A stretch of 64,000 nt of DNA. Source: Nitrosopumilaceae archaeon (GTDB taxonomy: Archaea; Thermoproteota; Nitrososphaeria; Nitrososphaerales; Nitrosopumilaceae). Of the stretch, positions 1 to 64,000 are shown piece by piece. How positions within the stretch are numbered: the first letter of the stretch is position 1; the number at the start of each line of letters is the position of its first letter. The translations under genes were made by a program, and so were the position numbers. The notes under the pieces were generated by a model. It did no database searches, was not told the DNA's origin, and saw nothing but the letters and a program-made list of their open reading frames with translations. The stretch lies in NCBI GenBank assembly GCA_022823825.1, contig JAJEHG010000045.1, positions 1-64,000 on the forward strand. Reading direction: 5' to 3'.

Positions 1-433
1 GTAGTGTTCGATGAGATGATCATACTGCTGTTACTTAAGCGCTGTGATCGCCGAATCCCGTCCCCCAGCTGCACCCGCATGCATGCCGCAATCCGCGGTG
101 GCCCGACAGGCGTGCATGGGTGAATTAGGAAACAAAATTCCTTTTACTATTGTAATCGTTTATATTCTCATCTATGAAGCGTGCTCGCCGGTTTTCTCCG
201 CAAAGGTCACGGGGGACTGGGGACTTCTGGCGGATTGCGGCGGTGTTTGTTGATCGCGCTGTGGTCATTACGCAAACCGGCTCCGGGGGTGCAGGAGAAA
301 TAACGACAAGGAATCTGGCAGAAGCGGCAAGGGAGAAGGGGGGGGGGGGCATGGCGCGCGGAACATGGCGCGCGTGCGTCCGTGGCAGTCACCAATAATC
401 AATATTTATTTGTGGGGGCACGGCAGCTTCACC

Positions 434-670
434 ATGCACGACGACGAGCCTGACACGTTTGAGGCGATGACCTGGCCCGAAAGGCTTGTGGGCATGCTTG
501 CCGGAATCGGCGTCGAGGCGGAAGCCTGCGGCGTGGGCACGACTCCTGCGGAGTCCGGCGATTACTACTCTAGGTATGCGGCAAGCACGCCGCGCATGGT
601 GACCAACCGCGGGTGCGCCGTACTGAAGGGGTGCAATATAGACGCGGTGCACATCGTACAAAAGGGATGA
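434..670 (+). CDS. hypothetical protein
   Basis: ORF starting at an internal ATG after an AT-rich stretch (atcaatatttattt); no recognised family. Confidence 0.4.
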   Translation: MHDDEPDTFEAMTWPERLVGMLAGIGVEAEACGVGTTPAESGDYYSRYAASTPRMVTNRGCAVLKGCNIDAVHIVQKG

Positions 671-752
671 CTTTGATTAGTGGCAGTGATAAATGATGGC
701 AGTGATGTATACCGCAATGATGGCCGTGATGAAGGGCGGGCGATGAGCGGAG

Positions 753-1163
753 ATGCAGGATCCAAACGTCGCGCCGTGGGGGGCCCTCGACCGGTACCAG
801 GCCCACTTTCTGGTGAGCATACCGAATTATAACGAGAGGGTGCACAAGGGCGCCGACGTCTTTGCAAGGACAAGGCTTGAGACCCGCGGACATTTTGCCG
901 CAAAAAGGGTCGAGTCGGTCAGCTGGGAGGGGCCAAGCCATCCGCTGCTGGCGCGGCTCAACCAGGATGCGGATCTCAACGAGATGATCGCGCGGCAGTC
1001 GGTATGGGATGCTTCCATATCCGTCGAGCAGACCGGCGAGAACATACGCATACACGGCAGGTGGAGGGACGAGGCCGCGTTTGGCATTGGCCGTGACATG
1101 TTTGAGATCTACGACCGCATAGCCGGGCACGTCAGGGAGTCATGCCTTCCACCAGTCCAGTGA
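753..1163 (+). CDS. hypothetical protein
   Basis: 136-aa ORF; its 3' end overlaps the convergent endA-like gene. Confidence 0.5.
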   Translation: MQDPNVAPWGALDRYQAHFLVSIPNYNERVHKGADVFARTRLETRGHFAAKRVESVSWEGPSHPLLARLNQDADLNEMIARQSVWDASISVEQTGENIRIHGRWRDEAAFGIGRDMFEIYDRIAGHVRESCLPPVQ

Positions 1164-1718
1164 CACAAAGTCCACGTTCTTGCTGCTCCTCGGTATTGCC
1201 AGTATGAACTGCTTTCTGACGGTCGACGCAAGCCGGCCTGCCAGCACTACCCCCGTGGACGTCACGGGATCCGCCCTGCTGTATACGTGCACCATGTATG
1301 GCGCGTGGTCGATGCCGGGCCCGTTCTCGTACACTGCAAAGTCGCACCCGAACTTTATGCCGGAGCTGACCACGTATCCAAGGTCCCTGAACTTTTTGTA
1401 CACTATGTACTTTTTGTCAAACTCGTGGTACTGGCCGCGGCACATCTGCGCCATCTGCTGCGCCGACACGCGGCGCCGCGACATGGTTACCCTGATTACG
1501 CCGCTTTCAAGCAGGTAGAGGCCCTCTATGAGGTCCAGCACGAGCGGCACGTCTATCTCCTCTATCCTCGGCTTTGGCATGCCCACGGGCTTGCCATAAT
1601 ACCCCATGGAGAACACCGTTTTGGCGTCGTCCCTGTCCCACACCATCACGCGGTTCTCGACAAGCTCGCAGGGTATGGCCCTCCTACTCCTCCTCTTTGC
1701 CATGCGCAGCGTGCGCAC
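1140..1718 (-). CDS. endA: tRNA-splicing endonuclease (EndA-like)
   Basis: C-terminal FGCDFAVYENGPGIDHAPYMVHV...RLASTVRKQFILAI resembles the archaeal tRNA intron endonuclease catalytic domain. Confidence 0.85.
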   Translation of the reverse strand: MRTLRMAKRRSRRAIPCELVENRVMVWDRDDAKTVFSMGYYGKPVGMPKPRIEEIDVPLVLDLIEGLYLLESGVIRVTMSRRRVSAQQMAQMCRGQYHEFDKKYIVYKKFRDLGYVVSSGIKFGCDFAVYENGPGIDHAPYMVHVYSRADPVTSTGVVLAGRLASTVRKQFILAIPRSSKNVDFVSLDWWKA

Positions 1719-1809
1719 TGCCTGCGTATATGGGTTGCACTCTTCCTGTCTTATGGCGCGGCGTGATCAGCCCCGCCGGCACATTATGTCGCAAAACGCA
1801 CGCGCGGAC

Positions 1810-2463
1810 TCAGAGGCTGAGGGCGAGCAGTATGAACGAGTCTGAGACCCTCTGGCACTTGTCGGCCATCTCCTCTATCCCCTCTATCACGTCCTTCATC
1901 AGCATCATCTCCTTCGTATTGGTTATCTCCGTTAGCAGCTTTATCGTGGCCTGTCTGTACTTTATGTCGATCTCCCTCTCTATGGTCTGGGTCTCCTGCG
2001 CGAGCTCTATCGCGTTTGCCGTGTTTGTGGTCAGGCTTCGTATTATCTCGTTGAGCTTGTACACCTCGTCGACCACCAGGTCGATTAAATCCGTGATGTC
2101 CCTGTCGATCTTCGCGTTTCGCAGGGTGGTCGGCTTTACGTTAGAAAGCTTGAACGATATGCCGGTGATGTATCCTGCAATCTCGTCCATCGTATACGCT
2201 GTGTTGAGCAGGTTCTCCCTGTTCATTATCAGGCCCCCGACGTCGGCGACCTCCCTTGTTATCTTCCGGCGCAGGTTCTCCACGTCCTCCTCGATGGACG
2301 ATATCTGCTCTAGCGCGGACTTGATTCCCGGCTTGTCCCTCTTCATCATCAGGTCCGGCAGGGTGGCGAGTTCTCTTGACGCGTTGAGTATGCGGTTGAT
2401 CTCGTCCTGGAGTACGGCAATCGCCTTGCGCTTTGCCTGCACCTCCAACTCCCCACTATACAT
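1810..2463 (-). CDS. DUF47/PhoU-like coiled-coil protein
   Basis: Helical protein of about 217 aa from the internal ATG (MYSGELEVQAKRKAI...); PhoU/DUF47-like pattern. Confidence 0.55.
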   Translation of the reverse strand: MYSGELEVQAKRKAIAVLQDEINRILNASRELATLPDLMMKRDKPGIKSALEQISSIEEDVENLRRKITREVADVGGLIMNRENLLNTAYTMDEIAGYITGISFKLSNVKPTTLRNAKIDRDITDLIDLVVDEVYKLNEIIRSLTTNTANAIELAQETQTIEREIDIKYRQATIKLLTEITNTKEMMLMKDVIEGIEEMADKCQRVSDSFILLALSL

Positions 2464-2633
2464 AACAGAGAGTAAAAGGCGATTCTGTAATTTAAGTTGT
2501 GTATGGTTGCGGCCACGGCCGCTTCTGGGACGGACCCGTTTGCAATAGCAACAACAACGACGACGCGGATCATTAGGCCTACCATCACGCTTCGGCCTGA
2601 TGGCCGAGGGGCAGCAGACGGCGCTCCCGTCCG

Positions 2634-4391
2634 TCACCCCGCATGTGGGGTCTTTTTCTGGCTCCTGTACAGCGAGACTATCTCGCGCGTCGTAGACGCG
2701 CTTTCTGGGGGCTTTTCGTCCCTCGTGCGGCCCGTATACTTTGGAAACCTGAGCGCGAGCCCCGCGTCCTTTCTTACCGCATCCCACGCGGCCCTGTGCA
2801 CGGGGCTGAGCGTTATCTCCGATGCCACCGTCTCTATCACAAGCTCGGGCTCAAACCACACCTCTGCCTCCATCGTGCTGTCTATGCGCGGGTTTCTTCT
2901 TATCGTAACCTTGGGGTGCAGTATCTGGTAGAGCCTGTCAAGCTCCTCGTCGGTGAATCCGGTGCCCACCTTGCATACGCTGGGGAACGTGTCAAGCTGG
3001 TCGTCGTACGCCGCGAGCAGGAGCGTGCCGTATATGCCAGTCCTCCTGCCCTTGCCAAAGAACCCGCCGACCACCACCAGGTCGAGGCTGTCGCCGAGCT
3101 CGTTTCTGTACTCCTTTTTGAGCTTTAGCCAGTTGCTTCCGCGCGCCCCCGCCAGGTACGCGGCGTCCGGCATCTTTAGCATCAGGCCCTCGCTTCCGGC
3201 GTTTATTGCATTCTCCATAAACTCTGACATCTCCTGCGCGCTGGCTATCGTGGCCATCACAACGCACCTCACGCGCTCCCCCTCCGTTACGGCATCCTCC
3301 AGCATGGCGCGCCTCTCTGTATACGGGGCCTCCAGGCAGCTCTTGCCGTCCAGGTATAATATGTCGAAGAAATTGACCGCAACCGGGTACTCGGACACTG
3401 CCTTTTCGATCTTGTGCTTTCTTCTGCGGTGCATAAGCTCCTGAAACGGCAGGAACTCCCCCGTCTTCTCGTTTACCGCAACCGCCTCGGCCTCCAGTAT
3501 GGCCTCGTCTGCGGACACGTCCTGCGGCAGCCTCTCTACGATGTCCGGATAGTGGGCGGTGATGTTCTCAAGCCTCCGCGAGAATATCTCGACCCTCTTG
3601 CCTGACATGTGCACCTGCACCCGCTCGCCGTCAAGCTTGTACTCGGCGGCCAGCCCGGCGCCCATCTTTGATATTGCGTCCTCCTCGCTCTTGACGCGCT
3701 CGGCTAGCATGGGCCGTATGGGGCGGAACGGCTCGGCCTTGAACCGGCCTGCGCCCTCCAGCCCGTCCGCGGCGATGGCCTCGGCGACGGCCCCGAGGTC
3801 GCTTGACACGTTGTATGCGCGCTCGACCGCGCCGCGGTTTGCCTTGTCCCCGGTGAACGCGGCGGCCAGCGCGTCCATTATCGTGTTTTCGGCTATGCCA
3901 AACCGCAGCGTCCCGAGCAGTATCTTTAGTATGTATCCGGCCTCCGCCGGGCGCGCGTCGTTGAGCAGGCTTGATATGTACCTCGACTTCATGTCCTGCG
4001 AGCGCGCCCCCTCGAGCCTTGCAATCTTGAAGAGGGTCTCGTACACCCTCTCTACCGTAATGTCCTGCACGAAGAACGTGGTCTGCGTCTTCTGCCCCAT
4101 TATGTCGATTGACGCGCGGCCCAGGTCGCCGTCCTTTCGGTACTGATCCTCTATCCTTCTCGTGGGGACGCCGGAGGACTTTGAGAGGGCCCTTATTGCA
4201 AGCTTCTCCGCCACCCCGAGCTCGACGCCCTCGAAGTCGGGCCTGATCTTTCCCTGCAGGAGGTACACGGCCCTTGCCACCACGTCCCGCGGCATCTGCT
4301 CGAACAGCGCTATCAGTATCTGCGTGAGCTCGTTGCGTTTGGTGGTGGACTCCATCCTCTCAAACGCGTCTGCAAGAACGGAAAACTCCAC
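2634..4391 (-). CDS. lig: ATP-dependent DNA ligase
   Basis: Motif I (EYKLDGERVQVH) and C-terminal OB-fold region typical of archaeal DNA ligase I. Confidence 0.95.
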   Translation of the reverse strand: MEFSVLADAFERMESTTKRNELTQILIALFEQMPRDVVARAVYLLQGKIRPDFEGVELGVAEKLAIRALSKSSGVPTRRIEDQYRKDGDLGRASIDIMGQKTQTTFFVQDITVERVYETLFKIARLEGARSQDMKSRYISSLLNDARPAEAGYILKILLGTLRFGIAENTIMDALAAAFTGDKANRGAVERAYNVSSDLGAVAEAIAADGLEGAGRFKAEPFRPIRPMLAERVKSEEDAISKMGAGLAAEYKLDGERVQVHMSGKRVEIFSRRLENITAHYPDIVERLPQDVSADEAILEAEAVAVNEKTGEFLPFQELMHRRRKHKIEKAVSEYPVAVNFFDILYLDGKSCLEAPYTERRAMLEDAVTEGERVRCVVMATIASAQEMSEFMENAINAGSEGLMLKMPDAAYLAGARGSNWLKLKKEYRNELGDSLDLVVVGGFFGKGRRTGIYGTLLLAAYDDQLDTFPSVCKVGTGFTDEELDRLYQILHPKVTIRRNPRIDSTMEAEVWFEPELVIETVASEITLSPVHRAAWDAVRKDAGLALRFPKYTGRTRDEKPPESASTTREIVSLYRSQKKTPHAG

Positions 4392-4425
4392 GGCCCATTT
4401 GAGGCGGGGGCCGAATAAAAACAGT

Positions 4426-4839
4426 TCAGATGTACCTGAGTATGGTGGGCTTGTCGGGCCCTGACGCCATGTCGGATACTAGCGCAAAGTTGTGCAGCGG
4501 GTACGCCGCCTTGTACTGCTTCATGTAGCTCCATGCCACGTCGTGCGTCTTGAACTCGGTGCGTATCCCGTCGACGACTACCTGCTTGCCGTACACGTCA
4601 AAGGCCACTACATGGTACGCCTTTGGCCGGTTGTGGGGCTTTGCCTTTAGGAGCCAGGCCATGGCGAACACGAAGACGGCGCCAAGCACCACGTACTCGC
4701 CTGCCACCCTGAAAAAGTCGACGACCACGCCGGGTATGGTCTGCCCGAACAGTACTGCCATAAAGTTTGAGAACGAGATCACGGCCAGTGCGGTAGCAAG
4801 GTACGTCCTCCACTCAAAGATCCAGCCGACTTTTTTCAT
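4426..4839 (-). CDS. membrane-associated hypothetical protein
   Basis: Two hydrophobic segments, then a soluble domain; start at internal ATG (MKKVGWIFEWRTYL). Confidence 0.6.
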   Translation of the reverse strand: MKKVGWIFEWRTYLATALAVISFSNFMAVLFGQTIPGVVVDFFRVAGEYVVLGAVFVFAMAWLLKAKPHNRPKAYHVVAFDVYGKQVVVDGIRTEFKTHDVAWSYMKQYKAAYPLHNFALVSDMASGPDKPTILRYI

Positions 4840-5022
4840 CAGATGGGCTTTGCACCTTTTTGATTTAACTATTTCCCGCCTTTCTGCCGATCTGCCCGCC
4901 GTATCCCTTGACATCTGGCTCGGAAATGGGTGGTTCGGTGGGGGCCTCCGATCTGCAGGGAACATGAACTGGATCTGGCGCATGCCGGGCGCTTCCGGTC
5001 AGCCGTGTATGGCCTGCCGCCT

Positions 5023-6183
5023 CTAGTCGGGATCCTCGTACCTGGCCCCGCTGCCGTTTTCTCCGCCCTTGGCTGCTCCGGCCGCCGCCGCAGCGCCGTC
5101 CATGGGGACCATCTTCTCGTCCAGTGAGCCGATGACCGCCTTGTAGCCCTCGGCGTATTCAAGCTCGGAGGGGACAAGCGTGGCCGGGTGTATGAACCCC
5201 TGGCTTCTCATCTCGAGCGCCTTTGTCGTGGCGCGCTCCCTGACAAGGTCCCAGTCCGGCGTGGAGAATCCGTCAAACGGCCCCGTCAGCCTCCCCTCGT
5301 GCATGCTGAACACCAGGGCCTCTACAATCGGGATGCAAAAGTTGATCGTGGCCGCCGAGTTGAGCCTTACCGGCATCAGCGGCATGTTGTGGCTGCCGCG
5401 CGTGTTCCCCGCCACGTAGTGCGGGTTGTTGAATACGCTGCCGACCTCTTCCGTGGCGGGAAACATCTTCTGCGTCCTCACCATGCAGACCGGATCGTCC
5501 TTGCCGACGTACGTGCCCGCTATGTTGTGCAGCCGGTCGGTGGATGCCGAGAGTATCGGCTCGCCGTCCTTTGTGTACACGGAGTCCACCACGTACCTGC
5601 CGGGATACATCAGGGCCGCCTCCAGGATCGGCTTGTCCTGCCACATCTCAAGCTCGGCAATCCTGCCCTTTTCCACGTCCATCACGTTTATCACGACGCC
5701 CCTGGCCAGGCTCTTGTTGACTATGAGTCCGGTGTTGCTTAGCGCGTCGACAAACATCCTGTATATGGGATAGTTAAACGCACCCGGCTCGGTCTTGTCG
5801 GCCGCAAATACCGTAAACGCCTCGTTGGGCCTCTCCTCAAACTCCATCTCGGCCACGCCGGGGCCCATGCCCTTTACGTTTCCAGAAAACGAGTCCTTTA
5901 GCAGGTCCTGGCCCGCGCCGTAGAGCCCCTCGGCCCTTGCAACCTCGGTGCCTGCCATGAACGCGTCCCACGCAAGCTTGTGTATCCTCTCGCTGTCGGT
6001 CCCGTGAGTGTGGGACATTACAATGTGGACGTCGTCGCCGCAGTATCCGATGTAGTGGTCAAGGAGCATCTCCTTTGAGGACTGCACCACGCCCCTTACT
6101 GCCGCAATCAGCCCGTCGCTGGGCTTTGTATGACCGCCGACGCCGCCCACATCGGCCTTTATGACCGATACCGTAACCTTCAC
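5023..6183 (-). CDS. fbp: fructose-1,6-bisphosphate aldolase/phosphatase (archaeal type V FBPase)
   Basis: MKVTVSVIKADVGGVGGHTKPSDGL... and DDVHIVMSHTHGT motifs are characteristic. Confidence 0.95.
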   Translation of the reverse strand: MKVTVSVIKADVGGVGGHTKPSDGLIAAVRGVVQSSKEMLLDHYIGYCGDDVHIVMSHTHGTDSERIHKLAWDAFMAGTEVARAEGLYGAGQDLLKDSFSGNVKGMGPGVAEMEFEERPNEAFTVFAADKTEPGAFNYPIYRMFVDALSNTGLIVNKSLARGVVINVMDVEKGRIAELEMWQDKPILEAALMYPGRYVVDSVYTKDGEPILSASTDRLHNIAGTYVGKDDPVCMVRTQKMFPATEEVGSVFNNPHYVAGNTRGSHNMPLMPVRLNSAATINFCIPIVEALVFSMHEGRLTGPFDGFSTPDWDLVRERATTKALEMRSQGFIHPATLVPSELEYAEGYKAVIGSLDEKMVPMDGAAAAAGAAKGGENGSGARYEDPD

Positions 6184-6576
6184 GAGGCTGCTGTACGTGC
6201 CTTTGATTTATGTGCTTTTAGTGGCGGGAACGGCCCGCGCCCCCGCCCGCGCCCTTGCCGGCTCCCTTCCTCCACCCATGCGCCGTCCTGCAGCGGGCGC
6301 CACCGCCACCGGCTCCCTCCGCCACACGACGTCCCGGCCCGCATTCGTGCGATCGTTATGCGCGGGACGCATCGGCGTCCACGTCCATCCTCCCCCCCCC
6401 TGCCAATCCCAACACCATGATCATTTTCTATGATTTCCAAGATATGCGGCGTTACGGTGTGATTCTTTGGCATATTTTGACCTCACTGCCATAACGTGTA
6501 ACTACACTCCACACGAAATGAATTTTTTTTATGCCGCATCTTCCAAATTCCGCCCTGAAAATCGCCGTTTTTTTCA

Positions 6577-6620
6577 GGTACTGTTGCAAATTCGTGACCC
6601 ATTGGGCGGCTAGGCACGGC
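6577..6620 (+). repeat. left terminal inverted repeat
   Basis: GGTACTGTTGCAAATTCGTGACCCATTGGGCGGCTAGGCACGGC; matches the reverse complement of 10604-10647 with one mismatch. Confidence 0.95.
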
Positions 6621-6681
6621 GTGATCTTCTCTCAAATGGCAGGCACACCCGTTGTTAAATACCGACATCAGGAACGAGGTT

Positions 6682-6930
6682 ATGGACAGGCCGCCGCGCA
6701 GACCGAGACGGCGTAGCAGTGCCAAGACGCGCGACCGCTTGGTCGCGCTTGCGACGCTGATGCTGACAGCCAACATGTACTTTTCCATGGCCGCGGTCTA
6801 TCCGGAATACTCGTTCGATCCGGAGTATGACGACCACGGCGGGCTGGCCATGGTCGTGGCTACGATGATGCTGGCGGGGTGGATAATACTCTGCATCTCA
6901 AGGGCTCAGCGCGGCGAGAGCATCATGTAG
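6682..6930 (+). CDS. small membrane protein inside the mobile element
   Basis: MDRPPRRPRRR... then two hydrophobic segments; convergent with the transposase gene. Confidence 0.45.
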   Translation: MDRPPRRPRRRSSAKTRDRLVALATLMLTANMYFSMAAVYPEYSFDPEYDDHGGLAMVVATMMLAGWIILCISRAQRGESIM

Positions 6931-6934
6931 CGGG

Positions 6935-7999
6935 TCAGACCCGCTGGTCGGTGGCAATCAGGTAGAGGCTGCTGTTCTGAATGATTGTTTTCCACTTGTT
7001 GGCCCCCTCGGTGTGTATGCCTGCCGCCTCTGCCGGGGTCTTGGCGATTGCGTCATGCTCGCGGCAGTGGTTGTAGTGAACCTTCATGCCCTTGAACACC
7101 GGGGTTCCCATGTGGCCAAGTCCGCGAAAGGTCTTCTCGCGGTCGCGGATCGTACCGTTCAGGCGCTCCATCTTGTTGTTCGACGGGTGGTAGTTGCCCC
7201 CGCACGGCTTGCCGCTCGGGCCCTTGCGCTTGCTACGTATGCCCGCATCACACTTGTGGTACGTGCCCCTGCCGAACACCTTGCGGGCCGCCTTCTGGTA
7301 CGCGTGTAGTTTGTCGGTGATGAACACGGTGGGGGCCTTGCCCGTGTGCTCCTTGCTTGCACGCAGGAGATCGTCCGCGTTGTGCCTGAACTTGTTGTCT
7401 GCCAAGTCGGACGCTATCCAGTATCGAGTGTCGTCGTCCATTGACGCGAACAGGTAATGCTGTTTGCCTGCGACCTTGACCCACACCTCGTCGGCCCTGT
7501 ACCACTTGCCGACATCGGGCGTGATGCTGTCGGTAAACAGGGACGCGACCTTTGAGTAGCGTTCAACCCATCTGTATATCGTACCGTTTGAAACACTGAT
7601 GCCCCGCACCTTGAGCAGGTCGGATATGGCCCTAGTGGACATGCCCGCGTGGAACATGTGCACCGCCTCGCTTACGATAGCGGAATCAAACTGCCTGTAC
7701 CGGAACCCGAAGTTTGCAGAAAAAACCTTCTTGCAACGGTAGCACTTGTACAACTGTACGTCCCCGGACTTGTTGCGGCGCACGCCCTTCTTGCCGATAC
7801 GCTCCGACCTACAGTATTTGCAGAACCTGATCGCATCGTGGGACTCGATCTGCGTGCTCATGCGGCACGCCTCCCAAAAATTATAAGATGGATGGTTGAA
7901 ACCGGATTCAAGGACTCGGACAACGCCAGTCTCGTCATTGGGAGTGTGGCTCCCTCTGACTTTGTTTTCTTCATCGTCTTTCTTGCCGGTTTCATACAA
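6935..7999 (-). CDS. IS6/IS240-type DDE transposase with N-terminal zinc ribbon
   Basis: FCKYCRSERIGKKG...YKCYRCKKVF zinc ribbon; WYRADEVWVKVAGKQHYLFASMDDDTRYW, FITDKLHAYQKA and NNKMERLNGTIRDREKTFRG DDE signatures. Start is TTG 7999 or ATG 7861. Confidence 0.9.
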   Translation of the reverse strand: MYETGKKDDEENKVRGSHTPNDETGVVRVLESGFNHPSYNFWEACRMSTQIESHDAIRFCKYCRSERIGKKGVRRNKSGDVQLYKCYRCKKVFSANFGFRYRQFDSAIVSEAVHMFHAGMSTRAISDLLKVRGISVSNGTIYRWVERYSKVASLFTDSITPDVGKWYRADEVWVKVAGKQHYLFASMDDDTRYWIASDLADNKFRHNADDLLRASKEHTGKAPTVFITDKLHAYQKAARKVFGRGTYHKCDAGIRSKRKGPSGKPCGGNYHPSNNKMERLNGTIRDREKTFRGLGHMGTPVFKGMKVHYNHCREHDAIAKTPAEAAGIHTEGANKWKTIIQNSSLYLIATDQRV

Positions 8000-8095
8000 T
8001 AGGTTATCTGGTAGGTCATATAAAGGTTAGGTTATATGTTAGGTTATGCATCTATACGATAGGTTATTATTATGACAAGTCACGCAATAGGTTAT
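8000..8095. promoter_or_regulatory. iteron cluster, TAGGTTAT x5 plus one degenerate copy
   Basis: TAGGTTAT at 8000-8007, 8028-8035, 8040-8047, 8060-8067 and 8088-8095; TAGGTCAT at 8012-8019; lies between divergent transposase and AbrB-like ORFs. Confidence 0.75.
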
Positions 8096-8264
8096 GGTTA
8101 AGACAAACTTGGTGCTGGCAAACAAAAGCGATTCCTTGAGAACGACAGTGCCGTCCCACATTGTCAAGCAGTTCAAGTTGAAGCAGGGCGATCAGTTGGA
8201 CTGGGAACTAATCGCAGAGGCGGACACTCTGAAAATCATAATAACCCCCGCACGAGAGGTATAA
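8094..8264 (+). CDS. AbrB/SpoVT (MazE-like) small DNA-binding protein
   Basis: Not in the ORF track (<60 aa). Translation MVKTNLVLANKSDSLRTTVPSHIVKQFKLKQGDQLDWELIAEADTLKIIITPAREV matches the swapped-hairpin AbrB pattern (SLRTTVPxxIVxxFxLxxGDxLxWxL). Confidence 0.7.
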   Translation: MVKTNLVLANKSDSLRTTVPSHIVKQFKLKQGDQLDWELIAEADTLKIIITPAREV

Positions 8265-8315
8265 GCAAGTTGGTGCAGGCGGGGGCGACATGTTGCAATG
8301 AGCGTCACATATGTA

Positions 8316-8346
8316 CGAGAACTAGCCGAGAACTAGCCGAGAACTC
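8316..8346. repeat. short tandem direct repeat (CGAGAACTAGC, about 2.7 copies)
   Basis: CGAGAACTAGC CGAGAACTAGC CGAGAACTC read directly. Confidence 0.8.
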
Positions 8347-8493
8347 CCCTCGACACGGGGGCTTTAATTTTTCGCAATCTAAATGCATCTGGCGTAGATG
8401 TTTGTTTGGTGTTGAAAACAAGACACCAATTCCAAACACGGTTGAATCAGTTTGGATTTTCCACAGAAGTAAACAAAAGGGGGTCAATTCCCC

Positions 8494-9480
8494 ATGATGT
8501 CGAAAAATACATCATTGAATAAAGCAAATGCCGCCAAAGAAGATGAATTTTACACGGAGCTCTCCGACATTGAGAACGAACTTAAGCATTACAAGGGACA
8601 CTTCAAAGGCAAGACAGTCCTTTGCAACTGTGACGATCCAAGAATCAGCAACTTTTTTCATTATTTTTCACACAACTTTAAAAAACTGAAACTGAAAAAA
8701 CTCATTGCAACCTGCTACAAAAGCCAGCAGGTTAACCTGTTTAGCCGATACGATTCTGAATATGCCATCTATCAGGAGTACGACGGGGACGAGGATAGAA
8801 TACCAGACCCCCGCAAGATCAAAGTGGGTAATTTGGAAAATGATGGGGATTTCCGAAGCGAGGAGTGCATAGAGATCCTAAAGAAGGCCGACATAGTGGT
8901 GACCAACCCCCCGTTCTCGCTGTTCAGGGAATACGTCTTACAGTTGATCAAATACAAGAAACGCTTCCTCATCATAGGAAACCAAAACGCTGCGACCTAC
9001 AAGGAGATATTTCCGTTGATCAAAGACAATAAGATCTGGTTTGGATACCATGTGGGGGACATGGCCTTCCGGGTTCCCAGCCACTTTGAACCGAGGACTA
9101 CCAGATACTGGGAGGACGAGAATGGCCAAAAATGGAGGAGTCTTGGCACGATATGCTGGTTTACCAACTTGGACGTCAAAAAACGCCATGAACGTCTCAT
9201 ACTGCACAAGGCATACCAGCCGCGGGAATACCCAACTTATGACGGTTACAATGCCATAGACGTGGGCAGGGTGGCAGACATACCGGCCAACTATAACGGA
9301 ATGATGGGGGTGCCAATCACGTTCCTGAGCAAGTACAACCCAGAGCAGTTTGAAATCGTCGGCCTTGACAGGTACATTGAAGACAGTCCCGCACGCGGCA
9401 GAAGGTTCAAACTCAAGGGAAGGGAGACATATGCCCGCATCATAATCAAGCACAAGAAGGTGGTGGCAGCACACAAATGA
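8494..9480 (+). CDS. EcoRI-type adenine-specific DNA methyltransferase
   Basis: NPPF catalytic motif in ADIVVTNPPFSLFREY; EDEFYTELSDIENEL...GKTVLCNCDDPRISNFFHYF typical of the EcoRI methylase family. Confidence 0.88.
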   Translation: MMSKNTSLNKANAAKEDEFYTELSDIENELKHYKGHFKGKTVLCNCDDPRISNFFHYFSHNFKKLKLKKLIATCYKSQQVNLFSRYDSEYAIYQEYDGDEDRIPDPRKIKVGNLENDGDFRSEECIEILKKADIVVTNPPFSLFREYVLQLIKYKKRFLIIGNQNAATYKEIFPLIKDNKIWFGYHVGDMAFRVPSHFEPRTTRYWEDENGQKWRSLGTICWFTNLDVKKRHERLILHKAYQPREYPTYDGYNAIDVGRVADIPANYNGMMGVPITFLSKYNPEQFEIVGLDRYIEDSPARGRRFKLKGRETYARIIIKHKKVVAAHK

Positions 9481-10562
9481 AAATAGAGCTCAAGAAAATC
9501 ACGGTAAGGAAGCTGTCAGAGGGATATGAGGATAACGAGGAAGAGGGCGTTGTGGCTTATGGGGGCAGGCTGGACGTGCGCCCTCCCTACCAGCGGGAGT
9601 TCATCTACAAGGAGGCCCAACGGAACGCAGTGATTGACACGATTAACAAATGCTTTCCCCTCAACGTCATGTATTGGGCCGTACGCAACGACGGAGGATT
9701 TGAGATTATAGACGGACAACAAAGGACCATCTCCATATGCCAGTATGTGATGGGTGACTTCTCGCACAATGCAAGGTACTTTCACAGCCTTCAGGACGAT
9801 GAACAAAACAAAATCCTCAACTATGAACTGATGGTCTACTGGTGCAGTGGGACGGACAGCGAGAAGCTGAAGTGGTTTAAGACGATCAATATAGCTGGGG
9901 AGGAACTCTCTGCGCAGGAACTCAGGAACGCCGTGTACCACGGGTCATGGGTCTCCGATGCCAAGCGTTACTTCAGCAGGCGTGGGTGCGCGGCCTATGC
10001 AATCGCCAGTGACTACGTAAGCGGCTCTCCCATCCGTCAAAAATATCTTGAAACCGCCATAAAATGGATCTCAGGAGACGACATAGAAGGATACATGTCC
10101 AAACACCATCACGACCAAAACGCCAATGAATTGTGGATTTATTTTCAGACCGTGATCAATTGGATCAAGGCTACGTTCAAGGTCAAGAGAAAAAAAGAGA
10201 TGGAAAACGTCGACTGGGGTTCCCTGTACAACGAATACAAGGATGCACAACTGAACACGGACAAGATCGAGGAAGAGACAAAGAAACTGATAGATGACGA
10301 TGATGTCACCAAGAAGGCTGGTATCTATCCCTACATCTTGACGCGGGACGAAAAACACCTTTCCATCCGCGCGTTCACAGACAGCATGAAGCGAAAAGTC
10401 TACGAGAAGCAGGATGGAAAATGCGCAGTGTGTGGAGAACGGTTCGACATATCAGACATGGAAGCGGATCACATCACGCCTTGGCACGATGGCGGCAAGA
10501 CGACGGAGGAAAACTGCCAGTTGCTTTGTAAGGAAGACAACCGTAGAAAGGCGGGGAAATAG
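9477..10562 (+). CDS. DUF262 (GmrS/ParB-like) plus C-terminal HNH nuclease, putative restriction endonuclease
   Basis: N-terminal PYQREFIYKEAQRNAVIDTI...FEIIDGQQRTISICQ (DUF262); C-terminal CAVCGERFDISDMEADHITPWHDGGKTTEENCQLLCKEDNRRK (HNH); ATGA overlap with the methylase stop. Confidence 0.88.
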   Translation: MKIELKKITVRKLSEGYEDNEEEGVVAYGGRLDVRPPYQREFIYKEAQRNAVIDTINKCFPLNVMYWAVRNDGGFEIIDGQQRTISICQYVMGDFSHNARYFHSLQDDEQNKILNYELMVYWCSGTDSEKLKWFKTINIAGEELSAQELRNAVYHGSWVSDAKRYFSRRGCAAYAIASDYVSGSPIRQKYLETAIKWISGDDIEGYMSKHHHDQNANELWIYFQTVINWIKATFKVKRKKEMENVDWGSLYNEYKDAQLNTDKIEEETKKLIDDDDVTKKAGIYPYILTRDEKHLSIRAFTDSMKRKVYEKQDGKCAVCGERFDISDMEADHITPWHDGGKTTEENCQLLCKEDNRRKAGK

Positions 10563-10603
10563 GAAATCTGTCCGAACTGGTTTCTCATGTCTCAACCCGA
10601 CCA

Positions 10604-10647
10604 GCCGTGCCTAGCCACCCAATGGGTCACGAATTTGCAACAGTACC
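10604..10647 (-). repeat. right terminal inverted repeat
   Basis: Reverse complement is GGTACTGTTGCAAATTCGTGACCCATTGGGTGGCTAGGCACGGC. Confidence 0.95.
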
Positions 10648-10661
10648 TTTTTTCATAACAG

Positions 10662-10670
10662 TAATAAATA
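10662..10670 (+). promoter_or_regulatory. putative TATA box of the EF-1alpha gene
   Basis: taataaata centred about 26 bp upstream of ATG 10692, consistent with a leaderless archaeal transcript. Confidence 0.45.
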
Positions 10671-10691
10671 CCCCCCAAGAGGACTCCCAAT

Positions 10692-11990
10692 ATGGCAGAC
10701 AAGCCCCACCTGAACCTGATAGTGACAGGGCACATCGACAACGGCAAGTCCACTACAATGGGACATTTTCTGATGGACCTGGGCGTGGTCGACGAGAGGA
10801 CCATAGCGGCCCATGCGACCGAGTCTGAAAAGACCGGCAAGGGTGACACCTTCAAGTATGCCTGGGTCATGGACAACATAAAGGACGAGAGGGAGCGCGG
10901 CATTACAATTGATCTTGCATTTCAAAAATTCGAGTCACCAAAGTACTTTTTCACCCTGATTGACGCCCCGGGACACCGGGACTTCATCAAGAACATGATC
11001 ACGGGCGCATCGGAGGCCGACGCGGCCATCCTGGTGCTCTCGGCCAAAGAGGGCGAGACTGACACCGCGGTCGCGGCAGGCGGACAGGCCAGGGAGCACG
11101 CGTTCCTGCTAAAGACGCTCGGCGTAAACCAGCTCATCGTTGCAATCAACAAGATGGACGACAGCAACTATTCGGAGGACGCATACAAGGCGGCCAAGGA
11201 AAAGGGCGAGAAACTCGTCCGTTCTGTAGGCTACAAGCTGGACTCGGTCCCGTTCATACCCGTGTCGGGATGGAAGGGCGACAACCTGGTGAAAAAGTCC
11301 GAGAACATGTCATGGTATACGGGCAAGACCCTGCTGGAGACGTTTGACGACTTTTCCGTGCCTGAAAAGCCGGTCGGAAAGCCGCTGCGCGTGCCCATCC
11401 AGGACGTCTATACCATTACCGGGGTCGGCACGGTACCCGTCGGAAGGGTCGAGACCGGCACCATGAAGACCAATGACAAGATCATCGTAATGCCTGCCGG
11501 AGCCACGGGCGAGATAAAGTCCATAGAGACGCACCACACCGAGATGCCGTCTGCCGAGGCAGGAGACAACATCGGCTTCAACCTCAGGGGCATAGAGAAG
11601 AAGGACATCAAGCGCGGCGATGTCCTCGGCACGCCCGACGCGCCCCCGATGGTCGCCAAAGAGTTCAAGGCTCAGATTATCGTCATACACCACCCGACCG
11701 CGATTGCCCCCGGGTATACCCCGGTCATGCACGCGCACACGTCCCAGGTCGCCGCAACCGTGACGGAGTTCCTTCAAAAGATAAACCCCGCAACGGGCGC
11801 CGTGGAGGAGGAGAATCCAAAGTTCCTCAAGGTCGGCGACTCTGCGATTGTAAAGGTTAGGCCCGTCAGACCCACGTGCATTGAGACGTTCCAGGACTTT
11901 CCCGAGATGGGAAGGTTCGCGCTCAGGGACATGGGCGCCACCATTGCGGCGGGGATTGTAAAAGAGATTACAGAGGAATACAAGCCCTAG
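10692..11990 (+). CDS. tuf: translation elongation factor 1 alpha
   Basis: GHIDNGKST, DAPGHRDFIKNMITG and NKMD GTPase motifs. Confidence 0.97.
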   Translation: MADKPHLNLIVTGHIDNGKSTTMGHFLMDLGVVDERTIAAHATESEKTGKGDTFKYAWVMDNIKDERERGITIDLAFQKFESPKYFFTLIDAPGHRDFIKNMITGASEADAAILVLSAKEGETDTAVAAGGQAREHAFLLKTLGVNQLIVAINKMDDSNYSEDAYKAAKEKGEKLVRSVGYKLDSVPFIPVSGWKGDNLVKKSENMSWYTGKTLLETFDDFSVPEKPVGKPLRVPIQDVYTITGVGTVPVGRVETGTMKTNDKIIVMPAGATGEIKSIETHHTEMPSAEAGDNIGFNLRGIEKKDIKRGDVLGTPDAPPMVAKEFKAQIIVIHHPTAIAPGYTPVMHAHTSQVAATVTEFLQKINPATGAVEEENPKFLKVGDSAIVKVRPVRPTCIETFQDFPEMGRFALRDMGATIAAGIVKEITEEYKP

Positions 11991-12003
11991 ACTTGCGTGG
12001 CTG

Positions 12004-12321
12004 TTGGTTGCAATGACGCAGACTGCCCGTGTAAAGCTTACCTCCACCAGCCTTCCGAAACTTGACGGGGTCTGCGACGAGATAATGAGCATAAAAAAGA
12101 CCGGCGTAAAGGTAAAGGGCCCCACCCCGCTCCCGGTAAAGCGGCTCCACGTCGCGACCCGCAAGTCGCCGTGCGGCAACGGCACCGAGACCTATGAAAA
12201 GTGGGAGATGAAGATGCACAGGCGGATCATCAACATCAACGCAGACGACAAGGCCATCCGCCAGCTTATGAGGCTCAAGATACCCGACGACGTGTACATA
12301 GAGCTCTCGCTTACGGGCTGA
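12004..12321 (+). CDS. rpsJ: 30S ribosomal protein S10
   Basis: ARVKLTSTSLPKLDGVCDEI...GPTPLPVKRLHVATRKSPCGNGTETYEKWEMKMHRRIINI; downstream of EF-1alpha as in many archaea. Confidence 0.95.
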   Translation: MVAMTQTARVKLTSTSLPKLDGVCDEIMSIKKTGVKVKGPTPLPVKRLHVATRKSPCGNGTETYEKWEMKMHRRIININADDKAIRQLMRLKIPDDVYIELSLTG

Positions 12322-12361
12322 CTGGGAATTCTTAAATTACGACTGGAATGAGGTGCTGATT

Positions 12362-12655
12362 ATGACCCTTAACGCCGGAGAATCTGCAGTGTTTGCCCGA
12401 AAGGCGCCTGATGATGGTGACGGCGGCGCCCGGGCGGCCCCGGGCGGCCTCGACGGTAATGACGGCGGCCCCGCGGCCGGGGATGCAGACGTTCCTGCCA
12501 TGGAGCGTTTTGACGTAAACTATTCGTGCCTGAGGTGCGGGACAGTCACGTCGGGCACCGAGATATCCAGACTCCCTGAGATAAAGTGCATCTGCGGGTT
12601 CAAGGTGTTTACAAAGGTGCGCCCCCCCGTGGTAAAGTCGGTCCGCGCCATCTGA
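12362..12655 (+). CDS. rpoP: DNA-directed RNA polymerase subunit P (Rpb12-like) with N-terminal extension
   Basis: YSCLRCGTVTSGTEISRLPEIKCICGFKVFTKVRPP zinc ribbon. Confidence 0.75.
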   Translation: MTLNAGESAVFARKAPDDGDGGARAAPGGLDGNDGGPAAGDADVPAMERFDVNYSCLRCGTVTSGTEISRLPEIKCICGFKVFTKVRPPVVKSVRAI

Positions 12656-12758
12656 TCGTCTGGCGCGTCCTGCGTTGCTTTCATCGCGCCCACTATTCCT
12701 GCGCGCTGTTGTACCCGGACGGAACACGGTGCATGCGCCATACGCGCAAGGCGTGTCG

Positions 12759-12983
12759 CTATCTGCCCCCCTCGTATTTGTGCTCGCGCTGCAGGTGGGA
12801 CCTCATCTCCTCCATGCTTGAAAAATATTTGCCGCATTTGCGGCAGTCGTACTTGAGGTCCTTGCCGTGGAACACCTGCTTGTGGTTCATGAGGTCCGCG
12901 TCCGACGCAAGCATCCTGTTACATTCGTCGCATCTCCTCTTCTTCCCTCCCCCCTTCTTTATCTTGAAAATGTCGCCGATCAT
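12759..12983 (-). CDS. C2H2 zinc-finger protein
   Basis: Two fingers: CDECNRMLASDADLMNHKQVFH and CRKCGKYFSSMEEMRSHLQREH. Confidence 0.8.
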   Translation of the reverse strand: MIGDIFKIKKGGGKKRRCDECNRMLASDADLMNHKQVFHGKDLKYDCRKCGKYFSSMEEMRSHLQREHKYEGGR

Positions 12984-13018
12984 CTGCCGTCTGCCTCTGG
13001 TCTGAACATCGCGTGCCG

Positions 13019-13444
13019 TCACTGCTGCTGCCGCTTTCCATACCCTGCCTTTTCGTCCCAGCAGTCGCGGCACATCTGGCCGTCTATCTTCCAGCCGCTC
13101 TTCGGGTTGTGCCTTAAAAAGCCCAGCTCCGCGTTGCAGACGGCGCAGTGGCCCTTCTTCCTCTTGTGGTCTTCCTCTTTCTTGTCAAAGCACTTTTTGC
13201 ACAGCAGCCCGTCCATGTCCCACTGCCACCTGGGCTCCCAGAGGTCGTTGATCTGCCTGGTGGTGCCGCACACGGTGCACGGCTGGCGCACCTTGCCCTC
13301 GTAGTACTCTACTGACTTTTCATAGTGGCAGTTGCCGCACAGGCGCCCCTTGATGCCCCACTCTCGCTTCGGCTTGTGCTTGTGCTTGAGCTGTACCTTG
13401 CATACGGTACAGTATGCGGGCTTTCTGTCAAACAGGATCCCCAT
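13019..13444 (-). CDS. multi-zinc-ribbon hypothetical protein
   Basis: Repeated CxxC pairs (CTVC..CGNC, CTVC..CKKC, CAVC..CRDC), each about 45 aa. Confidence 0.7.
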   Translation of the reverse strand: MGILFDRKPAYCTVCKVQLKHKHKPKREWGIKGRLCGNCHYEKSVEYYEGKVRQPCTVCGTTRQINDLWEPRWQWDMDGLLCKKCFDKKEEDHKRKKGHCAVCNAELGFLRHNPKSGWKIDGQMCRDCWDEKAGYGKRQQQ

Positions 13445-13991
13445 GCCGTACCACGCGCCGGATTCTATAAAACATGTCCGTTTTCTGGTTCTGTTGAGAA
13501 TTCGTTAGATCCTACCTGTGTGCCTTACGCCCGATCTGCCCATTTTCCCAGAGCGCCTCTGCCCTTGAAGTCCGTGCATGCCTAGTGGCTGGTTAAGTGG
13601 CGCAAAGGCTAACCATGCCAACGTCGGGAAACACGATTCACTACGCAAGACTTCTGCCGAGGCCGCGGGCGTCGCCACGCAGGGCCTCGGCAGGCGCAAG
13701 ACGATCGTATGGAACTTCAGCCTGCGTCAGTTCTCAACCGATCCGAGGGTCTGATTCCTATTTTTGTATCTAGTTCACGAATTGGAAGCAAAGCCGGCAT
13801 CGATGTGGCTAAAAAGGAATTCCGTGACCCGGCGTTGTGCTTGCGATGTTGAGACGCGCCCGGGGCATTTCTGCGGGCAGCATTTCGGCTCAATTCGGGG
13901 AGGTGACATGCATGCCATGCCTTCTCTGGAGGCATGTGCGTGCGGCCGAGGCCTGTGGTGTAAGATGGCCGCCGCTGGGAGGGAGACTCTG

Positions 13992-16664
13992 ATGTCTCTG
14001 CGGCAGTCCCGCGCGGGGGCATGGCTGATACTGGCACTGGTGGCAGTGGCGGGCCTCGGGGCGGCGGCATACGGCACGGCCTCGCTTTCTGGCGTGGCTT
14101 TGGAGACTGCAGGCGGTAGCTACCTGGCAGGCGTCACCGCCGCCCCCGACCTTCCAGATCCGGCTGCGATGCTTGACCATGCCTCGAGCTTGGCATTCGG
14201 ATCCCTTGCGCAGAACGCGTACGCGCAGTTACCCGACGTCGGACCTGCTCTAACCTCTGCAGAGTACTCTGCCGGCACGCTTGAGCTCGCGTTCGACGAG
14301 GGGCTGGACTCTGCCGAGACAGACTATGCCAAGATCCACGTGCGGGATGCAGGCGACTCGACAGGCGGCGTGGACCTCGACGGCGCCGTCTCCAAGACGC
14401 ATGGCAACTCTACAATAACGGTGACATTTAACGACGCCGATCAAACCACCATCGCCGGCATGGCAGATCCGACCCTCGACATCGAGGCGGACGCGGTAAG
14501 CAACAGCCAGGGCACTGGGAACGCGGAGGCAACAGACCGGGAGATAACATTACCGTTTGTCACAACGTGGACCATCGTCGCTGAAAACGAGTCGGTGACG
14601 TTTCCCGGCAGCGGCACCTACGACATCGACTGGGGCGACGGCACCGTCGAAAATGGTGTCACCGGTGCGGGGCGCCACCTCTACGCGTCTGCCGACACCT
14701 ACACAGTCAAGGTTACGGGCGGCCTGACCGGATTCTCCCTGCTCGATTCCCATGACGCGGGCAATCTAGAGTCAGTGGAGCAGTGGGGTGACATCGAGTG
14801 GAATACGATGAACAACATGTTCCGTTCTGCTTTCAACATGGACTACAACGCAAAAGACGTCCCGGATCTCTCCGGCGTGACCGACATGTCCTACGCGTTC
14901 TTTAAAGCCACCTCATTCAACGGCACCATCTCGGGGTGGGACACCTCTAGCGTGACCGACATGTCCTACATGTTCTTTGGCGCTGCCTCCTTTAACGGCG
15001 ACATCTCGGGGTGGGACACCTCCGCCGTGACCAATATGTCCTACACGTTCTCCGAAGCCTCTTCCTTCAACCAGGACATCAACACCGACGGCAACTCGTG
15101 GGACACCTCCGCCGTGACCGACATGTCCAACATGTTCTCCGATGCCACCTCCTTTAACGGCGACATCTCGGGGTGGGACACCTCCGCCGTGACCGACATG
15201 TCTCGCATGTTTTTTGATGCCGCCTCCTTTAACGGCGACATCTCGGGGTGGGACACCTCTAGCGTGACCGACATGTCCTATATGTTCACTGATGCTCTCA
15301 TCTTCAACCAAAACATCAACACCAACGGCAACTCGTGGGACACCTCCGCCGTGACCAATATGCTTGGTATGTTCGGCGGCGCCACCTCATTCAACGGCAC
15401 CATCTCGGGGTGGGACACCTCTAGCGTGACCGACATGTCCTACATGTTCTTTGGCGCCACCTCATTTGACCGGGACATCAACACCCGCGGCAACTCGTGG
15501 GACACCTCCGCCGTGACCGACATGTCCAACATGTTCTTTGGCGCCACCTCATTCAACGGCACCATCTCGGGGTGGGACACCTCTAGCGTGACCGACATGT
15601 CCTACATGTTCTTTAGCGCCACCTCCTTTGACCGGGACATCGGCGCCAACGGCAACTCGTGGGACACCTCCGCCGTGACCGACATGTCCAACATGTTCTT
15701 TGGCGCCTCCTCCTTTAACAGCGACATCTCAGATTGGGACGTCAGGGCCGCGACCGACATGACCGATATGTTTACCGGCGCCTCCTCCTTCGACCAGAAC
15801 CTAGGAAAGTGGTACGTGACGCCGGGCGGGTTTGACGTACTTGTTGCAGCCCTGCCGGGGGCAGTCGGAAACGTATCGGCCCAGAACAGCTTCCTTGACG
15901 GCCAGAACCCTGTCTATACCATAGTGACAAACACCGCGGGAGACCACTTTGAGATGGACTCCGGCGAGCTTTCCATGGCCGCGGCAGGGGTAGGCAAGTA
16001 TGTGGTGGAGATCGGCGCCACCGGAAGCCTCTTTGGGAGCGGCAACGCACGAGTGGTACAGGTGTCGGTCTTGGGCGCCAACCCGACGCCGAAATCTAAT
16101 ACGGAGCTCGACCAGACAGTCAACCCGACGCCGAAATCTAATGCGGGGCTCGACCAGACAGTCAACCTCGGTGACATGGTTACACTTGATGGCGCGGGCT
16201 CGGAGGGCTCAGGCAACATGACCTACCTGTGGAACCAGAGCGCGGGAACCCCCGTAGCGCTTTCTAATACAACGGATCCGCGGCCAACGTTTATTGCGCC
16301 GCAGTCCCCGGACATACTTGCCTTCACCCTGTTAGTCACCGGCACGGGGGAGCAGGCAGACTCTGACACCGTGACGATCACGGTCATGAACGTAAGCGAA
16401 TCCAATTCCACAAACCAGCGGCCCGTCATAGAACTCAACGGAACTTCGTCTGACAGGATATTACTTGGCACTTCGCCGAGCGGGGCACAGTGCTACGACG
16501 AAGAAGACGGCCACATCGACCCAGTCACAACGGGCAACCTTGATGTCAACAAGCCCGGCGTATACAACGTCACCTACGTCTGCACGGACAGCGACGGGCT
16601 TTCGGCATCTGTAAACCAGACAGTCACGGTGGTTGGGGACGGATCCCGTATCTGCCGAGACTGA
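13992..16664 (+). CDS. secreted BspA/DUF285 repeat surface protein with PKD-like and DUF5011-like modules
   Basis: Signal-like N terminus (ORF opens at 13764); many [24 protein letters not shown] repeats; C-terminal PKD-like [16 protein letters not shown] and DUF5011-like [19 protein letters not shown]. Confidence 0.85.
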
Positions 16665-16670
16665 CGCCGA

Positions 16671-16851
16671 TGATCCTGGGAGTATGCGACACATTTGCCG
16701 ACCCGGGTGATCCCACCTGCATAGTCGACAGGGACACGTCCCCCTAGATCTAGGTGACTCGGAGCAGTACGAACACCTCAAAGCCGGGCAAGTACCATGT
16801 GGTGCACCACTACACCGACAGCGCCAGCAACGCTGACAGTGTGTCGCGGTA
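16671..16851 (+). pseudogene. decayed DUF5011-like module downstream of the BspA-like gene
   Basis: MILGVCDTFADPGDPTCIVDRDTSP*I*VTRSSTNTSKPGKYHVVHHYTDSASNADSVSR* keeps the DUF5011 pattern with two in-frame stops. Confidence 0.6.
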
Positions 16852-17246
16852 GGTGTCTGTGGGATGGGCAGCGGGCCGAGAACCGGCGCAGTCTGGCTTT
16901 CAACTCTGGGAAAGGCGGGACCTGAAGACGCGGATGTGTCCAGCGGCCATAGAGCCACGTTCTGCTGCATGCCGTCAGTATGAACATGCATGGCAGACAA
17001 GCCGCAGTTGGTGGTCGCTTTCGCGCCTGTGACAACATGGCACAAGGTATCAAGCGACGCAGGATTCAAACAGGCATGCGCAGACTGCTCCGTCGCGTGT
17101 GTCTCCGAGGTTATTGGCAAAGACGCACTCAGGCCGCAAAATGCCCCGAGCGGCTGACGCGCAAATCTGTCGCTTTTTACGCGTGTCCGCGCGAGGCGGC
17201 GGCTGGACTCGTATCATACGCACAGTCAAGGAATGGCGGCGGGATC

Positions 17247-17375
17247 CTAGGCGCGGCCGTCTAGGATTTTTTCGAGGGCTTGGCCTGCGTTGAGCATTCC
17301 GTGCCTCCTTGCGTATTCCTCGATCGCCCTGTACTGGTCCTTTGTAAAGCAGACCGGCATTGATCGCTTGCTCAT
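17247..17375 (-). CDS. small hypothetical protein (possible RHH-like)
   Basis: MSKRSMPVCFTKDQYRAIEEYARRHGMLNAGQALEKILDGRA. Confidence 0.5.
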   Translation of the reverse strand: MSKRSMPVCFTKDQYRAIEEYARRHGMLNAGQALEKILDGRA

Positions 17376-17509
17376 GACTTGGCTCGGGATATACCGGTAA
17401 TTATGTGATTTGGCGCCGATGCTGTCTGTACTTGCCACCGACGCGTTCGTGTAATCCCCGCACCGCCCAGGCCCCGTGCCACTCGGATGTGCGGCGGGCC
17501 CGCCTGGAA

Positions 17510-18064
17510 TCAGGGCTCCGCAATGGTTCCTGCAAACCGCTTGTGCAGTATGGGGAGCTCTCTGCACAGCCACGAAAAGAATCGTATAAACTCCCTCGCC
17601 TCGTCCTCTACATACTCTGTGATTTTGCCATGGTCTCCGTCCGCGTACCACCGGCCCACCATAGAGCCGCTCTGCGCCTTGCCCGTCATGCGGTCAAGGC
17701 CGGAGCCCTTGAACTCGCAACGATTCATTATGACGCCCGTTGTGTGGAGGTCCATCATGGGCCTGTCTCTGATGTTTATTGCTGGCAGTCCGTGCATCTC
17801 CGACCTGCATCTTAGAAATCTGTGCTCGAATCCCAGGTTGTATCCAACCGGCACAAAATCAAATCCCCTGCCGCTTGCCACACCAGTGTTCTCTACAAAC
17901 CTCCTTAGAACCTCTTGCTCTCCGTGTTCCCACTCCTTTAGTATTACAAGCGGGCCCACGGGAGTTCCACTGTTTCTGTCCAGCGCTTGGTATTGCACAG
18001 TGACTATCTTCGAGGTCCTCTCATCCAGCCCGGACGTTTCGATGTCCAGATAATACGTTGCCAC
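17510..18064 (-). CDS. DEDD-type 3'-5' exonuclease / RNase H-like protein
   Basis: MATYYLDIETSGLDE (ExoI motif) and PVGYNLGFEHRFL (ExoII-like). Confidence 0.7.
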   Translation of the reverse strand: MATYYLDIETSGLDERTSKIVTVQYQALDRNSGTPVGPLVILKEWEHGEQEVLRRFVENTGVASGRGFDFVPVGYNLGFEHRFLRCRSEMHGLPAINIRDRPMMDLHTTGVIMNRCEFKGSGLDRMTGKAQSGSMVGRWYADGDHGKITEYVEDEAREFIRFFSWLCRELPILHKRFAGTIAEP

Positions 18065-18137
18065 GTGTGCATGTGCAAATGCGCGGTATTAATTATTGCT
18101 GGCGCCCGTGGCATGCTGCGCGCGCTCCGCCCGCTGC

Positions 18138-18626
18138 TCAGTCTTGCCCCGCGGCCCATTTTGCTAGGGCCTTGCCCGGGTTGCCTATCTCATCCACGCT
18201 TGTGTAGTAGCTGTCGGCCCAGTCGTCGTATCCGAACCCCGTGAACAGCATCAGATTGAGCGGGTAGGCAGCGCTGTCGGTGCATCTCCTAAAGTCGTCC
18301 CTGAACAGGAAGACTCTCTTGCCCCATGCAATTGCCATTCCGAGCTCCACCATTACGCCTTCGTCAGGCGGCGTGCCGTTGACTATTGCAAATATGCCGT
18401 CAGAGTTTCTGACATCGTCCACGTCGGCTTGCCCGACCGTATACGCCGCCCTGTCCTTGGACATGTCTGCCTGATTGTTGCGTTCAAACGGCTCCCACAC
18501 CTCCAAATTCATGTCCCTCAAGGCGCCGACTATCTCCTGCAGCGGGCCCGCCTTCTGCTGCTTGGAGAATCCGTACGGGTTTGCAAGATAGATGATCTTT
18601 TTGCGGCTGTTTTTGCTGTTGTCCAT
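18138..18626 (-). CDS. nucleoside 2-deoxyribosyltransferase-like protein
   Basis: IIYLANPYGFS...DDVRNSDGIFAIVNGTPPDEGVMVELGMAIAWGKRVFLFRDD. Confidence 0.85.
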   Translation of the reverse strand: MDNSKNSRKKIIYLANPYGFSKQQKAGPLQEIVGALRDMNLEVWEPFERNNQADMSKDRAAYTVGQADVDDVRNSDGIFAIVNGTPPDEGVMVELGMAIAWGKRVFLFRDDFRRCTDSAAYPLNLMLFTGFGYDDWADSYYTSVDEIGNPGKALAKWAAGQD

Positions 18627-18776
18627 TCGGTCGGATACCTGCGCTTTCCAGCACCTTGACTTCAATATACCTTGCTGTGTTCGCGACGGGCAGCCCGGCT
18701 TTCTGCAGGGGCAGCGCCGGCATTGGCCCTGACGGCCGGAAATCTTTAAAGAATGTCAGAGCGGCCACGGATCATG

Positions 18777-18959
18777 GGCATGCCGACTGAGTCCAAAATC
18801 CGGGACTCTGGTATCGGACTACCCGAGCTTATCTCGCACTTTAGGGAGCGGTGCAGGGAGTGCGGCCACCATCGCATAATGCATGATGCCGGCGGATATT
18901 GCGAGGGCGTGATGAACAAGCCGTGCAACTCCGGCTGCGAATCTTTTGAGGCTGAGTGA
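18777..18959 (+). CDS. small cysteine-rich hypothetical protein
   Basis: MPTESKIRDSG...CRECGHHRIMHDAGGYCEGVMNKPCNSGCESFEAE; start uncertain. Confidence 0.55.
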   Translation, partial: GMPTESKIRDSGIGLPELISHFRERCRECGHHRIMHDAGGYCEGVMNKPCNSGCESFEAE

Positions 18960-19175
18960 TCACGCCCCTGCCGCCGCCGCAGGGCCCGGGATGCCGCGCG
19001 CGGCGTCCGTGACTGGCAAGTGATCAGACGCGCGGCGCGGTCGGCAGCCGGACTCGGCCGCGCCCGCAGAAGCCGTGGGGGGGGGGGGTGGAAAGAGGGG
19101 AGAATCACGCCAAAAGGCGGATCCGTACACGGGTTTCTGACAAATATTTAAACGCCCATTAGACGCCGTATTGGC

Positions 19176-19409
19176 ATGACCGTTGCGTATGTTATGCTCA
19201 ACTGCGATCTTGGGGCCGAGGCCGAACTTGTGGAGAAACTCCGCGAGCTGGAGAACGTGTCGCACGTGTCTGAGACGATGGGGGCGCATGACATGCTGGT
19301 CAAGCTGGAGGCGGAGAATTTTGAAAAGATACGCGAAATCGTGGCATGGAGCATAAAGAACCTGCCAAAGGTGCGCTCCACCACCACGCTGATTGAGAAG
19401 AGCGCCTGA
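19176..19409 (+). CDS. stand-alone Lrp/AsnC ligand-binding (RAM) domain protein
   Basis: VAYVMLNCDLGAEAELVEKLRELENVSHVSETMGAHDMLVKLEA...TTTLIEKSA, with no HTH. Confidence 0.85.
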   Translation: MTVAYVMLNCDLGAEAELVEKLRELENVSHVSETMGAHDMLVKLEAENFEKIREIVAWSIKNLPKVRSTTTLIEKSA

Positions 19410-19495
19410 CAGCGCACCCCTGTTGCGCTGGTGACGGCCGCAGGAGATCTGCTTGCATGTCGTGACCTGCGGCGTGTAGTCGGAGCCCCGCCCGT

Positions 19496-19942
<447 letters not shown>

Positions 19943-19992
19943 CGCCACAACCTGTATGCGGCATGCCATATTTAGCCTAGTTGCGCCGTGTG

Positions 19993-20484
19993 TCACTTGC
20001 GGCCCTGGAGCATCTCTGCAAGGTTGGCAAGGGATCCCTCGTAAAACTCGCCCATGTCGTCTAGCAGCTGGGCAAACTCCCCCTTCCGCATCCTGACGCT
20101 GTTCATGTATGACTGCCATGTTATGGTTATGGAGCCGTCCCTATCGTTTGAATCGATGGTGATTGTGGCCACGTACGCGCGCAGGGGGAGCCCGTCCGTC
20201 GCGACGTATGTGAAGCTACTGCCGGCGCTCCATGACACCATGTGCTCTTCTATGGCCCTCCCGTCCTCAAACGCTACATTCCTGACTGCCCCCACGCCCC
20301 TCTTGGAGCCTGACGTGACGGTAACACTTCTGACGCCTGGCGCCCACCGCGGCATGGACGCAATGTCCCCCAGTATCCTCCATGCCTTTTGACGGGTGGC
20401 TCTTATCTTCGGCGACCTCTTCTTGAGGGTCGCGCTGTGGTGTGCGTCGCCTCTTGCTGCTGCGCGGGCCTTGGAACTCTGCAT
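19993..20484 (-). CDS. SRPBCC (START/polyketide cyclase-like) protein
   Basis: RQKAWRILGDIASMPRWAPGVRSVTVTSG...GAVRNVAFEDGRAIEEHMVSW. Confidence 0.7.
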   Translation of the reverse strand: MQSSKARAAARGDAHHSATLKKRSPKIRATRQKAWRILGDIASMPRWAPGVRSVTVTSGSKRGVGAVRNVAFEDGRAIEEHMVSWSAGSSFTYVATDGLPLRAYVATITIDSNDRDGSITITWQSYMNSVRMRKGEFAQLLDDMGEFYEGSLANLAEMLQGRK

Positions 20485-20560
20485 CTGCGCGAATGCCCCC
20501 TGTCTGGTTATATGCCTTGCCTGGCGACAATTTTTAATCATGTGTGCTTCAGGGACATGC

Positions 20561-21952
20561 ATGGTGTTTGGATTTGGAAGAAAGAAAAAGGCGAGTGACG
20601 AACGCGCCTCGGACGGCGGCAGAATCCTGCGCAGCGAGCCGCACGGACTCGGCCCTGGCGCCGTCGCTGCTGACGGCGGCGTCGGTGACGGCCCAGACAG
20701 CAGGCGCACCCCGGATTTGCGCATCACCCCCGACAAGGTCGCTGGGATCGTATCTGAGTATGACCAGCGCAGGCGGCAGCAGGCCGTATCTGAAATCAGA
20801 AACATACGAGATTCCGTCGAGCCCATGATTGAGGAGCTCATGGGGATGGGACGCGACCTTGAGCGCGACGACCTCAACGTGGACTCTATTGACAAGCACC
20901 TTGGCATTATAGTGATACGCGGAAAAAAGCAGGTCCTCGACGTGATAAGGCGCAGCGTGTCCCCCCTTCCAGCGGTGGCCTCTATTGAGAGCGCCGCAAA
21001 GGCCGAGTCCGAACTGCGGCAGCTCTTAAAGAAGGTGGGGGACGTGCTTGGCAGGCAGACGCGCGTCATACACCTGTTTGCAAAAAAGCACGCAAACCGT
21101 CTCAAGAGCAACCTGGAGGTAATGAACTCTAGGCATTCTGAGATGCGGGACATTCTGAACCAGCACAACAGGGCCGACTCGGAATCCAGCGAGCTCGTGG
21201 AGATTGCAGACGGGCTGGCCAGGCGCCGCGACGATCTGCGCAAGAAATCGCAGAGGATCCGCGACCTGTCTGCCGAATTCGCCCTGCTTGAGTCGCGCGT
21301 CTCTGAGTTAAAATCGGAGCTTGCCGCGATAAGGTCCTCCAAAGAGCATGAAGCGTACCTGGAACTGTTGTCTGGCATTGAAAAATGCGACGCCCAAATG
21401 TCTCAGATACGCGTCGAGATCAACGCCCAGTTCTCAAAGATATCAAGGCCGCTTGGCAGGTACGAGTACGGCTCCTCGCTTGACAAGGAGCAGCAGAAAG
21501 TACTTGCCGGGCTGGTGGCCGACCCTGCCGGCACCGTGAACCCCGAGAACGTGGAGACCATATCTGTGATATTCTCAAACGTGAGGCGTGCGGTGGCAAC
21601 GGGCTCCATTTCGGCCAAGGACGTGGAAAAAACTATTGCCATGCTTGCAGAGACGGCGGACATGGTAGGGCCCCTTGCCGGCAGGGTGGCCGAGTGCGCC
21701 GGACGCCGGGGGGATCTTGCAGGCAAGGCCCGCTCTGCAAAGCCGGCAGACCTTGACGAATGCGAAACCAAACTCTCCAAGGCCGTCTCGCAGCATGGGG
21801 ATGTGGGACGCAGGATGGAGGCTCTGCGTGCCCAGATCAAAGACGACAATTCCTCCATTCTGGAGATGTCTGCTGACCTCCAGATGCGGCTCCGCCAGCA
21901 CACCGGGATCAGGTATGAGATCGACCCGCCGCGCATGGAATCCCCCCCATGA
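20561..21952 (+). CDS. long coiled-coil protein
   Basis: MVFGFGRKKK... with extended heptad-like charged helices (about 463 aa). Confidence 0.8.
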   Translation: MVFGFGRKKKASDERASDGGRILRSEPHGLGPGAVAADGGVGDGPDSRRTPDLRITPDKVAGIVSEYDQRRRQQAVSEIRNIRDSVEPMIEELMGMGRDLERDDLNVDSIDKHLGIIVIRGKKQVLDVIRRSVSPLPAVASIESAAKAESELRQLLKKVGDVLGRQTRVIHLFAKKHANRLKSNLEVMNSRHSEMRDILNQHNRADSESSELVEIADGLARRRDDLRKKSQRIRDLSAEFALLESRVSELKSELAAIRSSKEHEAYLELLSGIEKCDAQMSQIRVEINAQFSKISRPLGRYEYGSSLDKEQQKVLAGLVADPAGTVNPENVETISVIFSNVRRAVATGSISAKDVEKTIAMLAETADMVGPLAGRVAECAGRRGDLAGKARSAKPADLDECETKLSKAVSQHGDVGRRMEALRAQIKDDNSSILEMSADLQMRLRQHTGIRYEIDPPRMESPP

Positions 21953-22315
21953 CGCCTGCCTGCTGGAAATCTGCGGACCTGCGGCGAAAAAGCTTGGCGA
22001 ATCTGACATGGCGTATATTTTCAAATGATAAAACGCAGATGCGCAGAGCGCCTATACGTTACTGCGTCACTGCCATCTGATCCGACTCGGAAAGCCCGCG
22101 TGCGTTCCATCTGCGACTGCTGACTCCGCAGCAGATGGCAAGTCTTTGATTTTGGGAGTGCCGCGCGCCTACCATCCGCGCTGACGCGGTTTGGCGGTGG
22201 AACGTTGTTCTGGCCTGGCGTTCTCGCACATGGCGTGGCTTGCGGCGGCGTGCCAGACCACCTGCGCGCATCCTTTCAGCGCCAGACTCTTAAACTCGCA
22301 CTGTCTACTGCATGC

Positions 22316-22717
22316 ATGTTCTTCAAAAGGACAAAGTACGAACGACGCGTGGTGCTGCACCGCGAAGTACTCGACAGCATACTGTCGTACTGCCAGATGA
22401 AGCACCCGAACGAGGGCGTCCTGATACTAAAGGGCAAGTCAAAAAACGGCGTCATCACGGTGGACGGACTTGTAATTCCCCCGTTCAGCAACTCGGGGCC
22501 CACGTTTGCGGGGTTTCCACACTCCTTTCTGCCGTTTGACATGAGCTACATAGGCATGGTCCACTCACATCCGAGCGGGCCTGCCACGCCGTCGGTGACC
22601 GACCTGCACAACTTTTTTGGGCTTGTCTCCGTGATTGTGGGCTTTCCGTACGAGGACAAGTCGGTATTTGCATGGGACAGCGGCGGAAAGCAAATCCCGC
22701 TTGAGGTGGGATCATAA
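22316..22717 (+). CDS. JAMM/MPN-domain metalloprotease-like protein
   Basis: JAMM signature HSHPSGPATPSVTD with upstream Glu (HPNEGVLILKG). Confidence 0.85.
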   Translation: MFFKRTKYERRVVLHREVLDSILSYCQMKHPNEGVLILKGKSKNGVITVDGLVIPPFSNSGPTFAGFPHSFLPFDMSYIGMVHSHPSGPATPSVTDLHNFFGLVSVIVGFPYEDKSVFAWDSGGKQIPLEVGS

Positions 22718-22879
22718 CTGCGTGCGCCTTGGGCCCCTATTGCCTTCTTCCACACCTGCGAGATGGGCGCGCATGTGCCCGTATGCCGCCCCGGTTTTGA
22801 CTCTGTCGCGGCCCCCGGTTCTTGAACCCATCCGCAACGCTAAAAAGTAAACCGACGGCACGACACTTACTTGGACTTT

Positions 22880-23167
22880 ATGCTTGAGGAGGAACTTGTG
22901 GATCTGTTCACGCTGTGCCTGCAGGCGCCGGACTCTGCAGACGCCGCCGCGCAAAAGCTGCGCATAACTGAGATTGGGCGCGAGATTCACTCTGACGGGG
23001 GGCTTGACGCGATGGTGAACTTTTTCTTTGCGGCGCGTAACAGGGTTCTGGGCGAGACCAAGCTTGATCCCGCCGCGCTCAGTTCGCTCTGGGATGCAGT
23101 CGACCCAAAGTGGGCCGAGGAGTCCAAGAACATCCCCGACGAGTCGGACGCGCCTACCGCCGAATAG
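22880..23167 (+). CDS. hypothetical protein
   Basis: MLEEELVDLFTLCLQAPDSADAAAQKLR...; intact ORF. Confidence 0.6.
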   Translation: MLEEELVDLFTLCLQAPDSADAAAQKLRITEIGREIHSDGGLDAMVNFFFAARNRVLGETKLDPAALSSLWDAVDPKWAEESKNIPDESDAPTAE

Positions 23168-23338
23168 CGGGCGCGCGCATCTGCCACGATAATGCGCGGC
23201 ACCCCTGCACGTTCTGCGACACGCCCCACTGCGCCCTGAGGCCTCAGTTAAATGAGTATATTTGAGACGTGACGTATGGGGCCGGACGGCGCCGGGCTCT
23301 GATAAAACTTTATAACCTTTTTTGGACGTGTCACATCT

Positions 23339-23677
23339 GTGTTCAACTATAAGACGTACCTGATATTCCTGTTCGTGTCGCTGGGTGTCAGCATAGGGCT
23401 GCAGATGGTGCTCCCGTTTCCGTGGGGACTTGTGGCGGCCATCGGCCTGTTCATCGCGTTTCCTCTGCTGCTCCGGAGGCAGTACCTTAACCGCATGCGC
23501 GGAGGATACGGCGGGGGAGGCCCGTCCGGTACTGGAAGCCGCGCCGGCGGATTCTTTGGGCTGGGTTCGCAGGGCGGCTCTGGTGGCGTGAGGTATGTCT
23601 GCCTCGTGTGCAACAACAAGCACAAGGGGGGCTCCTGCCCCCGATGCGGCTCCAAGATGCAGCGGGCCGATTTCTGA
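23339..23677 (+). CDS. membrane protein with C-terminal zinc ribbon
   Basis: GTG start; two TM segments; YVCLVCNNKHKGGSCPRCGSKM. Confidence 0.7.
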   Translation: MFNYKTYLIFLFVSLGVSIGLQMVLPFPWGLVAAIGLFIAFPLLLRRQYLNRMRGGYGGGGPSGTGSRAGGFFGLGSQGGSGGVRYVCLVCNNKHKGGSCPRCGSKMQRADF

Positions 23678-23997
23678 TGTCCCTTGAAGATCTGCGCCAA
23701 AAGGTGGCGTTTCATAACTCCGTAGACGTCTGGATAGCCGCGTGTGGCGAGCGCGGGGAGGATTGGGACGACCCCGAGGGGTACAGAAAATTCATCGCAT
23801 ACCTGCTGGAGAAGGGGCTCAACCTCAAGGCGTTCAACCTGTGCGCCCATGAGGCGGGGGCGGTCGACGAGAAGAAGACGCGGTTTGTCGAGACCCTTGC
23901 CCAGTCAAAGGACGCGGATCCCGACTCTGGAAACTACACGATACGGCTCAGCGACTCTGCAATCTCTGCCATACGGGCGTACCGCGGCCGCCGCTGA
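23677..23997 (+). CDS. hypothetical protein
   Basis: MSLEDLRQKVAFHNSVDVWIAACG...; ATG overlaps the preceding stop. Confidence 0.65.
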   Translation: MSLEDLRQKVAFHNSVDVWIAACGERGEDWDDPEGYRKFIAYLLEKGLNLKAFNLCAHEAGAVDEKKTRFVETLAQSKDADPDSGNYTIRLSDSAISAIRAYRGRR

Positions 23998-24004
23998 TCC
24001 GGGA

Positions 24005-25600
24005 CTAGTGCCGCCTGAGCCGCGGGTTTACTATGCTGTCCAGGGCGTTTCCTATAAACACAAACGCAAGCCCCGTTATCGCTATCATCACGCCGGGCGG
24101 CACCATCCACCACCACAGCCCCCTCGCCGCGGCGCCAAACGTGTTTGCATCGTGCAGTATCTGCCCCCACGTGGGGAAGCTCGGGTCGCCCAGCCCCAGA
24201 AAGCTCAGGCCCGCCTCCGTCGTGATGGCGGCCGGAACCGATATCGCTATGCTTGCAAACGCGTACGGCAGCAGCTGCGGGACTATGTGCCTTGTTATTA
24301 TCTTGGAGCGGCTCTGGCCCATCGTCTCGGCCGCGTCCACGTATCCCCTGGTCTTTATCTGGAGCGACATGCTGCGCGCCACCTTTGCGACCCCGACCCA
24401 CCCGAACATGGCGAGGAATCCGACCATGAGCAGTATGCTGTTGCTGACCGTAACCGAGAGTATGATGAGAAACGGTAGCGCCGGCAGCGCGTATATCACG
24501 TCGTTGAACCTCATCATCGCCTCGTCGGTCTTCTTGCCGCGATATCCCGCGTAGACTCCGTACAGGAGCCCCGCAACCACCGACGCCACGGCCACCGTGA
24601 TTCCTATGAACAGGGCAAGCGGCGTCCCCCACAGCAGCCCTATTGCAAGGTCTCGCCTCAGCTCGTCGGTGCCCATTATGCCAAAGGCCTTGCCGCCCAC
24701 CACGAGCCGCGACTCGAGCATGTCGAACCCCTCCAGGCTGGACACGGTTACGCGAAACGTGTACAGGCCCTGCAGCACGGAGCCGTCCGTAGCGTCCGAG
24801 AACAGCACGTCCTCGGTCGACGCGCCCGACGTGTCGTACCTGTATATGGAGTGCGCCTGCATTGCAATGTTCTTCCGCATCGTGCTGTCCGTCGAGAACA
24901 CGCGCTCCGAATGTACGGCCCCCCCGCCACCGGAGTCTGCCCGCCCCTCCGTACCTTCGCGGTCCGCTGCAAGGTACGGCAGGGCCTTTGAGAGCAGCAG
25001 GACTGTGCTTCCGTCGGGCCTGTCCACCGACGCCTCTAGGAGCGGGGATCCCGCGTACTCTGCCGAAAAGCTGTAGATAAAATCGCTTGGAAAGTCGTCG
25101 TACTCGTAGTCCACTGCGAATTCGTGCGTGGTGGTAGCTACCGTGCCTGCGGCGCCGTCCACGGCCACGGCACGTTCTGACACTGCGGGGTCGTCAAGCA
25201 TCATGTGCTCGGGTATCTTCTGTGGCAGCACGGCGTTGGTCCACGCGGGGACGGCGGCCTTTGGGTATGATATCCAGCTCTTCGGGTTGTTCCATTCCTG
25301 GAGGGTCTCGACGGGGATGACGGCTATGGTGGCCACGGACGTAATTATCAGGGCCGCGAGTATTACGACGCCTGCAGCTCCCATGCGGCTTGATAATATC
25401 TCGCGCCATGTGTCGCGCAGCCCTCCCGCGTCAGCCGGCGCACGCGACGTACTTGGCTGCGGCCGGCGTGACGGCGACGTGGGGGACGGCCGCGGCCCCG
25501 GTGCTGGCGCAGGCGCCGCGTACTCTGCCCCTCTTTCTTTTGCATGCGGCCCCCCCTTTTCAGGGGGCCCCGCCGTCACGCCGCCACCCTCCGCGCTCAA
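24005..25600 (-). CDS. peptide/nickel-type ABC transporter permease (DppC-like)
   Basis: DppC-type TM region with EAA-like motif AAETMGQSRSKIITRHIVPQLLPYA...TEAGLSFLGLGD. Confidence 0.9.
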   Translation of the reverse strand: MSAEGGGVTAGPPEKGGPHAKERGAEYAAPAPAPGPRPSPTSPSRRPQPSTSRAPADAGGLRDTWREILSSRMGAAGVVILAALIITSVATIAVIPVETLQEWNNPKSWISYPKAAVPAWTNAVLPQKIPEHMMLDDPAVSERAVAVDGAAGTVATTTHEFAVDYEYDDFPSDFIYSFSAEYAGSPLLEASVDRPDGSTVLLLSKALPYLAADREGTEGRADSGGGGAVHSERVFSTDSTMRKNIAMQAHSIYRYDTSGASTEDVLFSDATDGSVLQGLYTFRVTVSSLEGFDMLESRLVVGGKAFGIMGTDELRRDLAIGLLWGTPLALFIGITVAVASVVAGLLYGVYAGYRGKKTDEAMMRFNDVIYALPALPFLIILSVTVSNSILLMVGFLAMFGWVGVAKVARSMSLQIKTRGYVDAAETMGQSRSKIITRHIVPQLLPYAFASIAISVPAAITTEAGLSFLGLGDPSFPTWGQILHDANTFGAAARGLWWWMVPPGVMIAITGLAFVFIGNALDSIVNPRLRRH

Positions 25601-26652
25601 CTCGACGTCCTCACCCGGGGATCAAAGTAGCCGTACAGTATGTCTGCGGTAAATATGCTGGCAAGGAAGAATACCGTGAGCATGTACGTGGCCCCTATGA
25701 TTACCGGCAGGTCCATTACCGTTATGGCCTCAAAGTAGAGCCGTCCCATGCCGGGCCAGTCAAACACGGCCTCCGTTATGATGGCGCCGCCAAGCGAGCC
25801 GGACAGGCTGAGGGCCAGTATGGTGACTATGGGCGGGGCGGCATTCTTCAGGGCGTGCATGTATATGATCTTCTTGCGCCTTATGCCGATGGCCGTCTTT
25901 GCCGATATGAAATCCTCCTGCATTATACCTGCCATGAAGTTCCTGACAAGGTACGCCCACGCCCCGAACCCTATCAGCACTATGGTGATGAGGGGAAGCG
26001 TCATGTGGTACAGCAGGGCCGCGGCGTACCCCGGCTCGTCTGGCAGGATCTCCGGCGTCGCCCTTGCCGGAAACACCTGGTATGTGAATGCAAACAGGAA
26101 TATCATGATCATTCCCACCCACCACACCGGAAAGCTCGAGCTGACGACGGCAAAGCTGGAGGTCAGCTTGTCTATTGCGGAGCCCGTCCTGCTTCCCGCC
26201 AGGGCCCCTAGGAATATGCCCACGATGGAGATTACAACGGTGGCCGTTGTGAACAGGAGTATGGTCCTTGGGAGCTTCTCAAGTATTATCTCCCTGACGT
26301 CCGAGGAGCCCGAGTCGCTTGTGATGAAGGTGGCCTGCCCAAAGTCAAGCAGCATTATCTTGTACATTGTGATCCCTATGCGCTGCGGCGAGTACCACGG
26401 CTCGTCAAGCCCCAGCAGGGCCGTCCTGGCATCTATCTGCTCCTGCACGAACGCCTCAAACTCCTCCACTGACGTAAAGCTCTCCGCGGTGGCCGGGTTC
26501 TCCGTAATCTCGCTTCGCACCTGAAACGCAATCCCCTGTTTCAGTATGCTGTCCATGTTGGAGCCCACGAGCGCGATCGTGATGAGCAGCGTTATCATCA
26601 GCACGCCGAACATGGTGGCAACTCTGGTGGCGGCGTACTTCTTGAGGCCCAT
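25597..26652 (-). CDS. peptide/nickel-type ABC transporter permease (DppB-like)
   Basis: YAATRVATMFGVLMITLLITIAL...AKTAIGIRRKKIIYMHALKNAAPPIVT...VFDWPGMGRLYFEAI. Confidence 0.9.
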   Translation of the reverse strand: MGLKKYAATRVATMFGVLMITLLITIALVGSNMDSILKQGIAFQVRSEITENPATAESFTSVEEFEAFVQEQIDARTALLGLDEPWYSPQRIGITMYKIMLLDFGQATFITSDSGSSDVREIILEKLPRTILLFTTATVVISIVGIFLGALAGSRTGSAIDKLTSSFAVVSSSFPVWWVGMIMIFLFAFTYQVFPARATPEILPDEPGYAAALLYHMTLPLITIVLIGFGAWAYLVRNFMAGIMQEDFISAKTAIGIRRKKIIYMHALKNAAPPIVTILALSLSGSLGGAIITEAVFDWPGMGRLYFEAITVMDLPVIIGATYMLTVFFLASIFTADILYGYFDPRVRTSS

Positions 26653-26937
26653 GCGCGCGGTGCGGCACCTGCATATAATAACAGTCTCGATTCGGAGGCG
26701 CCCGACGAGGGTGGCCTGATCCTGGCGCGTCGGCCCCCCGGGGACCGGCATCCTGAGCTCATGCGCAGCCGGGCCGTTACAGGTCACGCCCCGGCCTGAT
26801 CTTGCGCTTTGTCACAGGAGACCAACGAAACTGCCACTATTCTGATCTCTTATCATGTGGCCTCGTCTTTGACGTACCTTTGGGAAGGCTGTTTTTGACA
26901 TTAACTATTTTATACCTGATAATCCGCTTCCCAACAA

Positions 26938-29900
26938 GTGTCGATGTTCAAGTCCTTGTTACGTCCGGGTACAACCCCCGTGTCGTCTGCCGTCACCGCG
27001 GTGGCGCTGATTGCACTTGTAGCGTGCCTTGCTCCCGCAGCAGATGCCCATGGCCAATCCCAACAGGGGCGTACACTGTATGATCAAAGCAGCATTGACT
27101 ATCGGATCGGCGCAGAGGTGGACAGGATCCAGGCTCTGTACGCGGCGCAAGGGCAGGCCGCGTTTACCGCAATCACGTCTGCAGGATCGGCTGGCGCCGG
27201 CGCACCGGTCTCGTTCGTGGCGGATCTCAATACCCTGAGGATAGTGGCGCATAGTGCGGATGCCGGACAGGTGGGCCAGCGGGCGGACGCCTTGGAGGCG
27301 GCAGACAAGTCCATCAGCCAAATCCGTGCCGATCTGGCGCAAGATGGCCGGGTATGGATCACGTACATAGGCGAGAACCCCGCCAACCTAGAGGATCAGA
27401 CAGCGCGCGCTGCTACACCTGCATGACGGTTACATATTTGCCGCGGGGCACTACCTGCCAGACACTGAGGTCCAGATGTTCATAGAGGAAAAGGTAAGGC
27501 AGTACGAGTCGCATGGTAACGCGAGGGCCTTTTTTGACAGCATTACTCCTGATGATCCCGTCATTACTGACGAACTCTACCTGTTTGTGATAGACTACTC
27601 GTCTTGGATGCGGGTGGCCGACGAGGTGGTGCCTAGCAGGGTGGGGCAGCCGGATGCCATCCTTGACACCTCCAGCAGGTCCGTCGCCGACGTCCGTGCG
27701 GATCTCGGGACAAACGAGGGCACGTGGGCGACATATACGTTCCACAACCCTGGCACCGACATGGGCCAGATCAAGCGCACCTGGCTATACCTGCACGACG
27801 GCTATGTGTTTGGCACCGGCTACTACCCAAGCGACTCCCGGGCGCAGGCACAGGCGGACTCGGCCAGAATCCTGTATACGGCCCATGGCACGGGCGCCTT
27901 TGGGATGATAACGCCGGATGCACCTGATCCGCGGTCAACAAAGTCGTCCTTTGTATTGGACGCGGCAACCTTCGAGGTGGCGGCCCACGCCAGGACGCCC
28001 AACCTGGTGGGAACCACCAGCACGCACCTTACCACGGCCGACAAACCCCTGTCGACCATCCGGGAGGAACTACGGGACGGCGGCGTCTGGATATGGCACA
28101 TGGATCTAAACCCCGCAACCCAGACGAACCAGCTCACCCGTACCTACATCATATCGCATGGCGGTTACATATTTGGCGCAAGCTACTCGCTGCCGGACCT
28201 TCGGTCCCAGTCTGTGGTAGACGGCGCCATCTATACGTACAGAAACGACCCCACAACCGCATTTGACCTGATTAATTCCGGAGCGCTCAACAGAATAGAT
28301 CTCTATCCGCTGGTGAGAAGCAGCACGCACATACTTGCCCATGGCACGGTGCCTGGTCTAGTCGGACCGCTTCCAGATGTGGCACTGGCAATCGGCAGCT
28401 ACGATTTGAGCGGCTTTGAGGATGGGGACTCGTACTGGTCGCAGTATTCGTTTTTTGACTCATATACCGGCATACACCAGATCAAGCGCGCCTGGGTTAC
28501 CATTCACGACGGTTACGCCTTTGTATCCCCATATACTATTGCAGACGCCGACACCCAGTCGGTGACCGATTATGCCCGGTTTATCTACGAGTCCAACCGT
28601 GAGAACGACGCGTGGGTGGACATCATCACGCCTGACGAACCCGTCGTGACTGACGACCTGTACCCGTTCGTTATAGACGCGGCAACCTGGACGAGGCTGG
28701 CCGACGGCGTCGTGCCAGCCAGGGTGGGGCAGTCTGAAACCATTCTGGACACCTCCGGCAGGTCAGTCGCCGACGTCCTTGCAGATCTTGAGCAGAACGG
28801 CAGAACGTGGCTGACGTACACGTTCCACAACCCTGCCACCGGCGTGGAGCAGCTCAAACGCACCTACCTCCAGATGCGCGACGGGCTGGTCTTTGGTTCC
28901 GGCTACTACCTGCTGGACTCCCAGGTGCAGGGCATAGCGTATGCCAACATACTGGAATACGACAACCAGGGCAGGAATGCTGCCATTGCCCTCATAAACA
29001 CCGTCCCCGAGGAGCCGACTTCCACGTACGGCTTTGTAGTCGACCCGCAGACCGGAAGCACGCTGGCGCAGAACGTGGACCCCGGCCTGATAGGCAGTAC
29101 AACCGACTGGAGTGCCATTCTCCAAGTGCTCTCCGCGCAGGACATCCTGGATGAGCTGGGCCGCGAGCCGGGCATGTGGGTCAGCTACACGCATACGGAG
29201 CCGATAACAGGCCAAGAAGAGGCAAAGCGCACGTGGCTTGTCCGGCATGCGAGCGGCCTGATATTTGGATCGGGGTACTATTCATCCAACATACCAGAGG
29301 CCGACGTCAAGTTTGCCGTGAGCAACGCAATACGCGTCTACGAGGCCAACAAGGCCAACGACGCGTGGGTGGACATAATCACGCCTGACGCGCCAATCAC
29401 CACCGACGCCCTGTACCCGTTCGTGATAGACGCGGCAACTTGGACGAGGCTGGCCGACGGCGTCGTGCCCGCCAGGGTGGGGCAGCCTGAAACCATTCTG
29501 GACACCTCCAGCAGGTCCGTCGCCGACGTCCTTGCAGAGCTCGAACGGGAGGGCAGCCTGTGGGTCACGTACACGTTCCACAACCCGGCCACGGGCATAG
29601 AACAGATCAAGCGCAGCTACCTTGAGCTGCACGACGGGCTGGTCTTTGGCTCCGGCTATTATACACTGGACTCCCAGGTACAGTCTACATTGCACGGCCG
29701 CATACTGTTGTATGAGCGCGACGGGCTGAGCGCGGCCCTCGCCTCGATAAACACCATCCCGCCCGAACCGTTCACCTCGTATGCTTTTGTAGTCGACCCG
29801 CAGTCCGGAAGCACGCTGGCGCAGAACGTGGACCCCCGCCTGATAGGCGGCACGCCCGACTGGGATGCCATCACGTCCGTACTCTCAGCGCAGTATGTGG

Positions 29901-30853
29901 TGGACAAAATAAGCCGCGGAGCCGGCACGTGGGTCGCCTACACGCACACGAACCCCGTGACCGGCCAGGAGGAGATCAAGCACGCATGGCTGGTCTTGCA
30001 TCGGGGCCTGGTATTCGGGGTGGGGCATTATTCGTCTGACATACCAGAGTCCGACGTCAAGTTTGCCGTGAGCAACGCAATACGCGTCTACGAGGCCAAC
30101 AAGGCCAACGACGCGTGGGTGGACATAATCACGCCTGACGCTCCGATAGCTACCGACGCCCTGTACCCGTTCGTGATCGACGCGGCAACCTGGACGAGGC
30201 TGGCCGACGGCGTCGTGCCCGCCAGGGTGGGGCAGCCTGAAACCATTCTGGACACCTCCGGCAGGTCCGTCGCCGACGTCCTTGCAGAGCTCGAACGGGA
30301 GGGCAGCCTATGGATCACGTACATCTTCCACAACCCGGCCACGGACGTGGAACAGATCAAGCGCAGCTACCTCCAACTGCGCGACGGGCTGGTCTTTGGC
30401 TCCGGCTATTATACGGTGGACTCTAGCGTGCAGTCGAAAGTGTACGGCAACATACTGCAGTACCAGCGCGACGGGCAGAGCGCGGCCCTGGCCTCTATAA
30501 ACACAGTCCCGCCTGCGCCGGTCTCCACGTACGGCTTTGTAGTCGACCCGCAGACCGGAAGCACGCTGGCGCAGAGCGTTGATCCGGGCCTGATAGGCGG
30601 CACGCCCGACTGGGATGCCATTGTCGAGGCGCTTCCGGCGCAGGACATAATGGATAAAACAAGCCGCGGAGTCGGCACGTGGGTCGACTACACACAGACG
30701 AACCCCGTGACCGGACAGGAGGAGATTAAGCGCGCGTGGCTTGTCATGCACGACGGCCTGGTGTTTGGGTCTGGATACTATTTGTCTGACATACTCGTCC
30801 CGGGCGGCGTCCTGCCCTCCGTGGATCCGCCAGCGCGTTATTGCCGCGGCTGA
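26938..30853 (+). pseudogene. secreted protein of about 10 tandem Cache-like repeats, frameshifted at 27403-27410
   Basis: ORF 26938-27426 (Sec signal plus first repeat) and ORF 27476-30853 (1,125 aa) join in frame if a (GC)4 tract is (GC)5; repeats share NPxTGxEQIKRxYLxLHDGLVFGSGYY. Confidence 0.7.
28580..30830 (+). repeat. three tandem units of about 750 bp within the Cache-repeat gene
   Basis: Near-identical stretches recur at about 28.6, 29.34 and 30.09 kb (e.g. gacgcgtgggtggacataatcacgcctgacg; ggctggccgacggcgtcgtgcc). Confidence 0.85.
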
Positions 30854-31161
30854 TATCCCTGTTCCCCCTTCAAGCACAAGGCGCAGTACGTGCCGCGCAC
30901 CATGCAGGATCTGCTGCACGGCATGGGTTTGGGCACGTCAAGCCGAGACTTAGTCACCCAAGGACGTCCGAGGAGGCCGGGAAGGCGACGGGAAACCGCT
31001 TGTATGAGCGCGTGGGGGAGATGCAGTGATCCATTAATGCGATGCTGTGGGGGGAAGGGGATTCCAATCGCAAAGACATTCGGTTATCTGGCTCGCTGAC
31101 TCCATCCTCCGCGGCAGCTGTCCTAGAAAAGCTAAAATTCAAAGCGTCCGTAGAGCAAGCA

Positions 31162-31290
31162 ATGATCTGCGCCGCATGTGAGGCCCGCAAGCACTACGAG
31201 TGCATAGACTGCAAGAACAACCACTCCACATACCTGTGCTCATGCGACTGCCATGATGAGAACACAAAACCGCACGATACGGCGGAGTGA
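31162..31290 (+). CDS. small Cys/His-rich hypothetical protein
   Basis: MICAACEARKHYECIDCKNNHSTYLCSCDCHDENTKPHDTAE; start uncertain (ORF opens at 31042). Confidence 0.5.
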   Translation: MICAACEARKHYECIDCKNNHSTYLCSCDCHDENTKPHDTAE

Positions 31291-31559
31291 CGCGGGCGCC
31301 CCCCTCCACGCATACGTCCTGATCCTGCACGTATGCCATCCGCACGGAATATCGCAGGGCGTGGGTCGCGTGGAGGTGCCGCATGCCTTGCATGGGCCCT
31401 GCTGCGCATGCACCTGTGTGCCCGCCCCGCACCGCTGCATGGGCCGAATCCCTTGAAAATCAGTGCCTGCCAGTCGGCATTCTGGGACTTCAGGCAGGGG
31501 CAGGGCCCGCGCTTTTATGTCAAGATTCATAAGTCAATAATTCTTCCATTCTCCAAACT

Positions 31560-33290
31560 ATGGAAACGTCCTTGGAATCCATCGGCACCTTGGAGTATGT
31601 GCTTGATCGGTACTCCAAGGACTGGACGTGGAAGGTCACAGGCGACAGGGCCGTCAGCATGATCTCAAGGCTTGTCCCAAACGCGTGGTATGGCGAAAAC
31701 GCAAGCGAGGTGATCATACCTGATACGGCCGAGAGCGTGCGCCACATCAAGATGATACTTGACAGGTACCCCCTCGTCATACGGTCAAAGTCCGCGTGGC
31801 AGCGGAAGCTGACGCGCACCCTGTCTCCGCGTCCCGTTCTGAAACCCATATCGCACAAGCTCAAGCGCGCGAAAGCCGGCCAGCAGTTCAGGGGCAAGCT
31901 GCTAAACTTTCAAAAGGAAGGGCTGGACTTTCTGCTAAAGTCGTCGGGAAACGCGCTTCTTGCCGACGAGATGGGGCTCGGCAAGACGGTCCAGACGCTG
32001 GCGTACGCGGCAACCGAAAGGCAGTCGTTTCCTGTGCTGGTGGTGGCGCCCCTGGTCACGCTCAACAACTGGGAGGCCGAGATTGCAAAGTTCCTAAAGA
32101 GGAAGAGCCGGAACGGCCGGATTGTAGACGGCGATTCGCCCTCAGTTACGATGATAAGGACGGGCAAGCGCGACGCGCTTCCGAGATCCGACATCTACCT
32201 GATAAACTACGAGCTCCTCTACAAGCGGCGCGCCGACCTTGCCGAGGCAGGGCTGCGCATGATAGTCTGCGACGAGGTGCATAACCTGCGCTCAAAGACC
32301 ACCCAGAAATACAAGGCCGTCAAGGAACTCGCGGCGCTCGACACCGTCAAGTACCGCATAGGGCTCTCCGGCACCCCGATATACAACCACGGCTCGGAGA
32401 TATGGCCGATTGTCAACATCATAAAGCCCGGCCTGCTTGGCAGCTTTAAGGAGTTCTGCGAGTACTTTTGCTATGTCGACACGAAGGGAAAGGCAATCGT
32501 ACTCGAGAGCAAGCGGGCCTCGCTCCGCAACGAGCTGCAAAAGCACGTCATGCTGCGCCGCAAAAAGTCCGACGTGCTCAAGGAGCTAAAGGACAAGGTG
32601 CGGTACAAGGAGATGGTGGCGTCAAACTCTGACTACTATTTGGAGGAGCTTGACAAGATATGGGCAAAGCTTACCGCCGAGCAGAAGGTCGCAAAGGACG
32701 AGTTTGAGCGTTCGGCCTCGTACCAGCGCGCAATCAAGAGCGAGCGGCAGGTTGCAGGCATTGCCAAGCTGTCGCACGTCATAAACTTTGTCAAGAACAT
32801 CATGGAGATCGAGGAGAGCGTGGTGGTGTTCTGCCACCACAAGATAATCCACAAGATGCTCAACGACAGCCTCAAAGAGTTCTCGCCGGTCTCCATAATC
32901 GGGGGGCAGACTGACGCGGTGCGCAACGATCAGATCTCGAAGTTCCAGCGCGGCGACTCAAAGCTGATGATAGCCGGGATCAGGGCCGGCAATGTGGGGA
33001 TAAACCTGACTGTCGCGAAATACGTGATATTTGCGGAGCTTGACTGGAGCCCTGCCGTCCACCGGCAGGCCGAGGACAGGCTGCACCGCATAGGACAGAA
33101 GAACACCGTGTTTGCGTACTATCTGATAGGAAGCGGAACGCTTGACGACCAGGTGGCCGGCGTGCTCGTGGACAAGAGCTATGAGATTGACGAGATAATG
33201 GACGCGACGGCGGACAACTTTGAGAACCGGAACAAGTCGGAGTTCATACTGGCCCAGATACAGGACAGGCTGAAGACGGGCGGGCGGTAA
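31560..33290 (+). CDS. SNF2-family DNA-dependent ATPase/helicase
   Basis: DEMGLGKTVQTLAYA (Walker A), CDEVHNLRS, GLSGTPIYN, AEDRLHRIGQKN motifs. Confidence 0.93.
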   Translation: METSLESIGTLEYVLDRYSKDWTWKVTGDRAVSMISRLVPNAWYGENASEVIIPDTAESVRHIKMILDRYPLVIRSKSAWQRKLTRTLSPRPVLKPISHKLKRAKAGQQFRGKLLNFQKEGLDFLLKSSGNALLADEMGLGKTVQTLAYAATERQSFPVLVVAPLVTLNNWEAEIAKFLKRKSRNGRIVDGDSPSVTMIRTGKRDALPRSDIYLINYELLYKRRADLAEAGLRMIVCDEVHNLRSKTTQKYKAVKELAALDTVKYRIGLSGTPIYNHGSEIWPIVNIIKPGLLGSFKEFCEYFCYVDTKGKAIVLESKRASLRNELQKHVMLRRKKSDVLKELKDKVRYKEMVASNSDYYLEELDKIWAKLTAEQKVAKDEFERSASYQRAIKSERQVAGIAKLSHVINFVKNIMEIEESVVVFCHHKIIHKMLNDSLKEFSPVSIIGGQTDAVRNDQISKFQRGDSKLMIAGIRAGNVGINLTVAKYVIFAELDWSPAVHRQAEDRLHRIGQKNTVFAYYLIGSGTLDDQVAGVLVDKSYEIDEIMDATADNFENRNKSEFILAQIQDRLKTGGR

Positions 33291-33321
33291 GCCGGGGACC
33301 GCCCCTGCACGCACTGCGCCG

Positions 33322-33987
33322 CTATGGCCCGTCTGGCTCCGCCGCCGCGCCGCCGGTCGCGGATTTCTCATGCGACGCGCCTATCATGTCGCGGAGGCCC
33401 GACACCTTTTGCAATACGGCGCGCCGCTCGCCTGCTGACATCGTACGCGATGCGGACACGATGCGCTCTATCTCGTTTATGAGGTTGTACGTGCCCGGAC
33501 CCTTTGGGATCTGGCTCGCGTATGTGCCGCTCCCCTCCCTTGATATGGCGTCCATCCTCTCGATCCCTTCTGGAAGTATCTCGTACACCTTTTGGGGGCC
33601 GCCGTCGCGTATCTGGGGGGCCGCCATTACGAATCCCTCCCTCTGGAGGCCCCCGAGCGCCTCCTCAAGCAGGCCATGCTGACCGATCCGCAATATGGCC
33701 ATCATGTCTACGATGCCGCATGAGCGTATCTCGAGCAGGCGCAGTATCCTTGCCCAGAGCGGTATCGAGTCTGACCACAGTATGGCATGCGCCGCGTCTG
33801 TCATGACGAACGAGCCGCCGTCTCTGTCAAGCCGCAAAAGGTCCCTGTCTCTGAGCGACGCTAGGGCGTCAAGTATCCTGCCCACTCCGAGCCTGCTGAG
33901 CGCAGAATGCTCGATTGCCGATTCGTTGATCCTGCCATCCCCCGCAGCCGCAAGCTGCAGTATCTCCAGATCTATGGTGCCGAGCAT
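33322..33987 (-). CDS. winged-helix transcriptional regulator-like protein
   Basis: Two wHTH-like segments (LSRLGVGRILDALASLRDRDLLRLDRDGG; MMAILRIGQHGLLEEALGGLQREGFV). Confidence 0.55.
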   Translation of the reverse strand: MLGTIDLEILQLAAAGDGRINESAIEHSALSRLGVGRILDALASLRDRDLLRLDRDGGSFVMTDAAHAILWSDSIPLWARILRLLEIRSCGIVDMMAILRIGQHGLLEEALGGLQREGFVMAAPQIRDGGPQKVYEILPEGIERMDAISREGSGTYASQIPKGPGTYNLINEIERIVSASRTMSAGERRAVLQKVSGLRDMIGASHEKSATGGAAAEPDGP

Positions 33988-34349
33988 TCTCATGCCTGTG
34001 GTTGCGGCATGCCGTGTATATCAACCTGCGACCGCCCGCGTCATTGTGGCGGCGCGCCGGCGCTGGCAGCGTAGCGCCATGCGGGCTGCCCTTTTCGGCC
34101 CTTGCGGCTTGGAGTATGCGCCATTGGCGACTTTGGAAGCGGCGCGTGCGTCAGCGCGTTCTGCACGAGCCGCTGGACCTGCGCGTCATCGAGCCTTCGG
34201 CGGGCGCTGCAGGATAATCCGTCGCGGGGCGGGGGTGCGATCTTAATATATTCAGATTATGTCGCTTGCAGCTGGCCTTGTCCCCCCCCCTTTGCAGGGC
34301 GCCTCAAACGAATAAACGCTTTTAAACCTAGGCCTGTTGTGAACCTCAT

Positions 34350-36536
34350 ATGAATTACCTTTTCGTCATTGCCGCAATATCTGCGATTCCTCTTCTAGTG
34401 ACGGGCTCAGGCCCAAGCTCATTGACTGAGGCTTTTGGCGCAAACAACGACATATGCGGGCTGCAGCTCTGCTCGGAGATCGAGGGCGGCCGCGACGCGT
34501 GGGTTGCGGCGCAGGCCGACGAGTCGGACGAGGACGCCCCGGACGTGGATATTGCAGGCGTCACCTTGCCCCTTCACAAGGGGTACTATGACGGCCAGGC
34601 CGCGTACTACATCATAACGGAGGCAAGCGAACGCGTGCATGCCGACGTGATCACCCAGGCCCAGGGGTGGATCGTCGAGCACGTGCCGTCCCTGGCATCG
34701 GTCCCGGAGGACGTGCGCTCTGTCACATACATGTTTACAAACGGCGTGCGCGGCGACGGCGTGCACGGGTTCCAGAGCGAGGTCTTCACATCGGTCCCGG
34801 GACAGGGCGACTATTCGCCGCTGGCCGGACACGTGCACGTGACATGGCACGAGGGCGTGCTTCCAAAGATATTGATGTCCGAGAGCGACATATTGTCGGC
34901 CGCCGAGGCGGGTGACGTGGAGCTGACTGATCTTGACGTCGTGATTAACATGCCGCGGTTCACAATGTCGCCTGTACAGTCGGAGATGCTGGACAGGGCG
35001 CCTGAAAAGGTACTGAGAGTGCCGCTTCACTATGGGTTTTACGACGGACAAAAGGTGTACAACGTGATACTGGAATCCAGCGACAAGACGCACTCCGATC
35101 TGGTGTCGAGGCTGCAGGGGCTTGACTCTGTGCACGTACCAATGCTTGCAGACACCGATGCCGCCTCCGTCTCAAAGGTGTACTTCTTTACAAACGGCAT
35201 AGAGGGGCCCGGCGTGCACGGATACCAGAGGCAGGTGTTTACGGCGGCCCCGGGCGACGAGGTGTACAGTCCGCTTTCCACGCATTTGCACGTGACGTGG
35301 ACCAACGACGCGGATCCGCGACTCTTGACGTCAGAGAGCTCCATTATGGCCGCAGAGGAGTCCGGCGACGTGATTCTGACTGAGATTCCCATTGTAATCA
35401 ACATGCCGCTGTTGTCGCTTGACGCAAGCCAGATTATGGATCTTCCAAAGAACTTTGCACCCTTCGACGCCGTGATGGACTCCATGATGCAAGAGGAAGA
35501 AGAGGGAATGATGGCGCAAGAGGAAGAGGGAATGATGGCGCAAGAAGAGACTGCGATGGAAGAGCCACAAGAGATGAAACTGAGGCTCTCGAGGGCCAAT
35601 GTTGCCGTAGACATCCCGCTGCACAAGGGATACTATGAGGGAAATGATGTGTATTATGTCATCACCGACACTAACAACGAGATCCATGCCGGCATAATCA
35701 CCGAACTCCAGGACTGGAGGGTCGAGATGGCGCCCTTCCTTGGGAACGCCCCCGACGCGGCGCTCTCTACGACATACATGTTTACAAACGGGGTCGAGGG
35801 AGACGGCATACACGGATTCCAGAACCAGGTGTTTACAAGCACCCCTGAGCAGGCCGATGCGTACAGCGCGCTTGCAGCCCAGATGCATGTGACGTGGGCC
35901 GACTCGGCCGCCCCGCGCATACTTGACTCGGAGGCCGCCATAATGGAGGCCGCCGACGCCGGCGAGGTATCGCTTGACGACATCGGCGTGGTGATCAACA
36001 TGCCGCACATCGTATGGCCGGGCGGGCAGATGATGGTAAAGGAGGACACGTCCGTAGACGACGAGACGCCGTATGGAGGGGGGCAGGTACTTGGAATCGA
36101 CACCGAGGAGATGACCGTAACGTTTGTCGCCCACCGGGGATGGGGCCCTGACGGGCGTACCATATACTATATCGTAACAGACGCCACGCCGAGCGGGCCT
36201 GCCAACATGATGGGGGTCGTCTCTGCAGATACCTCTGCCGCGCTCATTGCAAACTCTGCCGCAGTCGACCTGTACCAGTTTGCAAACGGCATTGCCGGCT
36301 CCGGACCTCTGGGATTCCAACCTGGCATTGCAAGCTCCGCTCTTGGTGATGCGGGATATTCGCCCATGTGGCGCATCTACATCATATCGTGGAATGATCC
36401 CGCAGATGCAAGCCTGCTTGAGACAATAGGCGACATCCAGGCATACCTGGAGGAGGGGCTGATAACTGTCAGCCTAGCCCGCCCGATGGACAGCGATCAC
36501 ATTGTCAACTGCCCGTTTATTGATCCGTTCCAGTAA
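34350..36536 (+). CDS. secreted four-repeat protein (DUF7482-like)
   Basis: Signal peptide; four copies of LPLHKGYYDGxxxYYIIT...TYMFTNGVxGDGxHGFQxxVFTS; acidic EEEEGMMAQEEEGMMAQEE linker. Confidence 0.8.
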   Translation: MNYLFVIAAISAIPLLVTGSGPSSLTEAFGANNDICGLQLCSEIEGGRDAWVAAQADESDEDAPDVDIAGVTLPLHKGYYDGQAAYYIITEASERVHADVITQAQGWIVEHVPSLASVPEDVRSVTYMFTNGVRGDGVHGFQSEVFTSVPGQGDYSPLAGHVHVTWHEGVLPKILMSESDILSAAEAGDVELTDLDVVINMPRFTMSPVQSEMLDRAPEKVLRVPLHYGFYDGQKVYNVILESSDKTHSDLVSRLQGLDSVHVPMLADTDAASVSKVYFFTNGIEGPGVHGYQRQVFTAAPGDEVYSPLSTHLHVTWTNDADPRLLTSESSIMAAEESGDVILTEIPIVINMPLLSLDASQIMDLPKNFAPFDAVMDSMMQEEEEGMMAQEEEGMMAQEETAMEEPQEMKLRLSRANVAVDIPLHKGYYEGNDVYYVITDTNNEIHAGIITELQDWRVEMAPFLGNAPDAALSTTYMFTNGVEGDGIHGFQNQVFTSTPEQADAYSALAAQMHVTWADSAAPRILDSEAAIMEAADAGEVSLDDIGVVINMPHIVWPGGQMMVKEDTSVDDETPYGGGQVLGIDTEEMTVTFVAHRGWGPDGRTIYYIVTDATPSGPANMMGVVSADTSAALIANSAAVDLYQFANGIAGSGPLGFQPGIASSALGDAGYSPMWRIYIISWNDPADASLLETIGDIQAYLEEGLITVSLARPMDSDHIVNCPFIDPFQ

Positions 36537-36649
36537 TGACTGGCGGTGCAAAGCGCGCCATACAAATGTAAGGTAACATGGCAAATATTTAGAAATATTT
36601 TAAGCAATAACATGGTTTTGTTTATTAATTATTATCGCGTACCTCATAC

Positions 36650-37024
36650 ATGAGCATAGCGGGAATGTACATGCTCAACACCAGCAGGTACGACGAGGAA
36701 AAGGTGGAGCAGGCCCTAGAAATGCTGTACGTGGATCGCCGAAACGAGTTTCGGACGCTCTCAGAGGTGCTCTTGTCCGAAAAGGCCCTCGAGTCCATGC
36801 CCAACTGGCGCGAGTTTGTCCTCAACTTTAGCCTGGACGTTGAAGAGGCGTTCCGGACATGGACGGGGGATTCGCCCCTTGTGCCAAGCTCGCCGCAAAA
36901 GGCGCTGACGCTGCTGCGCCAGCTTGGCCACAACAAGACCTCTATGAACGAGCTTGCGCACCTTCTCAACCTCTCGTTTAACATATCGCTGGAGTTCAAG
37001 GAGATCTACAGGCGCCTGCGATAG
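36650..37024 (+). CDS. hypothetical protein
   Basis: MSIAGMYMLNTSRYDEEKVEQALEML...; preceded by an AT-rich promoter-like region. Confidence 0.65.
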   Translation: MSIAGMYMLNTSRYDEEKVEQALEMLYVDRRNEFRTLSEVLLSEKALESMPNWREFVLNFSLDVEEAFRTWTGDSPLVPSSPQKALTLLRQLGHNKTSMNELAHLLNLSFNISLEFKEIYRRLR

Positions 37025-37089
37025 CGCATCGTCGCTGCGCCGCCCCTTGTTTTTGCACTTGTCACAATCTGTTGGCGCCGCCCGGCCGC

Positions 37090-38649
37090 CTAGTGGCTGT
37101 CCGGAAGGTTTTCGGACAGGGCGCCGCCACCGTTAGCGAGGATCTTGCCCGGGTTCATCACGTTTGAGGGATCAAGCAGGCTCTTGAGCTCTGCAAACAG
37201 CCTCACGTTTTCCTGGCCGTACTGCATCTCCACAAACTCCGAGCGGGCCAGCCCGTCCCCGTGCTCTCCTGTCGTGCTGCCACCAAGCGCGATTACCCTC
37301 TCAAAGTATTCTGCCACTATCCGTCTCAGATGACGCGTCCCTCCCTTTTTTAGTACGAGGCGCGCGTGTATGTTCCCGCTGCCTGCGTGCCCGTACGTGA
37401 CTATCCTGGCGCCGTATTTCTGCCGCATGTGGCGCAGCAGCGCGAAGAGTTCCGGCAGTGCGCCGAGTGGAACGACCGCGTCCTCTACCACGTGGGGCAC
37501 CACCTCTTCGGTGTCGTCGTCTATTGATACGAGGCTGTAGTGCAGGGCCGAGTCCCTGTACCTCCACCACCTTGATATTTCGGGCTCGTCGGTTATGACG
37601 GTCTGCCTTGTGGACCTGCGCGCCAGCGAGGCCACGCCCTTTTCCCCGCCGCCGCCCTCCTCCCCGCGCGCGCCGCCACCGGGGCCCCCCGCACGCGGCA
37701 TGCCCTCGGGCTCGAGTCCCCGGCCTTCATACTCGACGAACAGGAGGCACTGCGTGCTGCCGCCAAAGCCGCCGCCTATGTTGTCTAGTATCGTCCTGTC
37801 GACAAACTCTGCTGCCGACGGTCTCGTGGCGCCGACAAGCGCTAGGCAGTCGGCCGCCGCGTCTTGGTCTGCCTCGTACTCTAGTATGTGCAGCGTCCTT
37901 GACTCGGGCCGCCTTACTACGTCGATTGTGGCCGATATAATGACGCCAAGCGTGCCCTCGGAGCCGGCTATGACCCTGTGGGCATCGCCTGCCGACGATA
38001 CGGCGTCAAGCCTGTACCCGGACGAGTTCTTTGGAACATTGGGGTACCTAGACCTGTCTATCCGCCTTGCAATGTCCCATATCCCGGCCGCCGTGTCGGC
38101 GTCCTCCGGCAGCCTTGTGAGGTTGCCTTTCCCGTCCACGATCGTAATGCCGGACACGTTGTCTATGGTGGCGCCGTACTTTAGGCTCCTGCTGCCGGCC
38201 GCGTTGTTTGCAACCATGCCGCCTACCGTGCAAAAGGGGCCCACAGACGGGTTAGGCCCGAACATCATTCCAGAGGCCCCTAGGACGTCATCGAGCCTCC
38301 CCCTGGTGGCGCCGGCCTCGGCCTCGACTGAGCCGCCCGCCGGACCGAGCCGCACGGTTCTGATCCCGCTGATGTTTCTCATGTCGAGTATTATCCCGCG
38401 GTTGAGCGCTCCGCCGACGAGCCCCGTCCCTCCGCCCCTTGCCGTTATGGGCGCGCCCGCCTCGACTGCGATCCTTACGGCGGCCGACACGTCGTCCACG
38501 TCCCGCGGTATTACGACGACGTCGGGCCTGACTGCATACGAGCTCGAGTCGACTGAATAGTATCCCGTGTGGTGCGGGGACGAGCCCACCTCGCCTGATA
38601 TGGCAGACTCGAGTTTTGAGACGAGGCGCGCCGCATCATACGGGGTCAT
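37090..38649 (-). CDS. FAD-linked oxidase (GlcD/D-lactate dehydrogenase family)
   Basis: ITARGGGTGLVGGALNRGIILDM FAD-binding motif; C-terminal GSTTGEHGDGLARSEF...MNPGKIL. Confidence 0.92.
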   Translation of the reverse strand: MTPYDAARLVSKLESAISGEVGSSPHHTGYYSVDSSSYAVRPDVVVIPRDVDDVSAAVRIAVEAGAPITARGGGTGLVGGALNRGIILDMRNISGIRTVRLGPAGGSVEAEAGATRGRLDDVLGASGMMFGPNPSVGPFCTVGGMVANNAAGSRSLKYGATIDNVSGITIVDGKGNLTRLPEDADTAAGIWDIARRIDRSRYPNVPKNSSGYRLDAVSSAGDAHRVIAGSEGTLGVIISATIDVVRRPESRTLHILEYEADQDAAADCLALVGATRPSAAEFVDRTILDNIGGGFGGSTQCLLFVEYEGRGLEPEGMPRAGGPGGGARGEEGGGGEKGVASLARRSTRQTVITDEPEISRWWRYRDSALHYSLVSIDDDTEEVVPHVVEDAVVPLGALPELFALLRHMRQKYGARIVTYGHAGSGNIHARLVLKKGGTRHLRRIVAEYFERVIALGGSTTGEHGDGLARSEFVEMQYGQENVRLFAELKSLLDPSNVMNPGKILANGGGALSENLPDSH

Positions 38650-38805
38650 TGCAGCCGCGCCCCGGGTTTGGGGGTGCCGGCGCGTCTACCCGCCGCCGCC
38701 CCCTTGGCGCCGTTTCTCGTCTCCATCTCCATTGTCATCCTACCCTTGTCGTGTCGGCCGCCCCGCGTCCTGCATGCCCCCCCCCGCAGATGTCGCCCGC
38801 ATCCG

Positions 38806-40146
38806 TCATAGGCTTATGCGGTAATAGTCCCATCTCTCGGGATCAAACCGGGCCACGAACTCGGCCTCTTCCTTGTCCACCCTGGCGCTGACCACGTCCC
38901 GAAGCGCAAAGCTTGTGAGGTATGTGTACTTTTTGGCGCTCGCCTGCATGATGAACATGTTGCGCATGCCGCTTCCGCCGCCCAGCCCCCAGTATCCTAT
39001 GTTGAGTCCCATCGGCTCCAGGAATATGGTGTTGGACATGCCGTGGTTCTCGTCGCGTATCTCCTCCCTGAGCCTGTACCTCTCAAGCGGCCCGCCCTTT
39101 GCATATCCGACAATCTTGCCGTTCCGGCTGTTTACGCGCAGCGTCGTCAGTATGATTTCCGGGTCCATCACCGACTCCTCAAACGCCGCGTGCTCGAGCT
39201 GGAGCGGGGACGGCAGCTGCTCGAATATGTGGCGCAGGGTGCTGATGAACTCTGGATCGGTCCTGGTGTTTATTGACTCGATTGTGGGCACCAGCTTTAG
39301 GTTCTCGTACGCGTGCTCGGCCTGTATCGTAATCTCCTCCTGCCTGGCCTGGAAGAACGACAGCACGGTGCCGTAAAAGTTCTTTCTCATCTGCTTTGGG
39401 AGTATCTGCATTATGGCCCCTATCATGTCGTCCTCGTTTCCCAGCAGATCCTCAAAGTATGTGACCGCCCTGCGCACTATCTGCGAGGGACTCCATCCGA
39501 GGGCGTGGGCGTTCATCTTTGCCATCTCCATGGCCTTTGCAAAGTCGCCCAGGGCGTACCCGCTCATGCGGTCGATGACTGACAGGTACCTGCCCATCTC
39601 CATCACGTGACTCCTGAACTTGTGGTCGTCCCTGGTCATGTCCGAGCGCTCAAAGCACTGGAGCGCCCTCTCCTCTGCATTTTTCTTCATCTCCCCGGCC
39701 CAGGGATACGTGGTGCGCAGTATCAGCACCTTTACAATCTCAAAGTCTATTCCGGCCGCCCTGATCTGCCTCTGAAGGTTTTCGTCCCTCGATATGAAGT
39801 TCAGGACGCTCTCCTCGTGCGGCTTGTCCACGTTCTTTAGCGGATCCAAGTCGTGAAAGAGCGCCGCGACGTACAGGTGTTCTATGTCGCTCTGCGTAAT
39901 GGCGATCATGTCCTGATCCATGGCAAGCAAGGTCATGTACGTAACCTCCAGCTCGTGCCTGATGTTGTGGTACCCGTAGTATTCGGTGTCGAGCCCCTTT
40001 GTCTCGAAGAGGTTTATCGTATAGTCGAGCATCTCCCTGTAGCATTCCCTGTCGATGCCGCGCCGCCTCATAAGGTCCAGTATCGACTCTTTTGTTGCGT
40101 GCGTGTATGCTGCAGTCGCCTGCATACCATACTGGTCTCTTGGCAT
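38806..40146 (-). CDS. HD-domain (metal-dependent phosphohydrolase-like) protein with C-terminal extension
   Basis: YHNIRHELEVTYM...YVAALFHDLDPL resembles PDEase-type HD motifs. Confidence 0.7.
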   Translation of the reverse strand: MPRDQYGMQATAAYTHATKESILDLMRRRGIDRECYREMLDYTINLFETKGLDTEYYGYHNIRHELEVTYMTLLAMDQDMIAITQSDIEHLYVAALFHDLDPLKNVDKPHEESVLNFISRDENLQRQIRAAGIDFEIVKVLILRTTYPWAGEMKKNAEERALQCFERSDMTRDDHKFRSHVMEMGRYLSVIDRMSGYALGDFAKAMEMAKMNAHALGWSPSQIVRRAVTYFEDLLGNEDDMIGAIMQILPKQMRKNFYGTVLSFFQARQEEITIQAEHAYENLKLVPTIESINTRTDPEFISTLRHIFEQLPSPLQLEHAAFEESVMDPEIILTTLRVNSRNGKIVGYAKGGPLERYRLREEIRDENHGMSNTIFLEPMGLNIGYWGLGGGSGMRNMFIMQASAKKYTYLTSFALRDVVSARVDKEEAEFVARFDPERWDYYRISL

Positions 40147-40398
40147 GCTTTTAAAGATCACCGCGCGCGTGGCGGGGGCGACGGCAGCAGCGTGCGGTTC
40201 TGGATTGGCGCTGTTGCGGGATTTGGGCGTGAGAGAAGGCCTTCCTTTGGCTGGGAAGGCGGACTGACCTGGCCGACTGACCCTGCCTGACCTTGGCACG
40301 CAGGCCTCTCCACGTCCTCTCCCTTCCCCCCCCCCAATGCCGCGCCAGGCCGTGCGGAGCGCCGCATGCACAAGGTTCAATACTCCTGGCCTCGAATG

Positions 40399-40935
40399 GC
40401 CCGCGTGAGCGGGGAGGACAACCACACGCGCGGCGCCAGGCAAGATCATGCCCTGCAGCTGCGCACCGAACTGTCAAAGCTTGCGTCCTCGAGCTCTTCT
40501 GAGTTCGTCGCACGTTTTGGCGGCGCCGGCAGACCCGCCACATACGCACTGCGTGACGTGACCGTAAGTGGGCCTCCCCCGGAGCGGGACGTCCCGGCAC
40601 GCGGCTCTGAGGGGGACAACCGAACCTATTTCACAAAGAGTCCCATATGCCGCATAAACTGCTCCGTCCGGGACGCCTCCATACTTGACGAGGTCACGCC
40701 CAGAATGCTGGGGCCCGGAACGGACTTTGCGGCGGTGCAGGTGGATATCTGCACCGGGCCCGGATGCGTGGCGGCCCGCCTTGTCGCAAACGTTACGGGC
40801 AGCGTGGAGGTGCCATCAGAGTCACGCGTACAGCTCGTACTTGTGGTGGTGGACGTGGTAGATCCGCGACTCGGCTCCAGCATGGGGCACGACGAGCTGC
40901 GGAGCGTTGCCAAAACCGGGCTGAAAAACTCCTGA
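40399..40935 (+). CDS. hypothetical protein
   Basis: MARVSGEDNHTRGARQ...; intact ORF, no family recognised. Confidence 0.5.
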   Translation, partial: ARVSGEDNHTRGARQDHALQLRTELSKLASSSSSEFVARFGGAGRPATYALRDVTVSGPPPERDVPARGSEGDNRTYFTKSPICRINCSVRDASILDEVTPRMLGPGTDFAAVQVDICTGPGCVAARLVANVTGSVEVPSESRVQLVLVVVDVVDPRLGSSMGHDELRSVAKTGLKNS

Positions 40936-41128
40936 CGGGCTTGCCCACCGTGCGCGGCGTCTGCCACCCGGCCGTGCCCATGCAGCTTCCTTTCCGCCCA
41001 AGCGCCGTCTCTCTTCGGACGCGGGCCTGTTTTTTTCTTGGCGAGGGTGCATTCCTGTGCGGGTCGGGCATGGCATAAAATTACGCCCGCGTGGGCACGC
41101 AAGCCGGCGCTTGCGTCGGGCGGCTTGC

Positions 41129-41824
41129 TCATCTGCCCATGTGCGAATCATATTTTTCCCTTAAATCGTCGTCGGACAGCACCTCGTACGCCTTGTTGAT
41201 CTCCGCCATTGTAATGTCGGGATCGGGCGCGTCGCCGCCGACGTCCTTTTTGGCACTCTTCTGCCCCGCCTTGTCCGGATGGGCCTCCTTTGCCAGCCTC
41301 CTGAACGCCTCCTTTATCTCGGGCTTGGTCGCGTCGCGGCTGACGCCCAGAACCCCGTAATAGTCGGGGAGTCGGCCGCCACTTGCCTCCTCGTAGAACT
41401 CCCTTGCGGCATCCTGCCGGCCCTTCTTCCTTGTCCCCACCTCCTCGTAGTCGTCTGTCCAGGACGAATGGTATTTCTCATACGTGCGCTCCCTTTTCGA
41501 GGCATACTCCTCTGAGTTGTCATAGTCGTTTCTTCTTCGCAGGATTGTGTCCCTTGCAAGAAACAGAAAGATCCCGATCACCGCGACGGCAAACCCTGCA
41601 AGTACTACAGCAGTCTCCTCGTCTGACACCTCCAGCTCCATGTCGAGCCCCCGGTCCTGCGCGTATGCGTGCTGCTGCAGCGGGAACGGCGCCAGCGCAG
41701 TGGCGTGGCCGGGCTCCGTTTCCAGCCCTAATGATGGCTGCGGTGCCGCCCCCGCAGACGCCGCTACGGCCAGCGCCAGGATCACTGCCGCAAACCCGGC
41801 ATGCTCCAAAATCCCGTACGACAC
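41129..41824 (-). CDS. membrane-anchored J-domain (DnaJ-like) protein
   Basis: Signal/TM segments, then DYYGVLGVSRDATKPEIKEAFRRLAKEAHPDKAG...YEVLSDDDLREKYD. Confidence 0.92.
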   Translation of the reverse strand: MSYGILEHAGFAAVILALAVAASAGAAPQPSLGLETEPGHATALAPFPLQQHAYAQDRGLDMELEVSDEETAVVLAGFAVAVIGIFLFLARDTILRRRNDYDNSEEYASKRERTYEKYHSSWTDDYEEVGTRKKGRQDAAREFYEEASGGRLPDYYGVLGVSRDATKPEIKEAFRRLAKEAHPDKAGQKSAKKDVGGDAPDPDITMAEINKAYEVLSDDDLREKYDSHMGR

Positions 41825-41857
41825 GGGCGGGATACGCTTCGTGATTATTTATGCCAT

Positions 41858-42352
41858 TCACATCAGCCGAAAGTCCTCTTTTATCGTGTTCAGCACCACG
41901 CGGGTTATTGTGCTCTCCAGATGCTCTATGCCTTCCAGGTCCTTGACAAACGCGCTCAGCTCCGACCTCGACTTGAATTTCGCAATTACGAGCAAGTCGG
42001 TTGCGCCCGTCACGTCGTATATGGCGCAGACGTTCTCATACTTGGATATCGACTCCTCGACGTGGCTGAGCTCGGTATTTTTTGCGGCAATCTCTATGAT
42101 TGCAACCAGCCCGTATCCAGCCTTTTCGTGGTCTATGTTGGCGTGGTATCCCCGTATGACTCCTGTTTTCTCAAGCCGCCTTATCCTGCTCAGCACCGTT
42201 ACGGTCGACAGCCCTACGGCAAAGGACAGCTGGCGTGCGGAGCGCCTGGCGTCACTCATGAGGTTCTTTATTATGAGCTCGTCCTTGTCGTCGTATTTTT
42301 CGTGTCTCTGCACCTCTTCGGGGGATTCTGCAGGTTTGGTCACAAATAGCAT
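41858..42352 (-). CDS. Lrp/AsnC family transcriptional regulator
   Basis: HTH ARRSARQLSFAVGLSTVTVLSRIRRLEKTGVIRGY plus RAM domain. Confidence 0.92.
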   Translation of the reverse strand: MLFVTKPAESPEEVQRHEKYDDKDELIIKNLMSDARRSARQLSFAVGLSTVTVLSRIRRLEKTGVIRGYHANIDHEKAGYGLVAIIEIAAKNTELSHVEESISKYENVCAIYDVTGATDLLVIAKFKSRSELSAFVKDLEGIEHLESTITRVVLNTIKEDFRLM

Positions 42353-42607
42353 GTGCAGAAATTCCTTATAACTTTATTTGAAAATCTCGCTTGGCACGCG
42401 CACGCTTGCGTGGGGGGGGGGGGTGCCGCGCTTCTGCAGGAGCGCCACATGGCAGGAACCGGCACTTTCGCGGCCCTAGCGCTGCCATGTGATCCCTTCA
42501 AATGTGACTGCGGCCGGAGTAACCACACCAAAGGACGCCGCGCTGCGCGCTTGGGCGTCCTGCCGACCACGTTAAACGGTTTTTAATACGCGCGTCGTCA
42601 CATACGC

Positions 42608-42841
42608 ATGCCCGGGACTGAAAAGGATGGCCTTGCTGCGAAGGGCGACGCGCTCATGCAGGCGGGCATGTTTGAGGAGGCGCTGGCCCTGTTTGAGGAG
42701 GCCCTGAAACTGGACGGCGGGGATCCGGACCTGTGGAACCGCGCAGGCGTGGCCCTCCGGAGCCTCGGCAGGTACGCCGAGTCTGTAGAATACTTTGAGC
42801 GGTCGCTCCGGATAGATCCGCGCGACCGCGACTCTTCATGA
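42608..42841 (+). CDS. TPR-repeat protein
   Basis: AGMFEEALALFEEALKLDGGDPDLWNRAGVALRSLGRYAESVEYFERSLRIDP. Confidence 0.8.
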   Translation: MPGTEKDGLAAKGDALMQAGMFEEALALFEEALKLDGGDPDLWNRAGVALRSLGRYAESVEYFERSLRIDPRDRDSS

Positions 42842-42923
42842 TCTGCGCGCGCATCGACCCTTCACTCCCGTCGCCGGGACGTGCGATCAAAGCTCGTATA
42901 TTCGATGCGCTGCAACGTACTGC

Positions 42924-43418
42924 ATGGATTCAGCCGCGGAGAAACTGATCCGTGACGCCTCGTATATGATAGAGGATGAGAATCTTTATGGCGCACTGAG
43001 GCTGCTTGACGCTCTGCTAAAACAGGATCCGCGCAACGTCAACGCGCTGCTCAACAAGGGGGCAATCCTTCAGAATCTGGGCCACATGAGGCGCGCAGTC
43101 GCATGCTACGACAGGGCGCTGCGCGCCGAGCCTGGCAATCCCGACGCCCTGCTCAACAAAGGCTCCGCCCTGCATGCCGAAGGCGACTACAAGGACGCGA
43201 TAGCATGCTATGATATCCTGTTGCGTGGCGGCAGGGCGTCCCCGCCTGCCCTTCTCTACAAGGGCCTGTCGCTTGCCGAGCTGGGCGCGCTGGAGGACGC
43301 AATACGGCATTTTGACGGGGCGCTAGACGGCGACCCGGAACTGGAACTTGCCCGGATATCCCGCGACATGGCCCTGAATATGCTTGATGAAAAGACAAGT
43401 CCGCGCGGCGCGCCGTGA
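42924..43418 (+). CDS. TPR-repeat protein
   Basis: Multiple TPRs (ALLNKGAILQNLGHMRRAVACYDRALRAEPGNPDALLNKG...). Confidence 0.85.
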   Translation: MDSAAEKLIRDASYMIEDENLYGALRLLDALLKQDPRNVNALLNKGAILQNLGHMRRAVACYDRALRAEPGNPDALLNKGSALHAEGDYKDAIACYDILLRGGRASPPALLYKGLSLAELGALEDAIRHFDGALDGDPELELARISRDMALNMLDEKTSPRGAP

Positions 43419-43516
43419 GGCATGACGCGTATCTGCCGCATTGGCCGCTGCACCCCCTCTCCACTTCCCTTCCTCCCAAACGCCCGCCCTGCGTCTCGGG
43501 GGGCGCCCCTGCGTCA

Positions 43517-43693
43517 CTAGAACACTGAAACGTCGCCAGGCGCGGGGCTTCTCTTGCTTGAAGCCTGATCATTTTCCCCGTACTCTTTTTTGTGCGCCTG
43601 GAGCTGATGCCCTCTGAGGCCGTCTATGTCGTCGAATCCAGCGTGGCACATGTGGCACTTTGGTTTGGACTCGTCTACAATTGGAAGCACCAT
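43517..43693 (-). CDS. small C2H2 zinc-finger protein
   Basis: CHMCHAGFDDIDGLRGHQLQAHKKEYG. Confidence 0.7.
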   Translation of the reverse strand: MVLPIVDESKPKCHMCHAGFDDIDGLRGHQLQAHKKEYGENDQASSKRSPAPGDVSVF

Positions 43694-43847
43694 GTGCAGA
43701 AACGACCGCGGTCTCCAATTATTTCTTTTGCGAGACGTGAACCGCCGCAGCAGCGGCCGGGGCGTCTTATGCCTGCCTCCGACACGCGGCTTTGCGCGAG
43801 AACCTGTGCCTATCAAGGCATATATTCAGCACGGGGCTCAGGCGCGC

Positions 43848-44945
43848 ATGCCTGAGCAGCTTATGGACTGTCCTGACGCGCTCGTACGCGCGATGTCCGG
43901 CGAGGAGATCTCTGCCAAGGACGGCATGGACTTGCTGGACATGGAGAACATACACGCTCTCGGGGCGGCCGCAGACTCTGCAAGGAGGCGGCTTGCCGGA
44001 GACGACGTCTCGTTCGTCGCGTCGTACTACATGAACTACACCAACGTGTGCGCCGCCAGCTGCCAGATGTGCGCGTTCTACCGCAAGGACGGCGCCGATG
44101 ACGCGTACACGCTTGCCCCCGGAGAGATTGAAAAGCGCGTCGGCATTGCAAAGCAGATGGGCGCAACTGAGGTGCACATAGTGGGCGGGTTTCATCCCAG
44201 CCTGCCGCTAGAGTATTACGAGGACATGGTAAGGACCATAAAGGAAAGGCACCCGGAGATGAACGTAAAGGCGCTCACCGCGGCCGAGATCTTTTACCTC
44301 TCAAAGCTTACGAAGAACTCTACTGGCGAGATACTCTCCCGGCTGAAGGACGCGGGGCTTGACTCGATGCCCGGCGGGGGCGCCGAGCTGTTTCACCCCG
44401 ACGTGCGGCGCAAGATAGTGCGCGGCAAGTGCACCGGGCAGGAGTGGCTCGACGTGATCGAGCAGGCGCACGGGATGGGCATCAAGAGCAACGTTACTAT
44501 GCTGTACGGCCACATTGAGAGGCCGGAGCACGTGATAGACCACCTGGTAAAGATACGCGACCTTCAGAAAAGGACGGGCGGGTTTCTGACCCTCATACCC
44601 CTAAAGTTCAGCCTGGAGAACACGGAGCTGGAGCAGGACGGACTGGTCCGGCACGAGTGCTCGTCGCTGTACGACATGCGGATAATCGCCATATCCCGGC
44701 TGATGCTTGCGGGAGTCCTCGACAACATATCGGTATACTGGGTCGCGTACGGCAAAAAGCTGGCCCAGGTCGCCTTGTGCAACGGCGGAAACGACCTTGT
44801 GGGCACCGCGTTCTCCGAGGAGATATACAGGGCGGCCGGCAGGCCCACGTCCTCGTCGCTTGACGATCTGGCCGAGATGGCGCGAGAGATAGGGCGGAGC
44901 CCCGTGCAGAGAAACACCCATTTCGGGGCTATACGCCGGCTCTGA
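43848..44945 (+). CDS. mqnE: radical SAM aminofutalosine synthase (MqnE-like)
   Basis: NYTNVCAASCQMCAF radical SAM cluster; HIVGGFHPSLPLEYYEDMVRTIK, GLDSMPGGGAELF; mqnD-like gene nearby. Confidence 0.8.
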   Translation: MPEQLMDCPDALVRAMSGEEISAKDGMDLLDMENIHALGAAADSARRRLAGDDVSFVASYYMNYTNVCAASCQMCAFYRKDGADDAYTLAPGEIEKRVGIAKQMGATEVHIVGGFHPSLPLEYYEDMVRTIKERHPEMNVKALTAAEIFYLSKLTKNSTGEILSRLKDAGLDSMPGGGAELFHPDVRRKIVRGKCTGQEWLDVIEQAHGMGIKSNVTMLYGHIERPEHVIDHLVKIRDLQKRTGGFLTLIPLKFSLENTELEQDGLVRHECSSLYDMRIIAISRLMLAGVLDNISVYWVAYGKKLAQVALCNGGNDLVGTAFSEEIYRAAGRPTSSSLDDLAEMAREIGRSPVQRNTHFGAIRRL

Positions 44946-45029
44946 GAACCCGTCTGGGATGCTTTTGCAGTGCCGCCGCCTTTGCGGTTGACTGCTGCCC
45001 TCCCCGTGGGCTTGCGCGTCCCTCTGGCT

Positions 45030-45347
45030 CTACTCGGGGGGCGCCGACATGTGTCTTTTGACCGACTCGATCTTCTGGCGCATCGTAGTGTCGCGGTCGC
45101 GCCTTGAATCCACCTTTATCACGACGCCGACTCTGCCAACGCCCAAGTTGTGGACGGTATCCGTCATGCGCATGACTGCCTCGTATATTGCATTCATGTC
45201 GGCCGACTCCAGCACGGTGCCCATCGGGTTGAGCTGGTACTTGACGCCTCCGATGCCCTGTATGGATTCTATGGCCTTTGCAATGTAAAAGCTGGCGCTG
45301 GTGGTCTTGGTGGCCATTGGGTATACGCTGACCTCTGCATGAATCAC
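45030..45347 (-). CDS. MTH1187/thiamine-binding family protein
   Basis: GTG start; VIHAEVSVYPMATKTTSASFYIAKAIESIQGIGGVKYQLNPMGTVLESADMNAIYEAV. Confidence 0.85.
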   Translation of the reverse strand: MIHAEVSVYPMATKTTSASFYIAKAIESIQGIGGVKYQLNPMGTVLESADMNAIYEAVMRMTDTVHNLGVGRVGVVIKVDSRRDRDTTMRQKIESVKRHMSAPPE

Positions 45348-45438
45348 ACGGCCCGTGCGCGGCGGGGTGATTAAAATCTGGTGCGCGGGTACCGTCGCGT
45401 GCAGGGTCGCTGCCACTCCCCTCCACCCTACACGACAC

Positions 45439-45705
45439 TCACTGGATCTTGCTTCCCTTTTTTCTCCTCTTGATGGCCCCAAAGCTTATGAGCACAAGCA
45501 TGAACCCGACTGCAATCAGTATTCCGGACAGTATGCTATAGTCCTGCAGTTCCTGCTGCGCAATCAAGAGCTCCAGCGCCTCCTCCTCCGTCATTCCGGA
45601 CTGCCCCGCCGGCATCGACGAGCTGAACAGGGCGGATAGCGCGATTCCAACTGCAAGCATGGCCACACCCCCAGCAAGTATCCTCTTGTCAACGAGCCAC
45701 GCCAT
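45439..45705 (-). CDS. small two-TM membrane protein
   Basis: MAWLVDKRILAGGVAMLAVGIALSALF...ILIAVGFMLVLISFGAIKRRKK. Confidence 0.65.
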   Translation of the reverse strand: MAWLVDKRILAGGVAMLAVGIALSALFSSSMPAGQSGMTEEEALELLIAQQELQDYSILSGILIAVGFMLVLISFGAIKRRKKGSKIQ

Positions 45706-45853
45706 GATGTGTATGTGCAGTCTTGGAAATATAATGTTAGCCTGGCTGCCTGCAGGTCCTTGCGCTGCCTGACGCCGGTGCGGCAGGTGCAATGGCGCAA
45801 CCCTTCACTGCTACAGCGCCCGCCTGCCGGGTGCGCGCCTACCCCTGGCGCCT

Positions 45854-46696
45854 TTACTCCTTACGCAGCTTCGGGGCTATGCTGGGACTAAACGGCTTTG
45901 GCAGCAGCCCCTTCTGCGACGCCATCTCAAACATCGTGTTGATCGCCCTTTCTCCTGCGTCCCCCATGTCTACGGTCCTCTCGTTGACGTACATGCGGAC
46001 AAACCTCTTGATCATGTCACTGGGCTTGCCCCTCGAGTACCTCATGGCGTACTGCATGGCCTCCTCCTCGTTCTCCTTCCCGTAGAGTATCGAATCGTGC
46101 AGGTATCTGTCAAATTTCGCAATAATCTCTGTCCCGATGTCAGCGCGCATCACGTTGACCCCGAGCGGCACCGGCAGTCCGCCCGTGGCCTCGTCCCACC
46201 ACTTGCCGAGGTCCGCCACCTTTGTGAGGCCCTCGTCCTTGTATGACAGCTGGGTCTCGTGTATGACGAGGCCGGCGTCGGCCCTGCCCGACCTGACCGC
46301 CTCAGGAACGCGGGAAAACTCCGTCTCCACGTACTCAAACTCCCCTATCGCAAGCTGCAGCAGAAGGAACGCCGACGTCATCTTTCCGGGTATGGCAATC
46401 TTGGCACCCCTGAGGCCGTCCAGGCCAGTCCCGTCCATGGCAGTTACTATTGGGCCGTACCCGAGCCCAAAGCTTCCGCCGCTTCTGAGTATGGTGTATC
46501 CCGGAATGTACGCGCACGCGTGAACCGAGACGGCAGTCACGTCCAGCTGCGGCGAGGCGGCCCTCTTGTTGAGCGCCTCTATGTCCTCCACCACGTGCTC
46601 CACGTTGAATCCGGGCGACGGAACGCCGCCTTCCAGCATCCCGTAAAACATGAACGCGTCGTCCGAATCCGGCGTGTGTCCGACAGTTACCTTCAA
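45854..46696 (-). CDS. mqnD: 1,4-dihydroxy-6-naphthoate synthase (MqnD-like)
   Basis: GHTPDSDDAFMFYGMLEG, DVTAVSVHACAYI, AIPGKMTSAFLLLQLA, DAGLVIHETQLSYKDEGL. Confidence 0.9.
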   Translation of the reverse strand: MKVTVGHTPDSDDAFMFYGMLEGGVPSPGFNVEHVVEDIEALNKRAASPQLDVTAVSVHACAYIPGYTILRSGGSFGLGYGPIVTAMDGTGLDGLRGAKIAIPGKMTSAFLLLQLAIGEFEYVETEFSRVPEAVRSGRADAGLVIHETQLSYKDEGLTKVADLGKWWDEATGGLPVPLGVNVMRADIGTEIIAKFDRYLHDSILYGKENEEEAMQYAMRYSRGKPSDMIKRFVRMYVNERTVDMGDAGERAINTMFEMASQKGLLPKPFSPSIAPKLRKE

Positions 46697-46943
46697 TGAA
46701 TCGCGCGTGCAATGTCGTAATAAAAACCAAAATCCCGCAGCATTCGGCCGTGAGTGCGTGTGGACATCTCCGCTTTGGTACCGTACGCCCGTAGTCCGGT
46801 GGGGCGCCGTACGCTGGGGGATAACGGAAGGAGGGGAGGGAGGGAGGGAGGAGGGAAGAGGAGCACACCGGCGTCACGTATATAGCGCCGCGTGCCATGG
46901 GACGTGTTTGGACAGCATCGCCGCGTACAGGAAGGAGATCCGG

Positions 46944-47906
46944 ATGCAGGTGCCACACGTGCAGGAGTATGACCCGTCGCCGATACGGCCCATCCCGGAC
47001 GGCTCCTTGGACGGCGCGATATTTGCCGGCTGTGGCGACTCGCTTGCGGCCGCGATGCTTGCCGAATACTTTTCGGGCTGGCGCTCAAGGGCGGCGGATC
47101 CAAGCGACCTGGCAGAGGGACTCGCGCCCGCGTCCCTGCCCCCCGGGCGCAGGGTCCCGTACCTGATATCTGTATCCGGCGAGACTGCCGCCAACGTCAG
47201 GGCGGCCGGCGCGTACCGCAACGCGGTGGCGGTGACCGCAAACCCGGACAGCAGGCTTGCCGCCCTCACGCCCGGCCGCGTCGTCCCGCTTGACTTTCCC
47301 CGCACCGGCGTGTCGACTGCCGGAAGCATCTCGTTTACGTCAAGCGTCCTTGCGTGCCTCTCCCTTGTGAACCCCGGCGCGCTCCGGACGCTTGCGAGGC
47401 GCGCGAGTTCCGTGTTTGAGAGTGCGGAGCGCGACGCCGCCCAAATCAGGATTCGCGGCTCCCTCTACATACTGGGCGGCGCGATGACGTATCCGCTTGC
47501 GATGTATGCCGCGGCAAAGTTCTACGAGGTCCTCGGATACGACGCCAGGCATGCCCGCACCGAGCAGTTCTCCCACATGGAGGTCTTTTCGGCGCACGAG
47601 GGCGACACCGTCATGCTGTTCGAGGAGCCGCGCGGGCGCATATCGGATCTGGTCTGCTCGCTTGGAAAGGCGGGGCTGCACGCGTTCTGCGTCTCTCCCT
47701 CGGACTCGGCGGTTGCCGCAGGCGGTTGCGACGGCGACAGCGGCAGCGCAGGCAGCGGCCCGTGCACGGATGCCTCGCGCGTGCTGTACTATGCGTTTTT
47801 GTCACAACTGCTGACGCTCGGGATTGCAGACGAGTCGGGCATTGCAGAGTGCCACTATGTATCCGACGCGCGGATGCGGGGGGCAAGCAATGCGGCGATA
47901 TACTGA
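46944..47906 (+). CDS. SIS-domain phosphosugar isomerase-like protein
   Basis: AGCGDSLAAAMLAEYFS...VPYLISVSGETAANVRAAGAYRNAVAVTANPDSRLA; start codon uncertain. Confidence 0.75.
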   Translation: MQVPHVQEYDPSPIRPIPDGSLDGAIFAGCGDSLAAAMLAEYFSGWRSRAADPSDLAEGLAPASLPPGRRVPYLISVSGETAANVRAAGAYRNAVAVTANPDSRLAALTPGRVVPLDFPRTGVSTAGSISFTSSVLACLSLVNPGALRTLARRASSVFESAERDAAQIRIRGSLYILGGAMTYPLAMYAAAKFYEVLGYDARHARTEQFSHMEVFSAHEGDTVMLFEEPRGRISDLVCSLGKAGLHAFCVSPSDSAVAAGGCDGDSGSAGSGPCTDASRVLYYAFLSQLLTLGIADESGIAECHYVSDARMRGASNAAIY

Positions 47907-47972
47907 CGGCGCCGCGCTCTTGACCGCATCTTCCAAGCCAAGGTTTAATAGATGATCTCAGAGCGTCCGGCT

Positions 47973-50165
47973 ATGGTAAAGTTCAAGTCGACCGGCGAGG
48001 TCCTCAAGATAATCAAGAACAAGGATCAGATCCGCAACTTTGGCGTCATTGCCCACGTCGACCACGGCAAGACAACTATGAGCGACAGCCTTCTTGCATA
48101 TTCGGGCATCATAGCCCCGTCGGCGGCCGGAAAGGCGCTTGCAATGGACTTTGACAAGGAGGAGCAGCAGAGGGGCATCACCATATACCAGGCAAACGTC
48201 ACGCTGCACTTTTCGCAGGCCGGCAAAGAGTACGTAATAAACATGATAGACACCCCCGGGCACGTAGACTTTAGCGGCAGGGTGATCAGGAGCCTGCGCG
48301 CCATAGACGGCGCGGTGGTGGTGTGCGACGCGGTCGAAGGCATAATGACGCAGACTGAGACCGTCACGCGCATGGCCCTCGAGGAGCGGGTGCGCCCCGT
48401 CCTGTTCATAAACAAGGTGGACCGCCTGATAAAGGAGCTACGGCTCACCCCCGAAAAGATGCAGCAGCAGCTCGCAGACGTGGTGTCGAACTTTAACCGG
48501 CTCATAGACACGTACGCGGAGCCCGAGTACAGGGAGAAGTGGAAGGTCTCCATACAGGACGCAAGCGTAACGTTCGGTTCTGCAAAGGACAGGTGGGCCA
48601 TCAACATAGACATGATGAAGGAGCGCGGCATCACCTTCAAGGACGTCATAGACGCCTACGAGGGCGAGAAGGTGCCCGAACTGGTGGAAAAGGCCCCCCT
48701 TGCCGACGCAGTCCTCGGCATGGTGGTAAAGCACCATCCCCCGCCGCACGAGGCAGTAAAGTACCGCATACCCCAGATATGGAAGGGCGAGCTCGACTCC
48801 GACGTCGGCAAGGCGCTGCTGGCGTGCAGCGACGACGGGCCCACCATAATGATGGTCGTAAACATGGTGCTCGATCCGGCCGCAGGGCCCGTGGCCATCG
48901 GCAGGCTGTTCTCCGGCACCGTCAGGGACGGCCAGACCATCCACATAATAGACGAAAAGCGCGAGGGGCGCATCCAGTCGGTCAACTTCTTCATGGGAAA
49001 CCAGCGCGAGCAGGTAGGCGAGCTCGGGGCCGGAAACATCCCCGCCCTGCTCGGACTCACGGAGGCCAGGGCCGGGAACACCGTGTCCGCGGTCAAGGAG
49101 ATGCCCGTGTTCGAGGGTGTAAAGTACGTCTCTGAGCCCGTCGTCCAGGTGGCAATAGAACCAAAGCACCCCAAGGACCTGCCAAAGCTGGTCGACGTAC
49201 TAAAGCAGCTTACCATAGAGGATCCGAACCTCGTGGTGAAGATAGACGAGGAGAGCGGCGAGACCATCGTCGCTGGGATGGGGGTGCTGCACCTTGACGT
49301 CGCAACGCACCGCATACAGGACGCAAAGCTCGAGATCGTCACGTCCGAGCCGCTGATAAACTACCGCGAGACCGTGCACTCCTCCTGCGAGGCCGTCATG
49401 GCAAAGTCCCCCAACCGGCACAACAAGATATTCATGAGGGTCGAGCCGCTGGAGCCCGAGATTGCCGAGATGCTCCGCACCGGCGAGATCAGCGAGATGA
49501 AGGACAAGAAGACCGTCTCCGACCTGTTGAAGGGCGCCGGCTGGGACACGGACACCATAAAGAGGGTGATGAGGCTCGACTCGCGCGGAAACGTTCTGAT
49601 AAACGGCACCAAGGGCGTGCAGTTCGTCCAGGAGTCGACTGACTCCATAAACTCCGGGTTTGACGAGGTGATGAAGGAGGGGCCGCTGTGCCGGGAGCAG
49701 ATGCGCGACTGCAAGTTCACGTTTACGCACTTTGTGCCGCACGAGGACACGGCGCACCGCGGGTTATCGCAGCTGGGGCCCGCGTCGCGGCGCGCGTGCA
49801 TGGGGGCCCTGCTGACTGCCGGCACCGCCATACTGGAGCCGATGCTTGCAATAGAGGCGCGCGTCCCGACCGACCTGGTAGGGAACGTGGCGACCGTTTT
49901 ATCCGGCAAGCGCGGCAAGGTGCTCGACATGTCGCAGATGGGCGCGTCAAGCATAGTGACCGGCGAGATACCCGCCTCCGAGACGTTTACCCTGTCCGAG
50001 GAGATGAGGGGGCAGACTGCCGGCAGGGCCACGTGGAACACGTCGTTCAAGGAGTGGAGCGAGGTGCCAAAGTCCATGCTCACAAGTACGATATCTGAGA
50101 TCCGGAAGCGCAAGGGACTCTCGCCGGAGCCGCCTACGGCAGGCGAGTTCATCGACAAGGAGTAG
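47973..50165 (+). CDS. fusA: translation elongation factor 2
   Basis: NFGVIAHVDHGKTTMSDSLLAYSG, IDTPGHVDFSGRVIRSLRAIDGAVVV. Confidence 0.97.
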   Translation: MVKFKSTGEVLKIIKNKDQIRNFGVIAHVDHGKTTMSDSLLAYSGIIAPSAAGKALAMDFDKEEQQRGITIYQANVTLHFSQAGKEYVINMIDTPGHVDFSGRVIRSLRAIDGAVVVCDAVEGIMTQTETVTRMALEERVRPVLFINKVDRLIKELRLTPEKMQQQLADVVSNFNRLIDTYAEPEYREKWKVSIQDASVTFGSAKDRWAINIDMMKERGITFKDVIDAYEGEKVPELVEKAPLADAVLGMVVKHHPPPHEAVKYRIPQIWKGELDSDVGKALLACSDDGPTIMMVVNMVLDPAAGPVAIGRLFSGTVRDGQTIHIIDEKREGRIQSVNFFMGNQREQVGELGAGNIPALLGLTEARAGNTVSAVKEMPVFEGVKYVSEPVVQVAIEPKHPKDLPKLVDVLKQLTIEDPNLVVKIDEESGETIVAGMGVLHLDVATHRIQDAKLEIVTSEPLINYRETVHSSCEAVMAKSPNRHNKIFMRVEPLEPEIAEMLRTGEISEMKDKKTVSDLLKGAGWDTDTIKRVMRLDSRGNVLINGTKGVQFVQESTDSINSGFDEVMKEGPLCREQMRDCKFTFTHFVPHEDTAHRGLSQLGPASRRACMGALLTAGTAILEPMLAIEARVPTDLVGNVATVLSGKRGKVLDMSQMGASSIVTGEIPASETFTLSEEMRGQTAGRATWNTSFKEWSEVPKSMLTSTISEIRKRKGLSPEPPTAGEFIDKE

Positions 50166-50547
50166 CCGCCATCGCTTCTGGCGCCGCCGCGCCCAAAACC
50201 GCGGCGCCTGAGAGGATGGGAGGGGGAATGAGTGAAAAGTGACCTACATTTAAGATGGTGCCGCAGTTTGTAATAATACTTATATTATGTCATATATATT
50301 ACATAATGTAGAGAAATATGACAACGTTTCCAGACCCTGTGTGTGAGCGAACCCCTGGGCGCGCGCCGGACTCGTCTTTTGGTGCAGGCGAATCTGCGGG
50401 TTTCAGGGAAGGCGGCGCCGGCCCTGCACGTATCTCTTGCAAGAACGGCATTTCGGGACCGGCGCTCGGGACGGTAAGAGATGCGGGGCGGCAGAAAGGG
50501 GCGGCAGAGGCCGGGTGGCCCCGGAACAGCGTGGCGGTGGTGATGTC

Positions 50548-52689
50548 GTGAGCAAGATTGTCTTGAAGATCGACGAGATCCCGCAGCAGTACGTCGGCAG
50601 GGGAAAGGCGATAGTTGATCCCAAAGTACTCGAGAGCGCAAACTGGAACACGGGGCAGATCTTGGAGTTGTCCTATAACAAGAAGACTCATGCAATGCTG
50701 TGGCCCGGCCCGCCGGAGGAGTACGGGGCCGGACTGATCAGGGTTGACGGGATTACCCGGCAGAACATAGGGGCCGGAATAGGGGACAGGATATCAGTAA
50801 AGCCCGTGGAGGCCGCGGACGCCGAGCAGATCGTCTTGTCGCCGACTGAAAGGATCCGCGCAGAGGGGCTTGAGGACTACATGGCATACAACTACCTCAA
50901 CCACGTCTTTACGACCGGCGACACGATCACCCTCGGCACCCAACTGGGCGGGAGAATACAGTTCGTAGTCACAAGCACAAGGCCTGCAAAACCCGTGATC
51001 GTTACGGAGGGCACCGCCTTCAAGCTGGGGCCCATGACCAAGGCGGTGGACGCCACGGTCTCCAGAATCACCTACGACGAGCTGGGCGGGCTTAAAGGCG
51101 AGGTTCAGAAGATCCGCGAGATGGTGGAGCTGCCGATGAGGCACCCGGAGCTGTTTGAGAAGATAGGCGTGGAGGCGCCAAAGGGCGTGCTCTTGTACGG
51201 TCCGCCCGGGACCGGCAAGACGTTGCTGGCAAAGGCAGTCGCGGGAGAGACCAACGCCCACTTTATCTCGCTGAGCGGGCCTGAAATCATGGGCAAGTAC
51301 TACGGGGAGAGCGAGGAAAGAATCAGGGAGATATTCAAGCAGGCAGAGGAGAACTCGCCGAGCATAGTATTCATTGATGAGATCGACTCCATCGCGCCAA
51401 AGCGTGACGAGGTGTCCGGGGAGGTGGAAAAAAGGATCGTCTCCCAGCTCCTGACCCTGATGGACGGGATGGAGAGCAGGGGCAAGGTGGTGGTCATTGC
51501 GGCCACGAACAGGCCGGACTCGATTGATCCGGCCCTGAGAAGGCCCGGGCGGCTCGACAGGGAGATCGAGATTGGAATTCCCGACGACGACGGGCGGCTT
51601 GAGATCCTCTCGATCCACACGCGCGGGATGCCGATAGACGAGGGCGTGGATCTGAAGAGGATCTCAAAGATCACGCACGGCTTTGTGGGGGCGGACCTCG
51701 AGGTCCTCTCCAAGGAGGCCGCAATGGGATCCCTGCGAAGGGTCCTGCCCGAGATCGACCTCGACCAGGAGAGGGTCCCCCAGTCACTGCTGCAAAAGAT
51801 CCGGATCACCGAGGAGGACTTTGGGAGCGCGCTAAAGGAGGTGCGACCAAGCGCGCTGCGCGAGGTCCAGGTCCAGGTCCCAAACGTAGGGTGGGACGAC
51901 GTTGGGGGGCTCAAGGCGCTCAAGGAGGAGCTGCGCCAGGCCGTGGAGTGGCCGATCAAGTACAGGGAGGCCTACGAATATGCCGGCGTCGAGGCGCCAA
52001 AGGGGATACTGCTACACGGCCCCCCGGGTACCGGAAAGACCCTGGTTGCCAAGGCGCTGGCAAAGATGACGGACTCTAACTTTATCAGCATAAAGGGGCC
52101 GGAGCTGCTCTCAAAATGGGTCGGGGAGTCCGAGAAGGGCGTGAGGGAGATATTCAGAAAGGCCCGGCAGGCCGCCCCGTGTATAGTGTTCCTTGACGAG
52201 GTGGACGCGCTGGTCCCGCGACGTGGCAGTTCCGGCTCCGACTCGCACGTAACCGAAAACGTGGTGTCCCAGATCCTGACTGAGATTGACGGGCTTGAGG
52301 AGCTGCACAACGTGCTGGTAATCGGAGCCACGAACAGGCTGGACATCGTGGACGAGGCCCTGCTGAGGCCCGGAAGGTTTGACCGCATAATCGAGGTGCC
52401 ACATCCCGACTCCAAGGGGAGGGAGCAGATCCTCAGGATCCACACAAGAAAGAAGCCGCTTGCAGACGACGTCAGCATACAGGAGCTAGTAGAGATGACA
52501 GACGGCTTTAGCGGCGCAGAGCTTGCGGCGGTGGCCAACGACGCGGCAGTCGCCGCATTGGAGAGATACGTTCATGGCAAGCGTGGAAACCTCAAGGAGA
52601 TCAAGATTGCCCAGAAAGATCTGGTCGAGGCGGCCGGCAAGCTCAGGCCGGACAAAGAGGGGGCGCCCGCGACCCGGCCCTCAAAGTGA
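50548..52689 (+). CDS. cdc48: CDC48/VCP-type AAA ATPase
   Basis: Two AAA modules (GPPGTGKTLLAKAVAGE and GPPGTGKTLVAKALAK) with an N-domain; GTG start. Confidence 0.95.
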   Translation: MSKIVLKIDEIPQQYVGRGKAIVDPKVLESANWNTGQILELSYNKKTHAMLWPGPPEEYGAGLIRVDGITRQNIGAGIGDRISVKPVEAADAEQIVLSPTERIRAEGLEDYMAYNYLNHVFTTGDTITLGTQLGGRIQFVVTSTRPAKPVIVTEGTAFKLGPMTKAVDATVSRITYDELGGLKGEVQKIREMVELPMRHPELFEKIGVEAPKGVLLYGPPGTGKTLLAKAVAGETNAHFISLSGPEIMGKYYGESEERIREIFKQAEENSPSIVFIDEIDSIAPKRDEVSGEVEKRIVSQLLTLMDGMESRGKVVVIAATNRPDSIDPALRRPGRLDREIEIGIPDDDGRLEILSIHTRGMPIDEGVDLKRISKITHGFVGADLEVLSKEAAMGSLRRVLPEIDLDQERVPQSLLQKIRITEEDFGSALKEVRPSALREVQVQVPNVGWDDVGGLKALKEELRQAVEWPIKYREAYEYAGVEAPKGILLHGPPGTGKTLVAKALAKMTDSNFISIKGPELLSKWVGESEKGVREIFRKARQAAPCIVFLDEVDALVPRRGSSGSDSHVTENVVSQILTEIDGLEELHNVLVIGATNRLDIVDEALLRPGRFDRIIEVPHPDSKGREQILRIHTRKKPLADDVSIQELVEMTDGFSGAELAAVANDAAVAALERYVHGKRGNLKEIKIAQKDLVEAAGKLRPDKEGAPATRPSK

Positions 52690-52716
52690 CCCTGGCGCCA
52701 AAAAAAAAAAAACCAG

Positions 52717-52760
52717 CCGGCAGACCCGTTGGGCCGACTGCCGGTCACGCCTAGTTTTTT
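52717..52760 (+). terminator. hairpin plus T-tract downstream of cdc48
   Basis: CCGGCAG (52717-52723) pairs with CTGCCGG (52738-52744), followed by a T6 run. Confidence 0.4.
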
Positions 52761-52785
52761 ATTCGGGGACGCGTTGCGGATTCCC

Positions 52786-53025
52786 ATGGGGCTGCTGTAC
52801 TCGAAGCTGTACATCGACTTTGACCCCGGGCAGTGGGAGCAGGTTGCAAACGATCCTGTGTCGTTTAGAACCCGCGCAGAGGGGATTACGCTTGACGTGG
52901 AGGATACGTCACACAAGCCCTACCGTCTCGTGTTCAAGGAGGGTGGCAGGGTTTCCATAATGCGCGTTACAGGCAAGTACCGCATATTGTGGGATGATGG
53001 CGACGCGTCCGTGCAGCGGCAGTAG
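52786..53025 (+). CDS. hypothetical protein
   Basis: MGLLYSKLYIDFDPGQWEQVANDPVSFRTRAEG...; intact ORF. Confidence 0.6.
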   Translation: MGLLYSKLYIDFDPGQWEQVANDPVSFRTRAEGITLDVEDTSHKPYRLVFKEGGRVSIMRVTGKYRILWDDGDASVQRQ

Positions 53026-53251
53026 CAGCGGTGGCGGCAGCGATAGCAATGGATGCTGCATGGGCTGCCGCGACGCGGATCCTGCCCGCCGGGAAAAGCC
53101 TTGCCGCTTCCGGCCCTGATGTCACGATACGCAGTACCGAGAACCGCGCCCTTGGGCGGCCTGCCCGGGTTCGTCCTCGCGCCCTGAGCGCCCCTGTACT
53201 GGAACGCGTCCGGAGCCAGAAAATAAAAGGGGCCCAACTGATGCCCGTGTC

Positions 53252-53488
53252 GTGAGTCTTGAGGATAGAGCCCGCAGTTTGGCCGCGGACTTTGATAACG
53301 CGTCTGCTCAGGATGTCTTGTCGGTACTGGACGGGGTGATCCCGTTGCTTCGGAGCGAACCCGTTGCCGCCTATCTGCAGAAAAAACTGGACGGGCTGAG
53401 AGACGAGGCCGACGAGTCGGAGCGCCGCTCAAAGTGCGCCGCGCTCAGGCCCTACGTGGATTGGTACCTGCAGGGGCTGCAGGAGTGA
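53252..53488 (+). CDS. hypothetical protein
   Basis: GTG-start ORF with helical composition. Confidence 0.5.
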   Translation: MSLEDRARSLAADFDNASAQDVLSVLDGVIPLLRSEPVAAYLQKKLDGLRDEADESERRSKCAALRPYVDWYLQGLQE

Positions 53489-53599
53489 CGCGCTTTATGC
53501 CGCGGGGCGACAAACCCGTCTTTCCGCACATGCTTCTTTGCAGTCACATCCCGGGCGCAGCTCGCACATTGCATGCGCCCCGCCCAGAGCTGCCGCCTG

Positions 53600-54112
53600 T
53601 CAGTCGCCGCCCTCAAACACCCTTATGTTCTGGAGCGCTCGCTCGATCTCGCCCTTGTCCCCCGCCGCCGCCTCCATGTCCCCTACCAGCCTTACAAAGT
53701 ACTCGTATCCGGTATCCTGGGCCTTGGTTATGTCGGATTTGTAGCACGCAAGCGCCTTTTCCATGAACGGCACGTCGTCGGCAAGGCCATCAAGGCCGCC
53801 GTTGCCATTGTCGCGTCTCTCTCCGCCGCTTCCATCGCCAAGACACTCGAGTATCCTGCGCGACACTCCGTCGATCTCAGGTATCGTCTTGGCCGCCTGC
53901 TGTTGCAGAACAGACGCAAACATGGCAGCCGCTCCCTTTAGCTCCGGGCTTTCTGACAGCGTGCGCAGCCTCTTCTTGTAATGGTCTAGTGATTTTAGTA
54001 TGATCCTGTATCCTCCCCCCTCCTTTAGGTATATGCCGCCCAGCCAGATCCTGCCAGCCATGCGCATGGTCCGCCGCGGTGCCGTTAATAGGTTGTTGCG
54101 GCAGTTACGCAT
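53600..54112 (-). CDS. hypothetical protein
   Basis: MRNCRNNLLTAPRRTMRMAGRIWLGGIYLKEGGGYRIILKSLDHYKKRL... Confidence 0.6.
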   Translation of the reverse strand: MRNCRNNLLTAPRRTMRMAGRIWLGGIYLKEGGGYRIILKSLDHYKKRLRTLSESPELKGAAAMFASVLQQQAAKTIPEIDGVSRRILECLGDGSGGERRDNGNGGLDGLADDVPFMEKALACYKSDITKAQDTGYEYFVRLVGDMEAAAGDKGEIERALQNIRVFEGGD

Positions 54113-54269
54113 GATCTGGACGCCAAAGGCCCGCGCCTGCCGCCTCACATCCCCGTATCTTGTGGGCGGGACGCCCGCGTCTGAGCGCATTTCACGCGGC
54201 CTGTTCTGCCGCCCCCTCGCGCCGTCGCCGTAGCCGCCCGCGCACCCCTGCCGCACCCGGTACGTCCGT

Positions 54270-54734
54270 CTAATTTTGCAGTCCGATCGCGCGCTGCATA
54301 TGCCGTATCCTGTAGGCCATCAGCCCGTTCAGTCCAAAAATTACGGCCAGCCCTGCATATGCGAGGGGCTGGCTGTTCTCTATGAGCATGCCCGAGATGC
54401 CCGCCCCCAGCACGCTTGGCAGCAGCGACAGGACGTAGAGCCACCATCCGCAGCATCCAAGCGGCACCAGCGCAAAGAACGAAAAGAACGAGGCTGCAGC
54501 AGACGACGCTGCCACCCCGCCCGTCCCCCCGCCTTGAGCCCCGGCGCCCGTCCCCTCTGCGCTTCCCCCGCGGCCCGGCGCGACCCTGCATCCTGCAAGC
54601 CTCCGCCTCTTCTCTGCAAGGTATGCCTGGAGCCCGGTTCCCGCGCCTATTCCAACCATTATGGCCGGGTTTGTCACCAGGGTCACGTACAGGGCTGACT
54701 CTGCCGGAAGCGACGGGGTTGTTGCAACTACCAC
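54270..54734 (-). CDS. hypothetical membrane protein
   Basis: Several hydrophobic segments; ORF intact. Confidence 0.55.
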   Translation of the reverse strand: MVVATTPSLPAESALYVTLVTNPAIMVGIGAGTGLQAYLAEKRRRLAGCRVAPGRGGSAEGTGAGAQGGGTGGVAASSAAASFFSFFALVPLGCCGWWLYVLSLLPSVLGAGISGMLIENSQPLAYAGLAVIFGLNGLMAYRIRHMQRAIGLQN

Positions 54735-54799
54735 GGCCGCATACGCCAGGACGGCCAGTCCTCCGAACAGGATCGGCCTGACAGGAACAAGAGATCCGG

Positions 54800-55939
54800 C
54801 TATGGCTCATACACCTCGGTATCCGGGTGGAACGCGACCCATTCAAACCAGAATCCGGGGCTAAACGCGAGGCGCTCTATACTGCGCCCCTCAAGGAGGC
54901 CTGCCACTGCCATGCCGTCATAGTCCCAAACGGATCCCGTCTGTACGTCTGTCAGCGTGGCGCCATCGTACTCGAACTCCAGCAGCTGCCCGTCCCATAC
55001 CGGCCTCTCAAACGCCCGTGCATTCCCCTCAAACGTCGATACAATCAGGACGGGCAGGTCACCGACCACGTCGTTTATTGCCCCCGAGTCCTCCGCGTCA
55101 CCCTGCCTGTACGCCTTGTATGTGCCGCCGCTCTCAAATCCCAGTATGACCTCCTTTGGATGCATGGCGCCTGATGCCGCCCCCGCGTCGTCCACCGGGA
55201 ATATTATGCTGTAGTCCGTATAGTATCCGCCGTAGGGATCCACGTTGTATGCGCGCACGTGGCCGGTCTCGGTGGTCAGCACCACGGTGTCCGGATGCAC
55301 CTCCCTCCAGTCGTCCCACCGGATTACGTCAAACGGCACGGTGCCGAGCCTCTGCCCTGCAAGTTCCCCCTTGATGGCTGCTCCCAGGGCCTGGCTCCAG
55401 TACGTCCCTGTCGTCCTGTCATACATCACCAGGTTGCTGTTGTACAGCTTGCCGGACGTCCCAAACTCTACCACCCTGTCTCCAAGCGCCCTCTCAAAGA
55501 CCTGGCTCGTATAGCACAGCGGGCAGTACGTTACGGCGACCGGGATGCCCCCGACCACGTCGTTTACAATCTCGTGCCATACCAGTATGCTAAGCGGATA
55601 AGCCTTTGCCTCCCCCTCGATCTCGAGGCCTATTACGACGTCGGAGCCGGACATGAATTCCGCCTCTTCTGCATGCGCAAACTTCGGATCGTCTATTGAT
55701 GGGATCCCGTCCGGCGGCGGGCCACCGCTGATTATCTTGTCAAGCGGGACCGTGTGCTTTTGGCCGTTTGTTACAGTGACGCTTGAATAATCGGACGAGG
55801 TACTGCCGGATTCAAAGGCCGGCGCCAAGTCGTTCACCGCGGCCTCCGTTGGACCATCCGCGTCATACGCGTAGAGTATGGCTACGCTCAGAATTATTGC
55901 CACGGCTCCGGCCGCGCCGACGGCCATTTTCGGATTCAA
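54800..55939 (-). CDS. DUF3179 domain protein, secreted
   Basis: Signal peptide; GLEIEGEAKAYPLSILVWHEIVNDVVGGIPVAVTYCPLCYTSQVFER. Confidence 0.9.
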   Translation of the reverse strand: MNPKMAVGAAGAVAIILSVAILYAYDADGPTEAAVNDLAPAFESGSTSSDYSSVTVTNGQKHTVPLDKIISGGPPPDGIPSIDDPKFAHAEEAEFMSGSDVVIGLEIEGEAKAYPLSILVWHEIVNDVVGGIPVAVTYCPLCYTSQVFERALGDRVVEFGTSGKLYNSNLVMYDRTTGTYWSQALGAAIKGELAGQRLGTVPFDVIRWDDWREVHPDTVVLTTETGHVRAYNVDPYGGYYTDYSIIFPVDDAGAASGAMHPKEVILGFESGGTYKAYRQGDAEDSGAINDVVGDLPVLIVSTFEGNARAFERPVWDGQLLEFEYDGATLTDVQTGSVWDYDGMAVAGLLEGRSIERLAFSPGFWFEWVAFHPDTEVYEP

Positions 55940-56162
55940 ATCTGATTACAAAAACTCTGTAAAATATTAAAGGATTGTTCCATGTCTGCGTAATGTTCAT
56001 AGCCATTATGGAAATTCCCCCGCACAAGGCACGTCCTGTTTTGATCGCGTATTGGCAACGCTGCCGGCGCGCCAGGACTCTGGAGATGCGATGTTTGGGA
56101 TCGCGGGTATGAAGAAGATGCCAAACCCCCGGTGGCTGGGTGGGGCTCCTGTCACACGACGC

Positions 56163-56405
56163 TTATTCCCTCGCCGACTCGCTCCTGCTGAACAGCGTCA
56201 GCAGCACGCCCGCCATCGTGGCGCCTATTCCGGCCAGCCCGACAAAGATTCCTGTGTTCTTTACGAGCCTGTGCGCCGGCTCGAACTGGCCCGTCTCGAT
56301 TGAATAGAACATACCCAGTCCCGCCGCGAACATAATCATCCCGATTATCATGGTCGCGGCCGAGTTCTTCACGCCTTGTGTGGGTGCCGCTGCTATTAAT
56401 CTCAT
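56163..56405 (-). CDS. small membrane protein
   Basis: MRLIAAAPTQGVKNSAATMIIGMIMFAAGLGMFYSIETG... Confidence 0.6.
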   Translation of the reverse strand: MRLIAAAPTQGVKNSAATMIIGMIMFAAGLGMFYSIETGQFEPAHRLVKNTGIFVGLAGIGATMAGVLLTLFSRSESARE

Positions 56406-56658
56406 GGGCGCATGCGCGCGGCCCGCTGTTGTTGCTGCCGTCGCCTGCCGCTGCTTCTCCGGGCGCGCACGCCTGCGGTACGAACAGCCTCCTTGTGCCT
56501 GCCCTGCCCACATTGATTAGCCCCTTCACGCCCGCGTCCCCCCCCCTTCCCGGACGTACGGAGATGAGGAGTGCTTGCATCGATACCAAAACCAGACCGG
56601 GCATGGGACCGACGCCGCATGATTTAGCTTATATGTCCCTCGGGTTTTTTCTCTGCTA

Positions 56659-57036
56659 ATGGCATCTGCCACGGTCGACCTTATTGGCGTTGTACAGAAA
56701 ATACTGGATCTTGATTCCAAGATGAGATTTGCGGCGATAATCAACCTGCAGGGAAAGATACGGGAAGCCATAATGAAGACGGGAAAGACCAGCCTCAAGT
56801 CGCAAAAGGAAGAGGAGCACTTTTGCCAGCAGGTGGCCCAGAGAAGGAAGATGCGAAAGGAGTTTGACCGGTCGCTTGGCAAGGTGACGTACGTGCACGT
56901 TGAGCGCGAAAAGGTCTCCCAGATGGTCGTGTATACAAGCCGAAACACAATCTATTTTACGATTGAGCGCGACATGCCAATCCAAAAGAAGATACGGATC
57001 GTCGAAAAGGTGAAAAAGATTACGAGCACCATCTGA
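56659..57036 (+). CDS. roadblock-like/DUF6659-type hypothetical protein
   Basis: VQKILDLDSKMRFAAIINLQGKIREAIMK... Confidence 0.6.
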   Translation: MASATVDLIGVVQKILDLDSKMRFAAIINLQGKIREAIMKTGKTSLKSQKEEEHFCQQVAQRRKMRKEFDRSLGKVTYVHVEREKVSQMVVYTSRNTIYFTIERDMPIQKKIRIVEKVKKITSTI

Positions 57037-57153
57037 TCATTGGCGTCCTATTCTAAGTATTTTCGTGAACTGACGACGCGTCTGTTCTGGTAACCATCGC
57101 CTGCCCCGTCCGTCTTGAAAAACGATATAACGGGCACCGGCGCCTGCCGCACC

Positions 57154-57432
57154 ATGAAAGTCCTGGTGGATGAACACTCTGACGGATTGGATGAGAGGCT
57201 CTGCGAGAAGGGGTTCGAGGCGCAAAGCGTCAAGAAGCTCATAAGCAAGGGCATGGCTCTCAAGTCTGATTTCTCCGTACTAAAGTACGCAGAGTCTCAC
57301 AAGATGGTACTAGTAACAAAGGACAAGGAGAACATATCGGGGTGCCGGGAAAACGGAATCCGGTGCGTGGCACTGGACGACGACGTGCTCTTCAAATATG
57401 TAGTCTCCGAGCTTGAGTGCCTCGGCAAGTGA
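57154..57432 (+). CDS. DUF5615/PIN-like protein
   Basis: MKVLVDEHSDGLDERLCEKGFEAQSV...VLVTKDKENISGC. Confidence 0.65.
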   Translation: MKVLVDEHSDGLDERLCEKGFEAQSVKKLISKGMALKSDFSVLKYAESHKMVLVTKDKENISGCRENGIRCVALDDDVLFKYVVSELECLGK

Positions 57433-57462
57433 CCGTGTGTGCGCTAACGCACCGTGCACTCG

Positions 57463-57981
57463 TCAGCGCCCCGGAGCCCCGCCCCGCCCGTTCCCCGCGT
57501 CGTCCGGATCCCTGAGCAGGTTTTTTCGGACCAGGATCGGGATCTTGTAGAGTGACGCCAGGGCTATCGCGTCCGACGCGCGGTAGTTTTTCAGGACGAT
57601 GTCCTTTCTGCCCGTAAGATACAGGTTCGCTCGCAGGACGCTGCCGCTCTGGTACACCTTGACCTTTACTAGCACAATCTCGTTCTCCTCGCATATGTCC
57701 GATATCATGCTGTACACCGAGGGAATCTGGATCGGCGCCGCGTCGGCGTCTGACATGCACACGATATGCTTTACCACCTCGCCTGAAAAGGCCCTGACGT
57801 GGAACTCTTTCCCGTCGTCTGAGCGCAGGACCGCCAGCCCCTCCATCCCGTAGGGGTCAAGGAACCCCACCGTCTCGATTCTGGCAGACTGGTAGTCCGG
57901 CTCCTGCTCCTCGGCGATGTCCACGACGCTACGGGGCGTTGCAGTGCTTATAAAGATACAAAGGGGCCGCGCATACGGCAC
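57463..57981 (-). CDS. bifunctional nuclease (BFN/DUF151) domain protein
   Basis: RASDAIALASLYKIPILVRKNLL and upstream BFN pattern. Confidence 0.85.
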   Translation of the reverse strand: MPYARPLCIFISTATPRSVVDIAEEQEPDYQSARIETVGFLDPYGMEGLAVLRSDDGKEFHVRAFSGEVVKHIVCMSDADAAPIQIPSVYSMISDICEENEIVLVKVKVYQSGSVLRANLYLTGRKDIVLKNYRASDAIALASLYKIPILVRKNLLRDPDDAGNGRGGAPGR

Positions 57982-58038
57982 CTGCTGCGATCCAACTCAC
58001 CGGCCATGCGCATTTATTTAACGGCCGATCGCAGCTGA

Positions 58039-59862
58039 TTGAACATGTCCTCAGAGCACCAGCGCTCACTAAAGTACATCCGGGCAAAATACGTCCGGGA
58101 ATACATGCGCAAGGACTTTACCATAATGCGCGTGTGGGACAGCACCCGGAGCGCGGCGCAGAGGATGAGCGACAACAACACCGACACCGTTATCGTGACG
58201 GACGTCCGCGCGCGCCCGGTCGGCATAGTAACGGACGTGGACATACTTGAGACCGTCAGCAACCCGGAGGTGAACGTGGAGAAGACCAGGCTTGACCAGA
58301 TAATGAGCTCGCCTATGATCACCACCACCGAAAAGGTCACGCTTGCAGACGCCGCCGTCCAGATGAAGAACGAGGGCATCCACAAGCTTCCGGTAATATC
58401 CAACAACGCCGTGGTCGGGGTGATACGGCAGACCTCCATCTCGACCGCGATAAAGGAGGCAGTCGGCAGCCCCCCGCGCCTGCTAAGCCCGCCCGTCAGG
58501 GCGGTGCTCGGAAACTTGGGATTCGTGCTCCAGTTTGCAGGCGTGCTGCTGTTCGTGCCCGCGATCGTGGCCACCATACTTGAGGACACCACGACTGCCA
58601 CCGGCATCTACCTCAGCACGGTGCTGCTCCTGGCGACGGGATTTGCCCTCAACTCCTACGGCGAAAAGGCCGGGCTCAACATGCGGCAGGCGTCCATACT
58701 GGTCTTTTCAAGCCTGTTTCTCATGTCTTTGTTCGGCTCCATCCCGTACTTTTACGTCATGCCAGAGGACATGCCCCCCGGGGAAGCCTTTGCAAACTCG
58801 TTCTTCTCGAGCGCCGCGGGCTTCACCACGGGCGGCCTGTCTCTGTTTGACACGCCGGAGGATCTGGGGCACAGTTTTACCTTCTTCCGGAGCTATACGC
58901 AGCTCGTGGGCGGCATGAGTTTCATATACCTCGTAATTACCGCGTTCTACTCGGAGGCCCACCTAAAGTCAATGCGCGGCTTTATCACCGGAAGGGCGCT
59001 CCACCTCAAGGAGCTCTTCCTGTCGATTACGGTGATATTCCTGCTGTACATCACGACGCTTGCCCTGCTGCTGTTCGTGCTGGGCAAGCGCGACCTGCTT
59101 GACAACTTTTCGCTGTCCATGAGCACCCTTGCGACTGGGGGGTTCCTTCCCTCCTCGACCATACTTGACGACCTGGTGTGGTACGACTACACGCTGCTGA
59201 TAATAGCGATGATAATGGGGGCGCTCCCGTTCACGTTCCACTACAGCTTTGTAAGCAAAAGGTTCCGGGTCCGAAAGCTGGGCCGCGAGGTGGTGGCATA
59301 CTTTGCAATACTCGGCACCGGCGTCGCCATATTCATCGCGATAAGCGGCACGGACTTTCTACCCGCGACGTTCTATGCGGTCTCGGCCAGCACGACTGCT
59401 GGGCTGCAGCATGAGGACATATCCGGGCTCAACGGGGCCGCGTACGGGGTGCTGGTGGTGCTGATGTTCGCCGGCGGCTGCGGGTTCTCCACCGCGGGGG
59501 GCATGAAGATATTCCGGCTCCTGGCCCTCCGCAACCTCTTGAACTTTTTGCGCTCCTCTGCCCGCAAGGCGATGGCGCCAGAGGCCAAAAAGGAGGTGGT
59601 AAGCACGCTGATCATCGTTGCGCTGTTTCCGATAATTGCGGCGGCGGCCGGCGCCCACCTCGCGTCGGTCACGGGAGCCCCGTATACGGAGTCGTTCTTT
59701 GAGGCCAGCGGTGTGATTACCACGGGCGGACTCTCGGCAGGGGTGATAGACTTTGAGACGGATCCGGCCACCAAGATGATGCTCGGCTTTCTCATGATAT
59801 TTGGGCGCCTTGAGATAATTGCCATAATCTACATATTTCTGCCGAGACTGGGGCCGTCGTAG
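58039..59862 (+). CDS. TrkH-type potassium transporter with N-terminal CBS pair
   Basis: CBS repeats (VIVTDVRARPVGIVTDVDILE; GIHKLPVISNNAVVGVIRQTSI) then TrkH TM/P-loops (SSAAGFTTGGLS; TLATGGFLPSS; ASTTAGLQ; SGVITTGGLS). Confidence 0.93.
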   Translation: MNMSSEHQRSLKYIRAKYVREYMRKDFTIMRVWDSTRSAAQRMSDNNTDTVIVTDVRARPVGIVTDVDILETVSNPEVNVEKTRLDQIMSSPMITTTEKVTLADAAVQMKNEGIHKLPVISNNAVVGVIRQTSISTAIKEAVGSPPRLLSPPVRAVLGNLGFVLQFAGVLLFVPAIVATILEDTTTATGIYLSTVLLLATGFALNSYGEKAGLNMRQASILVFSSLFLMSLFGSIPYFYVMPEDMPPGEAFANSFFSSAAGFTTGGLSLFDTPEDLGHSFTFFRSYTQLVGGMSFIYLVITAFYSEAHLKSMRGFITGRALHLKELFLSITVIFLLYITTLALLLFVLGKRDLLDNFSLSMSTLATGGFLPSSTILDDLVWYDYTLLIIAMIMGALPFTFHYSFVSKRFRVRKLGREVVAYFAILGTGVAIFIAISGTDFLPATFYAVSASTTAGLQHEDISGLNGAAYGVLVVLMFAGGCGFSTAGGMKIFRLLALRNLLNFLRSSARKAMAPEAKKEVVSTLIIVALFPIIAAAAGAHLASVTGAPYTESFFEASGVITTGGLSAGVIDFETDPATKMMLGFLMIFGRLEIIAIIYIFLPRLGPS

Positions 59863-60011
59863 CACGCCTCACCCCCATGTACGTCTGCGCCCCGGCGACT
59901 CCCTTGCTGCACCGTCCTTCTCCCTGCCATCCCTCTTTCTCCCCTCTCCCTCTTGTGTACGGGCCGCTGCCCATACGGCCGGCGCACGCCGCGCCGGAAA
60001 CTGCAAACCGC

Positions 60012-60917
60012 ATGGAATTTAATCGAGATGCGCCCCCTTTGCCCATGGAAGGGGCAGGGGACGCGCGCGCAGAAAATGGCGGCAGCCGCCGCCGCGCGGC
60101 AGCCGGAACGCGCCTGGTCGCGGCCGGCTTTGTAATGATGGCCGCCCTGTTTCTCATATATGGCAGGTACCAGGATCCTGCCAGCCTCACTCCTGACGCC
60201 ATACACGTGGTGCAGAGGCTTGCATACGGGTTCTACGTTGCCCTGCTGGCCTCGCTGGGGGCGGTCGCGTACGGGATGTACCGCTACCACGCGTCAAAGG
60301 TGGAGGAATGGCGCGCGGGAATGCGTGATCTGGGCTCCGTCATTGCAATGCACACGTGGAACAGGAGGTCCCGGAGGATATTCGTATCCGTCTTTGTCGG
60401 ATACGGGCTGTTCTTCTCCCTGGCATCGGGCACCCTGGTGTACCAGCCGGGCATCAACTTTGCCACGCATTACGGCGCCGAGATACCGTCCGGGTTCGTC
60501 TCGCCGTGCTGCGACGCGCCGGGTTACATGCCAAAGATAATCGTATACCTGACTGAGACCGTGGGGCTGCAGGTGGTGCCAGTCAACGTCGTGCTGCAGG
60601 CCGTGGTGTCGTATTTGGTGGGGCTCAACGCGTCTGTTGCGGCCGGGGCGTACTCCGTATCAAGGAAGCGCCGCGGGCTTGGGACCGTCGGGGCCGCCAC
60701 CGGACTGTTCGTCGCGTGCCCGACGTGCGCGGGCACGTTTCTATCTCTGTTTGTGGGCACTGCAGGCGGCATCGCGGCGTCCGCGGCGCTCGTGCAGGTG
60801 CAGACCCTGCTGATAGCCGTGTGCATACCTGTACTGCTGGCCACGCCGTACCTGATGGCAAGACGCCTGAGGGACGCGGCCGACGGGGGCCAGTGCAGGA
60901 TCGACTGCGCGGACTGA
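60012..60917 (+). CDS. multi-pass membrane protein
   Basis: About six hydrophobic segments; Cys-containing FVACPTCAGTFLSLF. Confidence 0.75.
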   Translation: MEFNRDAPPLPMEGAGDARAENGGSRRRAAAGTRLVAAGFVMMAALFLIYGRYQDPASLTPDAIHVVQRLAYGFYVALLASLGAVAYGMYRYHASKVEEWRAGMRDLGSVIAMHTWNRRSRRIFVSVFVGYGLFFSLASGTLVYQPGINFATHYGAEIPSGFVSPCCDAPGYMPKIIVYLTETVGLQVVPVNVVLQAVVSYLVGLNASVAAGAYSVSRKRRGLGTVGAATGLFVACPTCAGTFLSLFVGTAGGIAASAALVQVQTLLIAVCIPVLLATPYLMARRLRDAADGGQCRIDCAD

Positions 60918-61143
60918 CCCCGCGAAGCGCCTACCCCCGTACGTATGCGGCCCTGCCATGCGAACCTGCTTTGTGAGGGGCATCCCCCGTGCATGGGGCC
61001 GGCGGCGTGACGTGCGCCGCGATAGGCTGTCCGTTCAACAACTGCACTGCCTTCGTCTCCGCCCCCCACCTTCCATCTGCCCATACGAATCCAGTCCGCC
61101 CCGATCATACAGGCTTTAAAGCGCCGATACCGGACGCCTTGCA

Positions 61144-62025
61144 ATGAGAATCACGTCGATGCCCGAATCCGAGCTTGCGCGCGCGCTCCTGCCCGTCGAC
61201 ACCCGGATAAGGGAGGCGTACCTGAAGCAGATGTCCGCGCTGGTGGCCGAAACCCCGATAAAGGTGATGCTGGGCGACACCACGGTCACTGACCAGACCA
61301 CGTTCGACGCGGGCGGCATCAAGACATACCTGCAGAAGATAACTGAGCGCCTGGGCCCGTCCTGGCACGCGCGCGAGGTGACTGAGACGCGCGACGACGA
61401 CGTCCGGCGCATGTTTGTCAAGCTTGAGTCCGAGGCGGCGGGGTACGCGTTGTCCGTACACCTGTCGGTCCAGTACAGGGCGCTGCTCTACTACAAGCCG
61501 GACGCCAGGGTCGAGCAGATCCAGAGGGAGCTTGGAAGGATAGACGAGTCCGCCAGAAGCGACAGGGAGTCAATCGCGGACGCGGGTGACAGGATAGCTG
61601 CGGAGCGGCTAAAAGGCGCAGGATGCGTGGAGCCTGACTCCGCGGAGCTCTTTGAGACCCTGTACCGCGACGAGTCGCTTGCCGAAAGCATCGAGGATGA
61701 GATAAGAAAAACAGTGGACGACGCGGGACTTGCAGTGCATGCCGACAGGCGCGACTCGCTCTTTGCGGAACTCGACTCGCTCCTGACCGAGGTGTACAGC
61801 ACCACTGCCATAATGATAGACGACGCGCGGCTGGTTACCGGGGAGGACGGCTTTCTCTACACCGCCGACGTCGAGAAGATCGCGGCGGCAGAACCAGCAT
61901 CCGCCGCAGGCTCCGGAGCGAGGACTCCCAGGGACGGCCACTTTGACCCCGGTGCCGTCTCGAAGGATGCGCGGGAGGCGCTCGAGTCCCGGCTCGGGGA
62001 GCTTGCGGGCGCCATCGACGGGTAA
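61144..62025 (+). CDS. hypothetical protein
   Basis: Intact 293-aa ORF, acidic and helical. Confidence 0.7.
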   Translation: MRITSMPESELARALLPVDTRIREAYLKQMSALVAETPIKVMLGDTTVTDQTTFDAGGIKTYLQKITERLGPSWHAREVTETRDDDVRRMFVKLESEAAGYALSVHLSVQYRALLYYKPDARVEQIQRELGRIDESARSDRESIADAGDRIAAERLKGAGCVEPDSAELFETLYRDESLAESIEDEIRKTVDDAGLAVHADRRDSLFAELDSLLTEVYSTTAIMIDDARLVTGEDGFLYTADVEKIAAAEPASAAGSGARTPRDGHFDPGAVSKDAREALESRLGELAGAIDG

Positions 62026-62482
62026 AACCGTCTTGCAGGTTGTATTAATCAAGGAACCGGAGTAGAGATGTCTCTCTCATGGGGGAGCTGCGATCCCCCG
62101 ATATGCTTTTGCGATCTGATTAGAGTATTTAATCATTTTGATCGAGGAGGAACAGCCCGTTTTTGCGTCATACGCTCCTAATTATGTACATTTAAGCGCG
62201 TTTTGGTGCGTCTGATACCACATCCCTGCCCCCGCTGCGGCGTGCCCTGCGGCAAGCCTCCGGCTTCAGGCCGGTAGGGGCTCCGCCCGCGGCGCATGCG
62301 GGGGGACGTGACTGCCAGCAGCACATCATGGCAGGCTGCAGCCGGCCCGTCAGTGGAGCCTTCGCTATGCTGCGTCCGGCGCCTCCCGGATGAGGCAGCC
62401 CCGTCTGGGCCCCGCGGGGGAACGGGCGGCGCCTGGCGCGATAACAACCCAAATAGGTAGGGGCGTCGGGGGACTGTCTGTG

Positions 62483-63697
62483 ATGATCATACCGACGTAC
62501 GCTGACGTAAAGAGGGCCGACTCGATGAGGGGCTCGCAGATCAAGAAGACCCCCCTGGTACGCTCGCCGTCGTTTGCCGACATGTGCGGCTCCGACGTCT
62601 ATCTCAAGGCGGAGTTCCGACAGAAGACCGGCTCTTTCAAGATCCGCGGGGCATACCACAAGATGATATCCCTCTCCCCCGATGAAAAGGCAAGGGGCGT
62701 GGTGGCCGCCTCTGCAGGGAACCATGCCCAGGGAGTCGCACTGGCCTCGTCGCTTGAGGGCGTCAAGTGCACGATCGTGATGCCAAAGAACGCATCGCCG
62801 GCAAAGATTGCCGCAACCCGCGGATACGGAGCGGAGGTGGTGCTGGAGGGCTCAAACTACGACGAGTCGTTTGAAAGGGCCACGCGCATTGCAGGGGAGA
62901 CCGGGGCTACCGTGATACACGCCTTTGATGATCCGGACGTGATAGCGGCCCAGGGCGTGATAGGACTCGAGATTCTCGACGAGCTGCCGGATGTCGAGGA
63001 GGTGTACGTCCCCGTGGGCGGGGGCGGACTTGCCGCCGGCATGCTGATTGCCATAAAGGAGACCCATCCCCACGTGCGGGTGGTGGGCGTGCAGTCCGAC
63101 TCGTTCCCCTCCATGCACATATCGGTGCGCAACTCGGCCAGGACGCCGGTTGCAGACGGGCCCCGAACCATCGCGGACGGCATCTCGGTCCGGATGCCCG
63201 GGGAGATCACGTTTGACGTGGTCAGGCGCCTGATAGACGACGTGGTGCTCGTGGACGACACCGCGATCACAAAGACGATGTTCCTGCTGATGGAGCGCAT
63301 GAAGTTCGTGGTGGAGCCCGCGGGGGCCGCAAGCCTGGCGTACGTGCTTGAGAACAGGCCCGCCCCCGGAAAGAAGATTGCCGTGGTATTGGCCGGGGGC
63401 AACGTGGACATGTACCTGCTGGGGCAGATTGTCGACAAGGGGCTTGCCGCCATGGGGAGGCTGCTGAAGATATCCGTGCTGCTTCCAGACCGCCCGGGCG
63501 CGTTCAAGGGGATCGTCGACGAGATTACCGCCGCAAACGCAAACATCGTGGAGGTGGTGCACGACCGGCTGAGCTCCGACATCAGGGCGGGCTCGGCCGG
63601 CGTCACGCTGAGCCTGGAGACGGAGGGCACGGAGCAGGCCAACCGGCTGATTGAGCGTCTCAGGGCAAAGCACGTCCAGTTCCGGCTGCTGACCTGA
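62483..63697 (+). CDS. ilvA: threonine ammonia-lyase (threonine dehydratase) with C-terminal ACT domain
   Basis: EFRQKTGSFKIRGAYHKM PLP-Lys motif; VPVGGGGLAAGM; ACT-like C terminus. Confidence 0.93.
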   Translation: MIIPTYADVKRADSMRGSQIKKTPLVRSPSFADMCGSDVYLKAEFRQKTGSFKIRGAYHKMISLSPDEKARGVVAASAGNHAQGVALASSLEGVKCTIVMPKNASPAKIAATRGYGAEVVLEGSNYDESFERATRIAGETGATVIHAFDDPDVIAAQGVIGLEILDELPDVEEVYVPVGGGGLAAGMLIAIKETHPHVRVVGVQSDSFPSMHISVRNSARTPVADGPRTIADGISVRMPGEITFDVVRRLIDDVVLVDDTAITKTMFLLMERMKFVVEPAGAASLAYVLENRPAPGKKIAVVLAGGNVDMYLLGQIVDKGLAAMGRLLKISVLLPDRPGAFKGIVDEITAANANIVEVVHDRLSSDIRAGSAGVTLSLETEGTEQANRLIERLRAKHVQFRLLT

Positions 63698-63725
63698 CGC
63701 CGCCCGGGCGCGCGGACGTGGATCC

Positions 63726-64000
63726 CTAGAGCCCCCTTGACTGCAGCTCCTCGGACTCTTTGAGGACGGCGTCATGCTGCGACCGCTTTATTTCTGCAAG
63801 GGCACTGCGCACCGAGTCGTCGGTAACCGCAAGAATCATTGCGGCGTACATGCCTGCGTTCTTTGCCTTGTTGACGCCTACCGATACCACGGGGGCCCCT
63901 GCGGGCATCTCGGTTATGGAGAGCAGGGAGTCGAGGCCTCCGAACGCGGAGAGGCGGAACGTCTCATCCCCCGTCTGGTTCTTGTTGTTGTACGCCATTA
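63726..64000 (-). CDS. purE: N5-CAIR mutase PurE C-terminal part, truncated by window end
   Basis: AFGGLDSLLSITEMPAGAPVVSVGVNKAKNAGMYAAMILAV. Confidence 0.85.
   Translation of the reverse strand, partial: MAYNNKNQTGDETFRLSAFGGLDSLLSITEMPAGAPVVSVGVNKAKNAGMYAAMILAVTDDSVRSALAEIKRSQHDAVLKESEELQSRGL

Follow-up and report, generated by a model that had tools for sequence, protein, structure and literature searches.

The element and its genes

The 64-kb window (the whole stretch analysed, 64,000 nucleotides), which comes from an ammonia-oxidising archaeon, contains an element at positions 6577–10647 that measures 4071 bp from outer end to outer end. It is bounded by 44-bp terminal inverted repeats at 6577–6620 (forward strand, beginning GGTACTGTTGCAAATTCGTGACCC) and 10604–10647 (reverse strand), which are identical at 43 of 44 positions, and the 8-bp direct repeat TTTTTTCA touches both ends, as the first-pass annotation had described; it lies at 6569–6576 and 10648–10655, on their outer sides only. 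The genes that it had named are also present, namely an IS6-like transposase, a small ORF, an AbrB-like ORF, an EcoRI-type methylase and a DUF262-HNH nuclease, the small ORF being recognized by its open frame and the others by profile matches.

The transposase (6935–7861, reverse strand; 308 residues from the ATG, in an ORF extending to 7999) has a zinc ribbon (C14-C17/C40-C43) and an intact catalytic triad (D124, D183 and E232). Its match to PF13610 (DDE_Tnp_IS240; 2e-9, 38.2 bits against a cut-off of 27) identifies it as a DDE enzyme of the IS6/IS240 type. The NCBIfam IS6 profile (NF033587) is its best match (3.1e-32) yet scores 111.9 bits, below the cut-off of 125, and the transposase is therefore called IS6-like here. 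The ends, with GGTACTGTTGCAAA and two copies of TTTTTTCA, agree with the IS6 consensus GG..CTGTT..CAAA and its 8-bp duplication (PMC7986276). Formal placement in the IS6 family appears borderline; thus, of the earlier description as a cargo-bearing IS6-type unit, the cargo-bearing mobile unit is upheld by the ends, the duplication and the empty site described below, and the family membership holds only in this weaker form. Sequence searches found no solved relative of either the transposase or the methylase.

A passenger ORF on the forward strand (6682–6930) encodes 82 residues with two hydrophobic stretches (92 if begun at an upstream TTG), and family profile searches gave no match to it. Divergent from the transposase gene is that of a 56-residue AbrB/MazE-fold protein, a putative transposon regulator (8094–8264, forward strand; PF04014, 1.3e-5, just above the cut-off), and between the two lie five copies of WTAGGTTAT (7999–8095, forward strand), a putative operator. 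These are the only copies in the window, where 0.28 would be expected, and none of 100 shuffles reached five. Many related elements with unrelated cargo likewise have, adjoining the transposase gene in divergent orientation, a small gene drawn from a few types; the AbrB-like ORF is therefore probably a component of the transposon and not of the restriction–modification (R-M) system. Its product would repress the divergent transposase promoter through the WTAGGTTAT repeats.

The methylase–nuclease cassette

The methylase (8494–9480, forward strand) is a DNA adenine methylase of the EcoRI-methylase family with an NPPF motif (PF13651, 3.8e-132; PADLOC MTase_II, 3e-129). The nuclease (9477–10562, forward strand), whose gene shares its first 4 bp with the end of the methylase gene, combines a DUF262/GmrSD_N domain (DGQQR motif; PF03235, 1.2e-17) with a C-terminal HNH domain (PF01844, 1e-13; motifs CAVC, ADHI and CQLLC) and matches PADLOC REase_II over its full length (3.8e-131). 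A methylase with its catalytic motif thus adjoins a nuclease with its own, the make-up of a predicted Type II R-M system. It is not EcoRI proper: the nuclease is GmrSD_N plus HNH, and R.EcoRI is absent from its matches among PDB sequences at E-values of up to 1, which, apart from chance-level ones, fall on the HNH part. The G+C content of the R-M part is 48%, compared with 56% for the transposase part and 59% for the window.

The two genes also occur together on bacterial plasmids, with 54–67% full-length identity for the nuclease in the ten best records; the pair in the window differs in being archaeal and in lying within a transposon. Among 251 Nitrosopumilaceae genomes there is one other EcoRI-type methylase, in genome G151, again with its nuclease, and this pair adjoins an end of the same type, GGTTCTGTAAATTTATCGAG, 43 bp beyond the nuclease stop. 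The searched end sequence was seen once only on that contig (C48), which stops within the methylase, and the remainder of the element was not found in G151, although a partial transposase is present on its contig C4, away from the contig ends.

Type IV and related nucleases of modified DNA have the same domains, DUF262/GmrSD_N together with HNH, and another archaeal element (L177) carries a lone GmrSD-HNH protein. The nuclease could accordingly be a Type IV-like enzyme acting against modified phage DNA, with the methylase an independent neighbour. The overlap of the two genes, the recurrence of the pair in G151 and on plasmids of unrelated bacteria and the PADLOC assignment of both proteins to Type II make this quite improbable. 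As a Type II system, the methylase would protect DNA and the nuclease would cleave unmethylated DNA, so that together they would defend the cell and make loss of the element costly; R-M addiction, proposed earlier as the means of maintenance, is possible.

Movement as a unit

The closest relative among the genomes compared, G130 (EF-1alpha gene 95% identical), has an uninterrupted junction with one TTTTTTCA, at ∼90% identity over 1740 bp, which is the empty site that the first-pass annotation had predicted and from which it follows that the segment came in as one unit. The 44-bp ends have no further match in the 1.70-Mb draft genome except in a related element on contig C13, the end of which is 82% identical. 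The genome is therefore without solo ends, as the same annotation required, and a coincidental pairing of ends is untenable; the empty site likewise rejects it. The C13 element (2923 bp) has its own 8-bp duplication, GTATGCGC, and a different R-M pair. The claim that all of the contents moved together is thus borne out by the ends, the duplication, the empty site and this second element. An empty site was sought in G130 for the C13 element too, but the contig that matches this locus starts 98 bp ahead of the alignment and has a different sequence there.

Internal relic ends in relatives indicate that fused elements exist in the group, and could suggest that an R-M island which moved otherwise is flanked by a composite transposon or by two unconnected insertions. 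In the window, however, the duplication is outermost only, each end is a single copy, inverted relative to the other, the element has one transposase, the genome has no solo ends, and G130 contradicts such an origin with exactly one TTTTTTCA, so that it is scarcely credible; a composite transposon in particular was rejected, since one transposase and 44-bp ends are found instead of two full IS copies. From its sequence, the segment at 6577–10647 is very probably one transposon, a member of an IS6-like group of archaeal elements that bear cargo. A virus as its vehicle was also rejected, as no transposase relative was confirmed in viral contigs.

The transposase would unite the two outer ends with a new target, carrying everything in between. 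The element is present in one copy in the genome, and a lone copy with a duplication is compatible with a cointegrate that has been resolved, or with some other route. A single copy might also mean a dead remnant, formerly mobile and now fixed, and decay is seen among relatives: the C13 methylase is broken and C11 has lost its second catalytic aspartate (ITDK to ITNK). The open transposase, methylase and nuclease frames with intact motifs, the well matched ends and the absence of the insertion from G130 nevertheless make a remnant unlikely.

Related archaeal elements and their cargo

Archaeal elements with related transposases were collected by similarity to the window transposase from genome sequences that include many draft assemblies. 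From 148 full-length transposase regions, both ends were resolved for 53 by the main criterion (decoy rate 2/123) and for 13 by a relaxed one; distant transposases (about 34–38% identity) often yielded no ends or another end type, and unclear ones were excluded. The 66 resolved elements span 1855–6770 bp (median 3.4 kb) and all carry extra DNA, none being bare, although some of the regions without resolved ends may be bare or built differently. The element had been presented as an exception among normally bare IS6 elements; within this archaeal group it is no oddity.

R-M-type genes are present in 17 of the 66 (one nuclease-only). They occur in 11 of the 17 elements of the window's transposase clade and in 6 of the 49 elsewhere (Fisher 7e-5), a value that overstates independence because R-M elements show only weak clustering on the transposase tree (35 of 500 label shuffles were as low). 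The four closest elements, two in the window genome and two in G147 (RHO2_bin_25, the 'RHO2' Thaumarchaeota MAG), which holds two further R-M types, carry four different R-M systems, and their DNA similarity is nearly confined to the transposase and ends. Judged from such comparisons, the transposase and ends persist in the group while the cargo is wholly different between close relatives.

The cargo of other elements includes HicAB, Fic, NurA, proteasome-like proteins and ParB-DUF488, as well as many unknown genes. Together with the weak clustering on the tree, this would suit R-M genes being neutral, incidental cargo, any short neighbour being captured and R-M cassettes simply being common mobile DNA. 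Nitrosopumilaceae genomes, however, typically hold one or two N6_N4 methylases each, one of them conserved (about 265 residues), yet R-M-type genes are found in 17 of the 66 elements and in all four of the nearest, so that neutral capture seems the less likely account. The data are best read as a group that repeatedly acquires and exchanges R-M systems, with the closest elements probably acting as vehicles that move restriction systems between genomes.

Cargo might be gained when two copies insert adjacently and the outermost ends are then used. Two elements lie side by side with a common duplication (TGTTTTAG three times), and relic ends occur inside 9 of the 66 elements, compared with 1 in the control. 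A broader proposal, offered tentatively and at somewhat less than even confidence, is of a distinct archaeal transposon group (an IS6-like transposase with a zinc ribbon and often a SWIM finger, a divergent small DNA-binding gene and exchangeable cargo) in which cargo is obligatory or selected and is gained by fusion of adjacent copies, and the R-M branch of which is a main route of complete R-M systems into thaumarchaeal genomes.

Relation to known systems

The group shares with the IS6 family (IS6/IS26 and the archaeal and long, zinc-finger clades; PMC7986276, PMC6807381) the DDE_Tnp_IS240 domain, the end motif GG-n-n-CTGTTGCAAA and the 8-bp duplication. It differs in its length of 1.9–6.8 kb with cargo, compared with about 0.8 kb for IS6, and in its added N-terminal zinc ribbon, a SWIM finger being found in another clade. 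In the window element a single pair of short IS ends encloses the passenger genes, and, from the G130 empty site, the whole moved as a unit, as a transporter IS (tIS) does; a tIS likewise has one IS-type transposase, single short ends and internal passenger genes (PMC7986276). In the archaeal group, however, cargo is the rule, varies among close relatives and includes entire R-M systems, whereas the 2021 review of IS6 lists ISDsp3 as the sole passenger-bearing member (PMC7986276). The group appears little described among archaeal jumping elements; an unpublished or paywalled account is conceivable, and ISfinder was outside the scope.

Tn7-like transposons are larger and have a multi-protein transposition module. 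They also carry varied defence systems as cargo (PMC8649781), but the archaeal group has one transposase and measures 2–7 kb. In Escherichia coli the PaeR7I R-M system was likewise mobilized by IS activity, with restriction selecting the joint product (PMC3031569); there, a forced experiment brought the R-M system together with IS copies of the host, whereas in the window it is built into the element.

R-M systems show fast genome turnover, yet they rarely occur in the kinds of mobile element that are commonly searched; where new systems come from was described as open, and the acquired regions as typically small, by Oliveira et al. (2014; PMC4176335). A 2–7 kb transposon with precise ends is a small vehicle of the required kind, easily overlooked because annotation registers only the transposase. 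As the ends are defined, an empty site is known and four sister elements differ in their R-M payloads, the vehicle idea can be tested directly. In a survey of thaumarchaeal mobile elements, IS-like transposons generally had one or two genes (PMC6563490).

Element boundaries and insertion site

The element spans 6577-10647 (4071 bp) and is bounded by 44-bp terminal inverted repeats, one base differing between the ends, with the 8-bp duplication TTTTTTCA abutting both outer sides, as the first-pass annotation had described. From left to right it contains an 82-aa ORF with hydrophobic stretches, for which a family search gave no match, the transposase gene on the minus strand, five WTAGGTTAT repeats, a divergent AbrB/MazE-fold ORF, an EcoRI-family methylase gene and a DUF262-HNH nuclease gene, the start of which overlaps the methylase end. 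The five repeats are the only copies in the 64-kb window (0.28 expected). Directly to the right lies the EF-1alpha gene (start 10692), which is 95% identical in G130, the closest relative among the genomes compared. The element lies 36 bp ahead of the start codon of this essential gene (10648-10692), within its promoter region.

G130 is continuous through the insertion point, with a single TTTTTTCA and about 90% identity over 1740 bp; therefore, either the insertion postdates the split from G130 or the element was cleanly lost there, and under both histories it behaves as a single unit. A genome-wide search of the window's genome found no solo copies of the 44-bp ends, which could have made the flanking pair a coincidence. 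The transposon as first observed is thus confirmed, and the empty site together with the lack of solo ends supports its interpretation as a mobile unit in which everything between the ends moved together; self-maintenance through R-M addiction, also proposed at first, is a possibility.

Transposase and family placement

The transposase contains an IS240-type DDE domain above the Pfam cut-off, and the end motif and 8-bp duplication agree with the description of IS6 (PMC7986276). However, the best NCBIfam match, IS6, scores below the curated cut-off, and the transposase is termed IS6-like here. Harmer and Hall argue that archaeal IS6 elements may form a separate family (PMC6807381). In an alignment of ten relatives the N-terminal zinc-ribbon cysteines, D124 and E232 are invariant, and D183 is present in all except the copy on contig C11 of the same genome. 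This degraded relative (4738-6572) has the second catalytic D replaced by N and one recognisable end only. Pfam finds a SWIM finger in a relative from a different transposase clade.

Restriction-modification (R-M) cargo

Domain matches bear out the proposed M.EcoRI-like methylase (EcoRI_methylase, 3.8e-132; NPPF motif present) and DUF262-HNH nuclease (GmrSD_N and HNH; full-length PADLOC Type II match, 3.8e-131); the nuclease shows no likeness to R.EcoRI. Bacterial plasmids carry full-length relatives (nuclease identity up to 67%), several annotated adjoining an EcoRI-family methylase. The G+C content is 48% in the R-M part, 56% in the transposase part and 59% in the window, which fits foreign, later-acquired cargo. 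Among 251 Nitrosopumilaceae genomes, the sole other EcoRI-type methylase and the sole other such nuclease (72% identity) occur in G151, where the contig, and with it the visible part of the element, terminates within the methylase. A sequence that matches the ends of the group, GGTTCTGTAAATTTATCGAG, lies 43 bp beyond the nuclease stop but is of the type found in a different transposase clade, suggesting that one R-M cassette rode on two branches of the group.

Contig C13 of the window's own genome carries a 2923-bp sister element (1523-4445) with perfect inverted ends, the duplication GTATGCGC and a transposase 77% identical in protein sequence. Its cargo differs: a Type II methylase (PADLOC 5e-34), whose reading frame is lost at a stretch of nine C near position 2774 through either phase variation or assembly error, and a 175-aa nuclease (PADLOC REase_II models, 7e-9). 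Of two further related elements in G147 (Thaumarchaeota MAG RHO2_bin_25), one encodes a methylase-HNH fusion, whereas the other pairs its methylase with a nuclease of the MvaI/BcnI type. DNA similarity among these four elements is nearly limited to the transposase and ends.

The group across archaea

Relatives were gathered with the window transposase from Nitrosopumilaceae and named archaeal genomes, including Nitrosocosmicus, Bathyarchaeota, Methanoperedens and Thermoplasmata. Ends were located for 53 of 168 distinct transposase regions by the main criterion (decoy positions, 2/123 positive) and for 13 more by a relaxed one. These 66 elements measure 1855-6770 bp (median 3.4 kb); none is a bare element of ~1.2 kb, which would have been detected since the search started at 700 bp. 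A review of IS6 lists one member with a passenger gene (PMC7986276), and a survey of thaumarchaeal mobile elements describes the IS-like transposons there as generally having one or two genes (PMC6563490); a literature search of limited coverage found no published account of this cargo-bearing group.

R-M-type genes occur in 17 of the 66 elements, comprising EcoRI-type, N6_N4, D12 and N6/Eco57I (Type IIG-like) methylases, HaeIII and MvaI/BcnI nucleases and specificity subunits; a single element (L177) is nuclease-only. Other cargo includes HicAB, Fic, NurA, ParB-DUF488, AAA ATPase, AbiV and proteasome-like proteins, and many genes have no database match. A HicB-HicA toxin-antitoxin pair lies in L128 (8996-9548). 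Proteasome-subunit-like (Ntn hydrolase) cargo, tallied as four proteins, is present in at least three elements (L082, 12975-13787; L108, 7295-8128; L129, 6321-7247).

R-M cargo is found in 11 of 17 elements of the window transposase clade versus 6 of 49 elsewhere (Fisher 7e-5, kinship ignored); shuffling the R-M labels over the transposase tree indicates weak clustering (35/500). Because genomes typically have one or two background N6_N4 methylases, R-M in a quarter of 3-kb cargos is far above a random gene draw; relative to a draw of mobile genes there is perhaps no excess.

Cargo gain and regulation

Cargo may be gained by insertion of a neighbouring element followed by mobilization from the outermost ends. 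Internal relic ends occur in nine of 66 elements versus one with a reversed control pattern, in L074 a back-to-back pair separates two cargo blocks, and in L082 (G120 contig 5, 8336-16226) two different elements are adjacent, with TGTTTTAG present three times; these arrangements fit the adjacent-insertion route. Duplications resembling TGTTTTAG or CTAAAACA recur elsewhere in the group, which suggests that insertion favours particular target sequences. Transposases of the group cluster at short spacing in L112 (G176 contig 1, about 1.780-1.788 Mb) and on G116 contig 22, possibly as nested or tandem hot spots.

In many elements a small divergent gene adjoins the transposase, encoding an AbrB-like protein, a KYLYY/Arm-like protein or a zinc ribbon, and several have repeats close to the transposase promoter. 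The simplest reading is that the small protein would repress the transposase. The KYLYY-motif protein (70-74 aa, with weak Arm-DNA-binding/AP2 resemblance) adjoins the transposase in L078, L082, L083, L084, L091, L192 and L220 and frequently accompanies R-M cargo; it is a possible controller.

Follow-up and report, generated by a model that had tools for sequence, protein, structure and literature searches.

The methylase–nuclease pair and its transposon

In the window, a 64,000-nucleotide stretch of a contig from a Nitrosopumilaceae archaeon, a methylase gene (M) is followed directly by a nuclease gene (R) (Table 1). Both open reading frames are intact and run along the plus strand, with the stop of M and the start of R sharing the bases ATGA at 9477–9480; an earlier note on this DNA had given the same coordinates and overlap, and both were correct when we reread the open reading frames. 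M matched the Pfam family EcoRI_methylase (PF13651) over its full length (E = 3.8e-132; 441 bits against a curated cut-off of 26.4) and was 51% identical to the methylase adjoining a real EcoRI nuclease on the E. coli plasmid pU90-3. R matched GmrSD_N (DUF262; 1.2e-17) and HNH (PF01844; 1e-13), and the Pfam scan of R gave no DUF1524, EcoRI-fold, ResIII helicase or PD-(D/E)XK match. The scan bore out the earlier description of R as a DUF262 domain with an IDGQQR motif joined to an HNH domain rather than to DUF1524 or an EcoRI-fold enzyme.

Table 1 Features of the pair and of the transposon that carries it (window coordinates)
Feature	Position	Strand	Basis or remark
8-bp target-site duplication TTTTTTCA, left copy	6569–6576	.	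Identical 8-mer abuts both inverted repeats
Terminal inverted repeat, left, GGTACTGTTGCAAATTCGTGACCC...	6577–6620	+	98% complementary to 10604–10647
IS6-like DDE transposase, 354 aa	6935–7999	−	NCBIfam transpos_IS6, Pfam DDE_Tnp_IS240; relatives in the genus
56-aa ORF, AbrB/SpoVT-type DNA-binding-like, possible regulator	8094–8264	+	Likeness by eye
M, EcoRI-family N6-adenine DNA methyltransferase, 328 aa	8494–9480	+	Pfam EcoRI_methylase, PADLOC MTase_II
Catalytic NPPF motif (M residues 138–141)	8905–8916	+	Invariant in 56 relatives
Variable cassette (M residues ~185–221), putative target-recognition domain (TRD)	9046–9156	+	Swapped among Ms; modelled as a strand-rich hairpin
R, DUF262 (GmrSD_N)-HNH nuclease, 361 aa	9477–10562	+	Pfam GmrSD_N and HNH; PADLOC REase_II
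IDGQQR nucleotide-binding motif (R residues 78–83)	9708–9725	+	DGQQR fully conserved across 55 relatives
HNH nuclease domain (R residues 316–358; D331, H332, N346, N355)	10422–10550	+	Pfam HNH 1e-13; best fold match Gme HNH endonuclease 4h9d
Terminal inverted repeat, right	10604–10647	−	Pairs with the left repeat
8-bp target-site duplication TTTTTTCA, right copy	10648–10655	.	Same 8-mer as left

Across 55 relatives of R, D79-G80-Q81-Q82-R83 and H332 were invariant and D331, N346 and N355 almost invariant, and the retention of these IDGQQR and HNH residues indicates that the R gene is intact. A confident AlphaFold model of R (pLDDT 89.9) had a ParB/sulfiredoxin-like fold in its N-terminal part, helices in the middle and HNH at the end. 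The fold matches of the N-terminal part (BrxU, ParB and sulfiredoxin) were weak, and PDB relatives found by sequence matched R in the HNH part only. A fold search with M returned generic Rossmann methylases and no solved relative of M.EcoRI. Both proteins matched PADLOC models over their full length, R to REase_II PDLC03418 (3.8e-131) and M to MTase_II PDLC03297 (3e-129). Because both models belong to type II restriction–modification (R-M) systems, the pair as such is already catalogued.

The pair is part of the cargo of a 4,071-bp transposon (6577–10647). Its inverted repeats are 44 nt long, open with GGTACTGTTGCAAA and enclose the IS6-like transposase, the small AbrB-like ORF, M and R; genome-wide, the 23-nt core of the repeat is confined to these two sites, with 0 expected in shuffles. 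The transposase matched NCBIfam transpos_IS6 (3.1e-32) with 111.9 bits, just below the cut-off of 125, and Pfam DDE_Tnp_IS240 (2e-9). An 8-bp target duplication is typical of IS6, and the element combines such a duplication with terminal inverted repeats and an IS6-type DDE transposase, as IS6 family members do, with the transposase score remaining below the cut-off. Similar terminal repeats were also seen near some relatives of this transposase within the genus. The insertion point lies immediately upstream of the EF-1alpha gene (10692), and the GC content is 0.44–0.51 across the cargo versus 0.57–0.62 outside. Only 2 of the 398 genomes searched in the phylum carry the pair. In the second carrier, a genome of the same genus (G010), R is 72% identical, intact and overlaps the end of M by 4 bases; the contig stops just short of the M cassette, so that the comparison covers the part beyond it. 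The transposon boundaries, the low GC and the rare occurrence fit a recent horizontal arrival. Elsewhere in the window, a large ORF (13764–16664) in which the pattern WDTSxVTxMxxMF recurs many times resembles BspA-like surface proteins.

Pairing of M and R across genomes, plasmids and viruses

When 84,980 genomes, together with viral contigs, were scanned for relatives of R, 160 loci were obtained. Wherever a locus had room for a neighbour, M adjoined R (77/77 loci in genomes, 78/78 in viral contigs), and R without M was not found among these loci. Chance pairing of the two genes is ruled out by this adjacency. M came first in 150 of the 155 loci, and the modal spacing was a 4-base overlap. 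M does occur without R, either adjoining EcoRI or with no recognised nuclease. The pair spans bacteria, archaea and phages, and was seen on complete plasmids of Bacillota, Pseudomonadota, Actinomycetota and Bacteroidota. The earlier note had proposed a non-canonical R-M pair and had named the failure of the two families to co-occur elsewhere as a refutation; they co-occur universally, and together with the full-length PADLOC matches to MTase_II and REase_II this supports the proposal well. Strain-level variation in E. coli yielded one partial match among 5,426 genomes.

Variations on the two-gene arrangement were also observed. At L135, L169 and the Variovorax locus L272, two tandem EcoRI-family Ms with differing cassettes lie upstream of a single R. 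Three Bacteroidales loci, L037, L042 and L043 (2994–3947), have a Fic-family-like gene (309 aa) between M and R, and a different gene, of 287 aa, occupies this place in L040 and L044. On two Enterococcus plasmids (L273 and L274), the optrA resistance gene is inserted between M and R. In the Mycobacterium phages PQ362672.1, PQ362668.1 and ON970624.1, the annotated methylase stands beside the first 46 residues of R only, and these phages look as if M had been retained and R lost. No natural M-R fusion was found among the loci collected. Fusions of another kind were seen: one protein on a Lactiplantibacillus plantarum plasmid (L017:2180–4282) combines a C5-cytosine methylase with an EcoRI-family methylase whose cassette is window-like, and a long ORF (~737 codons; L235:3935–6145) with an EcoRI-family methylase domain and no R nearby is apparently a further one.

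Cassette exchange in M and the conservation of R

Alignment of the Ms showed a conserved N-terminal part containing NPPF, a hypervariable block of ~40 residues, with invariant W-x-G on one side and W-x-T-N on the other, and a C-terminal part that is again conserved. The block is bordered by the positions of W183, C223 and H235 of M.EcoRI, residues reported to lie close to the DNA and to its flipped base. Among the Ms linked to DUF262-HNH nucleases we distinguished 26 unrelated cassette types, and at a core identity of 0.50–0.80 the cassettes were unrelated in 70–91% of pairs. In contrast, 12 distinct Ms linked to EcoRI nucleases, from Enterobacteria, Leuconostoc, Staphylococcus, Rhodococcus and phages, all had one cassette type (66/66 pairs) with cores 54–83% identical. 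This constancy beside EcoRI nucleases indicates that the cassette behaves as a TRD; the EcoRI-linked Ms, however, fall into what is essentially a single clade, so that as a control for cassette-equals-specificity they amount effectively to one lineage. The cassette of the window M differs from the EcoRI-linked type. Judged from these alignments, the cassette probably sets the target sequence of M. The observed/expected ratio of GAATTC in loci grouped by cassette was 0.50 for the EcoRI-linked group, 0.56 for one unrelated group and 0.99 for the group of the window; other palindromes were lower, and the targets of the cassettes did not emerge from palindrome avoidance.

The nuclease does not follow these exchanges. 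In 137 non-redundant M-R pairs, the identities of the M core and R were correlated (0.68), whereas the partial correlation of R with the cassette, given the M core, was 0.007; a weak correlation with the cassette (r ~0.07) was seen for R windows 1–40 and 113–128. Among 144 R pairs of >75% identity, the cassettes were unrelated in 98 and related in 38. On the R tree (136 tips), at least 81 cassette changes were counted, versus 92.8 ± 2.6 when the labels were shuffled and a possible minimum of 25, and in close pairs the frequency of R differences was 0.181 where the cassette had changed versus 0.187 where it had not. The co-evolution of nuclease and methylase recognition elements that is expected of Type II systems was thus not seen; R varied independently of the cassette.

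Individual loci illustrate this more clearly. L041, L042 and L043 carry three cassettes with Rs differing at 4–6 of 360 residues, and the Rs of L064 and L116 differ at 4 residues beside unrelated cassettes. The Rs of L040 and L044 differ at 11 of 366 residues, and the L040 cassette is EcoRI-like (0.85) whereas that of L044 is unrelated. At the DNA level, both L064/L116 and L040/L044 have ~40% identity over the cassette and 75–100% on either side, and L040/L044 have a further short variable stretch near the end of M. The sharpest mismatches come from metagenome-assembled genomes and one viral contig, in which single chimeras are possible; isolates agree in a less extreme form (L145/L271: R 81% identical, cassette 0.13), and the 23 isolate loci include 8 cassette types. 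The trend is general, isolates included. What is new here is this comparative point, that M swaps its cassette and R does not follow, and the PADLOC entries, being catalogue models, are silent on cassette swapping and on the proposed targeting by M. The independence of R from the M cassette and the transposon carrying the pair are two larger points that the earlier reading had missed.

Possible modes of action and relation to known systems

We propose that the EcoRI-family adenine methylase, through its swappable TRD cassette, would mark its own sites, and that the DUF262-HNH nuclease, with little or no site specificity of its own, would be directed by M to the unmethylated copies. M and R probably act as a complex, in which, on the model of GmrSD, BrxU and SspE (PMC10952713, PMC4619093), DUF262 may serve as an NTP-dependent switch and HNH may do the cutting. 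The entire R-M system would be carried here as cargo of the IS6-like transposon. That R prefers no site by itself and owes its specificity to M, as nucleases of Type III (Mod/Res) and Type I do to theirs, seems to us the likelier account, held with some reserve. If R read its own site, exchanging the M cassette with no change in R would expose host sites, so that an R targeted by M is the more economical arrangement; the loci with tandem Ms and a single R fit this. Some observations are less favourable. R has no helicase, unlike the classical Type I and III nucleases, which counts against direction by M, as does the weak correlation of R windows 1–40 and 113–128 with the cassette, and only one residue of M was conserved with DUF262-HNH but absent with EcoRI, giving no interface signal.

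An ordinary Type II pair, in which R itself reads the site of M as EcoRI does, is unlikely in our judgement. It would imply either that the variable segment of M is not the recognition element or that R is retargeted by a few substitutions. PADLOC files the R family as REase_II, R was never found without M, some HNH enzymes are site-specific on their own, and two R windows correlate weakly with the cassette; all these points favour such a pair. However, R proteins only 4–6 residues apart stand beside three unrelated cassettes, the near-identical Rs of L040 and L044 accompany one EcoRI-like cassette and one unrelated, and the cassette is constant wherever the nuclease is EcoRI. If the cassettes read different sites, a self-reading R would cut its own host.

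We consider it improbable that R is instead gated by modification, sensing the N6-methyladenine made by M in any context, and that this mark turns it off (or on), much as phosphorothioate controls SspE. Such an R would need no site specificity, and the indifference to the cassette that this predicts is what we observed; in addition, sensitivity to DNA modification is a property of the DUF262 proteins GmrSD, BrxU and SspE (PMC10952713). The known DUF262-DUF1524 enzymes, however, target modified cytosine or phosphorothioate rather than N6-methyladenine, and R carries HNH in place of DUF1524. Because M methylates the host DNA, an R activated by the mark would be toxic to its own cell, whereas an R inhibited by it would need to sense sparse marks from a distance. 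The modification-dependent, type IV-like gate that the earlier note had offered as an option received no positive support, and under it a constitutive M would be self-destructive. Least probable of all, and in our view very doubtful, is that the pair is inactive or domesticated transposon cargo in the window archaeon, kept through recent arrival only. The recent boundaries, the low GC and the two carriers among 398 genomes would agree with this, but neither reading frame is broken and no catalytic motif is missing, and the same-genus carrier G010 retains an intact, coupled R at 72% identity.

By gene content, an adjacent and co-occurring methylase and nuclease as in Type II, this is an R-M pair, and by its methylase it belongs to the EcoRI family. 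The EcoRI system (Type IIP) has a methylase of the same Pfam family, ~51% identical, but its nuclease is an EcoRI-fold PD-(D/E)XK enzyme whereas R is DUF262-HNH with HNH fold matches, its gene order is R then M rather than M then R, and the window M bears a different recognition cassette. The nuclease accordingly excludes the pair from the EcoRI-type Type II systems, and so does the lack of the co-evolution that two readers acting independently should show. With GmrSD, BrxU and SspE, R shares the N-terminal DUF262 with IDGQQR and the ParB/sulfiredoxin-like fold, but R is far shorter (361 aa versus ~580 for the BrxU structure) and ends in HNH PF01844 where they end in DUF1524. Cleavage of modified DNA with no methylase is a type IV trait, whereas R is always paired with a cognate methylase; as DUF1524 is absent and the methylase always present, the pair is not a type IV GmrSD.

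A closer parallel is with Type III systems, whose Mod proteins have conserved ends and a swapped central TRD within a conserved methylase frame (PMC8125046). There too a single conserved nuclease serves methylases with a swapped centre, and M precedes R. The differences are that R has neither a ResIII helicase nor PD-(D/E)XK and that M is of the EcoRI family rather than a Mod. We infer that the pair may work like Type III, and withhold that filing because the Res helicase is missing from R. Our literature search found no work linking DUF262 to the EcoRI family, or DUF262 to type II restriction and GAATTC, and for DUF262 with adenine-specific methylases it returned only work on BREX and Campylobacter methylomes.

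It is about an even call whether the pair represents an unrecognised R-M class, in which a shared DUF262-HNH effector would take its guidance from an exchangeable EcoRI-type methylase and a swap of ~40 aa would retarget methylation and cleavage together. Such a class would answer to Type III in compact form, with two genes and no helicase, and transposons, plasmids and phages would have spread it among bacteria and archaea. If M directs R, an EcoRI-family methylase would cross the line between Type II, with two independent readers, and Types I and III, with one shared reader, and the pair would amount to a small nuclease system of two genes that could be retargeted by exchanging ~40 methylase residues. 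Direction by M also yields a direct prediction for more than 100 sequenced loci. It would further account for the way in which a GmrSD-like domain, of a kind familiar from defence that depends on modification, came to be turned against unmodified DNA. A comparable turn is known for LlaJI, a relative of McrBC that became an R-M system, in which a modification-dependent nuclease family is used with methylases against unmodified DNA (PMC12707154); unlike the pair described here, LlaJI uses McrB/McrC GTPase machinery and its own B3 DNA-reading domain, and it has no homology to M and R.
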